A stretch of 64,000 nucleotides of DNA from Kangiella sp. TOML190 (GTDB lineage: Bacteria > Pseudomonadota > Gammaproteobacteria > Enterobacterales > Kangiellaceae), in NCBI RefSeq assembly GCF_023706045.1, contig NZ_BQYL01000001.1:1488001-1552000 (forward strand), in the 5' to 3' direction. Within the stretch, counting starts at the first letter, position 1; every line of letters starts with the position of its first letter. Positions 1-64,000 of this stretch are shown in pieces. The translations under genes and the position numbers were made by a program. The notes under the pieces were generated by a model. The model was not told the DNA's origin and did not search any database. It saw only the letters and a list, made by a program, of their open reading frames with translations.

Positions 1-23
1 TGATCGATGTCGAAGGTTAGCCG

Positions 24-1979
24 TTAACCTTTATCAAAGTATTCAATGATATTATCTCGGCGCTTTAAGATGGAATTAATCTGTTGGCTTTGTAAGTAGT
101 CCCCGAGAGCTTTATTTAACTCTTCCCGATTAAGAGCTTGTAAGGCCTTTTGGAAAGAAAATGATATTTTGGTTGGGGGTTTGAAGCGTTCATTTTGAAA
201 TAGTGCATTTTTTACTCTGAATGCGCGGGTGTGATCGATCAGCCATAGTTGAGCGTTCTTTTCTGTATACAGTTCATTGCCCGTATTTCTGTCCTCGTTA
301 TGAATGAGCCAATCAAAAATTTGCATAATATCGCGACTCGACTTTTGACTACAAAAACCACTCAGTTTTCGTTTTTCTTGAATCAATTCGCTTTTGCTAA
401 CAGAATCTTCAATCCAGTATTGTAAAATCCCTTTCATATTCTTGTAACGGTACTCCATTGTGAAAGGGACCATATTGAGCCCGAGCAAACGATCCAATTT
501 GTAGGCGGCAATATCGTAGACAAATCGATCAGCATAATTTCCTATTCGTTTCCAGCGTTTGTCTTCGAGCTTTGGATCGGTATCAAGGTATTTAAAAATG
601 GCGCGTCGCTGCTTGCCGTCAAGCTCGAAAGTTAGGCGCAAGGGCCGAGTATAAAAATCACCGAGCGTCTTCTCTTCTACAACTTTTGCTTTTTGGTAGA
701 AAGGCGCCAATTGAGCATCGCCAAGATCGTTGGCATAGAGTGGTTTTCGAACCGGATCTGGGGTTGGTTGAGTGTTAGCGCTATCATGCAGATTTAACAC
801 TTTTAAGCCGGCAGTATCAATCTGAACCAAGCTTGGGTGGCCTTTGTAATGACTTTGCAGCATACCAGTATCAAGCATGATGACCTTGCCATCAAAGCGT
901 GAACGAACTAGGCGGCTTTTATCGGGAGTATGCCCTAGAAAAATTTGATTAGCATTGAAGTAGTTTAAAGCATGATCAACGGTTAACTCCTCGGAAAATT
1001 CATGGCAATACATATTACCGCGATACCAAGTTGGCCCGAAACTATCGAAAATAAGGGAGTCAGATAGCGTTATAAACTCCCGAGCTTTTTTTCTAATCGA
1101 GCGTTTATTGAGGGCTCGACTTCTAATTTTGCCGTCAATCAGCGACTGGGCGACATCGTGTCTATCGAGTTTGTTAAAATAATACTTAAATAGCCCAGCT
1201 TCGGTTAGTTCTCTCCATAGCGTTGCATATTGAGTCAACTCATCGCGAAATTGTTGATTAAGCTGTTGCTCGCTTAGGCCAGTAGCTAATAGCTTTGGTG
1301 AAAAGCCGCCATGAGCGAATAGTTTGTTTTGTTGGCTCAAGATAAAGTCCTTACTCAATAGCCAACGACCATAGTGTCCATCCGGGGAATAGGCTTGGAC
1401 TAAACCAAAATAACCCAATGGGTAAAGATTGGTAAACTTTGCTTTACTCTCAGCATTGTCTTTTAGCGATGAGTAATCCAAAAAATCCTGATAAACCGAT
1501 TGGCGTTTTTCGGCAAGCTCTATATCGGCAAAAGAGGCATATTCAGCATCCGAGACGTAGCGCAGATCACCGCGAATATTCATGACTTCATGATTACCCA
1601 ATACCATATAAAAAGCCCCGCCAGCTTTTTCTGCTTGCACTTCCAGTTGCATAAAAAAGTCGAGAATTTTCCTAGAGTCAGGGCCGCGGTCGAGCAGATC
1701 GCCTAAGCTGACGAAAATGCGATCGCCAGCTATCCAGTTGAGCTTTTCATCGATGATTTTGCCTGCTTGTAGCAGAGTTATCATGGTTTGGTAGTCACCA
1801 TGGACATCTGCCATTACCGTCATCGGCTTAGCGCTTGCGGGTAATGCAGTCATAGCATTGATGGTAGTGGATAGCTGTGCTTTCTGAGCAGAGCGCTCAG
1901 CGGCTACAAGCGTCGCGGTGGCTAGGTTGCTAATTTGCAGAAAGACTGCTAACAAAGTGGACGATAGATAGACCTTCAT
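24..1979 (-). CDS. Periplasmic Shewanella-like PPP phosphatase fused to a PI3/4-kinase-like domain
   Basis: Seen: a 651-residue protein with a signal peptide (residues 1 to about 25). The N-terminal half carries the PPP metallophosphatase set ADVHGD (about 57-62), GDLLDRGPDS (93-102), LGNHEVMN (127-134) followed by GDLRYV, then FAHGG and FLGHT; NHEVMN..GDLRYV is characteristic of bacterial Shelph phosphatases. The last ~190 residues look like an atypical kinase of the bacterial PI3/4-kinase-like type: a candidate ATP-binding Lys in AIFKYLD, an AAYKLDRLLGLNMVPFT helix/strand, the catalytic-loop-like HNEDRNTGN (Asp about 563) and the metal-binding-like LIDHTRAF (Asp about 582). I chose ATG at 1979, which has GGAG eight bases upstream, over an in-frame TTG at 1997. 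Divergent from clpX. Substrates are unknown. Inference: opposing phosphatase and kinase activities may sit in one secreted chain. The phosphatase call is firm; the kinase call is moderate. Confidence 0.75.
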   Translation of the reverse strand: MKVYLSSTLLAVFLQISNLATATLVAAERSAQKAQLSTTINAMTALPASAKPMTVMADVHGDYQTMITLLQAGKIIDEKLNWIAGDRIFVSLGDLLDRGPDSRKILDFFMQLEVQAEKAGGAFYMVLGNHEVMNIRGDLRYVSDAEYASFADIELAEKRQSVYQDFLDYSSLKDNAESKAKFTNLYPLGYFGLVQAYSPDGHYGRWLLSKDFILSQQNKLFAHGGFSPKLLATGLSEQQLNQQFRDELTQYATLWRELTEAGLFKYYFNKLDRHDVAQSLIDGKIRSRALNKRSIRKKAREFITLSDSLIFDSFGPTWYRGNMYCHEFSEELTVDHALNYFNANQIFLGHTPDKSRLVRSRFDGKVIMLDTGMLQSHYKGHPSLVQIDTAGLKVLNLHDSANTQPTPDPVRKPLYANDLGDAQLAPFYQKAKVVEEKTLGDFYTRPLRLTFELDGKQRRAIFKYLDTDPKLEDKRWKRIGNYADRFVYDIAAYKLDRLLGLNMVPFTMEYRYKNMKGILQYWIEDSVSKSELIQEKRKLSGFCSQKSSRDIMQIFDWLIHNEDRNTGNELYTEKNAQLWLIDHTRAFRVKNALFQNERFKPPTKISFSFQKALQALNREELNKALGDYLQSQQINSILKRRDNIIEYFDKG

Positions 1980-2222
1980 GTCAATGACTCCAAGCAATGA
2001 TAACCCTTTTTAAATTAGCACAAGCAGCGCGAAAAAAGCCAGAAATTGGCACTTATTTACAAAAGCTATAAATTTGGTAACAAAACGTCATTTTTCTTTT
2101 GTTAAGTCAGTTAATTTGATAATGTTAGCCTAAAGTAGACAAATCGCATTGAATTATGCTGAATTAACCCAATTGATGGGGTTTGGCGGCAAAATTTGAT
2201 TGAATCCCCAGCAGAGGAATAA

Positions 2223-3488
2223 ATGAGCGAAACCACTGATAATAAAACACTCTATTGCTCTTTTTGTGGCAAAAGTCAGCATGAAGTCAAAAAGCTGATC
2301 GCAGGCCCACGTGTCTTTATTTGCAACGAATGTGTTGATCTTTGTAATGACATCATTATCGAAGAAGTCAAAGATATTGCCGAAGGCGGCAGTTCGCGGG
2401 ATTTACCAACGCCACAAGAAATTAGCGCTTTTTTAGAAGAGTATGTTATCGGTCAAGATCGAGCGAAAAAAGTATTATCGGTAGCGGTTTATAACCACTA
2501 TAAACGTCTCGAAAATGAGCCCCAGTCTTCTGAAAATCAGGACGTAGAATTAGGCAAAAGTAATATTTTATTAATTGGCCCTACGGGTTCCGGTAAAACC
2601 TTATTGGCAGAAACTCTAGCTCGTATGCTTGAAGTGCCTTTTACCATGGCCGATGCAACCACTTTAACCGAAGCCGGTTATGTAGGCGAAGATGTTGAGA
2701 ATATCATCCAAAAATTATTACAAAAGTGTGATTATGACGTAGAAAAAGCTGAGCGGGGTATCGTTTACATTGATGAAATTGATAAGATTTCGCGTAAGTC
2801 CGACAACCCTTCGATCACTCGCGACGTTTCAGGTGAAGGGGTGCAGCAAGCCTTATTAAAACTGATTGAAGGCACGGTCGCCTCAGTTCCGCCTCAAGGT
2901 GGCCGGAAACATCCACAGCAAGAATTTTTGCAGGTCAATACTGGTAACATTCTGTTCGTTTGTGGTGGTGCTTTTGCTGGAATTGAAAAAATCATTCAAG
3001 AGCGTACCGAAAAAGGTGGTATTGGCTTTGGCGCTGATGTCAAAGAAACGCACGATGGTAAAGCGATTGGCGAAATGCTAAAAAATATCGAACCTGATGA
3101 CCTAGTGAAATTTGGTCTTATTCCTGAATTTATTGGCCGCTTGCCGATTGTGGCGACCTTGCAAGAGTTGGACGAAGAGGCTTTGGTGCGAATTTTAACC
3201 GAGCCGAAAAATGCACTGACCAAGCAATACAATAAGCTTCTGATGTTGGAAAATGTTGAGCTTGAGTTCCGCAAAGATGCTTTGCAGGCGATTGCCAAGA
3301 AAGCGATGCAACGTCGTACTGGCGCGCGTGGTTTGCGATCGATCCTTGAAGAAATTTTATTAGACACCATGTATGAGTTACCTTCGTTAGAGAACGTCAG
3401 CAAGGTGTGCATTGATGCTGCAGTGGTGAAAGGCGAGGCCGAACCGCTTTTGATCTACGATTCACAAGCGAAAGCCGTATCCGAGTAG
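2223..3488 (+). CDS. clpX: ATP-dependent Clp protease ATP-binding subunit ClpX
   Basis: AAA+ unfoldase that recognises tagged substrates and threads them into ClpP in the cytoplasm. Seen: N-terminal zinc-binding domain with C12, C15, C34 and C37; Walker A GPTGSGKT; Walker [10 protein letters not shown]; sensor and pore region with GGAFAGIE; arginine-rich C-terminal motif RTGARGLRS. At 421 residues it has the usual family length. AGAGGAA lies just upstream of ATG 2223. The usual upstream partners tig and clpP are not present; a divergent phosphatase-kinase gene sits there instead, so clpX must have its own promoter in the 243-base gap. A rho-independent terminator separates it from lon. Confidence 0.98.
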
Positions 3489-3507
3489 CACTAAACACCA
3501 TCAATCA

Positions 3508-3534
3508 GGGCTCTTTCTGAGCCCCACTTTTTTT
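3508..3534 (+). terminator. Rho-independent terminator after clpX
   Basis: GGGCTC / GAGCCC stem with a TTTCT loop, followed by a 7-T run. It sits 20 bases after the clpX stop and uncouples clpX from lon. Confidence 0.85.
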
Positions 3535-3550
3535 GCTCAGATTGCTGTTT

Positions 3551-3570
3551 GACTCAAGCTATTTTGAGTC
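3551..3570. repeat. Short inverted repeat upstream of lon
   Basis: Perfect 7-bp arms GACTCAA and TTGAGTC around a 6-base GCTATT loop, about 100 bases before the lon start. There is no T run, so it is not a terminator. It does not match CIRCE or a sigma-32 promoter. It could be an operator or a 5'-leader hairpin; this is only an observation. Confidence 0.4.
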
Positions 3571-3670
3571 GCGGCGAGCGTTCGACGACTGACAATGCAA
3601 TAACTAAGCTTAACAATAAGCTAGATTCACATAACCAAAGGCTCTATAAGCCTCTATTAGGATAAGCTCG

Positions 3671-6094
3671 ATGCAGACCGAAGATAAAACACAAGCAATT
3701 GCCTCCAAACAACTTCCTTTATTGCCATTACGTGATGTGGTGGTTTTTCCACACATGGTGATCCCTTTGTTTGTTGGTCGCGAGAAGTCGATTTTGGCGC
3801 TCGAAGAAGCCACCAATGGCGATAAGCAGGTGATGTTGGTGGCGCAAAAAGAAGCTTCCGACGATATGCCAGAGCCGGATCAAATCTACGACTATGGTTG
3901 CGTGGCGACTATTTTACAGATGCTCAAGCTACCCGATGGCAACGTTAAAGTATTGGTGGAAGGGGTACAAAGAGCCAAGGTGGTGCAATACACCGAAACT
4001 GAGCCTATGTATGTGGCCGAGGTGGAAACGGTGCCGAGTGTTTCACTGAACCCTTCTGAAGAAGATGGCTTGTCACGAGCTGCTTTATCGAATTTCGATA
4101 AGTATGTGAAACTTAACAAAAAAGTCCCTAGCGAAATCTTAACATCTTTGTCTGGGATTGATGATCCGAGTCGTTTGGCCGATAGCATTGCAGCTCATAT
4201 GGCGCTGAATATTCAGGATAAGCAACAGATTCTGGAAATGGATAATACTTCCGAGCGCTTGGAGCATTTGATGAGCAAGATGGAAGGCGAAATGGAGTTG
4301 TTGCAGGTTGAAAAGCGCATTCGTAGTCGCGTTAAAAATCAAATGGAGAAAAATCAGCGCGAATATTATTTGAACGAGCAGATTAAAGCTATCCAAAAAG
4401 AATTAGGCGAAGGCGAAGAAACTGCTTCCGAGCATGAAGAGCTAGCCAATAAAATTGCTGACTCAGGAATGACCAAAGAAGCAAAAGAAAAAGCTGAAGC
4501 TGAGTTGAAAAAGTTAAAAATGATGTCACCGATGTCGGCAGAAGCGACTGTGGTGCGTGGTTATATTGATTGGTTGCTGGGCGTACCTTGGAAGAAACGT
4601 TCAAAAGTTAAACATGACTTATCAGCAGCAGAAGAAACGTTAAACGCTGACCATTATGGTTTGGAAAAAGTCAAAGAGCGGATTCTAGAGTATTTGGCGG
4701 TACAACAACGGGTGAAAAAACTCAAAGGTCCGGTTTTGTGTTTAGTCGGGCCGCCGGGCGTCGGTAAAACTTCGTTAGGCCAGTCCATTGCTAAAGCCAC
4801 TGGTCGCAAATATGTGCGAATGGCCTTGGGTGGGGTGCGTGATGAGGCAGAGATTCGCGGTCACCGTAGAACCTACATTGGTGCTATGCCTGGTAAGTTG
4901 ATGCAGAAAATGAGCAAAGCGACGGTTAAAAACCCACTCTTTTTGCTTGATGAAATCGACAAGATGGCGATGGATATGCGTGGCGATCCTTCTTCGGCCT
5001 TGCTCGAAGTGTTGGATCCGGAGCAAAACCATACCTTTAATGACCATTATCTCGAAGTGGATTATGATTTGTCGGAAGTGATGTTTATCGCTACATCCAA
5101 TTCGATGAATATTCCGGCGCCACTGCTCGATCGAATGGAAGTGATTCGTATCCCAGGTTACACCGAAGATGAAAAAGTGGAGATTGCAACCCGTTATTTG
5201 CTACCGAAGCAAATGAAAAATGCGGGTTTGCGAGATGATGAGTTACAGCTATCGGAATCTGGTATTCGCAGTATTATCCGCTTTTACACACGTGAATCCG
5301 GTGTGCGTAATTTAGAGCGAGAAATTGCTAAAATTTGTCGTAAGACGGTTAAGCAGCAGCTATTGGCTAAAAAGGAAAAGAAAACCATTAAGGTTCATAA
5401 AGGCAATATCGACAAGTACCTCGGAGTACAGCGCTTCGATTATGGCCGTGCTGGCGAGAGCAATCAGATTGGTCAAGTCACCGGTTTGGCTTGGACCTCG
5501 GTTGGTGGTGAATTATTGACCATAGAGTCGGTGGTGGTCGATGGTAAGGGCAAAACCAGCTTTACCGGACAGCTCGGTGATGTGATGAAAGAGTCGATCC
5601 AAGCGGCCATGACGGTGGTTAGAAGTCGTTGTTTGGCGCTGGGGATTGAACCTGAGTTCCATGAGAAAAAAGATATCCATGTGCACGTTCCAGAAGGCGC
5701 TACGCCAAAAGATGGCCCTAGTGCTGGTATTGGTATGTGTACTGCCTTGATTTCTAGTTTAACTGAGATCCCGGTGAGGAAAGATGTGGCTATGACTGGT
5801 GAGATCACTTTGCGAGGCGAGGTCTTACCAATTGGCGGCTTGAAAGAAAAATTGCTTGCCGCACACCGCGGTGGCATTAAAACCGTCATGATCCCTAAGG
5901 ATAATGAGCGTGATTTAGCTGACATACCTGCTAATATTAAGAAGGATCTGGAGATAAACTGCGTGAAGTGGATCGACGAAGTGATTGATATTGCATTAGA
6001 ACGTCCACCAGAGCCGCTAAAACCGTCCAGTTCTGGCAAGAGCAAAGGATCCGGCAAGAAGGGAACATCGAAAGCCGATATTCATCCTCATTAA
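3671..6094 (+). CDS. lon: ATP-dependent protease La (Lon)
   Basis: Homohexameric cytoplasmic AAA+ serine protease that degrades misfolded and regulatory proteins. Seen: N-terminal LON substrate-binding domain (about 14-205), central coiled region, Walker [10 protein letters not shown], Walker [10 protein letters not shown], and a C-terminal protease domain with the catalytic Ser684 in DGPSAG and Lys727 in GGLKEK. At 807 residues it is slightly longer than E. coli Lon because of a Ser/Gly/Lys-rich tail. AGGAT lies upstream of ATG 3671. It sits in the conserved clpX-lon-hupB order. I did not find a convincing heat-shock promoter in the 180-base gap. Confidence 0.98.
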
Positions 6095-6107
6095 GTGTTT
6101 GAAATTT

Positions 6108-6145
6108 GCGCAAAGGCCCTGTATTTAAGGGTTTTTGCGCTTTTT
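6108..6145 (+). terminator. Rho-independent terminator after lon
   Basis: GCGCAAA...TTTGCGC stem with an inner GGCCCT/AGGGT pairing, followed by TTTTT. It starts 14 bases after the lon stop and precedes the hupB promoter. Confidence 0.8.
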
Positions 6146-6158
6146 GGCCGGAATTTTC

Positions 6159-6188
6159 TTGACACCTTTAAGCGCTAGTTGTTATAAC
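6159..6188 (+). promoter_or_regulatory. Sigma-70 promoter of hupB
   Basis: A perfect -35 TTGACA at 6159-6164, then 17-18 bases to TTATAA/TATAAC at 6182-6188. It lies between the lon terminator and hupB, leaving an untranslated leader of about 80 bases. It may also drive the tRNAs downstream. Confidence 0.75.
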
Positions 6189-6276
6189 AAACAACCTAAT
6201 TTGAAACCATAGTTACAGAAATGGTTTTTTACCCGTAACAGGATCCTAAATAACTCAAGAATTAAGGGGAAAGTGA

Positions 6277-6549
6277 GTGAATAAATCAGAATTAATCGAT
6301 GCAATTGCAGCAGGTTCAGACATTTCAAAAGCAGCTGCAGGTCGTGCATTAGACTCAATGATCGGTGCCATCACAGAATCATTACAAAAAGGCGAATCAG
6401 TCTCATTAGTTGGTTTTGGTACTTTTTCAGTAAAAGAGCGTGCTGCACGTACTGGCCGCAACCCTCAAACTGGCGAAACTATCCAAATTAAGGCCGCAAA
6501 AGTTCCTGGATTTAAAGCTGGTAAAGCGCTTAAAGACGCGGTAAACTAG
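6277..6549 (+). CDS. hupB: DNA-binding protein HU-beta
   Basis: Nucleoid-associated dimer that bends and compacts DNA. Seen: 90 residues, the full HU length, starting [11 protein letters not shown], with the beta-arm signature [20 protein letters not shown] and the C-terminal [11 protein letters not shown]. The start is GTG at 6277, preceded by AAGGGGA; no ATG is available nearby. It has its own strong promoter after the lon terminator. The tRNA-Val gene starts only 13 bases after the stop without an intervening terminator, so read-through from hupB into the tRNAs is likely. Confidence 0.97.
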
Positions 6550-6562
6550 CCGCCGTTTTTCT

Positions 6563-6638
6563 GGGTGGTTAGCTCAGTTGGGAGAGCATCGCCCTTACAA
6601 GGCGAGGGTCACTGGTTCGAGCCCAGTACCACCCACCA
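6563..6638 (+). tRNA. tRNA-Val (anticodon TAC)
   Basis: 76 nt with CCA encoded. Acceptor GGGTGGT/ACCACCC; D-loop with AGCTCAGTTGGGAGAGC; anticodon stem TCGCC/GGCGA around loop CTTACAA, giving TAC; T-arm with GGTTCGAGCC. It reads GTA and related Val codons. Confidence 0.97.
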
Positions 6639-6684
6639 AAATTCTTTAACTATCGACTTTAGGGTTTGCATAGGGCAAAGAATT

Positions 6685-6722
6685 AGTCTTTTAAGTGACC
6701 CTGAACTTAAGCTTAAAAGACT
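6685..6722. repeat. Inverted repeat in the tRNA-Val/tRNA-Asp spacer
   Basis: Perfect 11-bp arms, AGTCTTTTAAG and CTTAAAAGACT, around a 16-base loop. It ends five bases before mature tRNA-Asp begins. There is no T run, so a processing signal in the joint tRNA transcript is more likely than a terminator. Confidence 0.7.
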
Positions 6723-6727
6723 GTGTT

Positions 6728-6804
6728 GGAGCGGTAGTTCAGCTGGTTAGAATACCGGCCTGTCACGCCGGGGGTCGCGGGTTCGAGTCCCGTCCGCTCC
6801 GCCA
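6728..6804 (+). tRNA. tRNA-Asp (anticodon GTC)
   Basis: 77 nt with CCA encoded. Acceptor GGAGCGG/CCGCTCC; anticodon stem CCGGC/GCCGG around loop CTGTCAC, giving GTC; T-arm GGGTTCGAGTCCC. It lies 89 bases after tRNA-Val in the same direction and is followed by a terminator. Confidence 0.97.
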
Positions 6805-6812
6805 TTATTTTT

Positions 6813-6840
6813 AAACGCGCCCTTTGGCGCGTTTTTCTTT
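6813..6840 (+). terminator. Rho-independent terminator after tRNA-Asp
   Basis: AAACGCGCC/GGCGCGTTT stem with a CTTT loop and a T-rich tail. It closes the hupB/tRNA unit. Confidence 0.85.
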
Positions 6841-7036
6841 ACGATTGCTGTAAAGTCACATAGCTTTGTTAATAATTTTAACAAGCCTAGTCATTTACTA
6901 AAGTAAACTCCATAGGCTTTTTATAAAATCATTGCCGCGCTCTTTGACTTTTCGCCAAGCGTAAAGCTCAGTAGAAGTTTGTAGTAAGATATTATCTTGC
7001 GATTATTATTCGAATAAATTTAGTAGGTACTTAGCT

Positions 7037-8923
7037 ATGATGCTAGAAAGAATACAAGAAAAGATGCAAGGACCTATAATGAAGGTGATTTTGTTCATCA
7101 TCATTATTTTCTTTGTGTTTGCAGGTTACTTTAGTGCGAACCTTTTCACCAATGACGGCGGCACGGTGGCCGAAGTGGATGGGATCACTATCAGCAATGC
7201 CGAAATCGATGAAGTGATCGCCCGACAGCGTCGAGCAAATGCTAACTTCGATCAGCAATATCCTACCGAAGCCAGTAAAGCGGCTTTACGTCTTCAGATC
7301 CGTGAGCAGCTGATCAATGATCGAGTTGTCACCAGTAGTATCGCACAAACAGGCCTGACGGCCTCCAAATCGCAAATTACTACTGAAGTGCGTAAGGTTC
7401 CTCAATTTCAAGTAAATGGGGTGTATGACCCAGAGATGGCGAAAACCATCTTAGCGCAAAATAATGTACCTTATTCTGAGTTCGAGAACCGTATCAGGGC
7501 GCAAATTACTCGCGATCAATTCAATAAGAGTGTCTCTGATTCAGGCTTTACTTTGGATCAAGAGATTGAAACTTTCTACCGTATTCAAGAGCAAACTCGT
7601 GATGCCAAACTAGTCAAAATTCCTCAAGCAAAATTCGCTGAAGGGATTAGTCTTGAAGAAGCGGAAATCCAAACCTATTACGAGCAAAATGCTGCTGAGT
7701 TCGCCCAAGCTGAAAAAGTTAAAATCGATTACATCTTAGTTTCCAAAGATCAGCTAGCGAGCCAAATTAAAGCAGCTATCAGCGATGAGCAGATAGCAGA
7801 ATTTTATCAACAAAATAAAAACCAATATATCGCTCCCGATAAAATTCAAGTAGCGCATATTCTGATCACTAACGACGAAGATAATGCCGAGCAAAAAGCA
7901 ACAGATTTACTAACCCAAATTACCAATGGAGCCGACTTTGCTGAGCTGGCTAAAGAGCATTCAGCGGATACTTTTAGCGCGCAAAATGGTGGCGTGTTAG
8001 ATACAACCGATGCCGCCGAAGGTAATAGTGGTTGGGTTCCTGAGTTTGAAGCGGCTGCTTTAGCTTTAACTCAAGCGGGCGAATTATCCGAAGTGGTTAA
8101 AACTGACTTTGGTTACCATATTATTAAATTGGTTGAGCGTAGCGCGGGAGATGTGCAAGAGTTAGTCGCCGTAAGCGATACCATTAAAGATCGTCTGGCT
8201 AATGAGCAAGCGGAAAGCGAATTCTTTAGCAAGCAAGCGACCTTAAACGATGCGATTTTTAGTACCGAAACTATCGCCGAGCTGGCTAAAACCGCTGGTT
8301 TGACTTTGGCCAGTTCCGGTTGGTTTGAACAAGGACAAGCACCTGTAGATTTAAATCATCCAGCTTTGTTAGAGCAAGCTTTCAGCAGCGCTAACATCCA
8401 ATCCAAAGAAATTAGTGATGAAATTAAGCTGAGTGATCAGTCAATAGCTTATATTGTGGTGACTGATTATCAAGCTGAAGGCACCAAGCCTTTAGCGGAG
8501 GTTAGCCAGCAGATCCGCGATCGCTTGACTCAAGCAAAAGCGGCAGAGGCTGCTAAAGAGTTTGCCGAGAAAGTGAAGCTTGAACTAGAGGCAGGCAAGG
8601 ATGTTGCCGAGCTATTAGCGACTAAAGAATTGACTTGGATAGAAAGTAGCGGTTTTGCTTCCAGAGACGCGGCGCTAGATCCGGCGTTATTGCAAGCTTT
8701 GTTTAAGCAAAAAGCGCCAGTTGATGCGCCAACTATTGCGGTTGACGAATTAACCACGGGTGATTATGCGCTTGTTGAGCTGCGTAAAGTTAACTATCCC
8801 GATTTGTCTAAGTTAGATGAAGCGAAAAAGAATCAGTACAAACTGCAGTTGGCCTATTTCAATTCTCAAGGCGATTTACAATCATTGCTAAAAGAGTTAC
8901 GAGAAAAAGCTGATATTAAATAG
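7037..8923 (+). CDS. ppiD: Periplasmic folding chaperone PpiD (SurA-type, parvulin domain)
   Basis: Inner-membrane-anchored periplasmic chaperone at the SecYEG exit that helps newly exported proteins fold. Seen: short cytoplasmic N-terminus, one transmembrane helix (about 14-34, Ile/Phe-rich), SurA-like N-domain, a parvulin domain at about 270-363 starting QVAHILI and ending DFGYHIIKL, then a long C-terminal chaperone region. 628 residues, close to E. coli PpiD (623). The start may be either of two adjacent ATGs (7037 or 7040). It follows hupB as in many gammaproteobacteria and is closed by a bidirectional terminator. Confidence 0.95.
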   Translation: MMLERIQEKMQGPIMKVILFIIIIFFVFAGYFSANLFTNDGGTVAEVDGITISNAEIDEVIARQRRANANFDQQYPTEASKAALRLQIREQLINDRVVTSSIAQTGLTASKSQITTEVRKVPQFQVNGVYDPEMAKTILAQNNVPYSEFENRIRAQITRDQFNKSVSDSGFTLDQEIETFYRIQEQTRDAKLVKIPQAKFAEGISLEEAEIQTYYEQNAAEFAQAEKVKIDYILVSKDQLASQIKAAISDEQIAEFYQQNKNQYIAPDKIQVAHILITNDEDNAEQKATDLLTQITNGADFAELAKEHSADTFSAQNGGVLDTTDAAEGNSGWVPEFEAAALALTQAGELSEVVKTDFGYHIIKLVERSAGDVQELVAVSDTIKDRLANEQAESEFFSKQATLNDAIFSTETIAELAKTAGLTLASSGWFEQGQAPVDLNHPALLEQAFSSANIQSKEISDEIKLSDQSIAYIVVTDYQAEGTKPLAEVSQQIRDRLTQAKAAEAAKEFAEKVKLELEAGKDVAELLATKELTWIESSGFASRDAALDPALLQALFKQKAPVDAPTIAVDELTTGDYALVELRKVNYPDLSKLDEAKKNQYKLQLAYFNSQGDLQSLLKELREKADIK

Positions 8924-8944
8924 ATCCTTAGTTGGTGATTTAGT

Positions 8945-8973
8945 AAAAAGCCCTTGTCAATAAGGGCTTTTTT
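8945..8973. terminator. Bidirectional terminator between ppiD and sapF
   Basis: AAAAAGCCCTT/AAGGGCTTTTT stem with a 6-base loop, A-rich on one side and T-rich on the other, between convergent genes. The same AAGCCCTT/AAGGGCTT core recurs at 32403 and 51551. Confidence 0.9.
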
Positions 8974-9754
8974 ATTTCTTTCGTTGATAGCCGCAAGAGG
9001 CTGTCATTAGTTTTTGGGTGTACTGAGATTGCGGCTGACTAAAGATCTGCTGTACAGGGCCATACTCCACTTGCTCTCCTTTATTTAGTACCAACACCTT
9101 ATCACTGAAGTGTTCTACTAGACCCAGATCGTGGGAAATAAAGACATAAGCTAATTGTAATTCTTCCTGCAGATCGAGTAATAAATTAATAATTTGCGCC
9201 TGTACTGAAACGTCCAACGCCGAAACTGGCTCATCGGCAACGATCACTTTAGGGTTAAGCATCAGCGCCCTGGCAATAGCAATCCGCTGCCTTTGCCCGC
9301 CAGAGAAAGTATGCGGGTAACGATCGGCATATTCAGTTCGCAAGCCAACCATTTCAAGCTTTTCTGCAACCCTATGTTTGATTTGGGTATTATTAAAACC
9401 CTTTGCATTGATCAATGGCTCCGCAAGAATTTGTTGGATGGTCGCGCGAGGATTAAAGGATGTGCGCGGGTTTTGAAAAATCATGCGGATTTGTTTAAAC
9501 CATTGAAAGTGCTTTTGTTCGAAAACGTTGACCCCATTTAACAATAAATCACCAGAGTTAGGCTTCTCTGCACCCACTAGAATTCTTGCTAGGGTAGATT
9601 TCCCCGAACCAGATTCGCCGACCACGGCCAGGGTTTGTCCTGGATTAATTGAGAAACTGATTCCTTTTAGCACTTCCAGATAACGATCTTTTAGAGGGTT
9701 ATTGGAGATTTTATAAGATTTGCGAAGTAGTTTTGCGGTAAACAAATTGGCCAT
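8972..9754 (-). CDS. sapF: Peptide/polyamine ABC transporter ATP-binding protein SapF
   Basis: One of two ATPases of a Sap/Dpp-type ABC importer, on the cytoplasmic face. Seen: Walker A GESGSGKST, Q-loop in MIFQNPRTSFNPR, signature FSGGQRQRIAIARAL, Walker B VIVADEPVSALDVS and H-loop in FISHDLG. 260 residues, as usual for SapF/DppF-type subunits. It is last in the sapABCDF operon, seven bases after the sapD stop, and its stop lies in the terminator shared with ppiD. Specific identity as SapF rests on the operon order and on the SapB and SapD partners. Confidence 0.9.
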   Translation of the reverse strand: MANLFTAKLLRKSYKISNNPLKDRYLEVLKGISFSINPGQTLAVVGESGSGKSTLARILVGAEKPNSGDLLLNGVNVFEQKHFQWFKQIRMIFQNPRTSFNPRATIQQILAEPLINAKGFNNTQIKHRVAEKLEMVGLRTEYADRYPHTFSGGQRQRIAIARALMLNPKVIVADEPVSALDVSVQAQIINLLLDLQEELQLAYVFISHDLGLVEHFSDKVLVLNKGEQVEYGPVQQIFSQPQSQYTQKLMTASCGYQRKK

Positions 9755-9761
9755 AAGCTCT

Positions 9762-10736
9762 CTACTCCTTTTCTAACAGCGGATAATGGCAACGAATTTG
9801 TCTGCCTTGTAGGTTTCGTAACTTAGGCATTTCGACACAGCGACGACTGGCGTAAGGGCATCGCGGCCCAAGGTTGCAACCAACCGGCAGGTGGCGCATT
9901 GGCGGAGTAGAGCCAGCTAAATTGTAGAGCCGACGGCCCTTTTTATAATGCATCCCAAAATGCGGTACGCTATCCAATAAGGCTTTGGTGTAAGGGTGGT
10001 AGGGTTCGCTCAGTAATTTATACGTTCTGCCAGACTCAACAATTTGTCCTGAGTACATCACACTAACTTTTTCAGTAGTTTCCGACAAAATTGAAAAATC
10101 GTGAGTGATCAGCATCAAAGCCATGCCGAGCTCTTCGTTTAGTCGCATCAATAGATCGAGGGTTTGCGCTTGTATCGTTACGTCCAAGGATGTGGTGGGT
10201 TCATCTGCGATCAAGAGTTTCGGCTCGCAGGCTAGCGCCATCGCAATCATTACCCGCTGGTTCAAACCGCCGGATAGCTGGTGTGGGTATTCGCGGTAAC
10301 GGCGCTTGGCATCGTGGATCCCAACCGCGGTTAAGAGCTCCAATGAGCGCTCGCGACATTGCTTGCGGTTGCCACCTTTGTGAAAGCGAACCGTTTCATC
10401 GAGTTGAAAGCCGATGGTTAACGATGGGTTTAAGCTCGATGTTGGATCTTGGAAAATAATCGAAATATTGTCGGTGATCAGCTTCTTTCGCTCGGCGCTA
10501 GGCATCCGGATAAGATCTTTGCCTTCGAGACTAAACAATTCCGCTTGGGCGATAGCCGCCGGCGATAATAGCTCGGCAATGGCCAGCGCCATAACGCTTT
10601 TACCGGAACCCGATTCGCCAATTACTCCGGTAACTTGCCCTGGCTCAATTTGAAAGCGAGCCTGATCCACGGCGGTTACTAACCCATGATCCGTTTTAAA
10701 TTTAACCGTCAGATTTTCGATTTGTAATAAGCTCAT
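9762..10736 (-). CDS. sapD: Peptide/polyamine ABC transporter ATP-binding protein SapD
   Basis: Second ATPase of the Sap transporter. Seen: Walker A GESGSGKSV, signature LSGGLNQRVMIAMAL, Walker B LLIADEPTTSLDV, H-loop LITHDFS, then a C-terminal oligopeptide-ABC extension with four cysteines (in GCNLGPRCPYASRRC and RCHYPL). In related DppD-type subunits such cysteines hold an iron-sulfur cluster; that this one does is inference. The C-terminus (PVGCNLGPRCPYA...CHYPL..EKE) closely resembles enterobacterial SapD. 324 residues; it lies between sapC (8-base gap) and sapF (7-base gap). Confidence 0.92.
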   Translation of the reverse strand: MSLLQIENLTVKFKTDHGLVTAVDQARFQIEPGQVTGVIGESGSGKSVMALAIAELLSPAAIAQAELFSLEGKDLIRMPSAERKKLITDNISIIFQDPTSSLNPSLTIGFQLDETVRFHKGGNRKQCRERSLELLTAVGIHDAKRRYREYPHQLSGGLNQRVMIAMALACEPKLLIADEPTTSLDVTIQAQTLDLLMRLNEELGMALMLITHDFSILSETTEKVSVMYSGQIVESGRTYKLLSEPYHPYTKALLDSVPHFGMHYKKGRRLYNLAGSTPPMRHLPVGCNLGPRCPYASRRCVEMPKLRNLQGRQIRCHYPLLEKE

Positions 10737-10744
10737 CTCGTTAC

Positions 10745-11644
10745 CTATTGGTTAATTTGCGGATCGAGCGCATCGCGCAATCCATCGCCAACCAAATTGA
10801 CTGATAAAATGGTTAAGAATATGGCTAATCCTGGCAATACCATAGTCCAAGGGGCATATTGGATATAGGCTCGCGACTCGGCCAGCATGGTTCCCCATTC
10901 CGCGATTGGCGGCTGCGCTCCCAGTCCTAAAAAGCCTAAGGCGGCTATGTCCAGTAAAGCCGTGGAGAAACTGAAAGTGGACTGAATAATCAAGGCTGGA
11001 ACTATATTAGGGCCAATGTGCTTGAATAATAAGCGCTTAGAGTTAGCACCATCGAGTTTAACCGCCATGCTGTATTCTTTATTCAGTTCTTGCGAAATGG
11101 CGCTTTGAGTCAATTTTACAAATTGCGGAATAAGCACCAAAATCACCGCATAGACGGCATTAATCAGCCCCGGCCCAATAACCGCGACCACTGCAATGGC
11201 CAGTAACAGCGATGGCAAGGAAAGCAAGATATCCATAAAGCGCATTAAAAGACTGCGCAGCATCTGCGGGATCAGCGAGGCGATCGCACCAAGAAAAACA
11301 CCAATCATGCCTGAAGTAAGAACGATAAACACTGACAACACCAGCGACAATCGAGCGCCGTATAAAAGCCTTGAAAAGAGATCTCGACCTAAATCATCGG
11401 TGCCCAAAAAGTGTGGGAAGTTGCCCAGTGGATTCCATAAGGGTGGCTGGAATGCACGGCTGCTGTATTGTTGAGCCGGATCAAAAGGCGCGATCCAAGG
11501 ACCAATAATGGCTAATAAAATGATTAAAAGTAAAAACAGGCTACCAATAACCGCACCATTATTGTGGCTGAACATTTGCCACGAGGGGCGCGAGGACCAT
11601 TGTTTTAGGCGCAAAGAGAGGCTGCTGACTTTGGCGTAATTCAC
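10745..11644 (-). CDS. sapC: Peptide/polyamine ABC transporter permease SapC
   Basis: Inner-membrane permease of the Sap/Dpp family. Seen: 299 residues, N-terminal membrane helix (about 29-50), a GTDDLGRDLFSRLLYGAR motif typical of DppC/OppC, about five further hydrophobic segments, the EAA-type loop around DGANSKRLLFKHIGPN and the C-terminal NLVGDGLRDALDP signature. It overlaps sapB by 4 bases (ATGA), indicating translational coupling, and forms the channel with SapB. Confidence 0.92.
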   Translation of the reverse strand: MNYAKVSSLSLRLKQWSSRPSWQMFSHNNGAVIGSLFLLLIILLAIIGPWIAPFDPAQQYSSRAFQPPLWNPLGNFPHFLGTDDLGRDLFSRLLYGARLSLVLSVFIVLTSGMIGVFLGAIASLIPQMLRSLLMRFMDILLSLPSLLLAIAVVAVIGPGLINAVYAVILVLIPQFVKLTQSAISQELNKEYSMAVKLDGANSKRLLFKHIGPNIVPALIIQSTFSFSTALLDIAALGFLGLGAQPPIAEWGTMLAESRAYIQYAPWTMVLPGLAIFLTILSVNLVGDGLRDALDPQINQ

Positions 11645-12600
11645 AGTGGTCTCCTTTTTCGCGGATCTAAGTAGTTTGATAGTAGATCGAGCAGCAAATT
11701 AAAAATAATGACAATAGAGGAGATGGCCAAAATCCCGCCTTGGATGTTGGCGTAGTCTTGGCGCGAAACGGCATTCAAAAGCCACGTGCCAACGCCTGGC
11801 CAAGCAAAGATGTATTCAGTAATGATGAGTCCCGTCATAAGGATACTGATTTGCAAACCACCTATGGTAAGTAATGCTTGCATCGCGTTTCTCAGCGCAT
11901 GCACCCGAATGATCCGCGACTCGGATAAGCCTTTTGAGCGAGCCGTGCGGATGTATTCAAACTTTAAAATATTGACCAAGGAAGAACGAGTCATGCGCGC
12001 CATAATGGCCATGGGTACCCAACTTAAGGTGATGCTGGGAAGGATCAGGTGTTTGAGCGCATTATAAAAAGCCTGATAACCATATTGGTTGCTACTGATT
12101 AAGCTATCAATCAACATGAAGCGGGTAACTGGTTCGATGTGGTATTCAAAACCAATTCGTCCGGCTACTGGAGTCAATCCTAAATGTAAAGAGAAAAACA
12201 GCACTAATAGTAAGCCCCACCAAAAAATGGGCATGGAATAGCCGATAAGGGTTGCGCTCATCAGGCCATTGTCGATCCAGCTTCCTTGGTTTTTAGCGGC
12301 GAAAATGCCCAGTAATAAACCGAATACAATTGCCATCATTAACGCTAAAGTTAGCAGCTCGAAAGTGGCGGGGAAATGTTTTAAAAAGTCAGTGAGTACC
12401 GAGTTTCCCGAGATGTACGAGTAGCCCCAATCGGCTTGAAACAAATGTCCCACATACTCAAAGTATTGGCCAAAAGCAGAGCTGGCTTGGTAAGGAAAAA
12501 TGGGTACTGCTGCCTGTTGGCTGATATAGAAGGTGAGCAAGGTCAAACCAATAAAACTAACAACCGCGGTAAACAGTAAGCGTAGTAGGGTAGCGATCAT
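11641..12600 (-). CDS. sapB: Peptide/polyamine ABC transporter permease SapB
   Basis: Inner-membrane permease. Seen: 319 residues with about six hydrophobic segments. The block PVAGRIGFEYHIEPVTRF followed by MLIDSLIS matches the SapB-specific region, and the EAA-type loop is ARSKGLSESRIIRVHALRNA. The first periplasmic loop is shorter than in DppB, as in SapB. It overlaps sapA and sapC by 4 bases each. In E. coli SapBCDF has been linked to putrescine export and Sap to antimicrobial-peptide tolerance; the substrate here is not shown by sequence. Confidence 0.92.
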   Translation of the reverse strand: MIATLLRLLFTAVVSFIGLTLLTFYISQQAAVPIFPYQASSAFGQYFEYVGHLFQADWGYSYISGNSVLTDFLKHFPATFELLTLALMMAIVFGLLLGIFAAKNQGSWIDNGLMSATLIGYSMPIFWWGLLLVLFFSLHLGLTPVAGRIGFEYHIEPVTRFMLIDSLISSNQYGYQAFYNALKHLILPSITLSWVPMAIMARMTRSSLVNILKFEYIRTARSKGLSESRIIRVHALRNAMQALLTIGGLQISILMTGLIITEYIFAWPGVGTWLLNAVSRQDYANIQGGILAISSIVIIFNLLLDLLSNYLDPRKRRPL

Positions 12601-14435
12601 GGTTTCTCGTCTCCCGCCATTGGCTCAGCTTCCAGCGGTTGTAGCGGATTATCTGTCTGAGGGTTATCAGTTTGGGGATTATCTATTTTGGGACTGTCCG
12701 CCTGAGGATTTAGAAACGATACGCCTTCAAAACTAATACTGCCTAGGGGCGAGAGTTGCACTCCGTTTAACTGATGATTAAACAATAAACTATTTTGCGC
12801 ATAAGCAATGGTGAGCCAGGGTTGTTCTTGTTGGAACATAGCTTGCGCTTGTTGATAGAGCTTTTTTCTTTGCTCAGGATCAGTTTCCAAGCGCGCTCGC
12901 TTGATAATGCGGTCAAAGTTTTGATTACACCAGCGGGCGTAATTGCCACGGTTTTGACTGGCTAAGCAACTTAGTAAGGGAGTTAAAAAATTATCGGGAT
13001 CGCCATTATCGGCATTCCAGCCTAGCAGCACGGTTTGGTGATGGCCGAGGCGAACGCGACGCAAAAAAGTTCCCCACTGAAAACTGATAATTTGCGCTTT
13101 GACGCCAATCTCGGTTAAGTCTTGTTGGATCATCTCCGCCATCTTACGCGCGTTGGGGTTATAGCCTCTTTGTACCGGCATGGCCCAAATATCAAGCGAT
13201 AGCCCTTTATCGTAGCCAGCCTCGGCAAGCAAGCTTTTAGCCTTGGCGGGGTTGTAAACAATAGGCTGCGGCGGTTTTTGGTAAGCCCAAGAGGTGGTGG
13301 GAATAGGGCTGTCAGCAATGGTTGCTTGTTGGTCATAGACCGCGCGGATAATGGCTTTGCGATTTATCGCATAACTTAGCGCTTGGCGTACTTTGGGCTG
13401 GTTAAAGGGCGCTTTTTCGGTATTAAAAGCCCAATAAGCAACATTTAAACCCGCAATTTGGTTGGACTGGATCTGAGCTTGTTGTTCTGCCAATTTAAGG
13501 TGTACCGGTAGCGGGTAGCGCATTATATCGCACTCGCCGGCGGAAAAGCGTGCAAAGCGCATCGCCGGATCTGGAGTGATGGCATAAACCAAGTTTTGGA
13601 TTGCACTGACTCCTGCGAAATGCTCTTCGAAAGCTTTAAAACGCAGCAGTGAATCTACTTGGTAATCTACTAATTGAAAAGGGCCTGTGCCGATAGGAGC
13701 CTTGTCAAACAGCTCGAGTTGATTCTTTTGTGCCAATACTTCGGCATATTCCTTGGATTGGATCGGTAAATAAGGCGTTGCGAGAATCGCCAAAAAAGGG
13801 CTTTCGGGGCGGTTTAGTTGAATTTCAAGCTGATGTTCGTCAATTTTGCGAATATTTTGGATTAATTGAGCAAGTCCTTGGCTTTGGAAATAGGGGTAAC
13901 GGCCTTTGGCCGCTTGATAAAGCGGATGCATAGGATCCCGTTGTCGCTCGATACTAAAAATCACATCATCAGCATTTAATGAGCGAGTTGGAGAAAAGTG
14001 TTGGTTGGAGTGAAAAGCTATATCCTTCTTAAGCTTAAAGCGATACTGGAGTCCATCTTCGGATATTTCCCAAGATTCCGCTATCCGTGGGCGCAGGTTG
14101 GTCGTTCCTGGTTCATAATCGAGCAATTGATTAAAAATAGTCGGACTAGTGGCATCGACTGTGGTGCCGGAGGTGCTGGTTTGCGGATTTAAAGTCACTG
14201 GACTGCCTTCGGCGCAGTAGACCAGTAATTCATTGTTTATATCGGCATTTTGAGCTTGGGCTGAGGTTTTTGTGGAATTTGAACTGAGATCAGAAGCTTG
14301 CTTACAAGCCGTAACCAGCATCAAAAGTAGCACCCAACCAGACGCCACAAGTATCAATGAAAGTTTTGCCGTCAAACTTTTCAAGCGTTTACCTATTGAT
14401 CTTTTTATTTCAGGTAAAGTTAAGATCCTAATCAT
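12597..14435 (-). CDS. sapA: Periplasmic peptide-binding lipoprotein of the Sap transporter (SapA/DppA-like)
   Basis: Family-5 extracellular solute-binding protein that delivers peptides or related ligands to SapBCDF. Seen: 612 residues; hydrophobic N-terminus ending in lipobox VTAC (Cys44); LVYCAEGSP and SGTTVDATSP near the start of the mature domain; LDIWAMPVQRGYNPNAR and WNADNGDPDNF, which are closer to DppA than to E. coli SapA; and a Pro/Asp/Asn-rich C-terminal tail with repeated NPQTD units. It is first in the operon. The predicted lipid anchor and the repeat tail are departures from E. coli SapA. No strong ribosome site is seen before ATG 14435. Confidence 0.88.
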   Translation of the reverse strand: MIRILTLPEIKRSIGKRLKSLTAKLSLILVASGWVLLLMLVTACKQASDLSSNSTKTSAQAQNADINNELLVYCAEGSPVTLNPQTSTSGTTVDATSPTIFNQLLDYEPGTTNLRPRIAESWEISEDGLQYRFKLKKDIAFHSNQHFSPTRSLNADDVIFSIERQRDPMHPLYQAAKGRYPYFQSQGLAQLIQNIRKIDEHQLEIQLNRPESPFLAILATPYLPIQSKEYAEVLAQKNQLELFDKAPIGTGPFQLVDYQVDSLLRFKAFEEHFAGVSAIQNLVYAITPDPAMRFARFSAGECDIMRYPLPVHLKLAEQQAQIQSNQIAGLNVAYWAFNTEKAPFNQPKVRQALSYAINRKAIIRAVYDQQATIADSPIPTTSWAYQKPPQPIVYNPAKAKSLLAEAGYDKGLSLDIWAMPVQRGYNPNARKMAEMIQQDLTEIGVKAQIISFQWGTFLRRVRLGHHQTVLLGWNADNGDPDNFLTPLLSCLASQNRGNYARWCNQNFDRIIKRARLETDPEQRKKLYQQAQAMFQQEQPWLTIAYAQNSLLFNHQLNGVQLSPLGSISFEGVSFLNPQADSPKIDNPQTDNPQTDNPLQPLEAEPMAGDEKP

Positions 14436-14942
14436 AGCAAGGATTCGTCGAATTCACTACAAATCAATGATTTATGTCGCTTTTATGTGTCACTTTACCA
14501 TTGGTAACTTGGTCATAGCTCGCAAAATTGTAAACTAATAGTAAATTGAGAGCTTAGTTATTGAAATCTAACGATATTAAGTTGAAAGCCCTATGGTTAT
14601 TACCTATACTGAAAGACCGCGGTGTGAAAACCGAACTTAAATCGAGGCATTTATAGCCTGTGTGATTTCGATAATTCGGTTGAAAAATCGCGCTAAGTAA
14701 TTTGCAAGCTTTTGATTAGCTTAATGGGATCTCATTAAAATATAGCCGATAGCTAGCCAGCAATGGTTTTTAATAAGTAGTAGCTTTTTGTAAAGCGTTT
14801 CAAGGAGCCCGATTGAAGTTAAGTTGCTTGAGTTGACATGAGGCTATGCCTTTAATTGAATTCAAGCAAGCAGCAAAATCGAAAACCGAAAAGATAGATA
14901 CAAAGACAGAACAAGGTTTAATGGAAGGTTAGTGATAGATTC
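14436..14942. other. 507-base divergent intergenic region between sapA and the outer-membrane gene
   Basis: No gene is supported here. It must hold the sapA promoter (minus) and that of the 14943 gene (plus). A TTGACA at 14833-14838 with TTGAAT 17 bases on (14856-14861) is the best plus-strand promoter candidate, but its -10 is weak. A 28-codon reading frame at 14846-14932 lacks a convincing ribosome site. No terminator or long repeat was found. Confidence 0.5.
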
Positions 14943-16238
14943 ATGCAAAAACGTTATATCGCACTCATAATTGGATTCTCAATGGTCACTTCGTTGGCAC
15001 AAGCGGAGTCTCAGTTGAGCTCGAAAAAAACTTTGCAAGAGCAATCGACTAAACAAGAAGTGAGCGATAAGGCATTAATTCAAAGCAGCTCCTCATCAAA
15101 CTACCAAGAGTTTTTAAAACTATCGCAGTCGCTGATGACAAAAGCTTTGCCCAAGCCGCTTGATTTTAAGCCCAATGCTTCGCTTTCAGCTTATTCCTCT
15201 TCGCCTTCGTCTGTTTCGCCTGCAGATAGTCCGGCTATTTTTATTGAACAAGAAATTTTAGACAGCATGCAAGCTGACTCGGTAGCTGATGATAAAGATA
15301 CTCAAGGCCAGTGGTCAGTATCTTTTGACTTAAGTCGGATCGAGGCCGATTCAGCCGGCTTGAACTTTAATACGCCATTTTCCAATCGGGCCTACCCAAA
15401 TTTTTATGACTGGGAGTTGGGCAGTAGCCTAGTCTCGGCAGATCAAACGTCACGTTTTTATGTCAACTATGGCAATCGAAAAGTACCTATTTCTATTAGT
15501 TTTGACGAGAATCCAACCGATAATTTTTCTCGGCAAGATTTAAACCTTGGGTTTGAGCAAAGCTTCGATCAAAATTGGGCGGTGTCTATTGCCTATTTAA
15601 AAACGGATCAACAGCTGGATCGCTTAGGACAGGGAATTTTAGAGCCCAATTCGTTGCATGAAGTTAACTATTCGTTCGATATTAGTCAGCCGAACCAAAT
15701 AGAAACATTGAATTTTTCGCCTTTTAATCAGAACCGTGGTGCGGGCAATTTTTTATTTGATGATGTATCGGCGATTGAAATTAAAGTTTCAAGACAGCTG
15801 GGCCAATCATTTTCATTAAACGCTAAGGCTTCCGAGCTTAAAGCTCAGGTGGCGGAACTTGGTTACTTAAATCCGAGTAACCCTAATCCTTATCCTTTGG
15901 ATCTCAATAAGCTAGCATTAGCTGGTCAGTATCAGGTTAATGACCATTGGTCGTTGGATGCCAGCTTGGAAAAAGAGAGTGGTCACTTGTTAGCTGCTCA
16001 CTCTGAAAACAGTAACAATACTAATCATTTTGACGCCACTACTTTAGACATTGGTGTGCAATACCAATCTAACTGGGAAAATGTTGGAGTGGTGATTCGG
16101 ATCGATCTGATGAATTTATTAGGGTTGGAAGAAAATGCTGACACCGTAAATCGTTACGGTTTGGATCAAGACGGTTTAGTGCCTTTTAGTTTCGATACTC
16201 CTAAGTACATAAAACTAAGCGGCAGCATCAACTTTTAA
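14943..16238 (+). CDS. Predicted outer-membrane beta-barrel protein, function unknown
   Basis: I do not recognise a named family. Seen: 431 residues; signal peptide ending about SLAQA (residue 21); a Ser/Lys/Gln-rich linker to about residue 115; then repeated alternating hydrophobic/polar strands rich in Tyr, Phe and Trp turns, and a last strand YIKLSGSINF ending in Phe, as in BAM substrates. No TonB plug domain is visible. It is followed 277 bases later, on the same strand, by the DUF3450-TonB2 cluster, so it may be an accessory or client of that system, but that is inference from position. Confidence 0.6.
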   Translation: MQKRYIALIIGFSMVTSLAQAESQLSSKKTLQEQSTKQEVSDKALIQSSSSSNYQEFLKLSQSLMTKALPKPLDFKPNASLSAYSSSPSSVSPADSPAIFIEQEILDSMQADSVADDKDTQGQWSVSFDLSRIEADSAGLNFNTPFSNRAYPNFYDWELGSSLVSADQTSRFYVNYGNRKVPISISFDENPTDNFSRQDLNLGFEQSFDQNWAVSIAYLKTDQQLDRLGQGILEPNSLHEVNYSFDISQPNQIETLNFSPFNQNRGAGNFLFDDVSAIEIKVSRQLGQSFSLNAKASELKAQVAELGYLNPSNPNPYPLDLNKLALAGQYQVNDHWSLDASLEKESGHLLAAHSENSNNTNHFDATTLDIGVQYQSNWENVGVVIRIDLMNLLGLEENADTVNRYGLDQDGLVPFSFDTPKYIKLSGSINF

Positions 16239-16391
16239 ACTGGAGATATTAGACCAGTTTTAGGTTGTTCAATAAATGGACAACCAAGAATAGGCATAAG
16301 TTTTTCGCTTAAAGTTAATTCAGTGATTAAGTGTGGAAAAGCGCAAATCCTTGGTTGACGCCTATTTGCTTTAACCTTATAGTTGGCCTCT

Positions 16392-16419
16392 TTGCTTTTT
16401 ATAGTGGTCTATTTATAAG
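16392..16419 (+). promoter_or_regulatory. Candidate promoter of the DUF3450-TonB2 operon
   Basis: TTGCTT at 16392-16397, 16 bases, then TATAAG at 16414-16419. Within the leader, AGTCGT/ACGACT (16461-16476) forms a small perfect dyad with a TTAT loop. No Fur-like box was recognised. Confidence 0.35.
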
Positions 16420-16515
16420 CTTTAGCGGGAAGAGGTTTTTTTAACCCCTTTTCGAAAAACAGTCGTTTATACGACTGATAACAATAGATTTCTAAGTTGA
16501 AATTTGGGTATGTAT

Positions 16516-17292
16516 ATGAATAAAACATTAACACTAAAGAAAACAGCGGTGGCCGTTATCACCAGCGCTATCTTGAGCGGAGCGGCACTCGCCGGGCCAT
16601 TCGAGTCGTCGGTTACGGTTGAAAAACGTATCGACAAGGCAGCAGCATCTTCGCAAACTAAAATTGACAAGCTTGCTGAGCAAGCAGCTGATGCGGCTTT
16701 TGAATACCGTAATACGCTTAGCCGTGTAGACAGTCTTGAGACCTTTAATGCTCAATTAAGACGTCAAGTTGCTAGCCAAGAAAAAAGTATTGGCAACATG
16801 GCCGGCGAAATGGAGTCTATCGACGAAACCGAAAAAGGTGTTTTGCCTTTGATGGATGAGATGATAAAGACTCTCGATCAATTCGTTTCTTTAGACATTC
16901 CTTTTAATATCGAAGAAAGAACCGCGCGTGTTCAAAACTTGTACAAGTTAATGGATGATGCCGGTGTTTCAGTTTCGGAAAAATACCGTAAAATTTTAGA
17001 AGCTTACCAAATTGAAATGGGCTACGGTAACGTGATGCAAGCGACTGCTGGTGAGATCGATGCTGATGGCACTTCGATTCAGGTAGATTTCTTGCGCGTA
17101 GGTCGTACTGCTTATGTGTATCTTTCAAAGGATGGCACTAACGGTCGATATTGGGACAAGTCAGCGAAATCGTGGGTGGATTTACCTAGCGAATTCGTTG
17201 AGGAAGTAGGCGAAGCGATTAAGATGGCTAAAGGTATCGCGCCTGCTGAATTGTTTGAAGTACCAGTTCCAGTAGCGGAGGCCGCACAATGA
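16516..17292 (+). CDS. DUF3450 secreted coiled-coil protein of the TonB2 cluster
   Basis: Periplasmic protein of the DUF3450 family, regularly encoded just before ttpC in Vibrio- and Shewanella-type TonB2 clusters. Seen: signal peptide (MNKTLTLKK then a hydrophobic run ending GAALA, about residue 27), a long heptad-like helix to about residue 110 (QAADAAFEYRNTLSRVDSLE), then a compact alpha/beta C-terminal domain with VDFLRVGRTAYVYLS. I chose ATG 16516; an ATG at 16510 and a TTG at 16504 are in frame but would only lengthen the N-region. It overlaps ttpC by 4 bases (ATGA). Its biochemical role is not known. Confidence 0.88.
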   Translation: MNKTLTLKKTAVAVITSAILSGAALAGPFESSVTVEKRIDKAAASSQTKIDKLAEQAADAAFEYRNTLSRVDSLETFNAQLRRQVASQEKSIGNMAGEMESIDETEKGVLPLMDEMIKTLDQFVSLDIPFNIEERTARVQNLYKLMDDAGVSVSEKYRKILEAYQIEMGYGNVMQATAGEIDADGTSIQVDFLRVGRTAYVYLSKDGTNGRYWDKSAKSWVDLPSEFVEEVGEAIKMAKGIAPAELFEVPVPVAEAAQ

Positions 17293-18623
17293 AAAAAATA
17301 ATTAGTTTATCTTTAGCTGCGGTGGTTGGTTTAACGGCTAACTTTTCTGCACCTGCAGCCACGACACTTGATGATTTATTGCGTGAAGTGCGCAATCAAG
17401 AGCGCTTACAGCAGCAGGTTAACCAACAGCGTGAAGCTGAGTTTCGTGCCAATAAGGCTACTCAAGAGCGTAAACTACGCGATGCGCGTAACAAATTAGC
17501 CTCAGCGGAAGCTACTGCTAATAACTTACAAGCACAATTCCAAGCGAACGAATTGAAATTGACTGAACTTGAAACCGAGTTGCGTGCAAAGCAAGGTAAC
17601 TTGGGTGAGTTGTTCGGTGTGGTGCGTCAAGCGGCTAACAGTATTCAAGGTGACTTGAAAGCTTCTTTGATCAGTGCCCAATACCCAGGGCGTGATATGT
17701 TGCTAGAAAACTTGAACGATTCTGGTACTCCAAGCATGCAAGAACTGCGCGATTTCTACGTCTTGTTATTACAAGAGATGACCGAGCAAGGCAAAGTGAC
17801 TACTTTTACTGCTGATGTAGTTAACACCGCTGGTTTAACTGAGTCGCAAACGGTTAAGCGTATTGGTGCTTTCAACTTGACCTCGGGTGATGACTACCTT
17901 TTCTTCGAAGATGGAAAAATCAATACCTTACAAGTACAGCCAAATGCTCAAGTATTAAATGCATTGTCTGCTTACAATGGGGTTTCTTCAGGTTACGGCG
18001 GTATGTATCTGGATCCTTCAAAGGGCGGTATCTTACAGCTTGAGAAGTTGAAAATGAGCTTGCCTGAGCGTCTTTGGAAATATAAAGGTGTCGCTGGCTG
18101 GGCTGTATTAGTCCTATTAATTGTGGGTGTAATCATTGCACTTGAGCGCTTGTTCATGCTGTATGTAGTAACAGGACCTGCAATCAATTCGCAAAAGAAA
18201 AACTCTACGCCTAAAAACAACCCTCTTGGTCGCATCATGAAAGTTTATCTTGCGAACAAGAACGAAGATACTGAAAATCTAGAGTTGAAGCTTGATGAAG
18301 CGGTATTAAAAGAGACGCCAAAAATTGAGCGTGGTATCAACCTAATTAAAGTAATTGCTGCCCTTGGCCCATTGCTAGGTCTATTGGGTACCGTTACCGG
18401 TATGATCGAAGTATTCCAATCGATTACTTTGCACGGTACAGGCGACCCAAGAACTATGGCTGATGGTATTTCTAAAGCCTTGGCCACCACAGTTTGGGGC
18501 TTGTTAGCAGCGATTCCATTAACCTTCTTGCATGCCATTGTTGCAGGTAAGAGTAAGAACATTATTCATACTCTTGAAGAGCAAAGTACTGGCTTGATGG
18601 CTTCGCACGAAGAAAACGCATAA
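17289..18623 (+). CDS. ttpC: TtpC, long MotA/TolQ/ExbB-family proton channel protein of the TonB2 system
   Basis: In Vibrio, TtpC is needed with ExbB2/ExbD2 for TonB2-driven transport. Seen: 444 residues; signal peptide (1 to about 24); periplasmic coiled coil rich in Gln/Arg/Glu (about 30-105); a globular periplasmic part; a membrane helix at about 262-285; and a C-terminal ExbB domain with two helices and the family signature GPLLGLLGTVTGMIEVF. The extra N-terminal periplasmic region separates it from ordinary ExbB. Coupled to the DUF3450 gene by overlap; exbB2 follows after 11 bases. Confidence 0.93.
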   Translation: MKKIISLSLAAVVGLTANFSAPAATTLDDLLREVRNQERLQQQVNQQREAEFRANKATQERKLRDARNKLASAEATANNLQAQFQANELKLTELETELRAKQGNLGELFGVVRQAANSIQGDLKASLISAQYPGRDMLLENLNDSGTPSMQELRDFYVLLLQEMTEQGKVTTFTADVVNTAGLTESQTVKRIGAFNLTSGDDYLFFEDGKINTLQVQPNAQVLNALSAYNGVSSGYGGMYLDPSKGGILQLEKLKMSLPERLWKYKGVAGWAVLVLLIVGVIIALERLFMLYVVTGPAINSQKKNSTPKNNPLGRIMKVYLANKNEDTENLELKLDEAVLKETPKIERGINLIKVIAALGPLLGLLGTVTGMIEVFQSITLHGTGDPRTMADGISKALATTVWGLLAAIPLTFLHAIVAGKSKNIIHTLEEQSTGLMASHEENA

Positions 18624-18634
18624 GGCGAATTGTT

Positions 18635-19147
18635 ATGGAGCTAATCTATACAATTTTAGATTTTATCGACAAAGGCGGATGGGTCCTGTGGGTTATTGGG
18701 GCTGTCCTGTTCTTGATGTGGACATTTATCATTGAGCGTTATTGGTACATTTATGGTGAATTTCCCAAGCTGGCTCGTATCAAGATTGCTGAATGGGATG
18801 CGCGTGACGACACACTGTCTTGGCGTGCCCATCGGATCCGCGATTACTGGGTATCGGAAGCACGTGAATCATTAAATGCACGTTTGCTGCTAATAAAAAC
18901 CTTGATTGCGGTTTGCCCGCTGTTGGGTTTGTTAGGAACGGTAACGGGTATGATTGACGTTTTCGACACTATGTCTGGACAAGGTTCAGGTTCTGCGCGC
19001 CAAATGGCCGGTGGGATCTTTAAGGCGACAATTCCCACCATGGCTGGGATGGTAGCAGCACTTTCTGGACTATTCGTTAGCAATCGTCTTGAGCAAGCGG
19101 CTTTTGTAAAGTCGCATCAGTTCGCTGATAGTCTTCCGCATCATTAA
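18635..19147 (+). CDS. exbB2: ExbB2, MotA/TolQ/ExbB proton channel protein
   Basis: Inner-membrane scaffold and proton channel of the TonB2 motor. Seen: 170 residues with three hydrophobic segments (about 14-36, 86-108, 128-150) and CPLLGLLGTVTGMIDVF plus IPTMAGMVAALSG in the last two. This is the short form typical of TonB2 clusters, without the long N-terminal region of TtpC. It sits between ttpC and exbD2 (17-base gap) on the same strand. Confidence 0.94.
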   Translation: MELIYTILDFIDKGGWVLWVIGAVLFLMWTFIIERYWYIYGEFPKLARIKIAEWDARDDTLSWRAHRIRDYWVSEARESLNARLLLIKTLIAVCPLLGLLGTVTGMIDVFDTMSGQGSGSARQMAGGIFKATIPTMAGMVAALSGLFVSNRLEQAAFVKSHQFADSLPHH

Positions 19148-19164
19148 AATTTGGGTGAACCTTA

Positions 19165-19566
19165 ATGGCAATTAGTACTCAAAAAAAGACAGAAGATGTA
19201 GAAATTGATATGACGCCGATGCTCGACATCGTCTTCATCATGTTGATTTTCTTTATTGTGACTACGGTTTTCGTAAAGCAAGCCGGCGTTGAAGTGAATA
19301 AAACTGAAGCGCTAACCTCAACGGCGCGTCCGGATGCTTATGTTTTTATCGCAATTGATGAGAATAACCAGATTCATATTGATAAAACGGTTGTTCAGAA
19401 AGCGGAAATTAAAGCAAAGTTAAACGCGATGCGTGTTGAAAACCCGAATGGCGATGTGGTGATACAGCCGGATAAAAAAGCTCGAGCAGGATTAGTCTTG
19501 GACGTGCTTGATCAGGCGAAACGAACCGGCGCCAAAGTCTCAATAGCAACAGAGCAGGTTAAATAA
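19165..19566 (+). CDS. exbD2: ExbD2, biopolymer transport protein
   Basis: Single-pass inner-membrane stator component that couples proton flow to TonB. Seen: 133 residues, DMTPMLDIVFIMLIFF with the essential membrane Asp (residue 25), one transmembrane helix, then a small periplasmic domain ending in the TolR-like VIQPDKKARAGLVLDVLDQ. tonB2 begins two bases after its stop, so the two are very likely translationally coupled. Confidence 0.95.
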   Translation: MAISTQKKTEDVEIDMTPMLDIVFIMLIFFIVTTVFVKQAGVEVNKTEALTSTARPDAYVFIAIDENNQIHIDKTVVQKAEIKAKLNAMRVENPNGDVVIQPDKKARAGLVLDVLDQAKRTGAKVSIATEQVK

Positions 19567-19568
19567 TA

Positions 19569-20198
19569 ATGGCTAGAATAGCGTTAAGTGCACTAATCTC
19601 ATTAGGCATTGTAATCGGCTTGTTTTTGCTGATGAACAGTCTCATTAGTGCGGTATCCAAACCCGATGAAGCGGAAGTGCAAGCCGTGGACTTAGGTTTT
19701 GTGGAAGAAGAGAAAAAGGTTCAGCGTAAAGAGCGCCGAGTACCGAAGAAGCCACCACCACCAAAAGAGCCTCCACCACCGCAGCAGCAAGTGCAGCAGC
19801 AAAATAAAGTGGTAACCGCGATTGTCAATATTCAAGTAGAAAACTTGGATGCTACATTTGAAGGTGAAGGCCTGTATGCTGGTGCTTTAGGCTCAGGAGC
19901 TGGAGATTTTTCTGGTTTTGGTGATGGCGAAGCTATCCCTATTGCTACTTTTCCGCCTAACTATCCGCAAGAAGCGAATTTAAAAGGTATTGAAGGCTGG
20001 GTTGACTTCACCTTTGATATTGGTCCTGATGGCGCACCTTCAAATATTAAGGTGGTTGGTGCTAATCCACGCCGCGTTTTCGACAAAGAAGCTCGCCGAG
20101 CGATACGTCGCTGGAAGTTCAAGCCTAAAATGTATAATGGCCAACCCGTAGTACAGAAGAATATGCGTTATCGCCTTGAATTTAAACTAGAACAATAG
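19569..20198 (+). CDS. tonB2: TonB2, energy transducer
   Basis: Transmits the proton motive force from ExbBD to outer-membrane receptors. Seen: 209 residues; N-terminal anchor helix (about 5-28); Pro/Lys-rich spanner with KKPPPPKEPPPP; C-terminal TonB domain beginning at about residue 130 with FPPNYPQEANLKGIEGWV and ending MRYRLEFKLEQ. The linker is short, typical of TonB2 rather than TonB1. The M56 sensor at 44228-46048 carries a recognisably similar TonB domain. Confidence 0.95.
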   Translation: MARIALSALISLGIVIGLFLLMNSLISAVSKPDEAEVQAVDLGFVEEEKKVQRKERRVPKKPPPPKEPPPPQQQVQQQNKVVTAIVNIQVENLDATFEGEGLYAGALGSGAGDFSGFGDGEAIPIATFPPNYPQEANLKGIEGWVDFTFDIGPDGAPSNIKVVGANPRRVFDKEARRAIRRWKFKPKMYNGQPVVQKNMRYRLEFKLEQ

Positions 20199-20207
20199 GA
20201 GATGCAG

Positions 20208-21572
20208 ATGATTAGAAAGTTAGCAATCTTTACCGCTTTAGCTTCCATATTGTCCGTCTCGACAACAGCTGATGCACTGGTATCGACTAAATATACGGGT
20301 TCATGCCAGTTTTTAGCCAAAGAAACGGGCAAGTATCCTGAGAAAAAGGTTAAAGGTTTTAAAAGTGAAGCCACCTTTAAAAAGATGCAAAATGCCAATC
20401 AGCTGATGGCTGATGGTAACAAGGCGCAAGCTAAAGCCATTTTGATGGAAATTAAAAATAGCTCTAGTGATAGTTTCACTTTATCTATCGTTAATCAATA
20501 CCTTGCTCGTTTGGCATACGATGCCGGTAACTTTAACCAAGCTGTTCAGTACGCAAGACAAGTGGTGGAGTTAGATGCTTTGCCAGTTAATGCGATTTTA
20601 AGTATGAAAAAGCAAGTAGCTTATGCATATGTGGCTAAAAAGGATTATAAAAATGCCATTAACTGGCTTAAGCAGTATTTTGACCAGGTCATCAAGCCGC
20701 CGGTTTCTGACTATAAGATGCTAGCGCAGCTCTATTATCAAGATAAGCAGTATAAAAGTGCTATTTGTCCTTCATACATTGCTTTAAAGAAAACGAGCAA
20801 AGCAAAAGACAAGGAACCGTTATATAAAATGCTTTTCGGTATGCATTATCGGCTAAAAGATTTGGCGGGAAGTGCGAAAATCCTAGCGGAAATGATCAAT
20901 TTTTACCCCAATAACAAGCAATATTGGGAGCAGCTATATTCGATTGAACACCAAAGAGGAGATACCAAAGCCGCGCTGGCGGTTTCAGAACTTGCCTATC
21001 AAAAAGGACTTTGGACTACGGAAAAAGAGATAAAAAATTTAGCTTCTATGCACGCTAATAATGGTTCGCCTTATAATGCTGCAGCTCGTATTGAAGAAGG
21101 CATAAAAAAGGGTATTGTTAAAAGTAATGTAGAAAATCTAAAACTTTTAGCTCGTTTTTTGGATCAGGCTAAAGCTGATGATAAAGCTATATCAGCGTAT
21201 AGAAGGTTGATTAATACTACTGGCTCTGGCAAATATGCTTTTAGAATCGGTAATATTCACTTCAGCAAGGAAAAGTACAAAGAAGCCATTTCAGCCTTTA
21301 ATGAGGCGGTACAGAAAGGCGGGCTCTCGAGTAGTGAAGCTGGTAATACCTATCTACAGCTTGGCGCTGCCAAGTTCTATTTAGGTCAGGAAGCAGGTGC
21401 TATTCAAGCTCTAAATAAGGCAAAAAATTATGAGCAAACTCGTAAAAGTGCTACATCTTGGGTAGGGTTTATTCAGGAAAAGCAAAGAATACGGGAGCTT
21501 ATGAAAAAAGATGCTGCAGAGTTAGAAGCTGAAGTAGCCGCTGAGACTGAAAAAGCAGAAGAAACGGAATAA
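20208..21572 (+). CDS. Secreted TPR protein of the TonB2 cluster
   Basis: Tetratricopeptide-repeat protein that commonly ends TtpC-type TonB2 operons; in Vibrio the tpr gene downstream of tonB2 is co-transcribed, and its function is unclear. Seen: signal peptide (1 to about 21, ending TTADA), then TPR-like helical pairs from about residue 55 to 430 (for example AYDAGNFNQAVQYARQVVEL and YKEAISAFNEAVQKG), and a Glu-rich tail. I chose ATG 20208 because AGGAG lies six bases upstream; an ATG at 20202 is in frame but too close to that site. A terminator follows directly. Confidence 0.9.
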   Translation: MIRKLAIFTALASILSVSTTADALVSTKYTGSCQFLAKETGKYPEKKVKGFKSEATFKKMQNANQLMADGNKAQAKAILMEIKNSSSDSFTLSIVNQYLARLAYDAGNFNQAVQYARQVVELDALPVNAILSMKKQVAYAYVAKKDYKNAINWLKQYFDQVIKPPVSDYKMLAQLYYQDKQYKSAICPSYIALKKTSKAKDKEPLYKMLFGMHYRLKDLAGSAKILAEMINFYPNNKQYWEQLYSIEHQRGDTKAALAVSELAYQKGLWTTEKEIKNLASMHANNGSPYNAAARIEEGIKKGIVKSNVENLKLLARFLDQAKADDKAISAYRRLINTTGSGKYAFRIGNIHFSKEKYKEAISAFNEAVQKGGLSSSEAGNTYLQLGAAKFYLGQEAGAIQALNKAKNYEQTRKSATSWVGFIQEKQRIRELMKKDAAELEAEVAAETEKAEETE

Positions 21573-21576
21573 CAAT

Positions 21577-21602
21577 AAGGCCTCTTTTGAGGCCTTTCTT
21601 TT
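21577..21602 (+). terminator. Rho-independent terminator after the TonB2 operon
   Basis: AAGGCCTC/GAGGCCTT stem with a TTTT loop, then a T-rich run. It lies only 14 bases before the next start, so the following gene may be expressed by read-through or from a promoter inside the operon. Confidence 0.85.
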
Positions 21603-21615
21603 GATTGTCTACTTA

Positions 21616-23427
21616 ATGAGCAAGCGTTCCTATTTAAAGCTATTCTTATTTAGCACTCTTTTTTTCTTCTCTAAGCTGTATGCATTTGATGCTCCGCCAA
21701 TAGAGCGTTCTGTTAATGAAACTATTTCAGACAATCTTCGGATACAGCTGTTAAAAACGAATAGTAATAGCATTCACTATGTGATCAGCTTTTTAAATCA
21801 AGCATATGATCAGCAGAAACTTATTGCTGAGTTAGAAGATTTTTCTTTTCGAAATGGTATTTCCTTTGATGAGAAAGCTGATCGCCTTCATCAGACTTTT
21901 AGTTTTGAATTATCGCAAGCAAAGCTTGGTGATTTAAATAAAGTGCTTAGTGCCAGCTTGAGAAATTCGGCCAATATTAACATTAGTCTTATTGGCAACC
22001 TCAATATCCAAAAGCAACTAGGTGCCATGTATAGTGCTTGGGATAGTAAGAGCACCCTTTCCATTTCGCCTAGCGACAATGTTTTTACTAAGATCGTTGA
22101 TAGAGAGTTGCTAAAAAATAAAGAAGCTTATTGGCAAACGGTGCTAGCCGCTTTAATTTATTGCGATAGTAGCAATTTAAATCAACTCAACTTTCGTCTT
22201 AGTGAAGATAAACTATCTTGTGTTTTGAACAGCCATCAGCAAGCCATAAGCGATGGCGATATTGCAGAGCTTAAAGCTAATTTCTTAGATTATCTAAATT
22301 TTAAACAAAGTACCTCCGCTGGCTTAATTGAGTTATTAAATATTACAGAGTTTGACGATAATTTAGCAAAATTACAGGAGCTAATTACTTACTTACCACA
22401 GATATCTATCGAGAAAGTTAGCCAAGAATATCATCAGTTGCTCTCCGATAATGGCCCCCGTTTACGTAAAGTTGCAGAAGATGGTGAGCTTGATAATGAT
22501 GTGTTTTCTGATGAGCACCAGATATTGGTCAAGGCGCAAGATTTTGGTCATAAACTCCAATACTTAGCACTTTACTTGAATGTTAACTACCTTGAGTTTT
22601 GCGCTATTGTCCAGTGTCAAGAGCAAACTCAATTGGTCTATCAGTTTATTACTAAAGATCCCGTGTTAATTCTTTTTAAATTCGAACTTGGCTCAAGTGA
22701 AAAACTTGTTGATAAGGTAGTTAAGCAAATAATTCGCCCGCTGCTAAATAGCCAAGTGCCATTATCTCAAGAACAATTGAAGATTGAATTTATCGGTCAG
22801 GATGGAACCATTACTAACCCAATAGTCCAATATTCAAGTTTGTTTCAACAGAGCGATGCTCTAGCAGTCGAAAAAGCGTCTAATCTGATTAGGATTAGTG
22901 GTATTTCTACACCGCAATGGTCGATTAAGTTGGATCAGCTTGAGCTGGGCGATAGTACTTGGCCACTCTATCAATTTTATCAATATTGGTTGCGTTACTA
23001 TCTGAGCAAAAACTCAATAGAGGGTTTGCAAATTAACCAATGGCAGTCCTTACGCAATAATGTCTTAGAGTTTGAGTCTGGCATGCCCGCTAATACGTTG
23101 ATTTCTGCTTTATATCAATCCATAAGAGAATTTAACCTTAGCCTAAACCATGAGAGCTTTACTGCCGCAAAACAAGCCTTCTTGGCTAGAGTTGGGCTTA
23201 TTGATGAAAGCACTGTCGAATATCAAGTATTGTCTTCAGTTTATCGGTTACCGATTAAAAATTATGTATCGCAAGCTATTGAAAGATTAGAATTTGCGGA
23301 GTTTAGCGCCTATGCTACATCTTTGATTAGTGATCCTAACCCTGCAATTATCAGTAGTGCTAAAAGCGCTCAAGAACTGAATGACGTGCAATTGCGCCAA
23401 TTAATTCAAGCGCAAGCAGCGCAGTAG
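21616..23427 (+). CDS. Secreted protein of unknown function, possible inactive M16-peptidase-like fold
   Basis: Not recognised with certainty. Seen: 603 residues from ATG 21616 (a TTG at 21601 lies in the terminator tail and is less likely); signal peptide about 1-22 (ending KLYA); no lipobox; and no HxxEH zinc motif. The last third, with LISALYQSIREFNLSLNHESFTAA-like helical spacing and repeated 'leucine-rich helix then short strand' alternation, resembles the non-catalytic halves of M16 (insulinase/PqqF-like) proteins. That is pattern inference and needs profile comparison. It directly follows the TonB2 operon terminator on the same strand, so a link to TonB-dependent envelope work is possible but unproven. 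Confidence 0.55.
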   Translation: MSKRSYLKLFLFSTLFFFSKLYAFDAPPIERSVNETISDNLRIQLLKTNSNSIHYVISFLNQAYDQQKLIAELEDFSFRNGISFDEKADRLHQTFSFELSQAKLGDLNKVLSASLRNSANINISLIGNLNIQKQLGAMYSAWDSKSTLSISPSDNVFTKIVDRELLKNKEAYWQTVLAALIYCDSSNLNQLNFRLSEDKLSCVLNSHQQAISDGDIAELKANFLDYLNFKQSTSAGLIELLNITEFDDNLAKLQELITYLPQISIEKVSQEYHQLLSDNGPRLRKVAEDGELDNDVFSDEHQILVKAQDFGHKLQYLALYLNVNYLEFCAIVQCQEQTQLVYQFITKDPVLILFKFELGSSEKLVDKVVKQIIRPLLNSQVPLSQEQLKIEFIGQDGTITNPIVQYSSLFQQSDALAVEKASNLIRISGISTPQWSIKLDQLELGDSTWPLYQFYQYWLRYYLSKNSIEGLQINQWQSLRNNVLEFESGMPANTLISALYQSIREFNLSLNHESFTAAKQAFLARVGLIDESTVEYQVLSSVYRLPIKNYVSQAIERLEFAEFSAYATSLISDPNPAIISSAKSAQELNDVQLRQLIQAQAAQ

Positions 23428-23547
23428 TCGCTCTAAATAGTCCTCAGCAGTATCCGCAATGAAATAATTTATTACTATTACTAACAGCATCTCACATCGT
23501 GATTGGCTATAATGGCCTTACAATACTAAAAAGGATCCAACGCTAGG

Positions 23548-24930
23548 GTGAAACAACAGTTAAAAGAAGCCGTTGAGCTGGTTGAACGTGGCTTAGATAA
23601 GAATGTACGGCTTTGTGTTACTGGGCTTAGCAGGGCAGGTAAAACTGCCTTTATAACCTCGTTCGTTAATCAGTTACTGCATCACAAGGATTCTTCTGGC
23701 TTACCCTTTTGGCTCTCGCACGCTGAAGGACGGATTCTAGCCGTAAAAATTGAGCAGCATCCAGAACTGCATATCCCAGCCTTTCCTTATGCCGACGCTT
23801 TAAAAGCGATTGAGGAAGAAGCCAGCTGGCCGCAATCAACCCGCAACGTAAGCCAAATTCGATTGAGTATCAAATACAAAATCAAAAATCGTTGGGTTAA
23901 AAAACTGCAGCAAGTGAGTCATCTTAAGGTAGATATTGTAGACTATCCGGGTGAATGGCTTTTGGATCTGCCACTCTTGCAAATGAATTATCAGCAATGG
24001 TCTCGGCAGTTTTATAATTGGCTTGCGCAAGAACCGCAAAAATCGTTATCCAAACAGTTTCATGAGTCATTGAAAGGGTTTGATGCTAGTCAACAATACG
24101 ATGAGGCTCAGCTAAAAAAAATCAGCCAAAGTTTTCGTGGATTTTTAATCGACTGTAAGCAGCAAGGCTCAGGGATCCATTGTATTCAGCCAGGGCGCTT
24201 CGTGCTTCCGGGTGATCTTGATGGTGCGCCAGTATTGGACTTTTTTCCGTGTCTTGATAACGTTAAAGTTGATATTAGCAATACCAACTTTGCACAGTTA
24301 GAAAAGCGTTATGATTATTACCAAGAGCAAATTGTTAAGCCTTTTTTTAAAGAGTATTTTTCGAAGGTTGATAGACAAGTGCTATTGGTTGACTGCTTAG
24401 AAGTGCTCAATCAAGGGTATGATTCATACAAGGAATTGCAAAGTACTTTAACCAAATTAATCACCAGCTTTAACTATGGCGAGTCAAATTGGTTTAAGCG
24501 CATGTTCCAACCGAGTATCAGCAAATTGCTCGTGGCCGCAAGTAAATCGGATCACCTTCCACCAGAGCAGCACCCTAATTTAAAAAAGTTTTTAAGTAAT
24601 ATGCTCAATCACTCGGAAAACCTAGTGGGCTATCAAGGCGTAGAGGTTGAGAATACGGTGTTTAGCGCGATTGAAGTAACTCAGCCAGTAAAGACTGATT
24701 ATCAGGGCCAAACATTAATATGTGTAAAAGGGCTGGAGCTTGATAGCGGTAAAGAAGTCGTCAATTATCCAGGAAAAATTCCTACCCAGCCAATGACAAA
24801 GACACAATGGCAGCAGCAAGCATTTAACTTTGTTGATTTTGCTATTCCGGAACTGCCGGTTGGCGAAGCACTGCCACACCAACGAATGGATCAGGTGATT
24901 CAAGCGCTGATAGGAGATAAATTTTTATGA
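23548..24930 (+). CDS. ycjX: YcjX-family P-loop GTPase-like protein
   Basis: DUF463/YcjX protein, a stress-associated P-loop NTPase whose partner is the membrane protein YcjF. Seen: 460 residues, P-loop GLSRAGKTAF at about 26-35, the conserved VDIVDYPGEWLLDLPLL block (Walker B-like, about 131-147), FFPCLDN, and LLVAASKSDHLP as the guanine-specificity-like region. It starts at GTG 23548, with AAGGA about 12 bases upstream. In enterobacteria ycjXF follows the psp genes; no pspABC is seen here. It overlaps ycjF by 4 bases. Confidence 0.93.
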   Translation: MKQQLKEAVELVERGLDKNVRLCVTGLSRAGKTAFITSFVNQLLHHKDSSGLPFWLSHAEGRILAVKIEQHPELHIPAFPYADALKAIEEEASWPQSTRNVSQIRLSIKYKIKNRWVKKLQQVSHLKVDIVDYPGEWLLDLPLLQMNYQQWSRQFYNWLAQEPQKSLSKQFHESLKGFDASQQYDEAQLKKISQSFRGFLIDCKQQGSGIHCIQPGRFVLPGDLDGAPVLDFFPCLDNVKVDISNTNFAQLEKRYDYYQEQIVKPFFKEYFSKVDRQVLLVDCLEVLNQGYDSYKELQSTLTKLITSFNYGESNWFKRMFQPSISKLLVAASKSDHLPPEQHPNLKKFLSNMLNHSENLVGYQGVEVENTVFSAIEVTQPVKTDYQGQTLICVKGLELDSGKEVVNYPGKIPTQPMTKTQWQQQAFNFVDFAIPELPVGEALPHQRMDQVIQALIGDKFL

Positions 24931-26012
24931 GTGATAAGCCGGTTAAGTTTGAGTCAGATGCGATAAAAGCTAGCACAATCGAACAGCAAGAAACCTTACT
25001 TGATAATGAGGCTTTACTTAATGCTGACGACAAAAATTTACCAGTGACCAGCGGTAATCTAAAGTTAAAACCGCAACAAAAGAAACAGAGTTGGAGTCGT
25101 TATTTCTGGCGATCTTTTGCCGCTTTGGTAGTAGCTGGCGCGACATATGAAGCTTGGCAGTTTATCCAAGCCAGTTTTTCGATTAATCCGCTATTGGGTT
25201 GGGGGGTAACGGCTTTAACTGCTTTAACCCTTGTAGCAGGTGTCGGTGCGCTGATCAAAGGTCGTATTAAGTCGCGTCGGTTAAAGCGGCGTTTAAAATT
25301 ACAAAAGCAATTAGAGGCGTTAGAAGCAAGCGATTCCTATGGTCAGTCGCTGGGACTGTTGGAGCAAATTAATGATGAAATTATCCAAGAGGTGGATATT
25401 AGTCAAGCTCTTGCGAATTTTGAACAGCAGAAATCTTATTCGCATAATGACAAAGAATTGTTACAGATTTATTCTAATCAGGTGCTTTCGGGCTTAGACC
25501 GGTTAGCAATGGATGCTATTAGCAAACATGCCAGTGAATCCGCTGTGATGGTTGCTCTTAGCCCCTTAGCCGCTGCTGATATGGCCCTGGTAGCATGGCG
25601 TTCGAGTAAAATGCTGCAAGAAATCTCAAGAATTTATGGTTGTCCGCAGAATGTTTTTGGTCGCTTTGGCTTGACCAAACAGGTAGCAACTAATTTAATG
25701 TTGGCGGGTGCTTCGGAATTGGTCGCCGATGCAGGAGTTGAACTGTTAGGGAAAAGCTTAACCGCAACTATTTCGGGAAAAGTTGCGCAAGGTATAGGCG
25801 TCGGTATTTTGATCGCGCGACTGGGGATCCAAACCATGAAGCTTTGCCGACCTATGCAGTTCGATGAGGATAGCCAGCCGCGACTTAGTCAGTTGCGTAA
25901 ACTTATCAGCGAAAGAGTTTTATCGATTGTTAAAACAAAAAATTCAGCACAATCAGATAAACCTGAATTAGCAAAATCCGAATCCAACAAAGCGAAACGA
26001 AAATCAAGTTAA
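24927..26012 (+). CDS. ycjF: YcjF-family inner-membrane protein (DUF697)
   Basis: Partner of YcjX. Seen: 361 residues; polar N-terminus; two adjacent membrane helices at about 58-78 and 82-105; a very basic stretch RIKSRRLKRRLKLQKQ right after them; then a DUF697 domain with VALSPLAAADMALVAWRSSKM and a Gly-rich hydrophobic region; and a Lys/Ser-rich tail. It overlaps ycjX by ATGA, which indicates coupled translation. The function is unknown beyond membership of the envelope-stress-linked ycjXF pair. Confidence 0.92.
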   Translation: MSDKPVKFESDAIKASTIEQQETLLDNEALLNADDKNLPVTSGNLKLKPQQKKQSWSRYFWRSFAALVVAGATYEAWQFIQASFSINPLLGWGVTALTALTLVAGVGALIKGRIKSRRLKRRLKLQKQLEALEASDSYGQSLGLLEQINDEIIQEVDISQALANFEQQKSYSHNDKELLQIYSNQVLSGLDRLAMDAISKHASESAVMVALSPLAAADMALVAWRSSKMLQEISRIYGCPQNVFGRFGLTKQVATNLMLAGASELVADAGVELLGKSLTATISGKVAQGIGVGILIARLGIQTMKLCRPMQFDEDSQPRLSQLRKLISERVLSIVKTKNSAQSDKPELAKSESNKAKRKSS

Positions 26013-26041
26013 ACAAAACCAATTTAAACCAGGGGAACCTA

Positions 26042-26839
26042 ATGATTGAATTGAAGAACCTTGCCAAAACTTTTGCATACGATAAAAAGGAAGCAAAAGC
26101 TCGGCAAAAAAAAGTAGTGAAAGATCCTCGTGAAGGAGAGGGTGTTTTTCATGCGGTAAAAGATGTTAGCTTTAATGTTGAGCCAGGCAAGGTTTTAGGA
26201 CTGTTGGGTCCCAACGGTGCGGGTAAAACCACTACTTTGCGGATGCTATCAACAGCGCTGCAACCAACTTCTGGCCAGATTTTAATCGATGGTAAGGATG
26301 TTACTAAAGATCCTTTATACGCTACCAAACAGATTGGTTTTTTATCGGGAAAAACAGGTCTTTACCACCGATTAACGGTGCAAGAAAACGTTGAATACTT
26401 TGGCCGTATGCACGGCTTATCGAATCAAGAATTGGCGCAGCGGGTAGATCAAATCTTCACCATGCTCGATATGCATTCTTTTGCTGCGAAAAGGGCTGAT
26501 GATTTATCGACTGGTATGTCACAAAGAGCTTCGATCGCGCGCGCAGTAATTCATAACCCAAAAGTTTTGGTGTTTGATGAACCTACCACTGGTTTAGATG
26601 TGATTTCAGCAAAAACCGTCTTGGATTTTATCGAATCTTATCGTGGTAGCGATATGTCGGTAATTTTTTCGACCCATCATTTACATGAAGTGGAGCAGCT
26701 CTGCGATCAGGTCTGCTTGATCGACTTGGGCGTATCTAAGTTCTTTGGTTCCACAGCAGAGTTTGCAGCTCTATCAGAAAACCAAGATCTCTATTCATCT
26801 TTCTTAAAATTAGTAGAAGAACAACCGGAGGTAGCATAG
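26042..26839 (+). CDS. natA: ABC-2 sodium exporter ATP-binding protein NatA
   Basis: Cytoplasmic ATPase of a NatAB-type efflux system, which in Bacillus extrudes Na+. Seen: 265 residues; Walker A GPNGAGKTT; signature LSTGMSQRASIARA; Walker B VLVFDEPTTGLD; H-loop STHHLHE. An insertion near the N-terminus (KKEAKARQKKVVKDPREGEG) is rich in Lys. AGGGGAA precedes the ATG. natB starts one base after the stop, so the pair is one unit. Na+ specificity is inferred from family resemblance of both subunits and the marine-like context. Confidence 0.85.
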   Translation: MIELKNLAKTFAYDKKEAKARQKKVVKDPREGEGVFHAVKDVSFNVEPGKVLGLLGPNGAGKTTTLRMLSTALQPTSGQILIDGKDVTKDPLYATKQIGFLSGKTGLYHRLTVQENVEYFGRMHGLSNQELAQRVDQIFTMLDMHSFAAKRADDLSTGMSQRASIARAVIHNPKVLVFDEPTTGLDVISAKTVLDFIESYRGSDMSVIFSTHHLHEVEQLCDQVCLIDLGVSKFFGSTAEFAALSENQDLYSSFLKLVEEQPEVA

Positions 26840-26840
26840 T

Positions 26841-28037
26841 ATGTGGCTGATTTATAAAAAAGAAATCCTAGAAATGCTGCGTGATAAGCGGACCTTGATT
26901 TTTTCAATTCTACTGCCAACGCTAATTTTTCCAGTGATATTTTTCTTTTTAGGAAAATTCACCATGGATAAAACCAAGGAAGCACAAGAAAAAGAAATAA
27001 ATATTGCCTTTGTTAATGTACAGCAGATGCCAGGCCTAGAACCTTTATTCACTAAAGAAAAAGGGTTTAATAAAAAAACCTTAGAGTCAGATGATTTTAA
27101 ATCGGCTATTTTAAACAAAGAGGTGGATTATATTTTAGAGGTTTCTGTGGAATCACAACTGCCAGTGCTGACTAAATCCCAACAGGAAATAACCCTGTAT
27201 TATAAAGGTTCTTCGCGTCTTAATAATATTATGACGACACGGGTTAATAAAATTATCGATGCTTTTAACAATGCGCAAAGACGTGAGCTTGGTGCCGTTT
27301 TTAACTTGTCTAATGATAATGTTAAAGCGTTCAACTCTCCATTAGAAGTTAAGAAAGAAAATTTTGCCACTAAGCGTGAAAGAACTGGCGAAATGGTTGG
27401 GCCTATGACTGCTTATATTTTGATTTTATTAGCCGTTGCTGGCGCTATGTATCCAGCACTTGAAATAGGCGTAGGGGAGAAAGAGCGCGGTACGCTTGAA
27501 ACCTTGTTGCTAACTCCAATGCCAAAAAGCAATATGGTTTTAGCTAAGTTTGCTGTTATTTTTACTACCAGTTTTTTATCCGTGGCAGTAACGTTGCTCA
27601 GTTATCTGTTCTGGACCTATATATTTACCCTCGGCGGTAAAATGATCAATTTAAGTTTCTTGTCTAACATTTCCTCGCTCGATATTTTATTGGTGGCAGT
27701 GTTATTGATTCCGTTGACCAGTATTTTTGCATCATTGATGCTGTGCGCTTCTATCTATGCAAAAAATATGAAAGAGGCTCAAGCTTATATGTCGCCGATT
27801 ATGATGATGGGCTTTTTGCCAGTAATTATCGCTTTTGTACCAGGAATGGAGCTAAACTGGAAAACTGCCATGATACCGGTAACTAACGTAGCGCTAGCCA
27901 TGAAAGATCTGATTAAAGGCACTGTGGACTATAGTTTAATTGGGGTATTGTTAGCATCAACGCTAGTGATTGCAGGAGCGATGCTATATTTTGCTACTCA
28001 ATTCTTCAAAAAGGAAAAGGTATTATTTAGAAGCTAA
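26841..28037 (+). CDS. natB: ABC-2 sodium exporter permease NatB
   Basis: Membrane subunit paired with NatA. Seen: 398 residues; one N-terminal transmembrane helix (about 20-40); a periplasmic domain of about 140 residues; then five hydrophobic segments from about residue 188 to the end; and the ABC-2 hallmark EIGVGEKERGTLETLLLTP between the second and third helices. The sequence ends in a basic FFKKEKVLFRS tail. A strong bidirectional terminator follows. Confidence 0.87.
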   Translation: MWLIYKKEILEMLRDKRTLIFSILLPTLIFPVIFFFLGKFTMDKTKEAQEKEINIAFVNVQQMPGLEPLFTKEKGFNKKTLESDDFKSAILNKEVDYILEVSVESQLPVLTKSQQEITLYYKGSSRLNNIMTTRVNKIIDAFNNAQRRELGAVFNLSNDNVKAFNSPLEVKKENFATKRERTGEMVGPMTAYILILLAVAGAMYPALEIGVGEKERGTLETLLLTPMPKSNMVLAKFAVIFTTSFLSVAVTLLSYLFWTYIFTLGGKMINLSFLSNISSLDILLVAVLLIPLTSIFASLMLCASIYAKNMKEAQAYMSPIMMMGFLPVIIAFVPGMELNWKTAMIPVTNVALAMKDLIKGTVDYSLIGVLLASTLVIAGAMLYFATQFFKKEKVLFRS

Positions 28038-28058
28038 ACATCAGTTTATAACAGCAAT

Positions 28059-28087
28059 AAAAAAGAGCGCTTAGGCGCTCTTTTTTA
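28059..28087. terminator. Bidirectional terminator between natB and mltD
   Basis: AAAAAAGAGCGC, TTAG loop, GCGCTCTTTTTT: a 12-bp symmetric stem between convergent genes. Confidence 0.92.
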
Positions 28088-28107
28088 TCTGGTTTAGATA
28101 AGTAATA

Positions 28108-29523
28108 TTAAGATGAAGGCCATATCTTTAGGGGTTGTCCAATCTTGAGAACCTTCTTTTTATTAAGCCCATTCCATTTGGCAATTTTAGACGTAGTAAC
28201 TTTAAATTTTCGGGCGATTTTCCAGAGGCTATCTCCGGAGCGTACTCGATAGACTTTATATTTACGGCGCTTTTGGTTTTTATTTAAAGTGCTAAAAAAG
28301 GTTTGTTCTTCTTTTTTCACTTCAACCATGCCAGGGAGTTTTAAGACTTGGCCGATTTGTAATCGATCGGATTTTAGGCCATTTAATTGTTTTATTGCTG
28401 TTACGTTGGTTTGGTTGTTATGGGCAATTTTACTTAAATTGTCCCCTGCTTTGACTTGGTAACTAAAGCTAACTTTAAACAATTCCGCAGGAGTGTTTTG
28501 CAGTTTAAATTCGAATTCTTCTAGTGATTCAATCGGCACTAAAATACTGGCATTTTTAATTTCTGCCGGTATAAAAAGCTTATTATAAGCAGGGTTTAAC
28601 CCATAAAACTCGGTTTTATCAAGTCCTGTTAAGGTAGCAAGCTGCGCCAGATTCGCAGGTGCGGCAATGTCTAGGCTGGCAAAAACTGGAGTGTTTTTTA
28701 TCTCCGTTAGCGCTAAATTAAATTGTGGCTGATTGATTAAAACGTTAGCAAGAGCAAGCCATTTAGGCACATGACGCATGGTTTCTTTGGGCAGTTTTAA
28801 TGACCAGTAGTCGGTGGCTTTGCCAGCTTTTCTGTTCTTTTTGATGGCTTTTAAGACATTACCTTCGCCTAGGTTATAAGCTGCCACGGTTAGCAACCAA
28901 TCGCCATCAAACATTTTATTCAAATATTGGTAGTAAGTCAGGGCTGCATCGGTGGACGCAACGATATCACGGCGTCCGTCATACCATTGATTGATCTCAA
29001 GGCCGAAACCTTTGGCTGTTTTTGGCATGAATTGCCATAGCCCAGCCGCTTGTACTACCGAGTGTGCTAAAGGATCAAAATTGCTTTCGACCATCGGCGT
29101 GAAAGCTAGCTCCAGCGGCATTTTGCGCTTTTCTAGCTCTTGAATTATGTAATATAAATAAGGTGCTGCTTTATCGGTCTTTTTATTTAAAAGGCGTTTA
29201 TGTTTTAAAAAATAAGTTTCGAAAGCACTGATTCTTGGGTGCTTAATGGCGGTTAATTCTTGCCGCGCAGCCATATAATCCCAGAGACTGGTTTCGGGCG
29301 GTGGTGCGGCGATTTCGCCAGTTGCTTCTTCAGCAATCAGCTGCGGAGATTTGTGTTTAGATACTGACGCAATTTGCTCACTCGGCTGCTCCAGAGCTTG
29401 CTCTTGCGATTCGCTAGTTTCAGAGGCTAAGCCTTCTCGTTTTAAGGAGCAGCTACTCAGTCCAAGCATAGCAACGGTGGTTAAGAGTAATACTTTCAGG
29501 CAGTTAGAAGGGTTTTTGCGCAT
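28108..29523 (-). CDS. mltD: Membrane-bound lytic murein transglycosylase D
   Basis: Cleaves peptidoglycan glycan strands to 1,6-anhydro products at the outer-membrane inner face. Seen: 471 residues; lipobox LSSC (Cys25); a Glu/Gln-rich linker; an SLT domain at about 120-260 with catalytic Glu146 in [12 protein letters not shown] and [10 protein letters not shown]; and two C-terminal LysM repeats ([13 protein letters not shown] and [13 protein letters not shown]). It lies 19 bases after gloB on the same strand; gloB-mltD adjacency also occurs in E. coli. Confidence 0.96.
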
Positions 29524-29542
29524 TATGGATATGATCTTTAGG

Positions 29543-30313
29543 TTAGAAGTTATCTTTTAGTCGGCGGATTGTAGCAAAAATTTGCCAGTCATGCTTGGCC
29601 GCTGGGTCCGCTGAATGTGCCGCCTTGATCACAGGAGCTTGATCGCAGCGTAAAAAAGGGTTACTCGCCAGCTCGCTGGCAATGGTCGACGGCAAGGTTG
29701 CTTGCTGTTGCTTTCTTCGCTGTTGCGATTCGGCTATTAACTGCTTGACGACTTGGTTGTCAGGCTCAACCGACTCGGCAAAGGCTAAGTTGCTTAAGGT
29801 GTATTCATGGGTGCAATAGACTTGGGTTTGCGGCGGTAATTGGGCTAGTTTTTGTAAGGATTGGTAGAACTGTTTGGGTTCGCCTTCAAACATGCGTCCG
29901 CATCCTGCTTTAAATAAGGTGTCGCCACAAAATAGCCACTGTCGATGAGGTTCGTAGTAAGCAATATGGCCTAGGGTATGACCAGGGACATGTAGGATCT
30001 CAAATTGGTATTGATCATCGAAAATTACAATAGATTCAGGCTCATTTAGCGCTTCATCAACAAAATCGAGGTTATCGTGGACTGAGCCATAAACTCGTGC
30101 ACCAGTGGCTTGTTTCAGCGCTTTGACCCCGCCAATATGATCATTGTGATAGTGGGTTATCAAAATCGAATCGAGTTTAAGTTGATGCTCTTCAAGGTAG
30201 TCGAACACCGGTTGGCTATCGCCAGGATCAACCACACACAGCCGCTGCTGGGTTGGATGGTGAAGCGCCCAGATGTAGTTATCGGTAAAAGCTTTGATCG
30301 GTTCTATTTTCAT
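29543..30313 (-). CDS. gloB: Hydroxyacylglutathione hydrolase (glyoxalase II)
   Basis: Hydrolyses S-lactoylglutathione to lactate and glutathione in methylglyoxal detoxification; cytoplasmic. Seen: 256 residues; metallo-beta-lactamase fold with [27 protein letters not shown] and THEYTLSN metal-binding motifs; glutathione-site C-terminus ending RRLKDNF. I start it at ATG 30313 ([15 protein letters not shown]), which aligns with known GloB, although the frame stays open for 21 more codons upstream. Divergent from yafS and upstream of mltD. Confidence 0.96.
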
Positions 30314-30399
30314 CGAGTTGTTAACGAGGTTTAATCCAGTATAAGCTAACGCGGTTACTTGCCAGTCAAATCGCAAAGGGTTAGCATGACCTTAATAAG

Positions 30400-31128
30400 T
30401 TGCAGTTAGGAAGTCAAACCAGTTTGAGTGTATTGGCAGAGCTAAGTTGGCCGCTGATCCCAGCCGGCAACCGGATCCGTTATATTTGGCAAGAATGGTT
30501 GCAAGATCATTTGCAGGACTATCATGGCGGCGGTATTTTGCTGACCTTGGATAGCCTTACTCAAAGCTTAAGTATGCCGGACAGGGGATTTGAATTGCAG
30601 CTTAAAGTTGGCCCCGGTCTTGCTCATTCAGTTCACGCCGAGCCTGAGAGCTTGCCCGTCGATGCCGATTCGATTCAAGCGGCGGTGGTAAGCTTTGGTT
30701 TTGATTATACTCAGACTGGCTCGGTACTTTTGGGTGAGATTCATCGAGCCTTAGAGCCGCAAGGGTTGCTGTATAGCTTGTTATTAGCACCAAATAATCC
30801 CTGGTGTCTGAAATCGAAAGTCGGTTTAAGCGATCCTAGAAAATTATTGCCGCAGCAGAGTATTGGTCTTAATCGTTTTAATGATTGGTTAGGACTTTTG
30901 GGCTTTGAGATTGATGAAGTAGAGACTTTAGCATGTCCTTGGTGGCGTGGTTTTAGCCATTTTCAAAAAACATCCGAGATGAACAAGGCGTGGCTTTCCG
31001 CACCGATAGCTTATATGATCAAGGCACAGAAAAAAGTGGCCACCATGAATCCTATCAAGCCGTTAGAAAAGGAATCGACGGTGGCAATAGGGGCGATGGC
31101 GAACCTTTCCACCAAGCAGTCTTGTTAA
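30400..31128 (+). CDS. YafS-like class I SAM-dependent methyltransferase homologue
   Basis: Occupies the yafS position between gloB and rnhA, as in E. coli. Seen: 242 residues; a Rossmann-like middle with LPVDADSIQAAVVSFGFDY (corresponding to the post-II region), EIHRALEPQGLLYSLLLAP, and WLGLLGFEIDEVETLACPWWRG, all similar in layout to YafS. The glycine-rich SAM motif I is not visible (GGGILLTLDSLTQSL sits there), so SAM binding is uncertain. No ATG is available; TTG at 30400 is used, and TTG 30424 or 30433 are alternatives. The C-terminus is a basic tail. The substrate is unknown. Confidence 0.75.
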   Translation: MQLGSQTSLSVLAELSWPLIPAGNRIRYIWQEWLQDHLQDYHGGGILLTLDSLTQSLSMPDRGFELQLKVGPGLAHSVHAEPESLPVDADSIQAAVVSFGFDYTQTGSVLLGEIHRALEPQGLLYSLLLAPNNPWCLKSKVGLSDPRKLLPQQSIGLNRFNDWLGLLGFEIDEVETLACPWWRGFSHFQKTSEMNKAWLSAPIAYMIKAQKKVATMNPIKPLEKESTVAIGAMANLSTKQSC

Positions 31129-31158
31129 TCAAAAATTATTCACGAGTCCTAATAGTTA

Positions 31159-31653
31159 ATGGCGAAAACAGTAGAAATATTTACCGATGGTGCTTGTAAA
31201 GGTAATCCTGGCGTTGGGGGTTGGGGTGCTTTGTTAAGGTATGGCGAGCACGAGAAAAAACTTTATGGCGGCGAGCTAGAAACCACCAATAATCGGATGG
31301 AGCTGATGGCGGCGATTGAGGCCTTAAAAGCGCTTAAAAAACCTTGCAAGGTTGAGTTGACCACCGATTCGAGCTACGTTAAAAATGGTATTCAATCTTG
31401 GCTGGATGGCTGGAAGGCTAAAGGCTGGAAAACCGCCAGTAAAAAGCCGGTGAAAAACCAAGACTTGTGGCAAGCGCTTGATCAAGAAGTGAGCCGTCAC
31501 CAAGTCAGCTGGCACTGGGTCAAAGGCCACAGTGGTCATGCGGAAAACGAAATTGCCGATGAGCTAGCCAATCTAGGGGTGGATAAGGTTTTGGCCGAGC
31601 AAGATTTAATTGCTGCTCGCCGAAACATAGCCGCCAATAATGCAAATGACTAA
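31159..31653 (+). CDS. rnhA: Ribonuclease HI
   Basis: Degrades RNA in RNA-DNA hybrids, removing R-loops and primers. Seen: 164 residues; catalytic acids in [12 protein letters not shown] (Asp9/10 region), NNRMELMA (Glu), LTTDSSYV (Asp) and [10 protein letters not shown] (Asp), plus the basic handle with [20 protein letters not shown]. dnaQ follows 26 bases later on the same strand; in E. coli the two genes are divergent instead. Confidence 0.97.
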
Positions 31654-31679
31654 TCAACACTGATAAGAAGTTAACGACT

Positions 31680-32372
31680 ATGCGACAAATTGTACTGGAT
31701 ACCGAAACTACTGGTTTAGAACCGAGCGAAGGGCATAAAATTATTGAAATTGGTTGTGTTGAAATCGTTAATCGCAAGCTCACTGGTAACCACTATCATC
31801 AATACCTAAAACCCAATCGAGAAATTGATGAAGGGGCGATCGAAGTTCATGGTATTACCAATGAGTTTTTACAGGATAAACCTTTATTTTCGGAAGTTGT
31901 GGATGACTTTTTGGCTTTTGTTGATGGCGCTGAATTGATTATTCATAACGCCCCTTTTGATATTGGTTTTCTTGATCATGAATTGGGGTTGCTGAACGCC
32001 AAAAAAGGCGTGATGAGCGATTACTGTAGCGTTTTAGATACCTTAACCTTAGCGCGTCAAATGCATCCAGGCCAGCGCAATAGCTTGGATGCTCTATGTA
32101 AACGCTACGATATTAATAATGAACATCGTGAGCTGCACGGCGCTTTGCTGGATTCGGAAATTTTAGCGGACGTCTATTTGCGCATGACAGGGGGTCAAAC
32201 CAGCCTGACACTTGGACGCAGAAACAGCAGCAATCAAAATAGCACTGGCGAAGTGGCTATTCGTCGAATCTCGAGTCAGCGCGAGCCGTTAAGGGTGATT
32301 AAAGCTAATGAAGAAGAGCTAAAAGCGCATCAACAAAAGGTTGAGTCTTTAACCGATGCGATTTGGAAATAG
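31680..32372 (+). CDS. dnaQ: DNA polymerase III epsilon subunit (proofreading exonuclease)
   Basis: 3'-5' proofreading exonuclease of the replicative polymerase. Seen: 230 residues; Exo I VLDTETTGLEP, Exo II IIHNAPFDIGFLDHEL, Exo III LHGALLDSEILADVYLRM (DEDDh type), then a flexible Gln/Ser linker and a short C-terminus (ESLTDAIWK) that in the family binds the alpha subunit. It is downstream of rnhA in one unit and ends at a palindromic terminator. Confidence 0.96.
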   Translation: MRQIVLDTETTGLEPSEGHKIIEIGCVEIVNRKLTGNHYHQYLKPNREIDEGAIEVHGITNEFLQDKPLFSEVVDDFLAFVDGAELIIHNAPFDIGFLDHELGLLNAKKGVMSDYCSVLDTLTLARQMHPGQRNSLDALCKRYDINNEHRELHGALLDSEILADVYLRMTGGQTSLTLGRRNSSNQNSTGEVAIRRISSQREPLRVIKANEEELKAHQQKVESLTDAIWK

Positions 32373-32402
32373 AGCTACAGCTTTAAAAATGGAAAGCTAA
32401 AT

Positions 32403-32432
32403 AAAAAAGCCCTTTATATAAAGGGCTTTTTT
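32403..32432. terminator. Bidirectional terminator between dnaQ and nhaB
   Basis: A fully palindromic 30-base element, AAAAAAGCCCTTTA / TAAAGGGCTTTTTT with TA at the centre, between convergent genes. Confidence 0.9.
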
Positions 32433-32444
32433 GATGGTTTGGAA

Positions 32445-34037
32445 CTAATGTCCTTTGCTTTTGCCGTCGCTTTTAAGCTGTTCAACCGTATGATGGTTAA
32501 TCAGCTGCTTTTCATACATGGTGGCGGTAGCGGGTTTCAAGAAATAAACCACTGCAATTAAGCCGACGATGGTCATAACGATGGTATAAGGCAAAGCCAT
32601 TATTACCATCCGCATATAGGACAAGCGGATCAACGGCGCTAGACCACTAGTGAGTAAAAACAAGAACGCCGCTTGGCCATTGGGCGTGGCGACACTAGGA
32701 ATATTAGTACCAGTATTAATAGCGACCGATAGTAAATCGAAAGCATCGCGGTCAATAACCCCATTAATGGCTGCTTGTTTGATTTCACCCACATAGACGG
32801 TGGCGACGAAGACGTTATCACTAATCGCTGAAAGGGCTCCGTTTGCCAAGTAGAAGGCCGCTACTTGCGAATCTCGGTCGAGGGTAAAGATGTATTCGAT
32901 AATCGGCTTAAACAATTCTTGATCGAAAATCACACCTACAATCACGAAAAAGACGGTTAACAAAGCGGTAAAGGGTAGGGCTTCTTCAAAGCTTTTACCA
33001 ATCGCGTGTTCATCAATCACGCCCGTAAAAGCACTGGCTAGTACGATTACAGAAAGACCTATTAAGCCAACCGTGCTGAGGTGGAAAGCTAAAGCAATAA
33101 TTAGCCAGACGCCAACCAAAGCTTGCATGGCCAGATTCCAGTTGTCTTTTTTGGTGCGCTTTGCTTCGCGTTCGGCTTGGTCATCTTCCATGACTTTACG
33201 GACCGCATCGGGCAGAGTAGCGCCATAACCCATAATTTTGGTGGTTTCTAGGAACAAACACACGAGTACCCCAGCAAACAAGACCGGAATGGTTACTGGC
33301 GCCATTCGTAAGAAGAACTCACCAAACTCCCAGTTTGCAGTATTCGCGATCAATAGGTTCTGCGGCTCGCCAACGAGAGTACAGACGCCACCCAAGGCAG
33401 TACCAATGGCGGCGTGCATCATCAGGCTGCGCAAGAAGGAACGAAATTGACTTAAGTCGGCGCGATGTTGCTCGTAGACTTCTTCATCGGTGGTGATGTC
33501 GTCGCGTTCTTTATAATCGATGCCCGCAGCTACTTTATGGTAAATACCATAGAAACCAACACCAACGGAGATAACCACCGCAGTTACAGTTAAAGCGTCT
33601 AAGAAAGCTGATAGGAATGCCGCGACTAAAAGGAACATAAGAGACAGGGTTCTTTTTGATTTTATGCCTAATAAAATTCGCGAGAATAAAAACAACAAAA
33701 GGTTCTTCATAAAGAAGATACCAGCAACCATAAAAATCAACAGTAACAACACTTCGAGGTTACTTTGGATTTCATACATGATGGTGTCAGTGCTGGTTAA
33801 GCCTAGCAGCACCGCTTCAAACGCCAATAGGCCGCCCGGTTGTAGCGGATAGCATTTCAGCGCCATGGCGAGGGTAAAGATAAATTGGCCAACCAGAACC
33901 CAACCAGCAATAACTGGCCCTAGACTCCACAAGATCAGAGGGTTTATCAATAAAAATGCAACGATGGTGGTTTTGTACCAATGTGGTGCATTGCCAAGGA
34001 AGTTGTCGAAAATGGCCTTACGGGCGCTATAGCTCAT
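32445..34037 (-). CDS. nhaB: Na+/H+ antiporter NhaB
   Basis: Inner-membrane antiporter that expels Na+ using the proton gradient. Seen: 530 residues, about 11-12 hydrophobic segments, and NhaB-specific blocks [37 protein letters not shown] and [21 protein letters not shown] start at ATG 34037 ([15 protein letters not shown]), which aligns residue for residue with the E. coli N-terminus; a TTG at 34046 is in frame. Divergent from fadR, the same arrangement as in E. coli. Confidence 0.97.
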
Positions 34038-34284
34038 ATTGATCAAATAATTAGATTCATGATGGTTGTTTATTCTAGGATTTTGCGTGGCTTTTTCCAG
34101 TTATTTCGTACTAAAAGTGGCGAAAATTCTGTTTCCGATGATTTTTAGCCTGGTTTTGACCGTTTCTTAAGCAAATGGCTAGAAAAGCCGTTGACTATGT
34201 GTTACAAACGGTCTGAATTGACCTCTTACCACTTATTGTAAGGGATCCGCAGATCTTACTTTAAAAAACCAGTTGGGGAATTGA

Positions 34285-35007
34285 ATGGCCACTGTTAAAG
34301 CCTTAACACCAGCAGCCTTTGCCGAGCAATATATTGTCGAATCAATCTGGAATGGTAAGTTTGCCGCTGGCACCATTTTACCCGCCGAGCGTGAGTTAGC
34401 TGAGATTATTGGTGTAACTCGAACCACCTTGCGCGAGGTGCTGCAGCGCTTGGCTCGAGATGGTTGGTTGACGATTCAACACGGTAAGCCAACCAAAGTG
34501 AATGATATTTGGCAATCGGCGACCTTAAATGTTTTGGATACCTTGATCCAGCTGGACGACGAAGGCTCGATTGAATTGGCGGATAACTTACTGGATGCCA
34601 GAACCAATACGGCGAGCATTTTCTTACGCAAAGCGATTAAGAATAACTCGGATGCATTGGTTGAAATGTTAGATAAGATTGATGAAGTGCCAAATAATGC
34701 TGATGGTTACATTGCTTATGATTGGCAGTTTCACCATGTGGCGACCCGAGTTTCAGGAAATCCCGTCTACACTTTGATGCTTAACGGTTTTGAGGCCATT
34801 TATTACAAAATAGGCCGCTTTTATTTTGGCTGGGAGCAAACTCGAAAACTGGCTCGCGAGTTTTATAAGAGTTTCAACGAGGCAATTAAGCAAGGCGATG
34901 CGGATAAGGCAATGCAGGTTTTTTGGCAGTATGGTCATGATAGTGGCGATCTGTGGAATCGGGCAAAAGCCGAGCTAAAAAGCTTTGATGAGATAGCAAG
35001 CCGCTAG
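34285..35007 (+). CDS. fadR: Fatty acid metabolism regulator FadR
   Basis: GntR-family acyl-CoA-responsive regulator that represses beta-oxidation and activates unsaturated fatty-acid synthesis in relatives. Seen: 240 residues (E. coli 239); winged helix at about 10-75 with AERELAEIIGVTRTTLREVLQRLARDG-type recognition region and PTKVNDIW; all-helical acyl-CoA-binding FadR_C domain with YDWQFHHVATRVSGNPVY. It lies between nhaB and the VolA-like lipase, which is a plausible regulatory neighbour. Confidence 0.96.
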   Translation: MATVKALTPAAFAEQYIVESIWNGKFAAGTILPAERELAEIIGVTRTTLREVLQRLARDGWLTIQHGKPTKVNDIWQSATLNVLDTLIQLDDEGSIELADNLLDARTNTASIFLRKAIKNNSDALVEMLDKIDEVPNNADGYIAYDWQFHHVATRVSGNPVYTLMLNGFEAIYYKIGRFYFGWEQTRKLAREFYKSFNEAIKQGDADKAMQVFWQYGHDSGDLWNRAKAELKSFDEIASR

Positions 35008-35167
35008 ACTTGTGGGGTGCTAGCAAGATGGTGTGAATCTGGTAAGTCCACTTGCCAAAGACACGCTTTACAGAGTAGGATTGAACAAATCTTTCTCAAT
35101 AAGATTATTAAAAATATAACGAATAAGGTCGCTAAGTCCTTGATATTTTACCAAATGGGAGTTAACA

Positions 35168-37354
35168 ATGAAGAAAGTTCTATTCGGGATTACGTTTGTC
35201 AGTAGTCTAGTATTATCGGCTTGTGGTGGCGGTGGTCCTGATGACCCAAAAATCCCAGGTGATGGCGGTTCTGGAACCGGCGCTAAAGCGGCCATGTCAC
35301 CAATCTATTCTCCCGGCGGAGGTAATATCCCCGTTCCTAACGATTTACTATTTTTAGGCACTGAAGATTTAACTCTTAATATTCCTAGCGATGATCCAAC
35401 TGATACTGCCGATCCGATTAACGCGATTAATGCTTTAGACGGTTGGTCAACCCACGCGCCTTTTACCATCAGTTTTAACGATAATGGCGCTGCTCTGGAT
35501 GTTTCAAGCGTCGTTGGCGGTCAATCTTTCCGTTTGTTTAAAGTGTCTGTGCTGCGTCCAGAAACCTCGCCAGGCTCAGGTATCATTTTACCTACGGGTC
35601 CTGTTACTGGTGTCGAATCAGAGTTAACCTTTGGTGTTGACTATATTGTACAGCAGGCCGGCCCTTTAACCTTGGCAGTGGTACCTTTGAAGCCGTTTGA
35701 AGCCCAAGCGTCTTACATGGTGGTGTTAACCAATGCCATAACCGATTCTGATGGCGATGCTTTGGCGGGTGATAGTGCTTATAACTTAGCCAAAACTACT
35801 GAGCCCTTAGAAGGCAGTGCGGCGGCGCTTGAACCAGTTCGCCAATTGGTTAATGCTATGTTAGCGGCAGCAGAAGGTGCCGGAGTGGTTCGTGATGATG
35901 TGATTTTGTCTTACCAATTTACCATTCAGTCAATTGCCGATTCGATCTTAGCGGCAAAAGGTTTTTATGTTGACTTACCATTCTCGCAAGGCGCCTTACC
36001 TACCACTAGCTTTAGTAGCTTATTCACTGATACCGCTCCTTTTACTGGTATTGGTGCGGCTAATTTGTATAAAGGCGAGATCACCTTACCTTATTTGTTG
36101 GGCGTTGCTTCGCCGACCAATCCTTTGCCAGTATTAAACGGCAACTGGGTCGCTGCAGAGCTGGTGCCTGTGGGCGGTTCTTTGATAACTAACCCGTTAG
36201 CAGGCGGTAACTTAACTTATGCTAACCCACTGCCGCAAAAGCAAGGCGATGAAACTGTACCTTTGATGGTGTCGCTACCTAAAGATCCTGCTTGTCCTAA
36301 ACCTTATCCTGTGATGATTTTCCAGCACGGTATTACTAGCGACCGTACGGCTATGTTGGGTATTGCCGATACTATGGCTGGTGCCTGCACCGCTGTGATT
36401 TCGATGGATCAGCCATTGCACGGTATTACTGCGGATAATCCGGTTCATTTAGGTCTACAGGCAGCCTCTGGTGGCGCTATTGGTGTTTTTGAAGGCTATG
36501 CTGCTGGCGGTGTTCATGAGCGTACCTTTGGGGTAGACATTCTGGATAATACTACTGGTGCTCCAGGTATGGATGGCACGCCGGATGCTTCGGGCGCTCA
36601 TACCATCAATTTGCAAAATTTGTTGGTTTCACGTGATAACTTACGTCAAGCTTCTTTAGATCTATTAACTCTTGAGAAGGCGATTCCAGGTATGGATGTT
36701 GATGGTGATATGGTGCCTGACTTTGTATTCGGAGTTGACCCAGATACCGGTCTACCAATCACTAAAGTGAGCTTTATGGGGCACTCTTTAGGCGGTATTG
36801 TAGGCTCGACCTATACTGCTACCGCTGATTTTGCGCAACAAAGCGTTATTGCGACAGCCTCTGGCTCGATTGCGCAAATGCTGAATGCATCGGACAGCTT
36901 TGGTCCTAGAATTCGCGGCGGTTTAGCGGCGGCGGCAGGTCAAGATCCAGCCAGCGCCGAGTTTTTACAAGAGACCTTACCGGCTTTCTTAGTGGCGGCG
37001 CAAACGGTGGTTGACTCTGGCGATCCGATTAACTATGCGGCAATGGCGCAAGCTAACAATATCCCAACTTTGGCGGTACAGGTTAAAGGTGATGCAGTGG
37101 TACCTAATGCTGCTGCAACGGCTCCTTTAGTGGGTTCAATTCCATTAGCGGCGTCTTATGGCTTACCAACCGTTACCGAAACTACGGCAACCGATCGTGC
37201 TTTCTTGAAGTTTGTTTCAGGTGATCATGCAACGCCATTAAGCCCTGCGGCAGATGCAGCGACTACGGTAGCAATGCAAACTGCAATAGCGACCTTCATT
37301 GCTAGCGGTGGTGCTAATGTGGTAGTTACTGACCCAGCACTCGTTGAACCTTAG
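35168..37354 (+). CDS. VolA-like surface lipoprotein (lyso)phospholipase
   Basis: Alpha/beta-hydrolase with the bacterial virulence-factor lipase N-terminal domain; in Vibrio cholerae VolA is a surface-exposed lysophospholipase that frees fatty acid from lysophosphatidylcholine. Seen: 728 residues; lipobox LSAC (Cys19) followed by a Gly/Asp-rich tether; N-terminal beta domain with GGNIPVPNDLLF; oxyanion-region FQHGITSDRTAM; nucleophile elbow MGHSLGGIVGS; candidate His in SGDHATPLSP. GGGAG precedes the ATG. It is 160 bases after fadR. The exact substrate is inferred from the family. Confidence 0.85.
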   Translation: MKKVLFGITFVSSLVLSACGGGGPDDPKIPGDGGSGTGAKAAMSPIYSPGGGNIPVPNDLLFLGTEDLTLNIPSDDPTDTADPINAINALDGWSTHAPFTISFNDNGAALDVSSVVGGQSFRLFKVSVLRPETSPGSGIILPTGPVTGVESELTFGVDYIVQQAGPLTLAVVPLKPFEAQASYMVVLTNAITDSDGDALAGDSAYNLAKTTEPLEGSAAALEPVRQLVNAMLAAAEGAGVVRDDVILSYQFTIQSIADSILAAKGFYVDLPFSQGALPTTSFSSLFTDTAPFTGIGAANLYKGEITLPYLLGVASPTNPLPVLNGNWVAAELVPVGGSLITNPLAGGNLTYANPLPQKQGDETVPLMVSLPKDPACPKPYPVMIFQHGITSDRTAMLGIADTMAGACTAVISMDQPLHGITADNPVHLGLQAASGGAIGVFEGYAAGGVHERTFGVDILDNTTGAPGMDGTPDASGAHTINLQNLLVSRDNLRQASLDLLTLEKAIPGMDVDGDMVPDFVFGVDPDTGLPITKVSFMGHSLGGIVGSTYTATADFAQQSVIATASGSIAQMLNASDSFGPRIRGGLAAAAGQDPASAEFLQETLPAFLVAAQTVVDSGDPINYAAMAQANNIPTLAVQVKGDAVVPNAAATAPLVGSIPLAASYGLPTVTETTATDRAFLKFVSGDHATPLSPAADAATTVAMQTAIATFIASGGANVVVTDPALVEP

Positions 37355-37376
37355 GTCATAATCCTTTAGGATCAAG

Positions 37377-37410
37377 AGCCCTCGGTGCTTTGAGTATCGA
37401 GGGCTTTTTT
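37377..37410 (+). terminator. Rho-independent terminator after the VolA-like gene
   Basis: AGCCCTCG/CGAGGGCT stem with a 13-base loop and five or more Ts. The sohB leader begins right after it. Confidence 0.9.
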
Positions 37411-37451
37411 ATGGCGCACTAATGCGCAACCCTAAATCGTGGAGTAAACAC

Positions 37452-38594
37452 TTGGAATTTTTATCTGATTACGGTCTGTTTTTGCTAAAAGCGGCAACTA
37501 TTGTGGTGGCTATAGTGATGGTTTTAGGCTTTATCTTAAATGCTGGGCAAAAACATCGTTCTAGTAGTAAAGGTGAGATTAAAGTCACCAATTTGGGTGA
37601 AGAGATTAAAGATCACAAGCAAACCATCCAAAGTGAAGTTTTATCAAAAGCCGAGTGGAAGGCCTTGCTTAAAGCGGAAAAAGACAAACAGAAAAAAGAA
37701 AATAAAGCCGTTAAAAAGAAGGTTAAGTCTTCCAAGAAAAGTACTTCTGAAACAGTGGATACAACGGAAGCGAATGCAGATACTAACCTTGATGCTACTG
37801 CTGATAAACAATTAGCAACTGCTCCTGAGCAAACTAAAGCTCGATTGTACGTTTTGGATTTTGAAGGGGATCTTGAAGCCAGCGGTGTAGAGTCTTTACG
37901 AGAAGAAATTACCGCAGTGTTAGTAACCGCTAATAAGCAAGATGAAGTTCTGGTGCGTTTGGAAAGCCCGGGCGGCATGGTGCATGCCTATGGCTTAGCA
38001 GCATCCCAGCTGCAACGTATTCGCCAAGCGGGTCATAAGCTGACTATCGCAGTCGATGAAGTGGCGGCTAGTGGCGGTTATATGATGGCATGTGTCGCCG
38101 ATAAAATTGTTTCAGCGCCTTTTGCCATCATTGGCTCGATTGGGGTGGTAGCGGAAATTCCAAACTTTAACCGTTTATTGGATAAAGCCCATGTGGACTA
38201 TGAACAGCATACCGCAGGCGACTACAAACGAACGCTCACCATGTTTGGGCAAAACACCAGCCATGGACGTGAAAAATTTAAGCAAGAGCTTGAAGAAACT
38301 CATCAGTTATTTAAAAGTTTTATTAACCAAAATCGCCCCGATTTAGAGATCGAAAAAGTTGCTACTGGCGAGCACTGGTATGGCTCTCAAGCGTTAGCCT
38401 TAGGGCTGGTTGACGACATTAGTACGAGTGATGATCTGATCCATAAAGCGATGCAAGACAAAGACGTTTATGCGGTCAAATATGACATAAAAAAACCGCT
38501 AACCGATAAGCTTTCTTTAAGTTTGCAAGGTGCTTTTGATAAGTTCGCCATGCGCTGGATCCAACGTTCCAAACAAACGAATTTGTTCAAATAG
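37452..38594 (+). CDS. sohB: Inner-membrane peptidase SohB (S49 family)
   Basis: Signal-peptide-peptidase-like serine protease facing the periplasm. Seen: membrane helix at about 5-27 (YGLFLLKAATIVVAIVMVLGF, with the break after 20 residues not meaningful); a long Lys/Glu-rich helix (about 60-110); and the S49 core with LESPGGMVHAYGLAASQL and VDEVAASGGYMMACVADKI, the second carrying the nucleophile Ser, and GSIGVVAE. I place the start at TTG 37452: GGAG lies seven bases upstream and the product aligns with E. coli SohB (MELLSEYGLF). An ATG at 37422 would add ten unmatched residues. Confidence 0.93.
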   Translation: MEFLSDYGLFLLKAATIVVAIVMVLGFILNAGQKHRSSSKGEIKVTNLGEEIKDHKQTIQSEVLSKAEWKALLKAEKDKQKKENKAVKKKVKSSKKSTSETVDTTEANADTNLDATADKQLATAPEQTKARLYVLDFEGDLEASGVESLREEITAVLVTANKQDEVLVRLESPGGMVHAYGLAASQLQRIRQAGHKLTIAVDEVAASGGYMMACVADKIVSAPFAIIGSIGVVAEIPNFNRLLDKAHVDYEQHTAGDYKRTLTMFGQNTSHGREKFKQELEETHQLFKSFINQNRPDLEIEKVATGEHWYGSQALALGLVDDISTSDDLIHKAMQDKDVYAVKYDIKKPLTDKLSLSLQGAFDKFAMRWIQRSKQTNLFK

Positions 38595-38609
38595 TTGCAT
38601 TGCCGCTTT

Positions 38610-39266
38610 ATGGATTTTGAGTTTTGGGATAACTGCTGGCACAAAGATTCGCAACCCTTTCATGTGTCGCGAGTTCATCCCTTGCTTAAAACTACGCTCC
38701 CCTTGCTGGATCCCTATTCGCCAGTATTAGTACCGCTTTCAGGTAAGTCGCTGGATTTAATTTATTTGTCCGAACAGGGCTACGCATCCACCGCTATTGA
38801 ATTTAACCCCAAAGCAGTAACGGAGTTTATAACGAGTAGCGGTATAGCCTTTAGTAAAACGGCTACAGACGATACAACGGTTTATAACAGCGATAACATC
38901 GAGCTTTGGCTCGCGGACTTTTTCGCTGTCACGACTAGTGATATTGGGCAATTTGAGCAAGTGTTTGATCGCGCTGCGTATATCGCCTTGCCGGAAACCA
39001 TGCGTGCCGATTATGCCAAGCATTTAATCAGTTTATTGAAGTCTAATGCTCAAATTTTTATGGTCACCATGGATTATCCGCAACATCAGATGTCAGGACC
39101 GCCATTTTATGTGGATCAGCAAGAACTGGCAGAGCATTTTGCGGGCGCAAAAATTAGTGAAAAAGCACGTCATTCGTTAATGGATAATCATCCACGCTGG
39201 AAAGAATTAGGGTTGGATTATCTGGATGAAGTACTTTATCAAATACAATTTGTTTCGAGTGCATAA
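38610..39266 (+). CDS. tpm: Thiopurine S-methyltransferase-family protein
   Basis: SAM-dependent methyltransferase of the TPMT family; bacterial members methylate thiopurine-like compounds or oxyanions of Se and Te. Seen: 218 residues; MDFEFWDNCWHKD at the N-terminus; SAM-site block VLVPLSGKSLDLIYLSEQGY, where most members have CGKS; FDRAAYIALPETMRADYAKHL; and a C-terminal PPFYVDQQEL. ATG 38610 matches the usual family start; an upstream TTG at 38595 directly after sohB is less likely. It closely follows sohB and is probably co-transcribed. The physiological substrate is not known. Confidence 0.88.
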   Translation: MDFEFWDNCWHKDSQPFHVSRVHPLLKTTLPLLDPYSPVLVPLSGKSLDLIYLSEQGYASTAIEFNPKAVTEFITSSGIAFSKTATDDTTVYNSDNIELWLADFFAVTTSDIGQFEQVFDRAAYIALPETMRADYAKHLISLLKSNAQIFMVTMDYPQHQMSGPPFYVDQQELAEHFAGAKISEKARHSLMDNHPRWKELGLDYLDEVLYQIQFVSSA

Positions 39267-39294
39267 TAAGATGATTTATGGTTAGGTTTATTAG

Positions 39295-41196
39295 ATGAAA
39301 AAAGAGCAAGCTTACGGCCAGTGGCCATCGGAAATTAGCGCAGAAATGTTGGCTAGTAAGTCCACTCGTTTGGGCCAAATTCAATGGCTAAAAGGACAGC
39401 CAGCTTGGCTAGAAAGTCGCCCCGAAGAAAAAGGGCGCGGAGTAATCGTAGCCTACCAAAATGGTCTTAAAGTCGATTTGACGCCAGAGGCTTATAACGT
39501 GCGTACGCGTCTGCACGAATATGGCGGTGGCGATTTTTGGACAAAAGATGAGTTAATTATTTTTGCCAACGATTCGGATCAAAGACTCTATTTACAGAAT
39601 AACTCCGATGGCAGTATTGAGCCAATAACTCAAGCCGCGCCTTTTGAGCGCGCTTGGCGCTATGGCGATGGCGACATTAGCCCAAATAAGCAGTTTACCG
39701 TTTGCGTTCGCGAGCGCCACCAACAGGGTGGCACGGCTTTTGATGTTATTAACGAACTGGTGTTAATTGATTTAGCACAAAAAGAGGGCGATGCTAACGT
39801 GCAAGTGATAGCATCTGGCCAAGATTTTTATTCTAATCCGCGCGTTGCTCCTGATGGTAATTCCATCTGTTGGTTATCTTGGCAACATCCCAATATGCCG
39901 TGGGATGAAACGGAATTGTGGCTGGCGGAGATTGATGATAATCAACAGCTCAGCAATCCGCGCAAAGTAGCCGCTGGCGAGCAGTTGTCAGTTTATAATC
40001 CCCAATGGTCACCTGACGGTCAACTTTATTACGTTGCTGATAACAATGGCTGGTGGCATATTTATCGCCATGGAGAAGATAAACCGCTGCATGAGTTTGT
40101 CGAAATTGAGTTTGGGTTTCCGCAATGGGTATTTGGTTGCAACAGTTTTCAATTTATAGATAAAGATACCATTTTAGCGATTGGCACCAAGCAAGCTCAT
40201 CAGGCTTTATACCAACTCGATCTAACTTCAGGCCAATTGCGCAAGGTTAGCGATCAGTGGAATGCCTTTAATGGCCAACTGATGGTTAAGGATAAGCAAG
40301 CATGTTTTATTGCTGCGAATGCAAAGCAGGCGCAAAGCTTAATCAAACTCGATCTATCCAGTATGCAAACTAACGATTTGCTAGGAAAAAACGATAAGCT
40401 GTCGCTTAGCACAATTGCTCGGGCCGAACATGTCACTTTTGCTACCAGTGATAACCAGCTTGCGCATGGCTTTTTTTATGCGCCACTTAATGACAAATAT
40501 GAATGCTCCACAGGTTTGCCACCATTGATTGTTATGAGCCATGGCGGGCCGACTGGCATGACCGACTCGGGTTTTGATTTGCAAATTCAGTATTGGACCA
40601 GCCGCGGTTTTGCGGTGGCTGATGTCAATTATCGTGGAAGCACTGGTTATGGCCGCGCTTATCGAGACAGTTTAAAGGGTAATTGGGGTGTCTATGATGT
40701 GGACGATTGCATTGCGATGGCGGACTATTTAGCGCAGCAAGGCTTGGTGGATGGTAAGCGTTTGGCGATCCGTGGCGGTAGTGCTGGCGGTTTTACTACT
40801 TTATGTGCGCTAACTTTCCACGATAGATTTCAAGTGGGCATGAGTCGCTATGGAGTGGCGGACTTATTGTCATTAGCCAAAGATAGCCATAAGTTCGAAA
40901 TTCGCTATTTGGACTCGGTCGTCGGGCCTTTGCCAGAAGCCAAGCAGATATACTTAGAGCGCTCTCCTAGTGAGCATACTGAGCGGTTATCTTGTCCAAT
41001 TTTAATTTTGCAAGGGCTTGAGGATAAGGTGGTACCGCCAAGCCAATCCGAAGCGATGGTAACAGCTTTAAAGGCTAACGGCCTAGATTACCAATACATT
41101 GAATTTGCAGGAGAAGGGCACGGCTTTAGAAAACCCGAAACCATTATTCAAGCCTTTGAAGCTGAGTTGGATTTTTATCGGAAGTACCTTTTATAA
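39295..41196 (+). CDS. S9 family prolyl oligopeptidase-type peptidase
   Basis: Cytoplasmic serine peptidase of the dipeptidyl/acylaminoacyl type. Seen: 633 residues; an N-terminal beta-propeller to about residue 370 with WD/DPP-like blades (RVAPDGNSICWLSW, NPQWSPDGQLYYVADN); a C-terminal alpha/beta hydrolase with the nucleophile in IRGGSAGGFTTL, Asp in QGLEDKVVPPSQ and His in GEGHGFRKPE; and VMSHGGPTG at the oxyanion strand. No signal peptide is visible. It starts at ATG 39295, 28 bases after the TPMT-like gene. Exact specificity cannot be told from sequence. Confidence 0.92.
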   Translation: MKKEQAYGQWPSEISAEMLASKSTRLGQIQWLKGQPAWLESRPEEKGRGVIVAYQNGLKVDLTPEAYNVRTRLHEYGGGDFWTKDELIIFANDSDQRLYLQNNSDGSIEPITQAAPFERAWRYGDGDISPNKQFTVCVRERHQQGGTAFDVINELVLIDLAQKEGDANVQVIASGQDFYSNPRVAPDGNSICWLSWQHPNMPWDETELWLAEIDDNQQLSNPRKVAAGEQLSVYNPQWSPDGQLYYVADNNGWWHIYRHGEDKPLHEFVEIEFGFPQWVFGCNSFQFIDKDTILAIGTKQAHQALYQLDLTSGQLRKVSDQWNAFNGQLMVKDKQACFIAANAKQAQSLIKLDLSSMQTNDLLGKNDKLSLSTIARAEHVTFATSDNQLAHGFFYAPLNDKYECSTGLPPLIVMSHGGPTGMTDSGFDLQIQYWTSRGFAVADVNYRGSTGYGRAYRDSLKGNWGVYDVDDCIAMADYLAQQGLVDGKRLAIRGGSAGGFTTLCALTFHDRFQVGMSRYGVADLLSLAKDSHKFEIRYLDSVVGPLPEAKQIYLERSPSEHTERLSCPILILQGLEDKVVPPSQSEAMVTALKANGLDYQYIEFAGEGHGFRKPETIIQAFEAELDFYRKYLL

Positions 41197-41212
41197 CTTC
41201 GTGAAAAGGTTG

Positions 41213-41755
41213 TTACGACTCTTTTTGTAGCTTATCAAAATCAAAATAGTATTCATCTATCAAGGTAAAATAACCGTTTGTAGGGTCAAGCTGTAGATCA
41301 ATACTAATGGTATATTGTGTTGGCGTTTTTTCTCCGAAGTTCCAACTGGCACTAAAACTAGCCTTTCCTTCGCGTTTCTTCTTATGTACCAATGGAGAGC
41401 GCTGAACTTTTTGCATTGCCATAATAGACTCAGGTTTAAGTCTAAAGGTGTAACTGTATTCTTGCGTATCATCAGAAAAAAAATGTGAAATATTCTTTTT
41501 ATCCGTGGCTATTAACTCTAAGCCTAGTATTTCTTCTTGCTTTTCTGTTTTTCCTTCAAAGCCAAACTTTAGCTTTATCGAATCATTATCAACATCCATC
41601 GGTTTATCCGTTCTTACTTTCATTCGGATATATCGTGGCTCTATTTGTGTAAAACTATTTTCGTCAAAGTTGCGCATCTTCCACATAGTGGATAAAGGGA
41701 TACTCGAGCATCCCTGAATCAATAAAATCAATACGATCAGCAGTGTTTTTTTCAT
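41213..41755 (-). CDS. Hypothetical lipoprotein
   Basis: I do not recognise a family. Seen: 180 residues; signal peptide with lipobox IQGC (Cys16); mostly beta-strand-like sequence with many charged residues (SIKLKFGFEGKTEKQEE, SYTFRLKPESIMAMQ), suggesting a small beta-rich periplasmic domain. It begins 34 bases after the stop of the upstream symporter gene on the same strand, so the two may form an operon. Its coding strand is AT-richer than that of the neighbours. Confidence 0.7.
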   Translation of the reverse strand: MKKTLLIVLILLIQGCSSIPLSTMWKMRNFDENSFTQIEPRYIRMKVRTDKPMDVDNDSIKLKFGFEGKTEKQEEILGLELIATDKKNISHFFSDDTQEYSYTFRLKPESIMAMQKVQRSPLVHKKKREGKASFSASWNFGEKTPTQYTISIDLQLDPTNGYFTLIDEYYFDFDKLQKES

Positions 41756-41789
41756 GGTTTTTCCTTAGTTTATTATTTTAGAACTGATA

Positions 41790-43058
41790 TTAGTTAGTTT
41801 GGTCTTCAAAGTTTGAGTGCACTCTTGGATCATTATAAACATCCAAGTCGATTTCTCCTTCGCTTTTGGCAACGATGGTAGTAACGGCGGCATCGCCAGT
41901 AATATTAACGGCAGTTCGGGTCATATCGAGCAGTCGGTCAATACCTAAAATCATACCAATGGCTTCTACTGGCAAATTCACTTGGGTTAGAACGCCGGCC
42001 AATAAAATCAAGCCTACGCTGGGCACACCAGCAGTGCCAATGGAGGCAAGCGTCGCGGTTAAAATAATGGTCAGCATTTGCGCCATGGTTAGGTCGACAC
42101 TGTAGGCTTGAGCAATAAATAAGGTGGCAATACCTTGCATAATCGCAGTGCCATCCATATTCACGGTGGCGCCTAAGGGCAAGGTGAAAGAGTAGGTGTT
42201 TTTATGCACACCTAGGTTTTTCTCAACGCAGCGCATGGTGACCGGCAAAGTGGCGTTGGAGCTAGAGGTACCAAAAGCGGTAAGCATCGCTGGCCACATA
42301 CCTTTAAAGAAATTAATAGGATTTAAACGCGCAAAGAGCATAATCAAGCTGCTGTAGGTCAATAGCGCATGTAAAATCAAACCGCCAATCACCAGTACAA
42401 AATATTTGCCCAAAGAACCCGCAATATCGCTGAATGGGAAGGTGGCAAAGGTTTTGGCGATTAAAAAGAACACCCCGTAAGGCGCGAACTTCATCACGAT
42501 ATTTACAATCGCCATAACGACCGCGTTGGCATCTTTAAACCAATTGCCGATGCGCTTTCCTGCTTCGCCCGAAAACGTGATGGCTAAGCCCAGCAAGATG
42601 GCAAAAACAATAATTTGCAGCATATTGGCTTTGACCATAGCACCAAAAGGATTGGTTGGAATGATATTTATCAAAACGTCCGTTAGTGGCGGTTTGTTTT
42701 TAGCATCAAAGTTAACTTCGCCAACTGGCATGCCAGCGCCTGGTTGGAAAATCCCCGCGAGTAATAAGGCTAGAATTAGGGCAATAGCAGTAGTTAATAA
42801 ATAAAGTCCGACCGATTTATAGCTTAAGCGGCCCAATTTGGACGGATCTGCTAGAGAGCTGACACCAACCACCAGCGAGACCAGCACTAAAGGCACCATC
42901 AACATTTTTAGGGCATTGATAAACCAGCTTCCACCAACATGAAACAGACCATTAACGATATTATTGTCGATAAAACTGTTGCCAGAGAACTGATGCAAAA
43001 TGGTGCCGACTACGGCACCAGCAACCATAAAAACTAGTATTTTTAGACTCAGATTCAT
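41790..43058 (-). CDS. Dicarboxylate/amino acid:cation symporter (GltP/DctA-type, DAACS)
   Basis: Secondary transporter for glutamate, aspartate or C4-dicarboxylates driven by Na+ or H+. Seen: 422 residues; eight or so hydrophobic segments; the serine-rich hairpin FGTSSSNATLPVTM; NMDGTAIMQG in TM7; second hairpin GTAGVPSVGLI; and DRLLDMTRTAVNITGDA in TM8 with the substrate-binding Asp, Arg and Asn. Arg in MTRTAVN favours an acidic substrate. Upstream of the orphan lipoprotein on the same strand. Confidence 0.93.
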   Translation of the reverse strand: MNLSLKILVFMVAGAVVGTILHQFSGNSFIDNNIVNGLFHVGGSWFINALKMLMVPLVLVSLVVGVSSLADPSKLGRLSYKSVGLYLLTTAIALILALLLAGIFQPGAGMPVGEVNFDAKNKPPLTDVLINIIPTNPFGAMVKANMLQIIVFAILLGLAITFSGEAGKRIGNWFKDANAVVMAIVNIVMKFAPYGVFFLIAKTFATFPFSDIAGSLGKYFVLVIGGLILHALLTYSSLIMLFARLNPINFFKGMWPAMLTAFGTSSSNATLPVTMRCVEKNLGVHKNTYSFTLPLGATVNMDGTAIMQGIATLFIAQAYSVDLTMAQMLTIILTATLASIGTAGVPSVGLILLAGVLTQVNLPVEAIGMILGIDRLLDMTRTAVNITGDAAVTTIVAKSEGEIDLDVYNDPRVHSNFEDQTN

Positions 43059-43234
43059 TATTATCGCCTTTTATATATTCCAAAAAGCACTCTAAGGGAT
43101 TGATTTCTAAAGTGCAAGGATTGCGCCGCTTGAAATCCGGGTTAATCTTTAACTACTAGCCTAAGCCGTTCGTAAAGCAGCCTAAAATCCTTTAAGATAA
43201 AGCTAATGGTGAAACGATTTTTTAAGGATATTTG

Positions 43235-43702
43235 ATGAATAAATTAAGCTTACTTCTTTTGCTGATAATGGCTATCGGGCAAGCGGTTACGGCGGAAACC
43301 AAAACACCAGCGATAATGTTGGGCGACAAAGTGGATATGCAGCAGCAACAACCTTTGGTGGCGGTGATGGCCGATCCCAGTAAGTATCAAGATCAAACGA
43401 TAACCTTGCAGGGTAAGATAATAAAAGTCTGCAAAAAGAAAGGCTGCTGGGCAGATATTGCAACCGATAATGCGAATATTAGGATTAAAGTTCCTGATGA
43501 TGAAATTGTTATTCCCATCTACGCAGTAGGCCGCCAAGCTTATGCCACTGGCGTACTCAGCGCAAAAACGCTCAACAAAGCGCAAACGATTAGCTATCTA
43601 GAGCATATGGCCAACGACGCGGGTGAAGCTTTTGATCCCGAAACGGTGACCGAGGGTATGATCCTTTATCAACTGAACGCTAAAGCCGTACAGATCTTAT
43701 AA
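43235..43702 (+). CDS. DUF4920 family secreted protein
   Basis: Seen: 155 residues; signal peptide (1 to about 20, ending AVTA); a single OB-like beta domain with LQGKIIKVCKKKGCWADI, whose Cys-x4-Cys is the family hallmark and could bind metal or form a disulfide; and a C-terminal helix/strand YLEHMANDAGEAFD. AAGGA lies six bases before ATG 43235; a TTG one codon earlier is also in frame. The family function is unknown. It is upstream of the BlaI/M56 genes but separated by their operators. Confidence 0.85.
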   Translation: MNKLSLLLLLIMAIGQAVTAETKTPAIMLGDKVDMQQQQPLVAVMADPSKYQDQTITLQGKIIKVCKKKGCWADIATDNANIRIKVPDDEIVIPIYAVGRQAYATGVLSAKTLNKAQTISYLEHMANDAGEAFDPETVTEGMILYQLNAKAVQIL

Positions 43703-43772
43703 CCATTGCGGTTTAGTAGTCGCTAGCTAACTTTCCATAAATTGTCTAGCTCAAAATTTTTCTTAAAAAGTT

Positions 43773-43801
43773 TTGCTTTTTAACGATTACAGGTGTAATC
43801 T
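43773..43801 (+). promoter_or_regulatory. Promoter of the BlaI/M56 operon
   Basis: TTGCTT at 43773-43778, 17 bases, TAATCT at 43796-43801. The -10 lies inside the first dyad operator, so repressor binding would block RNA polymerase. Confidence 0.6.
43785..43800. promoter_or_regulatory. BlaI-type operator 1
   Basis: Perfect dyad GATTACA-GG-TGTAATC. The TACA/TGTA core is the BlaI/MecI operator signature. It overlaps the -10 of the promoter. Confidence 0.85.
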
Positions 43802-43810
43802 TGATATTGA

Positions 43811-43826
43811 GATTACATTTGTAATC
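43811..43826. promoter_or_regulatory. BlaI-type operator 2
   Basis: Perfect dyad GATTACA-TT-TGTAATC with the same arms as operator 1. The two centres are 26 bp apart, about two and a half helical turns. It covers the expected transcription start and leader, just before the repressor ATG. Confidence 0.85.
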
Positions 43827-43848
43827 ATTTAAATGGATTGAGCAAATC

Positions 43849-44235
43849 ATGTTAAACCGAGTGAGTGAGTCAGAACACATTGTGATGGAGGTACTGTGGC
43901 AGGAATCTCCGTTAACCAGTCTTGAGATCTGTGAGCGGTTAAAAGATCAAGGTTGGAATGAAAAAACCGTAAAAACCTTTTTAAACCGTATGGTAAAGAA
44001 AAAGGTAATCAATTTTAAAAAAGAAGGACGGCGCTATTGGTATTCTCCAGCCATCAAAAGAGCAGCTTTTATACAACAAGAAAGCAAAGGCTTTCTTAAT
44101 AAGATGTTTAATGGTGACGTTAAACAGTTGCTCGCCACCTTTGTCCAAAATAAACAACTATCAAAGCAAGAATTAGATTACTTAAAAGAATTGATTAGTC
44201 AGGAGGGCGATGGCAAGGAGATAAAGGATGAATGA
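43849..44235 (+). CDS. BlaI/MecI/CopY family transcriptional repressor
   Basis: Dimeric winged-helix repressor that is inactivated by proteolysis when its M56 partner senses a signal. Seen: 128 residues; winged helix about 5-75 with SEHIVMEVLWQESPLTSLEI and the recognition region NEKTVKTFLNRMVKKKVI; wing KKEGRRYWYSP; dimerisation helices at the C-terminus. Its stop overlaps the M56 gene by 8 bases. Two perfect dyads upstream make autoregulation very likely. The inducing signal is unknown; a beta-lactamase gene is not present nearby. Confidence 0.94.
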   Translation: MLNRVSESEHIVMEVLWQESPLTSLEICERLKDQGWNEKTVKTFLNRMVKKKVINFKKEGRRYWYSPAIKRAAFIQQESKGFLNKMFNGDVKQLLATFVQNKQLSKQELDYLKELISQEGDGKEIKDE

Positions 44236-46048
44236 TCTACTACAAACCTTATGGCAGTCAAATTTAGAGCTGAGCTTACTGTTACTGGCGATTCTAACGG
44301 CGCGCTATCTAATACGAAAAACAACTAAGAATTATAATGCCTATTTATTATGGCTAAGCATTCCTGTGGGCTTGTTATTAGCAGGCTTCTTTTCGATCGT
44401 TAACTTTGGACAGGAACCTACTGCGGCAATGACTTATATTGTTCAAGCCTATATCGTTAGACCCGCAGAAACTTTTGATAGCTGGTTGTTAGTCGGCTAC
44501 TTATGGGCATTGGTATCCTTAGTCTTGCTCGTAAGATTGTGTTGGCAGCACAAAAAATTACGCCAAGAATTAAAATACATCAAAGCGCCATTAAACCTAA
44601 CAATAGCATCAAGTTATCCGATCGTTGGGATTGCAAAAGAAGATTTTTCGCCAGCTGTTTATGGCTTTTTTAAGCCGACTATCTATTTCCCAGTACACTT
44701 AAAGCAGGAGTTATCTGCCGAACAAATAACGTTAATTGTTCGACATGAAGAACACCATATTAAACAAAAACATTTATGGCTAAATTTGCTGTGGGATATT
44801 TTGGTTTGTATCAGTTGGTTCAATCCGCTGGTATACATTTCCCGACAAAGTTTCCGTCACGACCAAGAATTATTTTGTGATTATCTTGTGTTAAACCGCT
44901 CCAATGCAGATGACCATCAAAGCTATGGTCATGCCTTGTTAACCACCATTTCTGCCACTCACTCGGTTAGCTTGCTTTGCTCATGGAAAATGTTTAATCA
45001 ACTTGAGGAAAGAATCATGAACCTAAAAAAACCAACTAGCCTAAGCAGTAAATTATCGCTTGCCATTGGCGGGCTAGCGATAATCGGTTGTACTTCTTTA
45101 TACGCCATTAGCATGTCACAATATTCACAGCAACACTCACAAGAATCCCAGCACGAATCATTAAGCGTTAGCAACAATGATGGCGATAGCACAGTCGAAT
45201 GGAATATTGGTGGCAAGACTTACGTGGATAATAAAGGCGACTGGTATATTTTAGAAGAGGGGCGTAAGCGCCAGATGACTTCTACTGAGCGCCGCGATTT
45301 TGAAAAAGCCGTTGAGCGCGCTGAAAAAGAGATGCAGCTTTCCGAAGAAGAAATGCGCAAAGCTGAAGCTCAAATACGTAACAATCAACGTCAAATGGAA
45401 AAAGCGGTTGAGGAAATAGAAAATGCGCAACACGAATTGGCTTTAAGTTACGAGAGTATGCAAGCTGCCTTTAGAGATATTGAGCAAAGCCATATGGACA
45501 TGGAGATCGGTTATATGGAAGGAAGGCTAAGTGCAGAAGAGGTGAACAAGATTCGTGAGGAACTTCAGCGTGCTCGGGAACAGCTGATGCAAAACAAAGA
45601 GCAGCATCAGCAGGAATTTGAACGGGCACGACAGCAGCTCGAAAAGGCGCAGCAAGAGATGATTAACAACCGCTCAAAGCGACAGCCTCCTATAGCTCCT
45701 GCTAAGCCTGAAGCACCAGAAAAGCCTACTGCTGCTGTAGCGCCCAACACCACAAAGCCAGCAGTACCAGCGGAGATTAATAAACCGGTAGCGCCTCAGG
45801 CAATTCCTTTGGCAACCTATCCGCCAGAGTATCCAAAAGATGCGATAGAAAACAATGTTCAAGGTTTCGTTGAGTACCAGTTTGATCTAGATGCTAATGG
45901 CTACCCTAGTAACTTTAAATTACTTCGTTCAGAGCCAGAAGGTGTGTTTGATGATGCCGCTTATGCTGCTCTCCAGAAATGGCGCTTTGACGCAAACGGG
46001 TTGCGGGATAGTCTAAGATATAAATTAGAATTTCGTCTCGAACCTTAA
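44228..46048 (+). CDS. M56 (BlaR1-type) membrane metallopeptidase with coiled coil and C-terminal TonB domain
   Basis: Antirepressor peptidase expected to trigger cleavage of the BlaI-type repressor. Seen: 606 residues; membrane helices at about 10-25, 36-56 and 85-105; zinc motif RHEEHHIKQKH (HEEHH at 173-177) between helices; a further helix near 265-290; a short SVEWNIGGKTYVDNKGD domain; a long charged coiled coil at about 345-480; a Pro/Ala-rich linker; and a TonB C-terminal domain (about 522-606: YPPEYPKDAIENNVQGFV to YKLEFRLEP). There is no penicillin-binding sensor domain, so the signal differs from BlaR1. It ends inside a 23-bp perfect hairpin. Confidence 0.9.
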   Translation: MNDLLQTLWQSNLELSLLLLAILTARYLIRKTTKNYNAYLLWLSIPVGLLLAGFFSIVNFGQEPTAAMTYIVQAYIVRPAETFDSWLLVGYLWALVSLVLLVRLCWQHKKLRQELKYIKAPLNLTIASSYPIVGIAKEDFSPAVYGFFKPTIYFPVHLKQELSAEQITLIVRHEEHHIKQKHLWLNLLWDILVCISWFNPLVYISRQSFRHDQELFCDYLVLNRSNADDHQSYGHALLTTISATHSVSLLCSWKMFNQLEERIMNLKKPTSLSSKLSLAIGGLAIIGCTSLYAISMSQYSQQHSQESQHESLSVSNNDGDSTVEWNIGGKTYVDNKGDWYILEEGRKRQMTSTERRDFEKAVERAEKEMQLSEEEMRKAEAQIRNNQRQMEKAVEEIENAQHELALSYESMQAAFRDIEQSHMDMEIGYMEGRLSAEEVNKIREELQRAREQLMQNKEQHQQEFERARQQLEKAQQEMINNRSKRQPPIAPAKPEAPEKPTAAVAPNTTKPAVPAEINKPVAPQAIPLATYPPEYPKDAIENNVQGFVEYQFDLDANGYPSNFKLLRSEPEGVFDDAAYAALQKWRFDANGLRDSLRYKLEFRLEP

Positions 46049-46093
46049 GCTTCAATAAATCCCTGCGAAAGCAGGGATTTATTGAAGCTTAAG
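46044..46093. repeat. 50-base perfect hairpin over the stop codon of the M56 gene
   Basis: Two perfect 23-bp arms (46044-46066 and 46071-46093) separated by a GAAA tetraloop. The arm begins CTTAAGCTTC and the TAA stop of the M56 gene is inside it. There is no T run on either side, so it is not a canonical terminator, though it lies between convergent units and could stop or shield both. Confidence 0.9.
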
Positions 46094-46185
46094 TGATTAG
46101 TTTAAACTAGACTCAAGCTTGAAGATTACTCCTGAATAGCTTTAACTTTTATTATCCTTTGAGGCTTTTAGCAAGAGTTTTGATT

Positions 46186-47543
46186 TTAAACTCTTTGAAA
46201 CGGATAGACCGAACCAAGGTTTAAGATTTGTGTTAGTTCATCAAGTGCAGTTCTCGATTCAGTTAACAAACTCGGATCGGCTAAATCATCTTCAGTCAGA
46301 GTTTCGCGGTAATGCTTTTCAACCCAAGTATTTAACGAAGTGAATAAATCGTCCGACATGATCACACTTTGATTCATGGCCGCCATTTCGGCTTCGTTTA
46401 GCACGATACGCTGGCGCAAACAGGCAGGTCCGCCACCATTTTGCATAGATTGCTTAACGTCGTAAATTTTGACTTCTTTGATCGGAGTGTCTTGCTCGAC
46501 CAGCCAATCCAAATAGTCCTTAACCGACGTGATGGTTTCACATTCTCCAGGGCAAATCAGTACCATATCGCCTGAGGGTAAGGTCACCAGTTGGCTATTA
46601 AATAAGTAAGACTTTACGGCATCTTCTACCGGCACGTCGTTGGCGCCAACTTCTACTACGTGGAACTCTTCGCCATCAAAAGCACGCTCTAAATCGGTAT
46701 AAGTTTGCATTTGATTTAGGAAGGCTTTTTGGTGTGCAAACAACACATTACCATTACCTACCGAAATAACGTCATTATGGAATACGCCTTTATCAATCAC
46801 GCTGGGTGCTTGTTGGGCATAGACCACATTATCTATATCTAAACCGTGCAAACGGGCAACGGCTTGAGAGGCTTCAAAAGTTTGGCGCGCAGGGAATTTA
46901 TGCGGCGCAGGTTTCGAGGCATCAAAAGCATATTTACCATAGACGAAAAAGTGCACCCCTTTTTTGCCATAACCTTTGCTCGAATTAACATCCACAAAAC
47001 GGGTATGGTTGGCGGCGCCTTCATCACCAAAATGATCGCCATTGGGCAGCGCAGGGTGGTGAGCAAAATATTTATCGTCACTAAACATAGCCTTTAAAAT
47101 ACGACCAGTAGTCGGGTGCTCAATCGAGCGATGAAATTTATTGGCAAGATTTGCTGGCGTAAAGTGTACTTTCTCATCAGCCGTATCGCTTGATGGTGCC
47201 ATGGTGCAAGCATTTGCAGTCCACATACTCGAGGCGGATGAGCAAGCGGCGAGCACTTTAGGTGCTTGTTTGGCAGCTTTAATGATCACTTGAGCATCAG
47301 TACCCGTAAAGCCTAGTTTGCGCAGGGTAAAGACATCAGGACGCTCCATAGGCGCAATCACGCCTTGCTTGAGACCTAAATCATGCAAAGCCTTCATTTT
47401 TTGCAAGCCTTGCAAGGCAGCTTCTTTAGGCTTAGCGATTAGGTTAGCGTTTGAGGTTGAAGCGACATTACCATGAGATAAGCCCGCATAGTTATGAGTT
47501 GGGCCAACTAAGCCATCAAAGTTAAATTCAAAAGCTTTGCTCA

Positions 47544-47544
<1 letters not shown>
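46186..47544 (-). CDS. astB: N-succinylarginine dihydrolase
   Basis: Second step of the AST arginine-degradation pathway: hydrolyses N2-succinylarginine to succinylornithine, CO2 and ammonia. Seen: 452 residues; [18 protein letters not shown] at the N-terminus; Cys in [16 protein letters not shown], matching the catalytic region; [14 protein letters not shown] and [13 protein letters not shown] typical of the family. Its ATG overlaps the astD stop by one base (TAATG), with AGGAG upstream inside astD. Confidence 0.97.
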
Positions 47545-50092
<2,548 letters not shown>

Positions 50093-50314
50093 AAATTCAT
50101 AAAATCCTTGTGTTTTTTGGTTTAAAAACCATACCGATCAGCGATCAGACCGATGATAATAAAAAAACTGGAGTTAAAAGGAAAGTGTCAGTTTGTAGCA
50201 AATTCTTGTCATTTTCCAGCTTAGACTAGAATTTTTACTGAAAAAGGTGGATTATATGCCGCATTAACCCTACCAATTTACAGAATTTACGACTTAATAT
50301 TCGATAGGTGATTT

Positions 50315-51532
50315 ATGTCTGATAGCTCAAAAGAATACAGCCGCGCCACTTTTGATGAAGTGATGGTGCCAAACTATAACCCAGCAGCCATTATTCCAGA
50401 AAAAGGAGAAGGCTCTAAAGTATGGGATCAAAATGGCAAAGACTATATTGATTTCGCCGGCGGTATTGCGGTTACGGCATTGGGGCATAACCACCCCGGC
50501 ATGATAAAAGCACTCAAAGAGCAGGCTGATAAAGTGTGGCATTTGAGCAATGTGTTTACTAATAAACCGGCACTTGAGTTGGCAGAAAAGTTAACGGATG
50601 CGACTTTTGCCGATAAAGTATTTTTCTGTAACTCTGGCGGCGAGGCGAATGAGGCTGCTTTCAAACTGGTGCGTAAATATGCTAACGATAATTTCCCTGA
50701 TCAGGGTAAAAATGAAATTATCGCTTTTAAACAATCTTTCCACGGACGTACCCTGTTTACCGTTTGTGTTGGTGGTCAGCCTAAATATACTCATGGCTTT
50801 GAGCCATTACCTGGCGGTATTTCGCATGGTGAATTCAACGATATCGAATCGCTAAAAGATTTAATTTCAGACAGAACTTGTGCGGTGGTGATGGAGCCGG
50901 TGCAGGGTGAAGGCGGTATTATTCCGGCCGATCCGGCTTTTGCAAAAGCTGCGCGCGACTTGTGTGATAAACACCAAGCATTATTGGTGTTTGACGAGGT
51001 GCAGACGGGGGTTGGAAGAACTGGCCATCTATATGCTTACCAAGGTTTGGGCGTAACCCCTGATATTTTAACGACTGCCAAAGCGATGGGCGGTGGTTTT
51101 CCTATTGGCGCCATGTTAACCACCGATAAGATTGCAAAAAGCATGGGTATCGGCACTCATGGCTCAACTTATGGCGGTAATCCGTTGGCTTGTGCGGTTT
51201 CTAATGTGGTGATTGATGAAATTAACAAACCTGAGGTGCTTGCTGCGGTAAAAACTAAAGGTGATAAGATTCGCGCGCGCCTGCAAGCGATTGGCAAAAA
51301 ATACGGTGTTTTTGATTCGGTTCGGGGCGAAGGTTTGTTAATCGGCGCTGTCACTAGCGAAAAATGGCAAGCTAAAGCGCGTGAGTTTTTAGTCTCAGGC
51401 TGGGAGCATGGAGTCATGTGCTTAGTGGCTGGCCCCAGTGTGGTGCGTTTTGCGCCAGCGCTTAATATTACCGATGATGAAATAGAGTTAGGCTTAGATC
51501 GTTTTGAAAAAGCGGTAGCTGCTATCGTTTAA
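50315..51532 (+). CDS. astC: Succinylornithine transaminase (AstC/ArgD type)
   Basis: Third AST step; class-III PLP aminotransferase acting on succinylornithine, with possible acetylornithine activity. Seen: 405 residues; [59 protein letters not shown] lysine in [28 protein letters not shown]. It is transcribed away from astADB rather than leading an astCADBE operon. AstC versus ArgD cannot be separated by motif; the ast neighbours favour AstC. A strong terminator follows. Confidence 0.92.
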
Positions 51533-51550
51533 ACAATCTAGCCAGAAGCT

Positions 51551-51594
51551 TAACAAAAAAGCCCTTACGGTTCGCCATAAGGGCTTTTTTGTTA
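51551..51594 (+). terminator. Rho-independent terminator after astC
   Basis: A 17-bp stem from TAACAAAAAAGCCCTTA (51551-51567) to TAAGGGCTTTTTTGTTA (51578-51594) with a 10-base loop. It shares the AAGCCCTT/AAGGGCTT core of two other terminators in the window. Confidence 0.93.
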
Positions 51595-51630
51595 AAATGT
51601 GAAGTTGGTTAGCTAGATTCTATAGCTAAC

Positions 51631-51671
51631 TTGATCTAGGTCAGTTTTGATAGATCTCTTTTTCCTACACT
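51631..51671 (+). promoter_or_regulatory. Candidate FNR/Anr-activated promoter of ompW
   Basis: TTGATCTAGGTCAG at 51631-51644 matches the FNR box TTGAT-N4-ATCAA fully on the left and 3 of 5 on the right. A -10 TACACT sits at 51666-51671. A start 7-8 bases on would put the box centre at about -41, the class II activator position. ompW is FNR-controlled in E. coli. Confidence 0.55.
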
Positions 51672-51724
51672 ATCCAGAGTAAACACAGTATTGATTGTAA
51701 TAAAGTAGGAAAGAGGCGTTATTT

Positions 51725-52399
51725 ATGAAACATTCTTTAAAGGTTGTAGCTACAGCTGTTGTAGGTTCTTTGGCGATTAACGGGTTGGTTCAAGCCGCAG
51801 GCCATCAAGAAGGTGATTTTATTCTTCGGGTGGGTGCTGCTTACGTTAGCCCAAACGATGATAGCTCTAATGTTTTAAGTGACAATGATGGAGTCGAAGT
51901 GGATGGTGCCTTAGGATTAGGTTTCAGTGGCACTTGGATGTTCGCTGATCAATGGGGCTTTGAGATTTTAGCCGCGCTGCCTTTTGAACATGATATTGAT
52001 GGCACCGGTGATTTATCTGGTGTTTCGATTGGCTCCGTGAAACATTTACCACCAACTTTTAGTGTTCAATTCTACCCTGATGTACAAAGTGACTATTTCA
52101 TTCCTTACTTTGGATTAGGCCTAAATTACACAACCTTTACCGACGAAGATACCGATTCTGAGTTAGAAGCCGCTTTAGGATCAAATGATGTGGATCTAGA
52201 CTTGGATGACTCTTTTGGGATTGCTGCGCAAATTGGCGCTGACTGGAAAATTAGTGATGACTTATATTTCAATACGTCTTTGTGGTATATGCAGATAGAT
52301 ACCGATGCTGACGTTAAGGTTGATGGTGTCGTTGCTACCACCGTTGATGTGGATATTGATCCTTGGGTTGCCATGATTGGACTATCATGGAAGTTCTAA
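51725..52399 (+). CDS. ompW: OmpW family outer-membrane protein
   Basis: Small eight-stranded beta-barrel with a hydrophobic lateral channel, linked in relatives to hydrophobic compound uptake and to anaerobic or osmotic adaptation. Seen: 224 residues; signal peptide (1 to about 25, ending LVQAA); the OmpW-type GDFILRVGAAYVSPNDDSS start of the barrel; FEILAALPFEHDI; LPPTFSVQFYP; PYFGLGLNYTTF; and a final strand PWVAMIGLSWKF ending in Phe. One loop is unusually Asp-rich (DLDLDDS, DTDADVKVDG), which fits a saline habitat. Confidence 0.95.
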   Translation: MKHSLKVVATAVVGSLAINGLVQAAGHQEGDFILRVGAAYVSPNDDSSNVLSDNDGVEVDGALGLGFSGTWMFADQWGFEILAALPFEHDIDGTGDLSGVSIGSVKHLPPTFSVQFYPDVQSDYFIPYFGLGLNYTTFTDEDTDSELEAALGSNDVDLDLDDSFGIAAQIGADWKISDDLYFNTSLWYMQIDTDADVKVDGVVATTVDVDIDPWVAMIGLSWKF

Positions 52400-52450
52400 T
52401 AAGGTCAGTTAAAAATCGGATCAAAAGCTAAAAAGTAGTTAAGCGTTAAC

Positions 52451-52479
52451 AAAAAAGCACCATCAATTGGTGCTTTTTT
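52451..52479 (+). terminator. Rho-independent terminator after ompW
   Basis: AAAAAAGCACCA / TGGTGCTTTTTT stem with a five-base loop and a T run. Confidence 0.9.
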
Positions 52480-52607
52480 ATATCGCCTGATTTTTTATAA
52501 GACTAGGCCGATAAATTGAATGAGCCAAGGTCTTAAGGTAAGATCGTTCGTTCATAAAGGTAGGCTTTACTGCATTATTTTTAGTTCATGCCTCAAGGAC
52601 TTTAATC

Positions 52608-53624
52608 ATGGCAAAAAGCAAAATTTTAGTTACGGGTTGCGCTGGTTTTATTGGATTCCACGTGGCTAAGCAATTGCTAGACAGTGGCATTGAAGTTTTT
52701 GGACTGGATAATATCAATGATTATTACTCGGTGGAACTAAAGCAAGACCGACTCAATATTTTGCGCGATTATGCCCAGTTCGAATTTGCCAAAATAGATG
52801 TAGCGGATACCCAGAGTATTGAAAAGCTAGCACGCGAGCAGCAGTTTGAGGTTATTATCCATTTGGCAGCTCAAGCGGGAGTTCGTTATTCTATTGACCA
52901 CCCGCATGAATATTCGAAGAGTAATTTAGTAGGATTTGTTAACATTCTGGAGCTTGCCAGAACCCAACGGGTTAAGCATCTGCTTTATGCCTCTTCAAGC
53001 TCTGTTTATGGACTCAATTCGCAATTGCCTTATTCCCCCGATAATGCGGTTGATCATCCTATTTCATTGTACGCCGCGACTAAGAAATCCAATGAGTTAA
53101 TGGCTCATACTTATTCGCATTTATATCAAATAGCGACCACCGGCATGCGTTTTTTCACAGTGTATGGCCCCTGGGGCAGGCCCGATATGGCGCCAATGAA
53201 ATTCGCCTCAGCGATTAGTAAAGGTAAAACCATAGATATTTATAACCATGGTGAGATGAGCCGTGACTTTACTTATATTGATGATGTGGTAGAAGGCGTG
53301 ATTCGGTTAATTGATAAGCCACCTGCAGCGGATCTAGAGTGGTCAAGCCAGCCCAAACCATCAAGCAGTTGTAACCCCTATAGAGTGGTCAATATTGGCT
53401 ATGGAAACCCAATACAATTGTTAGACTTTGTCGAATTACTGGAAGAATCTTTATCGGTAGCAGCAAATAAAAACTTTTTACCCATGCAAGATGGGGATGT
53501 GCAAAAAACTTGGGCCGACACCGACTCCTTGTATGAAATAACCGGTTATAAACCCCAAGTCGCGCTCGATAAAGGCATCGAAATTTTTGCCGATTGGTTC
53601 AAGCGTTACTATTTAGTATCTTAA
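52608..53624 (+). CDS. NAD-dependent epimerase, UDP-glucuronate 4-epimerase-like
   Basis: Extended SDR enzyme predicted to interconvert UDP-glucuronate and UDP-galacturonate for surface polysaccharide. Seen: 338 residues; NAD-site VTGCAGFIGFHVA; DNINDYYSVELKQDRL (family marker); HLAAQAGVRYSIDHP; catalytic region ASSSSVYG and YAATKKSNE (Tyr-x3-Lys); RFFTVYGPWGRPDMAPMKF; RDFTYIDDVVEG. It is isolated, with no other polysaccharide genes around, so its product may serve lipopolysaccharide or capsule made elsewhere. Its stop directly abuts the stop of the convergent orphan gene. Confidence 0.88.
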   Translation: MAKSKILVTGCAGFIGFHVAKQLLDSGIEVFGLDNINDYYSVELKQDRLNILRDYAQFEFAKIDVADTQSIEKLAREQQFEVIIHLAAQAGVRYSIDHPHEYSKSNLVGFVNILELARTQRVKHLLYASSSSVYGLNSQLPYSPDNAVDHPISLYAATKKSNELMAHTYSHLYQIATTGMRFFTVYGPWGRPDMAPMKFASAISKGKTIDIYNHGEMSRDFTYIDDVVEGVIRLIDKPPAADLEWSSQPKPSSSCNPYRVVNIGYGNPIQLLDFVELLEESLSVAANKNFLPMQDGDVQKTWADTDSLYEITGYKPQVALDKGIEIFADWFKRYYLVS

Positions 53625-53957
53625 TTAAAAGTTGGGTTCATTTACGATAACGGTATCGATAATACAATTTGGATCATTAGGTTCATGCTTCCTTAATCCA
53701 GGGACATAGATATACTTACCTGCGAGGTTTAATATCCAACCACTAGCATGGTGATTTGTCATCTTTGGATCGTTGATGTAAACATCTTCGCAAGAATTAT
53801 GTATAGCGGCTAGCCCTAGGAAAGAAGACTCGCCGGAAGGTACGTCTCTATGGTAACACTCTTTCCAAGAGACAGAGTGGAATGGTTGGGCTTTACCGAT
53901 ATTGGTAATATTTAACATGGTAGTTAGAATACAGAAAAAAAATACTTGATTAAACAT
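53625..53957 (-). CDS. Small secreted protein, unknown
   Basis: Not recognised. Seen: 110 residues; hydrophobic signal-like N-terminus (about 1-23, ending GKA); four Cys in all, three in the mature part (KECYHRD, NSCEDVY, PNCIIDT); and Asn/Pro/His-rich content. GGGAGAG lies about six bases before the ATG, which supports a real gene. AT-rich relative to its neighbours. Its stop codon immediately adjoins that of the convergent epimerase gene. A second small secreted AT-rich gene lies 263 bases away and divergent. Confidence 0.6.
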   Translation of the reverse strand: MFNQVFFFCILTTMLNITNIGKAQPFHSVSWKECYHRDVPSGESSFLGLAAIHNSCEDVYINDPKMTNHHASGWILNLAGKYIYVPGLRKHEPNDPNCIIDTVIVNEPNF

Positions 53958-54220
53958 AACACTCTCCCAGATATACTATTCTTAAACTAAATTGCAACTT
54001 CTAACTCTCAATGTCAAAGCGTAAATACGCAAATTGTCCTTTTGATTATATTTTTTGTCTTTATGTTTATACTGAAGAAATTTAACTAGCTTTTTAGTCC
54101 GTATTTTTATTTCAATAGTCCTGCTTACAACATTTCGAAGTGTCAAATTAACATAAGATAACTGTTGTCTTACATCTAGTATAGACATTTAAACTTTTTT
54201 ACTAAAAAAGAGGAAATCAC

Positions 54221-54649
54221 ATGAAAAAATTAATTCATATAGCTATAGCTTTCTCTAGCTTAGTATTAGCAAGTGCTAGTGCTACAGAACTTCAATCATC
54301 TCAGTCTTCGAATAATTTGTCGGCAGCCACTGGCGCCTGTTATATAGATACGCCGAGATTTGATAGGCTACGCCCTAACAAATGTTATGGAATAACATCG
54401 CCAGGAGGTCAATCAATTGCTACATTTGGTGTTTTAGGGTTAGATCAAAGCTCCGGTCAATTTACTGTTCAGTATCTAGGGGGCACTTGCGATACTATCT
54501 TATATACAACACAGGAAGGTTTGGTTTGTAATAGAGTTATTTACGCAGGCCAGAATTTAACCCAGAGAGCCAAAGTAACTGATAATACAACCGGTCAATC
54601 CAAAACTGTCACAGCCACAGCTATTTACTTTTCAGAGCCTGGCTTTTAA
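54221..54649 (+). CDS. Small secreted cysteine-containing protein, unknown
   Basis: Not recognised. Seen: 142 residues; clear signal peptide (1 to about 21, ending ASA-TE); mature part with four Cys (GACYIDT, NKCYGIT, GGTCDT, LVCNRV) that could form two disulfides; Ser/Thr/Gly-rich beta-type sequence. AGAGGAA lies upstream of the ATG and a terminator follows, so it is probably expressed as a single gene. AT-rich. It might be an extracellular or periplasmic effector, but nothing in the sequence shows function. Confidence 0.7.
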   Translation: MKKLIHIAIAFSSLVLASASATELQSSQSSNNLSAATGACYIDTPRFDRLRPNKCYGITSPGGQSIATFGVLGLDQSSGQFTVQYLGGTCDTILYTTQEGLVCNRVIYAGQNLTQRAKVTDNTTGQSKTVTATAIYFSEPGF

Positions 54650-54707
54650 TCTGAAAGTTTGGATATAATAACAAATTAAATGATATTAGCTCTACAATTC
54701 AATGTTT

Positions 54708-54734
54708 AAAACCCTTAGTATTAAGGGTTTTTTT
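54708..54734 (+). terminator. Rho-independent terminator after the small secreted gene
   Basis: AAAACCCTTA / TAAGGGTTTT stem with a GTAT loop, then further Ts. 59 bases after the stop codon. Confidence 0.88.
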
Positions 54735-54872
54735 ATACTATTCTTTTTAAATTGCTGATAAAAATGCAGCGATTTTGTGGTATTTGAAAAATTACTTCTT
54801 ATAAATCTATTGATGTTCAAACTAATCAAAGCATTTGAAGCTTGATCTTAATTTATTTTTGACTGGTTAACT

Positions 54873-57800
54873 CTAGAGCAATAAAAATTTAGAGGGTGTA
54901 ACGCCAAATTTAGCTTTAAAGCATTGCGTAAAATGTGATGCTGAATTAAAACCACAAAGTTCAGAAATTATATTGACTTGTTTGCCTGTTGATAATAATT
55001 CCGCACCTTTTTCTAAACGGTAGTTTCTCAATATGTCCATTGGGTTTTGGTTAACAAGAGCTTTCAATTTTCTTTGTAACTGGCGTTCGCTAACTGCCAT
55101 ATCAGCAGCTAGCATGGAGCGTTTACAGTTACAGTCTTGGTAGTGTTTTTCCAGTAACGAATCAAATCGATTTAAAAAAGCTTGTTCTTTCCCGGTAAGT
55201 TTGATCTGAGTACTAACCTCTGAAGCTCGTTGTAAAGTTAGATTTTCTTTTATAAGTTGCCTTATAGAAATAATATTTTCAACTCTAGTTCTTAGCTCTT
55301 GCTCGTCAAACGGTTTGGTCATGTAATCATCGATGTTTTCGTTCCAACCTTGGATCCGCGATTCTTTATCGCCTTTAGCTGTCAAAAGAATCAGCGGGAT
55401 GTGCGAGGTGATGGTGTCATCTCTTAAGCGTTTAGCAACCTCATAACCGTCAATCCCGGGCATCATAATGTCACTTATAATCAGATCTGGCACTTGGCGC
55501 TTAGCGACTTCAATACCGGCTTCGCCTCTATCGGCACTAATGCAGTGATAACTTGGGCTGAGCACTTCAGTAACGTAGTCCCTCATGTCAGGGTTGTCGT
55601 CAATAATAAGTACCAACTCTTGTTGCTCATCAGAAAAAGCGGGGTCCTGGCGTTGGGGTATTTCACTGTCGCTACTTATGTCGGTGTGGGTTAAATGTTC
55701 AATGGCCTTTATGGAATGGGTATCCGGCAAAGCCGCCTGCTCGGTGGTCGGCAGATTAAGAATAAAGGCGGAGCCTTGGCCTGCTGTAGATTCGAGGCTG
55801 ATCTGTCCTTCATGTGCCAAGGTAAGTTCTTTTACAATGGATAGCCCAATACCAGTGCCGGCGATGTCAGAGGTTTGATCTAAACGGACAAAGCGCTCAA
55901 AAATATCGTCTTGCTGCGCTTTGGTCATGCCCACGCCGGTATCGTTAATTTTGATCTGAATACGCTTATCTAGCAGTTTAGAGCTGACGGTGACCCTACC
56001 GCCATCTGGGGTGTATTTGATGGCGTTGGAGAGAAGGTTACCGACCATGACTTCTATCGCATCGTACGCAGCCATAACATTGGTATCTTTATCCAAGGTC
56101 AGGTAGAGCTCAATTTGCTTGCTTTGAGCTAATGGCATAAAAGAATCGACAATGGCTTCAAGAGCGGGGTTAATGGCATACGGTACTTTATTGATAGTGT
56201 CTTCTTTTTTTAGCTCAGTGAGCTTTAAGATTTGCTCGACCATGCCTAACAGGCGGCTGGCATTGCGCTGAATCATTTGTAGGTGCTTCGGGTTTTTTGG
56301 TGAGTCCAGAGCTTTAAGCTCTTTCTCCAGAGGCCCAAGAATTAAGGTTAGCGGCGTTCTAAACTCGTGGGAGATATTGGCAAACAGCTCATTTTTACGC
56401 TCGAGGAGGGATTCAATCACGTTTTTCTGCGTTTCAATTTCTTTAGTGCGAGCGGCCACTTCCAACTCTAGCTCGCGAGAGCGAGCAATGGCTGCCTGAG
56501 TGCGATACCGAATAAACCACACAATACTGCTCAGAAACAGCACGCCATAAATCGTAAAAGCCCACCAAGACAACCAAGGCGCGGGATGAACTCGAATTTT
56601 CAGTGCAACGTTATCGTCATCCAGCGACCAGATACCATCTTTATTAGCAGCTTTGACTCGAAATGTGTAATCGCCAGGTGATAAATTGGTGAAGGTTGCG
56701 GTACGATTGTTAGCGTCCGTCGCCACCCAGTCGTCATGGAAACCTTCGAGCTTGTACTGATATTGATTACGCATGGGATCTGCATAATGCAGCCCTGCGA
56801 ACTCGAAGCCGATGACATAGTCTCGATGGCCAATATCCATTTCATCGAGATACTCAATCGGTTTATCGATCCCAAAGCCCTCGTAGTTCTCGCCTGGTAC
56901 CACTTCCTCATTAAAACGGGTCAGCTTGGTCAGCGTCACCTTTGGCGGCACTAAGTTATCCTTAATATCCTCGGGATAAAAAGCATTAAAACCATTACGA
57001 CCACCAAAATAAAGCTTACCGTCGGGGGATTTAGCGGCAGCGCGGAGAGCAAAAGTAGTATTTTTTAAACCGTCGGTAGCCGTATAAACATTAATATGAC
57101 CTGATTTTAAATTAATTTTATACAAGCCACTGGTGCTACTGATCCAAAAGGTATTAGCTTTATTACTGGCTAGTAGTTTTAAAATATAGATAGAGTTGTT
57201 TTTTTTGCCTAGAGACCACTTTTTAATTAGGCTGCCATCCGCTGCAAGCTGGAAAATTCTATTATAACTGGTGGCTAACACGGTTTCTCCAAACATACTT
57301 AAGGAAGACATATTAGCAGCGAGAATTTTAGTTAAAGATTTAGTATCTAGAGAAGAATTAATAGAAAACAGGCCTGCATTAGTGGCAAGCAAATAAGAGT
57401 CGTTAAACTCTAAAATGTCAGTAACAAATAGGTTATTTATAAGGTGGCTATCGAGTCGTTTGAAACTACCTAGAGTGGTATCAAACATAAATAACCCTTT
57501 AGATGAACCGATTAGATACTCTTCATTTGCATGAGGGACTATTTTATAAGGTCGAACCGCGTTACTGATTTCAAAATGGCTGATTAATTGGTGTTCAAGA
57601 TTTGACACCTTCAATATGCCATAAGAAGTTGCAAGTAACCATTGATCGTTATCTTCATACAGGTCATAAACTACAAATACTTGCTGTTTAAATTGGTTTT
57701 TAAAAACGTGATCTAAAATCCAGCAATGATTGTTATTATGATCATAGAGAGACAGTTTATTTTGTGAAGATAAGACTATTGAATCATCATTGAGGCTAAA

Positions 57801-58811
57801 AATAGAAAATACAGAGTCATTATCATTACAGTGTGCTAATTGAGGCTTGCTTTCTAGCGATTCAAAATGCAAGGTTGACATGTTGATAGAGCTCAAGCCT
57901 TGAAAATTGCCGACGTATAAAGTCCCATCAGCTGTAAATTGTAGCGAGGTAATATTAGTATCCGTTGCATCAACACCTAGCTCGAAGCGCTTTATTAGCT
58001 TACCGTTACTGTATACTAGTAGCCCATCTTTAAAAGTTGCTACCCATAACTTATCGCCAGAAACTAGTATGTCGATAATAACAGTTTGTTTGTTTTGTCC
58101 AAAATGATGTTTAGCTTCTAAACTGGTATTATTAAGAGAGTACAGGCCTTTGTTGGTTCCTATGAACAATTCTTTGCCTAATATAGCCACCTTACGGATT
58201 ACTGTTTCTTGTAAAGGAAAATTTGGAAAAATGGTCTTAACAATTTTATGTTCATGATCCAAAATAAAGATATGAGATTCAGTGGTCAAAAGGGTTTGTG
58301 CTGAGTTTATATTGGATAGAGAGGTTATGTTTTTAGTAGAAAAAACTTTTAAGAAATTACTTTTTTCAGTATAACTTCTAAAATAAAGATCATTTTTTGT
58401 AGCCACCAAAACGCCATATTGATTACTGGTTATCCCAACAAGATCGGATAGGTTTTTATGGTTATAGGTTTCAAAAATACCATTTTTCAAGCTTTGAAGC
58501 GGACTGTCAGCAGCGTGAACCCACAAGTTACCTCTTGAATCAGCATGCAGTCTCTTTATTTGATTGCCTGCAAGAGCATGGTTCCCTGTGCTAGCAAAAT
58601 AGTTTTTAAACTTGATTCCATCAAAGCGAGATAAACCATTAGCCGTACCCACCCATAAAAAACCATGCATATCCTCTGTTAGCGACCAAACTCTATTATC
58701 GGCTAGTCCATCTGTACTGAAGTAATTTTTTGAGACTATGTTTTGCGTGAAAGCGTAAACCGGTAATAAGGTAATAAATAGAGTAAAGAGTCTGAGAAAA
58801 TAACTCCTCAT
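54873..58811 (-). CDS. One-piece hybrid two-component system (propeller sensor, histidine kinase, receiver, AraC regulator)
   Basis: Membrane sensor and DNA-binding regulator in a single chain, like Bacteroidetes HTCS. Seen: 1312 residues; signal peptide (1-22); periplasmic two-component propeller repeats to about 640 (for example DNRVWSLTEDMHGFLWVGT); Y_Y_Y domain near 690-745; membrane helix about 749-770; HisKA with His815 in NISHEFRTPL; HATPase with NLLSNAIKYTPDG and GTGIGLSIV; receiver with Asp1114 in ISDIMMPG; AraC helix-turn-helix about 1205-1312 ending HFTQCFKAKFGVTPSKF. Its ATG immediately follows the tesA stop. The kinase core is visibly GC-richer than sensor and output parts. The ligand and target genes are unknown. 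Confidence 0.95.
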   Translation of the reverse strand: MRSYFLRLFTLFITLLPVYAFTQNIVSKNYFSTDGLADNRVWSLTEDMHGFLWVGTANGLSRFDGIKFKNYFASTGNHALAGNQIKRLHADSRGNLWVHAADSPLQSLKNGIFETYNHKNLSDLVGITSNQYGVLVATKNDLYFRSYTEKSNFLKVFSTKNITSLSNINSAQTLLTTESHIFILDHEHKIVKTIFPNFPLQETVIRKVAILGKELFIGTNKGLYSLNNTSLEAKHHFGQNKQTVIIDILVSGDKLWVATFKDGLLVYSNGKLIKRFELGVDATDTNITSLQFTADGTLYVGNFQGLSSINMSTLHFESLESKPQLAHCNDNDSVFSIFSLNDDSIVLSSQNKLSLYDHNNNHCWILDHVFKNQFKQQVFVVYDLYEDNDQWLLATSYGILKVSNLEHQLISHFEISNAVRPYKIVPHANEEYLIGSSKGLFMFDTTLGSFKRLDSHLINNLFVTDILEFNDSYLLATNAGLFSINSSLDTKSLTKILAANMSSLSMFGETVLATSYNRIFQLAADGSLIKKWSLGKKNNSIYILKLLASNKANTFWISSTSGLYKINLKSGHINVYTATDGLKNTTFALRAAAKSPDGKLYFGGRNGFNAFYPEDIKDNLVPPKVTLTKLTRFNEEVVPGENYEGFGIDKPIEYLDEMDIGHRDYVIGFEFAGLHYADPMRNQYQYKLEGFHDDWVATDANNRTATFTNLSPGDYTFRVKAANKDGIWSLDDDNVALKIRVHPAPWLSWWAFTIYGVLFLSSIVWFIRYRTQAAIARSRELELEVAARTKEIETQKNVIESLLERKNELFANISHEFRTPLTLILGPLEKELKALDSPKNPKHLQMIQRNASRLLGMVEQILKLTELKKEDTINKVPYAINPALEAIVDSFMPLAQSKQIELYLTLDKDTNVMAAYDAIEVMVGNLLSNAIKYTPDGGRVTVSSKLLDKRIQIKINDTGVGMTKAQQDDIFERFVRLDQTSDIAGTGIGLSIVKELTLAHEGQISLESTAGQGSAFILNLPTTEQAALPDTHSIKAIEHLTHTDISSDSEIPQRQDPAFSDEQQELVLIIDDNPDMRDYVTEVLSPSYHCISADRGEAGIEVAKRQVPDLIISDIMMPGIDGYEVAKRLRDDTITSHIPLILLTAKGDKESRIQGWNENIDDYMTKPFDEQELRTRVENIISIRQLIKENLTLQRASEVSTQIKLTGKEQAFLNRFDSLLEKHYQDCNCKRSMLAADMAVSERQLQRKLKALVNQNPMDILRNYRLEKGAELLSTGKQVNIISELCGFNSASHFTQCFKAKFGVTPSKFLLL

Positions 58812-59447
58812 TTACCATTTAACCAAGATGTTATTTAACAAAATTGGTTGGGCTTGTTCATTTGGGTGTATACCATCTTTTTGCATCAGCTCGTCATTGC
58901 CACCAACGCCTTTAAGGAAAAAAGGAATCAAGTCAATATTATTCTCAGCGGCTAATTCTTGATAGTTTTGCTCAAAAGCTTCGGTATAGCGTTTACCATA
59001 GTTGGGCAGTATTTGTATCCCAAGCAGCAGTACCTTAGCTCCTGAGCTTTTGGCCATTTCAATCATGCTTTGCAAGTTACGCTTGATTAATGGTGGCGCT
59101 ATACCTCTAAGCCCGTCGTTTCCGCCAAGTTCTAAAATCACCAAATCCGGCTGATGTTCTTCTAGTAAAGGTTTTAGCCTTGCTAAACCTTGCCCAGTGG
59201 TATCCCCGCTAACGCTGGCGTTGATGACTTTGACTTCAGGGTTGTCTTTTTGCAATTTTTGTCGCAATAAATTAACCCAACCTTTTTCTAGCGGTATATT
59301 GTAGCCAGCACTTAAACTGTCACCCAGCACTAAAATGGTTTGCTTTTCACTGCTCTTAGCTTGGCTTGGAGCCATTAAAAGAAGCGCTAAACTCACTAAC
59401 AAGCCGTAGCTGGTATATGAAAACAATCTGCTCAACATAGATGTCAT
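58812..59447 (-). CDS. tesA: Acyl-CoA thioesterase I / arylesterase TesA (GDSL/SGNH hydrolase)
   Basis: Multifunctional periplasmic thioesterase/esterase/lysophospholipase L1. Seen: 211 residues; signal peptide (about 1-30); block I LVLGDSLSAGYNI with the nucleophile Ser; Gly in VSGDTT; block III GGNDGLRG; and DGIHPNEQAQP with the catalytic Asp and His. Divergent from ybbA, as in E. coli. ATG 59447 is used; ATG 59438 is also possible. Unusually, the hybrid two-component gene begins at the next base after its stop. Confidence 0.95.
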   Translation of the reverse strand: MTSMLSRLFSYTSYGLLVSLALLLMAPSQAKSSEKQTILVLGDSLSAGYNIPLEKGWVNLLRQKLQKDNPEVKVINASVSGDTTGQGLARLKPLLEEHQPDLVILELGGNDGLRGIAPPLIKRNLQSMIEMAKSSGAKVLLLGIQILPNYGKRYTEAFEQNYQELAAENNIDLIPFFLKGVGGNDELMQKDGIHPNEQAQPILLNNILVKW

Positions 59448-59650
59448 TTATTAAGTTAACTGGGTTTAATAATGGTGAGTTAAAGGATATTTTTCAAGTC
59501 TTCACAAAATTTTCAGTTGAGATTGTATAACCTGACCTCATAAAATCTAGCGCTATGTCAAAATCGAAATAGCCTGTAACAACTCAAGTCCAATTTAACA
59601 AAGTTTAATGGTATTCTAGCAGGAGTTCCGTTACCAATAATTAACTAATC

Positions 59651-60361
59651 ATGATTATCACACAAAAATTAACCAAGACCGTTACTTCACAAGAGCAAGA
59701 TCTAACCATTTTATCCGAGGTTAGTTTACGCATTGATGAAGGCGATAGCCTAGCGATCGTGGGAGCTTCAGGCTCCGGAAAATCCACCTTATTGTCATTG
59801 CTAGCAGGCTTGGATGTTCCATCCAGTGGTGAAGTAGAGCTTGCTGGACATCAGTTTCATCGGCTTGATGAGGATCAAAGAGCCGCGATTCGCGCGCAGT
59901 ATGTTGGTTTTGTTTTTCAGTCTTTTCATTTGCTGCCGGGTTTGACTGCGCTAGAAAATGTGATGCTGCCAATCGAGTTAAAAGGCGGAACAAACCCGAG
60001 AAAAAGTGCGCTGGATATTTTACAAAAAGTCGGTCTTGCTGAGCGGGTATCGCATTATCCCAATCAACTTTCCGGTGGTGAGCAGCAAAGGGTGGCCATT
60101 GCTCGTGCTTTTGCTTCTGAGCCGAAGATTCTGTTTGCTGATGAACCGACAGGTAATCTGGATAGCGCTAATGGTGAAAAAATCATTAAGTTATTATTTG
60201 AGTTGAATCAACAGTTTGGCACTACCTTAGTGTTAGTCACTCACGATCAAAACTTAGCCCAGCGCTGTCAGCGACAGGTAGGCTTAGAGGCTGGGCGCTT
60301 GATAAGCGACAGCGCTCACACAGCGATTAAGCACGACAAGTTGAGTGAAAAGGTGGTTTAG
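59651..60361 (+). CDS. ybbA: ABC transporter ATP-binding protein YbbA (LolD/MacB type)
   Basis: ATPase of a MacB-superfamily ABC system paired with YbbP. Seen: 236 residues; Walker [20 protein letters not shown]-loop [10 protein letters not shown]; signature [15 protein letters not shown]; Walker [14 protein letters not shown]-loop VTHDQN. In E. coli ybbAP is next to tesA in the same layout, and a link with esterase/thioesterase release of lipids has been suggested for such ABC systems. ybbP starts two bases after the stop. Confidence 0.94.
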
Positions 60362-60363
60362 GT

Positions 60364-62877
60364 ATGCATCTAAAAACCTTGCCAATGGCTTTAAAAAACT
60401 TCCGTCGTGATTGGCGCTCTGGTGAAGTCAGAGTTTTATTCTTTGCCTTGATGATCGCAGTTGCCGCGATGACAGCGATTGGGGTGATTACCGATCGTAT
60501 TCAACGTTCAATGGGCGAGCAGGCCAGCGAATTTTTAGGAGCTGATTATGTCATCAGTTCTCCACGCCAGATCCCCGAAGACTGGCTTACGCAAGCTCAG
60601 AAGCAGAACCTAGCGACCAGCGTTGTGCAGGGGATCAGTACCGTTTTATCTAAAGCCGATAAGTTCCAACTGGTCTCAGTTAAGGTGCTAAAAAGTGACT
60701 ATCCACTAAAAGGTGAATTGGAAATTTCTCAAGCAGCATTTGTAGCGGGCGAGAAACTACAAGGCAAACCGCAAGCTGGCTTTATGTGGGTTGAGCCACG
60801 GGTATTGAGTCTGCTTGAGGCAAAAGTCGGCGACAAAGTTGAATTTGGTGCCACTGAATTAACCATTTCAGGAGTTATTGTCTCGGGGCCAGGACAAGCC
60901 AGCGAAGTGTTTAACGTGGCACCTGGGATCATGGTCAATGCAGCAGATGTTGCGTCTGCGCAAATTATTCAAGCCGGTAGCCGCGTTTCTAATCAATTAT
61001 TAATTCGTGGTGAGCCGCAATTACGAGACCAATATATTCAGTGGTTAAAGCCACAGTTAAACGATACTCAGCGCATCACCGGTGGTAAAGAAGGTACGCC
61101 CGCGCTTCAGGCCTCCATCAGTCGCGCCGAATCTTTCTTGCGTTTGGCGAGTTTGGTTTCAGTAGTGTTGGCTGGAGTGGCTATCGCGGTCGCGGCAGGG
61201 CGCTTTAGTCGTCGTCATTTTGACTATGCAGCGATTTATCGCTGTTTGGGTATGCAGGTTCGGCAAGTACACCAATTGTATTTATGGCAGCTTGGTTTAA
61301 TGGGCTTAATTGGGGTTTTATTAGGATTAGTCATTGGCTTTTTGATCCAAGAAGTGATTATTTGGCGCTTTGCCGATTTTTTACCAAAACCGATGGTTGC
61401 AGTTAGTTTGGTTCCTGCGCTGGTCGCAGTGTTTTCGGGTTTAGTGGTATTGCTTGGTTTTGCCTTACCATCATTTTTTCAGATTGCCAAGGTGCCGCCA
61501 CTTAGGGTGTTACGAAAAGAGTTGGCGCCGGCGGCAGTTTCCAGCTGGGTTATTTATTTGCTAGCCATAGGTGCAATGGCGCTATTGATGTGGTGGCAAA
61601 GCGATTCGTGGCTACTGGTTGGAATTTTGCTTCTAGTATCGATAATCGCCTTTGCTGTGATTCGGTTATTTGCTTGGTTTATTTTTAAAATTGGCTTATG
61701 GCTTGGCAAGCGAAGCCCAACGGCAGTACGCTTTGGTCTAGGCCAACTAAAACGTTATCCGGCCTTTACCATTAGCCAAATCACGGCTTTTGGTCTTGCT
61801 TTTATGATCATGCTATCAACCTATTTGATCCGCACCGAGCTGCTATCTGAGTGGCAAAGTCAAATGCCGGATGATGCGCCAAACCATTTCTTAGTCAATG
61901 TGCAAAATTATGAAGTCTCAGCGCTGGACACTATTCTTCAAGAAAATCAGATTGTAACCAGCGGTATTTACCCTATGGTTCGTGGCCGCGTTACTAAGCT
62001 TAATGGCGAGTTGGCGAGTGAAGTGTTATCCAAAGAAGAATACCAACAAGCGCGCGCTTTGCGCCGTGAATTAAATTTAACTTGGATGGAAACTTTGCCC
62101 AACGCCAACAGTTTGGTGGAAGGCGTTTGGTGGGATCAAGAATCGAGCCAACAACTGGATCCGGATGCCGCCAAGATCTCTATTTCTACTGAAATCCAAG
62201 AAATGATGAAGGTAAAAATTGGTGATAAGGTTAGTTTTGATATTGGCGGCTTAAGTGTTGAAGGACAGATTGCCAATGTACGTGAAATTCAGTGGGATTC
62301 ATTCCAGCCGAATTTCTTTGTGATTTTCGAGCCGAAAGGATTAAAAGATTTCCCAGCCAGCTATATTACTAGCTTCCACCTAGAGGCAGATCAAAAGCCG
62401 ATTTTGAATCAAATCTTATCGCAAATGCCGACCGTGACCATTATTGAGTTGGATAAAATTATGGCGCAAGTGCAAAAAATCTTAGATCAGGTTACTTTAG
62501 CGATTGAGTTTATTATGTTGTTTGTCTTGCTAGCAGGAGTAGCGGTGTTGTATGCGGTGTTGCAAGCTAATCGGGAAGAAAGAGTCTTATCAGCAACACT
62601 GTTGAAAACCCTTGGTGCGCAAAGTCCTTTTATTCGTACCAGCCTGATTGCCGAGCTGGCATTGCTTGGTATTTTTTCTGGAATGGTAGCGGTTATCGCC
62701 AGCGAAATCTTGGTCTCGAGCGTTTATATTAATGTGCTCGAACTTGGCACTAAGCTACATCCTTTATATTGGTTTTTAGTGCCAATAGCTGCGGCAATCT
62801 TTGTTGGCTTGGCTGGTTGGTTTGGTGTTAAGTCGATCTTAAAACAGCCCGCGACCAAGGTTCTACGCCAAGCCTAA
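60364..62877 (+). CDS. ybbP: FtsX-like ABC permease YbbP
   Basis: Large inner-membrane permease working with YbbA. Seen: 837 residues; first membrane helix about 23-43; periplasmic domain to about 255; three helices at about 258-278, 310-335, 350-375; a second block of helices at about 395-465; a second periplasmic domain about 500-705; three last helices (about 715-740, 765-790, 800-822). This is the duplicated FtsX-domain topology with 10 predicted helices. The function remains undefined; a role in lipid or hydrophobic compound handling at the envelope fits the tesA neighbourhood. Confidence 0.92.
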   Translation: MHLKTLPMALKNFRRDWRSGEVRVLFFALMIAVAAMTAIGVITDRIQRSMGEQASEFLGADYVISSPRQIPEDWLTQAQKQNLATSVVQGISTVLSKADKFQLVSVKVLKSDYPLKGELEISQAAFVAGEKLQGKPQAGFMWVEPRVLSLLEAKVGDKVEFGATELTISGVIVSGPGQASEVFNVAPGIMVNAADVASAQIIQAGSRVSNQLLIRGEPQLRDQYIQWLKPQLNDTQRITGGKEGTPALQASISRAESFLRLASLVSVVLAGVAIAVAAGRFSRRHFDYAAIYRCLGMQVRQVHQLYLWQLGLMGLIGVLLGLVIGFLIQEVIIWRFADFLPKPMVAVSLVPALVAVFSGLVVLLGFALPSFFQIAKVPPLRVLRKELAPAAVSSWVIYLLAIGAMALLMWWQSDSWLLVGILLLVSIIAFAVIRLFAWFIFKIGLWLGKRSPTAVRFGLGQLKRYPAFTISQITAFGLAFMIMLSTYLIRTELLSEWQSQMPDDAPNHFLVNVQNYEVSALDTILQENQIVTSGIYPMVRGRVTKLNGELASEVLSKEEYQQARALRRELNLTWMETLPNANSLVEGVWWDQESSQQLDPDAAKISISTEIQEMMKVKIGDKVSFDIGGLSVEGQIANVREIQWDSFQPNFFVIFEPKGLKDFPASYITSFHLEADQKPILNQILSQMPTVTIIELDKIMAQVQKILDQVTLAIEFIMLFVLLAGVAVLYAVLQANREERVLSATLLKTLGAQSPFIRTSLIAELALLGIFSGMVAVIASEILVSSVYINVLELGTKLHPLYWFLVPIAAAIFVGLAGWFGVKSILKQPATKVLRQA

Positions 62878-62944
62878 TTTTAATAAAAAATAAAAAAAAC
62901 TAGACAGCCACTAGCTTTGGTTGCTATTAATAAAAAAAGGAACG

Positions 62945-62978
62945 ACAGAGTTATAGCCCCGCTTAGCTCTGTTTTTTT
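62945..62978 (+). terminator. Rho-independent terminator after ybbP
   Basis: ACAGAGTTA / TAGCTCTGT stem (one G-T pair) with a 10-base loop and seven Ts. It separates ybbP from topA. Confidence 0.82.
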
Positions 62979-63033
62979 AAATCTGAAACCTAATTAGTAG
63001 GTTGAAAAATAAGGCTTTTTTAAGAACTTCGAT

Positions 63034-64000
63034 ATGGGAAAATCTTTAGTTATCGTGGAGTCGCCGGCCAAGGCGAAAACCATCAATAAATATTTGGGTA
63101 ACGATTTTGTGGTCAAATCGAGCGTTGGCCATATTCGTGATTTACCAACTGGCGCGAGTAAAAAAGCACCAGTTAGTGCCAAGGAACGGGCGCGTAAAGC
63201 AGCGATAACCCGCAAGCTGCCGCCAGAAGAAAAGGCGCGACAAAAAGCTTTACGTGAGAAAAAAGCCTTGTTTGAACGTATGGGGATCAATCCGGAAGAG
63301 GGATGGGATGCACATTACGAAGTCTTACCGGGTAAAGAAAAAGTCTTAAAAGAATTAAAAAAACTTGCTGAAAATGCCGATACCATTTATCTGGCAACGG
63401 ATTTGGACAGAGAAGGTGAAGCGATTGCTTGGCACTTAAAAGAGTTGCTCGGCGGCGACGATGATCGTTATCAGCGGGTGGTGTTTAACGAAATTACCAA
63501 AAAAGCGATTCAGGAAGCTTTCTCCAAGCCTAGTGGCTTGGATATGCACTATGTTAATGCCCAGCAGGCCAGACGCTTTTTAGATCGGGTTGTGGGCTTC
63601 ATGGTTTCGCCGCTACTGTGGCGAAAAATTTCTCGCGGCCTGTCGGCTGGACGAGTACAGTCGGTAGCGGTGCGTTTGCTGGTGGAGCGTGAGCGCGAAA
63701 TTCGTGCCTTTATTCCGGATGAGTATTGGGATCTGCATGCTGATACTAGCACCCAGTCTGAGCAGTCGCTACGCCTGTTGGTTAATAAATATCAAGGGAA
63801 AGCCTTTAAACCAAAGAGTGAAAGCGAGACTCAAATTGCGGTTGACGCGCTAAATCAAGCTGAATTTACCGTTAGCTCGATTGAAAGTAAGCCACAAAAA
63901 AGCAAAGCGCCAAAGCCTTTTATTACTTCAACCTTGCAACAAGCGGCTAGCACCCGCTTGGGTTATGGGGTGAAAAAAACCATGATGATGGCGCAGCGTT
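63034..64000 (+). CDS. topA: DNA topoisomerase I, 5' part (runs off the window)
   Basis: Relaxes negatively supercoiled DNA. Seen: the first 322 codons from ATG 63034; [20 protein letters not shown] with the Toprim Glu; [18 protein letters not shown] with the Toprim DxDxE acids; [18 protein letters not shown] and [19 protein letters not shown]. The region of the active-site Tyr and the zinc fingers lies beyond base 64000. An insert rich in Lys/Arg (about 40-90) after GHIRDLP is typical of proteobacterial TopA. No stop or frameshift in the visible part. Confidence 0.97.

Follow-up and report, generated by a model that had tools for sequence, protein, structure and literature searches.

The isocitrate dehydrogenase kinase/phosphatase AceK is a cytoplasmic enzyme with a single active site. 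Both of its activities are described as residing in one polypeptide (PMC6591243), and this provides a precedent for the opposing activities in one chain that a preliminary description of the present DNA had put forward as a new kind of phospho-switch. In the spore coat, CotH is described as a bacterial kinase similar to Fam20C (PMC12189002). The NTT carriers are often regarded as a hallmark of the intracellular lifestyle, with their roles in free-living bacteria described as open (PMC5381601).

We have analyzed a stretch of 64,000 nucleotides from Kangiella sp. TOML190 (the window), at one end of which a gene encodes an export-type fusion of a phosphatase and a kinase-like domain, designated KP (Table 1). 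The open frame lies on the minus strand, which had not been given before, and all the motifs quoted in the preliminary description are found in the translation. The fusion is conserved, since 43 different fused sequences remain once duplicates are removed, and this rules out an artefact of gene calling. All but the 3′ end of the neighboring carrier gene lies to the left of the window.

Table 1. Features of the KP locus, in coordinates of the window.
Feature	Position	Strand	Basis or remarks
Gene of export-type phosphatase-kinase fusion (KP)	24..1979	minus	651 aa; ATG 1979-1977, stop 24-26
Putative signal peptide, ~residues 1-27	1899..1979	minus	hydrophobic segments; signal-like or lipobox-like N termini of relatives
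Shewanella-like PPP phosphatase domain (predicted), ~residues 50-390	810..1832	minus	Metallophos match, motifs, Foldseek
Fam20/PI4K-type kinase domain (predicted), ~residues 398-648	36..788	minus	profile matches, AlphaFold2 model, Foldseek
Lys463, counterpart of kinase beta3 lysine	591..593	minus	alignment to FAM20; strongest covariation with residue 489
Asp489, acidic partner of Lys463 (Glu in many relatives)	513..515	minus	residue pairing, covariation
DRNTGN, Asp563 (catalytic position) to Asn568	276..293	minus	motif, alignment
Asp582 of LIDH, metal-binding position	234..236	minus	motif, alignment
Cys325, phosphatase domain; proposed disulfide partner Cys543	1005..1007	minus	cysteine co-occurrence
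Cys543, kinase domain; proposed disulfide partner Cys325	351..353	minus	cysteine co-occurrence
Convergent NTT/TLC-like carrier gene, 3′ end and stop codon	1..20	plus	551-codon open frame, ~-1635 to 17

The N-terminal half of KP is a complete Shewanella-like PPP phosphatase of predicted activity. It contains the full set of PPP metal- and phosphate-binding residues (GDxHG, GDxxDRG, GNHE, HGG and GH) in the motifs DVHGD (beginning at residue 58), GDLLDRG (93), GNHEVMN (128), RGDLRYV (136), AHGGF (222) and LGHTP (348), the key residues being Asp58, His60, Asp94, Arg98, Asn129, His130, Glu131, His223, Arg320 and His350. A Pfam search with the fusion protein returned Metallophos (E 1.3e-12), and a sequence search matched the Shewanella phosphatase chains at E about 1e-33. 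This enzyme is the nearest solved relative by both sequence and fold (Foldseek: 1v73, E 3e-18; 2z72, E 8e-18), with ApaH the next fold.

The C-terminal 250 residues are a kinase fold of the Fam20/PI4K type, assigned at the level of the superfamily from the predicted model and profiles, with kinase activity predicted. The AlphaFold2 model has pLDDT 92.9 and pTM 0.89, and its best Foldseek matches in the PDB are PI4K2 (E 2.2e-7, TM-score on query 0.48) and Golgi casein kinase/Fam20 (E 3.4e-7, TM-score on query 0.58). A profile of the 89-member kinase family matches FAM20A, B-like and C chains at E 7e-14 to 8e-11, FAM20A being the best. The motifs are AIFKY at 460 (with Lys463), HNEDRNTGN at 560 (Asp563, Asn568) and LIDHTRAF at 580 (Asp582), and in the three alignments examined Lys463, Asp563 and Asp582 lie opposite the Lys and Asp residues of Fam20. 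Positions 463 and 489 are the top-ranked of 24,426 pairs for covariation, as expected for the ion pair of a kinase, with the combinations K-E/D, R-E, Q-N and H-Q. This rank lends indirect support to a putative common pocket of positions 463, 489, 563 and 582. Fold, profile and covariation together rule out a chance resemblance. Thus the fusion of a phosphatase with a PI3/4-kinase-like domain, as originally proposed, is upheld by profile, model and Foldseek as PPP phosphatase plus Fam20/PI4K-type fold, the lysine and aspartates singled out then do occupy aligned active-site positions, and where a confident non-kinase fold would have told against the proposal a kinase fold was returned.

Individual Pfam models match more faintly. 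Searched as a single sequence, the kinase part gives HipA_2 (E 7.9e-6), Fam20C (0.002) and PI3_PI4 (0.003), all below their curated scores. Fam20C (PF06702, curated score 26.8) reaches 18.2 bits with the whole protein and 20.1 with the isolated domain; HipA_2 (PF20613, cut-off 27) reaches 25.7 and 27.7 bits respectively, over just 44–46 residues. The NCBIfam model TIGR03843 (the SCO1664 family) scores 33.1 and 37.3 bits, the latter for the window domain, below its cut-off of 172.4. At the level of the family, TIGR03843 matches all 89 kinase domains at E 0.01, and HipA_2 50 of them.

What might such a kinase phosphorylate? Proteins are the most likely targets in the reading we prefer. The same module could instead have a non-protein target in the envelope (lipid, glycan or small molecule), as the xylose kinase Fam20B and the PI4-kinases do, and lipid kinases (PI4K2) among the closest solved folds, a glycosaminoglycan xylosylkinase among the profile matches and weak matches of 19 of the 89 domains to the Kdo kinase model (best E 7.7e-6) all point that way. 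Yet among solved phosphatases the nearest is specific for protein tyrosine, and no glycan or lipid gene was recognized among the partly annotated neighbor clusters common to at least 3 of 87 loci, so that we regard a non-protein target as unlikely, while giving it more weight than any other alternative. A kinase fold can also spend ATP on another reaction, such as the AMP transfer of SelO; SidJ is a further kinase fold with other chemistry. The usual lysine is indeed missing from most kinase-only frames, where position 463 is Arg, Gln or His in 52 of 61 and Lys in 5. Contig ends interrupt some of these frames, which could be incomplete fusions (L089 starts with what resembles the tail of a phosphatase). 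Against another reaction, a phosphatase partner is more in keeping with phosphorylation than with AMP transfer, and both the Lys-Asp pair and the DxxxxN of the window protein are conventional; other chemistry therefore seems very unlikely.

The fusion protein appears to be exported, to judge from its N terminus and cysteines and from related sequences. Hydrophobic segments are confined to its N-terminal end. With a crude script, 33 of the 43 fusions score as having a signal-like N terminus, and L002, L015 and L032 as having a lipobox; L012 and L013 were negative by script and by eye resemble lipoprotein signals. There is one cysteine in each domain, Cys325 in the phosphatase and Cys543 in the kinase, and across the fusions both are present in 38 of 43, neither in 5 and a single one in none. 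This both-or-neither pattern suggests an inter-domain disulfide between Cys325 and Cys543.

All of the strict kinase residues and those of the phosphatase are kept in 24 of the 43 fusions. Another 15 have an incomplete set of strict kinase residues and an intact phosphatase, and four have lost phosphatase residues and kept those of the kinase. The kinase-like domain might thus be a nucleotide-sensing regulator of the phosphatase that transfers no phosphate, with the carrier linked for some other reason. The class of 15, 11 of which keep the cysteine pair, is consistent with such a role, as is the occurrence of pseudokinases in the Fam20 group, FAM20A among them. It is countered by the 24 fully equipped fusions, and retention of the kinase in the four without phosphatase residues is hard to explain by purely cis regulation; we consider a regulatory role improbable. 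The alternative raised at the outset, that the kinase part is a binding module, likewise suits this part of the family, the 15.

Two genomes contain a tandem pair in which a phosphatase-intact, kinase-decayed copy is followed by a carrier and then a phosphatase-decayed, kinase-intact copy. This reciprocal decay probably reflects one duplication history rather than two. The ratio of dN in the kinase to that in the phosphatase is 0.74–1.79 in 10 intact pairs, which are mutually non-independent. Two decayed pairs from Kangiella reach 3.56 and 2.03, and two pairs of an intact with a decayed sequence 1.84 and 2.28. For L085-L102, also a decayed pair, the ratio is 1.05, and thus faster evolution of the kinase domain after decay is not a general rule.

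The adjacent convergent gene is a homologue of the NTT ADP/ATP carriers, with a putative exchange function. The carrier family profile matches the chlamydial ADP,ATP carrier at E 9.1e-27 and plant NTT1 at E 6.7e-17. The carrier of the window genome scores only just above the cut-off of PF03219 (22.1 bits against 21), several relatives being stronger, and at E 0.01 this model matches 12 of the 20 aligned family members; MFS_1 also matches 12, and a He_PIG match is carried by 10. The NTP/NDP exchange transporter model TIGR00769 does not match the window carrier at E 0.01; it matches 10 of the 20 (best E 2.9e-21), and the carrier scores listed, 16.9–70.2 bits, lie below its cut-off of 387.2 bits. 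The carrier HMM was built without three open frames taken as antisense (L030, L038 and L045); because these dropped frames match the profile strongly, each is probably a second, real carrier.

How closely is the carrier tied to the kinase? Of 40 surveyed genomes, which are phylogenetically non-independent, 18 have an intact kinase, and in 17 of these a strong carrier lies next to the fusion. None of the 6 genomes with only decayed kinases has it there, and the 16 kinase-less genomes lack the strong carrier altogether; weaker paralogues do occur. All four decayed-kinase Kangiella genomes (G008, G011, G013 and G016) keep the phosphatase and lack the strong carrier, with a weaker paralogue (E 1e-66 to 1e-69) elsewhere in the genome. 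The exceptions are L016 and L044, with an intact kinase and no adjacent carrier; L032 and L107 also lack one, but a second fusion in the same genome has it. Inheritance of a single gene order is argued against by three arrangements among the 24 listed (convergent 10, carrier upstream 10, carrier downstream 4), although one order is conserved within Kangiella. Nor is the carrier an attribute of all Shewanella-like phosphatases, for the phosphatase-only loci L109, L112 and L113, from related genomes, have none in the stretch examined.

In 29 further genomes, picked partly for a carrier or phosphatase at their loci, 25 of 33 phosphatase loci have a kinase within 5 kb (16 of them fused) and 15 have a carrier within 5 kb, against 0.18 expected. 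In a hold-out of eight genomes (G440-G447), picked because the kinase locus examined lacked both phosphatase and carrier, 3 of 9 loci have a carrier where 0.03 would be expected. At 37 of 70 kinase loci, both phosphatase and carrier are missing within 5 kb. For all these locus counts, matches broken into pieces were joined manually. Acidobacteriota can have kinase, phosphatase and carrier encoded side by side by three unfused genes. The pairing of an NTT homologue with an export-type kinase and phosphatase spans two phyla. On the starred branches of the tree 3–5 independent kinase changes can be paired; the carrier changes in the same direction in 2.2–2.4 on average and in the opposite direction in 0–0.6, and with so few pairs no sign test can reach 0.05.

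The carrier could also belong to nucleotide salvage, the phosphatase trimming extracytoplasmic nucleotides for import and the kinase domain being auxiliary. The NTTs that have been characterized are described as serving uptake in parasites and plastids (PMC5381601), the phosphatase half matches the nucleotidase models ApaH and PrpE below their cut-offs, and two acidobacterial loci have phosphatase and carrier with no kinase nearby. Since the phosphatase is nearest to the Shewanella protein phosphatase, and is kept in the four decayed-kinase Kangiella genomes that lack the strong carrier, we rate salvage the least probable of the alternatives.

Our preferred reading, which we judge to have about an even chance of being right, is a two-headed phospho-switch of the envelope, in which an exported kinase and phosphatase, probably joined by a disulfide, would be supplied with ATP by the adjacent NTT homologue. 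The Cys325-Cys543 bond would lock the two domains together; the Fam20/PI4K-type domain would phosphorylate at least one envelope target, proteins being the likeliest, and the PPP domain would dephosphorylate that target or others linked to it. The NTT homologue would bring ATP out of the cytoplasm and take back the ADP formed by the kinase, without net loss of adenine nucleotide. We infer this supply from the gene association and the parallel absence: in genomes without the carrier, the kinase half has usually decayed and what is left is a phosphatase. The scarcity of periplasmic ATP, earlier noted as a puzzle, thereby receives a candidate answer, since a neighboring carrier whose presence tracks kinase intactness could be the source of ATP for an exported kinase.

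More tentatively, and at somewhat less than even chances, we propose that free-living bacteria carry out reversible, ATP-driven phosphorylation beyond the cytoplasm, in which an NTT running ATP-out/ADP-in feeds an exported Fam20-type kinase, itself joined to an exported PPP phosphatase by a disulfide or else encoded alongside it. If so, bacteria would have an equivalent of the phosphorylation in the secretory pathway, with a kinase and a phosphatase docked to each other in a single exported polypeptide; it would explain a kinase working where ATP is scarce, and would give NTT carriers a role other than energy theft and those of free-living bacteria a testable job. No account of a kinase-phosphatase-carrier module was found in the titles and abstract openings listed by searches of the open-licence PMC literature, which is weak evidence of absence.

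KP resembles the FAM20 kinases of the animal secretory pathway (the Golgi casein kinase FAM20C, FAM20B and the pseudokinase FAM20A) in fold and in its Lys and Asp positions, and like them would be non-cytoplasmic, to judge from its inferred export. It differs in being bacterial and fused or linked to a PPP phosphatase, and in having Asn in the catalytic loop where the aligned Fam20 chains have Glu. The available part of the CotH account mentions neither a phosphatase fusion nor a carrier (PMC12189002), and none of the 89 kinase domains matches the Pfam family of CotH at E 0.01. TIGR03843/SCO1664 and HipA_2 do match domains of the family, the window domain falling far below the TIGR03843 cut-off. 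With the cold-active protein-tyrosine phosphatase of Shewanella (1v73, 2z72 and 2zbm) KP shares the full motif set and the fold; the solved chains have 336–342 residues, whereas the domain in KP is fused to a kinase. In place of the shared active site of AceK, KP has two separate domains in an export-type protein. Finally, the neighboring carrier is matched to Chlamydia Npt1 and plastid NTT1 (E 9e-27 and 7e-17) but is divergent, and unlike them it is gene-linked to an export-type kinase and phosphatase.

The protein is an export-type chain in which a phosphatase half precedes a kinase-like half, encoded in a genome of 2.45 Mb. The phosphatase half matches the Shewanella phosphatase chains 2z72, 2zbm and 1v73 (E about 1e-33), and all ten catalytic positions checked are kept. 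AlphaFold2 models the mature chain well from a 31-row alignment (pLDDT 93.0, pTM 0.91); in Foldseek the whole-chain model finds the Shewanella phosphatase at the top (E 3.4e-18), then ApaH, PP2A/PP1-type phosphatases, PI4K2 and Fam20.

Features of the fusion and of the adjoining carrier gene
Feature	Position	Strand or orientation	Basis
Fusion, 651 residues	window 24-1979	minus	open reading frame
PPP phosphatase domain	residues about 50-390	minus	Metallophos E 1.3e-12; Shewanella phosphatase chains
Kinase-like domain	residues about 398-648	minus	Pfam, profile, predicted fold
Carrier stop codon	window 18-20	convergent to fusion	neighbourhood reading

The preliminary description proposed a C-terminus with PI3/4-kinase-like features, and predicted fold, Foldseek and family profile all support this. 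On the single sequence Pfam matched HipA_2, Fam20C and PI3_PI4 kinase, each under its curated score. With the kinase domain alone (89-row alignment, pLDDT 92.9, pTM 0.89), PI4K2 is retrieved at E 2.2e-7 and Golgi casein kinase/Fam20 at E 3.4e-7, besides further PI3/4-kinases; over the 50 matches listed, TM-scores on the query range from 0.37 to 0.59. With the family profile, E values run from 7e-14 to 8e-11 for FAM20A, B-like and C chains and are about 1e-3 for PI4K2, and the three alignments with FAM20 shown place the motifs Lys, DRxxxN and D(H/N) opposite each other. As modelled, the C-terminal domain is a kinase fold. Residues 463 and 489 are Arg-Glu in 34 of 104 sequences, Lys-Glu in 20, Lys-Asp in 16, Gln-Asn in 15, His-Gln in 6 and other pairs in 13. 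These two positions rank first of 24,426 pairs by corrected mutual information (100 rows, phylogeny handled via sequence weighting only); we read them as the kinase Lys-Glu pair. In the kinase-only frames (L040-L100) the pair is mostly Arg-Glu or Gln-Asn, and for nine of the 15 Gln-Asn rows the fetched stretch includes a carrier or phosphatase (hand count).

How widespread is the fusion? Relatives were drawn from a search of 61 genomes, the window genome among them, and from scanning a genome collection with the kinase domain, which yielded 103 confirmed relatives, the best 80 of them taken. At loci L021-L104 a phosphatase is also present in 34 of 95 kinase-bearing open frames. Pooling all locus sets and removing duplicates left 43 distinct fusions and 61 kinase-only frames, the latter mostly from acidobacterial records; a crude script finds a signal-like N terminus in 38 of these 61, a few being cut by contig ends. 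Within the class, three genomes of a 369-genome sample match at E 1e-10, including the window genome. On a quick kinase tree (100 rows) the fused and solitary states are separated by three changes, at least two of them forced by starred branches, and the L064 fusion is sister (100*) to a kinase-only frame of its own locus. The acidobacterial genome G436 has 13 kinase-domain matches, and its locus L057 holds three kinase-only frames, a fusion, a phosphatase and a carrier. Two related phosphatases have different C-terminal parts by eye, TPR-like at L123:3-1613 and repeat/Ig-like at L109:4049-5884.

Judged by strict catalytic residues, 24 of the 43 fusions have both halves intact, 15 only the phosphatase and four only the kinase; none has lost both. 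In L064 and L095, which are among the 15, the lysine is changed and the DxxxxN and D motifs are retained. In two cases (L051/L105 and L039/L106) a tandem pair of fusions flanks the carrier, copy 1 having an intact phosphatase and decayed kinase and copy 2 the converse; in genome G026 one copy (L017) has both halves intact and a second (L107), on a different contig, only the kinase. The tree puts the copies with the kinase alone intact in a single clade (97*) and the two kinase-decayed tandem partners in a second (100*), so the reciprocal decay probably reflects one history. Such decay of tandem copies suggests that both activities mattered.

At 87 loci, clustering of the neighbouring genes singled out a polytopic membrane protein as the one recurrent partner. 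The Pfam TLC ATP/ADP transporter family matches several of these carriers above cut-off, the window genome copy barely (22.1 vs 21 bits), and MFS_1 also matches 12 of 20 family members. Their profile matches the chlamydial ADP,ATP carrier 9j3n (E 9.1e-27) and plant NTT1 9j3j (E 6.7e-17), and aligns with a full-length NTT from genome G057 (probability 98.9). The order in the window genome, with gene names from reading of the sequence, is tig, clpP, carrier, fusion, clpX, lon, the two convergent frames lying 9 bases apart (stops excluded). Carrier and fusion lie between clpP and clpX of a tig-clpP-clpX-lon stretch (window 1-6094); the fetched stretches of four loci without the carrier (L026, L036, L110 and L111) likewise contain members of the clpX and lon clusters. 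A C-terminal He_PIG (putative Ig) match is seen in the window genome carrier (window 1-20 and L114:8366-10018) and in 10 of 20 carriers aligned. Three Halieaceae-type loci apparently have two successive carrier genes beside the fusion (L030:7161-9902, L038:7086-8900 and L045:7095-9806, all minus strand).

The strong carrier (match at E at most 1e-140) was found 18 times in 40 genomes, 17 times adjoining a fusion (exception G021:C23). It lies beside the fusion in 17 of 18 genomes with an intact kinase (exception G039), and is absent from all six with only decayed kinases (G008, G011, G013, G016, G226, G390) and all 16 surveyed without the kinase, the kinase state of G051 and G057 being checked by whole-protein search only. 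Every class of genome includes some that carry weaker homologues at other places, mostly with E 1e-61 to 1e-72 and in a few cases up to 1e-124; in the window genus they are present in 7 of 18 genomes searched, including the window genome and all four with decayed kinases. This counts against a simple rule of no carrier, no kinase. The window genome's second, weaker paralogue (G000:C1:30383-31645) is unlinked to the fusion.

Neighbourhoods were also tallied for 38 of the 39 fusions with an intact phosphatase, L085 being left out because its contig ends at that point, and L057 scored carrier-negative though it has a carrier at a distance of about 4.7 kb. Intact kinase and carrier occur together in 21, and both are lacking in 10. 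Three have the kinase without the carrier (L016, L032, L044), the genome of L032 (G452) having a second, fully intact fusion with adjacent carrier; four have the carrier with a decayed kinase (the tandem copies L020 and L051, and L064 and L095). On the tree, the carrier follows the kinase in 2.2 of five independent pairs on average, with the opposite in 0.6; without the tandems the values are 2.3 and 0 of four pairs. The test is unable to reach 0.05.

In Acidobacteriota the kinase, phosphatase and carrier are also found as separate neighbouring genes, in the order kinase, carrier, phosphatase at L067 and carrier, kinase, phosphatase at L086. The fetched stretch also holds a carrier at L057 and L075 and a weak match at L091; L052, L077 and L094 have the phosphatase without it. 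Several of the separate phosphatases have Sec-like or Tat-like (RRxF) N-terminal signals by eye. In 29 locus-derived genomes, partly picked for carrier or phosphatase neighbours, a kinase lies within 5 kb of 25 of 33 phosphatase loci (16 one-frame fusions, nine separate; hand count) and a carrier within 5 kb of 15, against 0.18 expected under uniform placement. In an eight-genome hold-out, three of nine phosphatase loci have the kinase, three the carrier (0.03 expected) and five neither. Of the 70 kinase loci, 16 have both partners nearby, 14 only the phosphatase and three only the carrier; the other 37 lack the two.

Cys325 in the phosphatase half and Cys543 in the kinase half are the only cysteines of the window protein. 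Both are present in 38 of the 43 fusions, a single one in none, and neither in five, all acidobacterial records (L035, L057, L064, L066, L095). Four more fusions read by eye agree with this all-or-none pattern, L117 having both and L118-L120 neither. Both are kept in 11 of the 15 fusions that have lost kinase residues and in three of the four that have lost phosphatase residues, the rest having neither; a cysteine is found at the corresponding position in 2 of 61 kinase-only frames. The simplest reading is a putative inter-domain disulfide, formed in an oxidising compartment.

The analysis shows the domains, the predicted fold, the conserved residues and the linkage of the genes; that the protein is exported we infer. 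In the proposed mechanism the carrier would supply ATP from the cytoplasm in exchange for ADP from outside, the kinase half would phosphorylate a target in the envelope, and the phosphatase half docked to it would remove the phosphate from that shared substrate. The main rival to a protein target is that the kinase acts on a non-protein substrate. As for earlier work, the Fam20 review PMC7948968 has the word bacteria(l) once, in its reference list only, and one paper cited as prior knowledge has neither kinase nor Kangiella in its main text. No title or abstract start turned up by searches of a partial open-licence literature collection describes a carrier/kinase/phosphatase module, and neither the combination nor its non-cytoplasmic place was found described. 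The parts themselves are of known kinds and, according to a 2025 review (PMC12189002), the sequence of CotH is similar to Fam20C.
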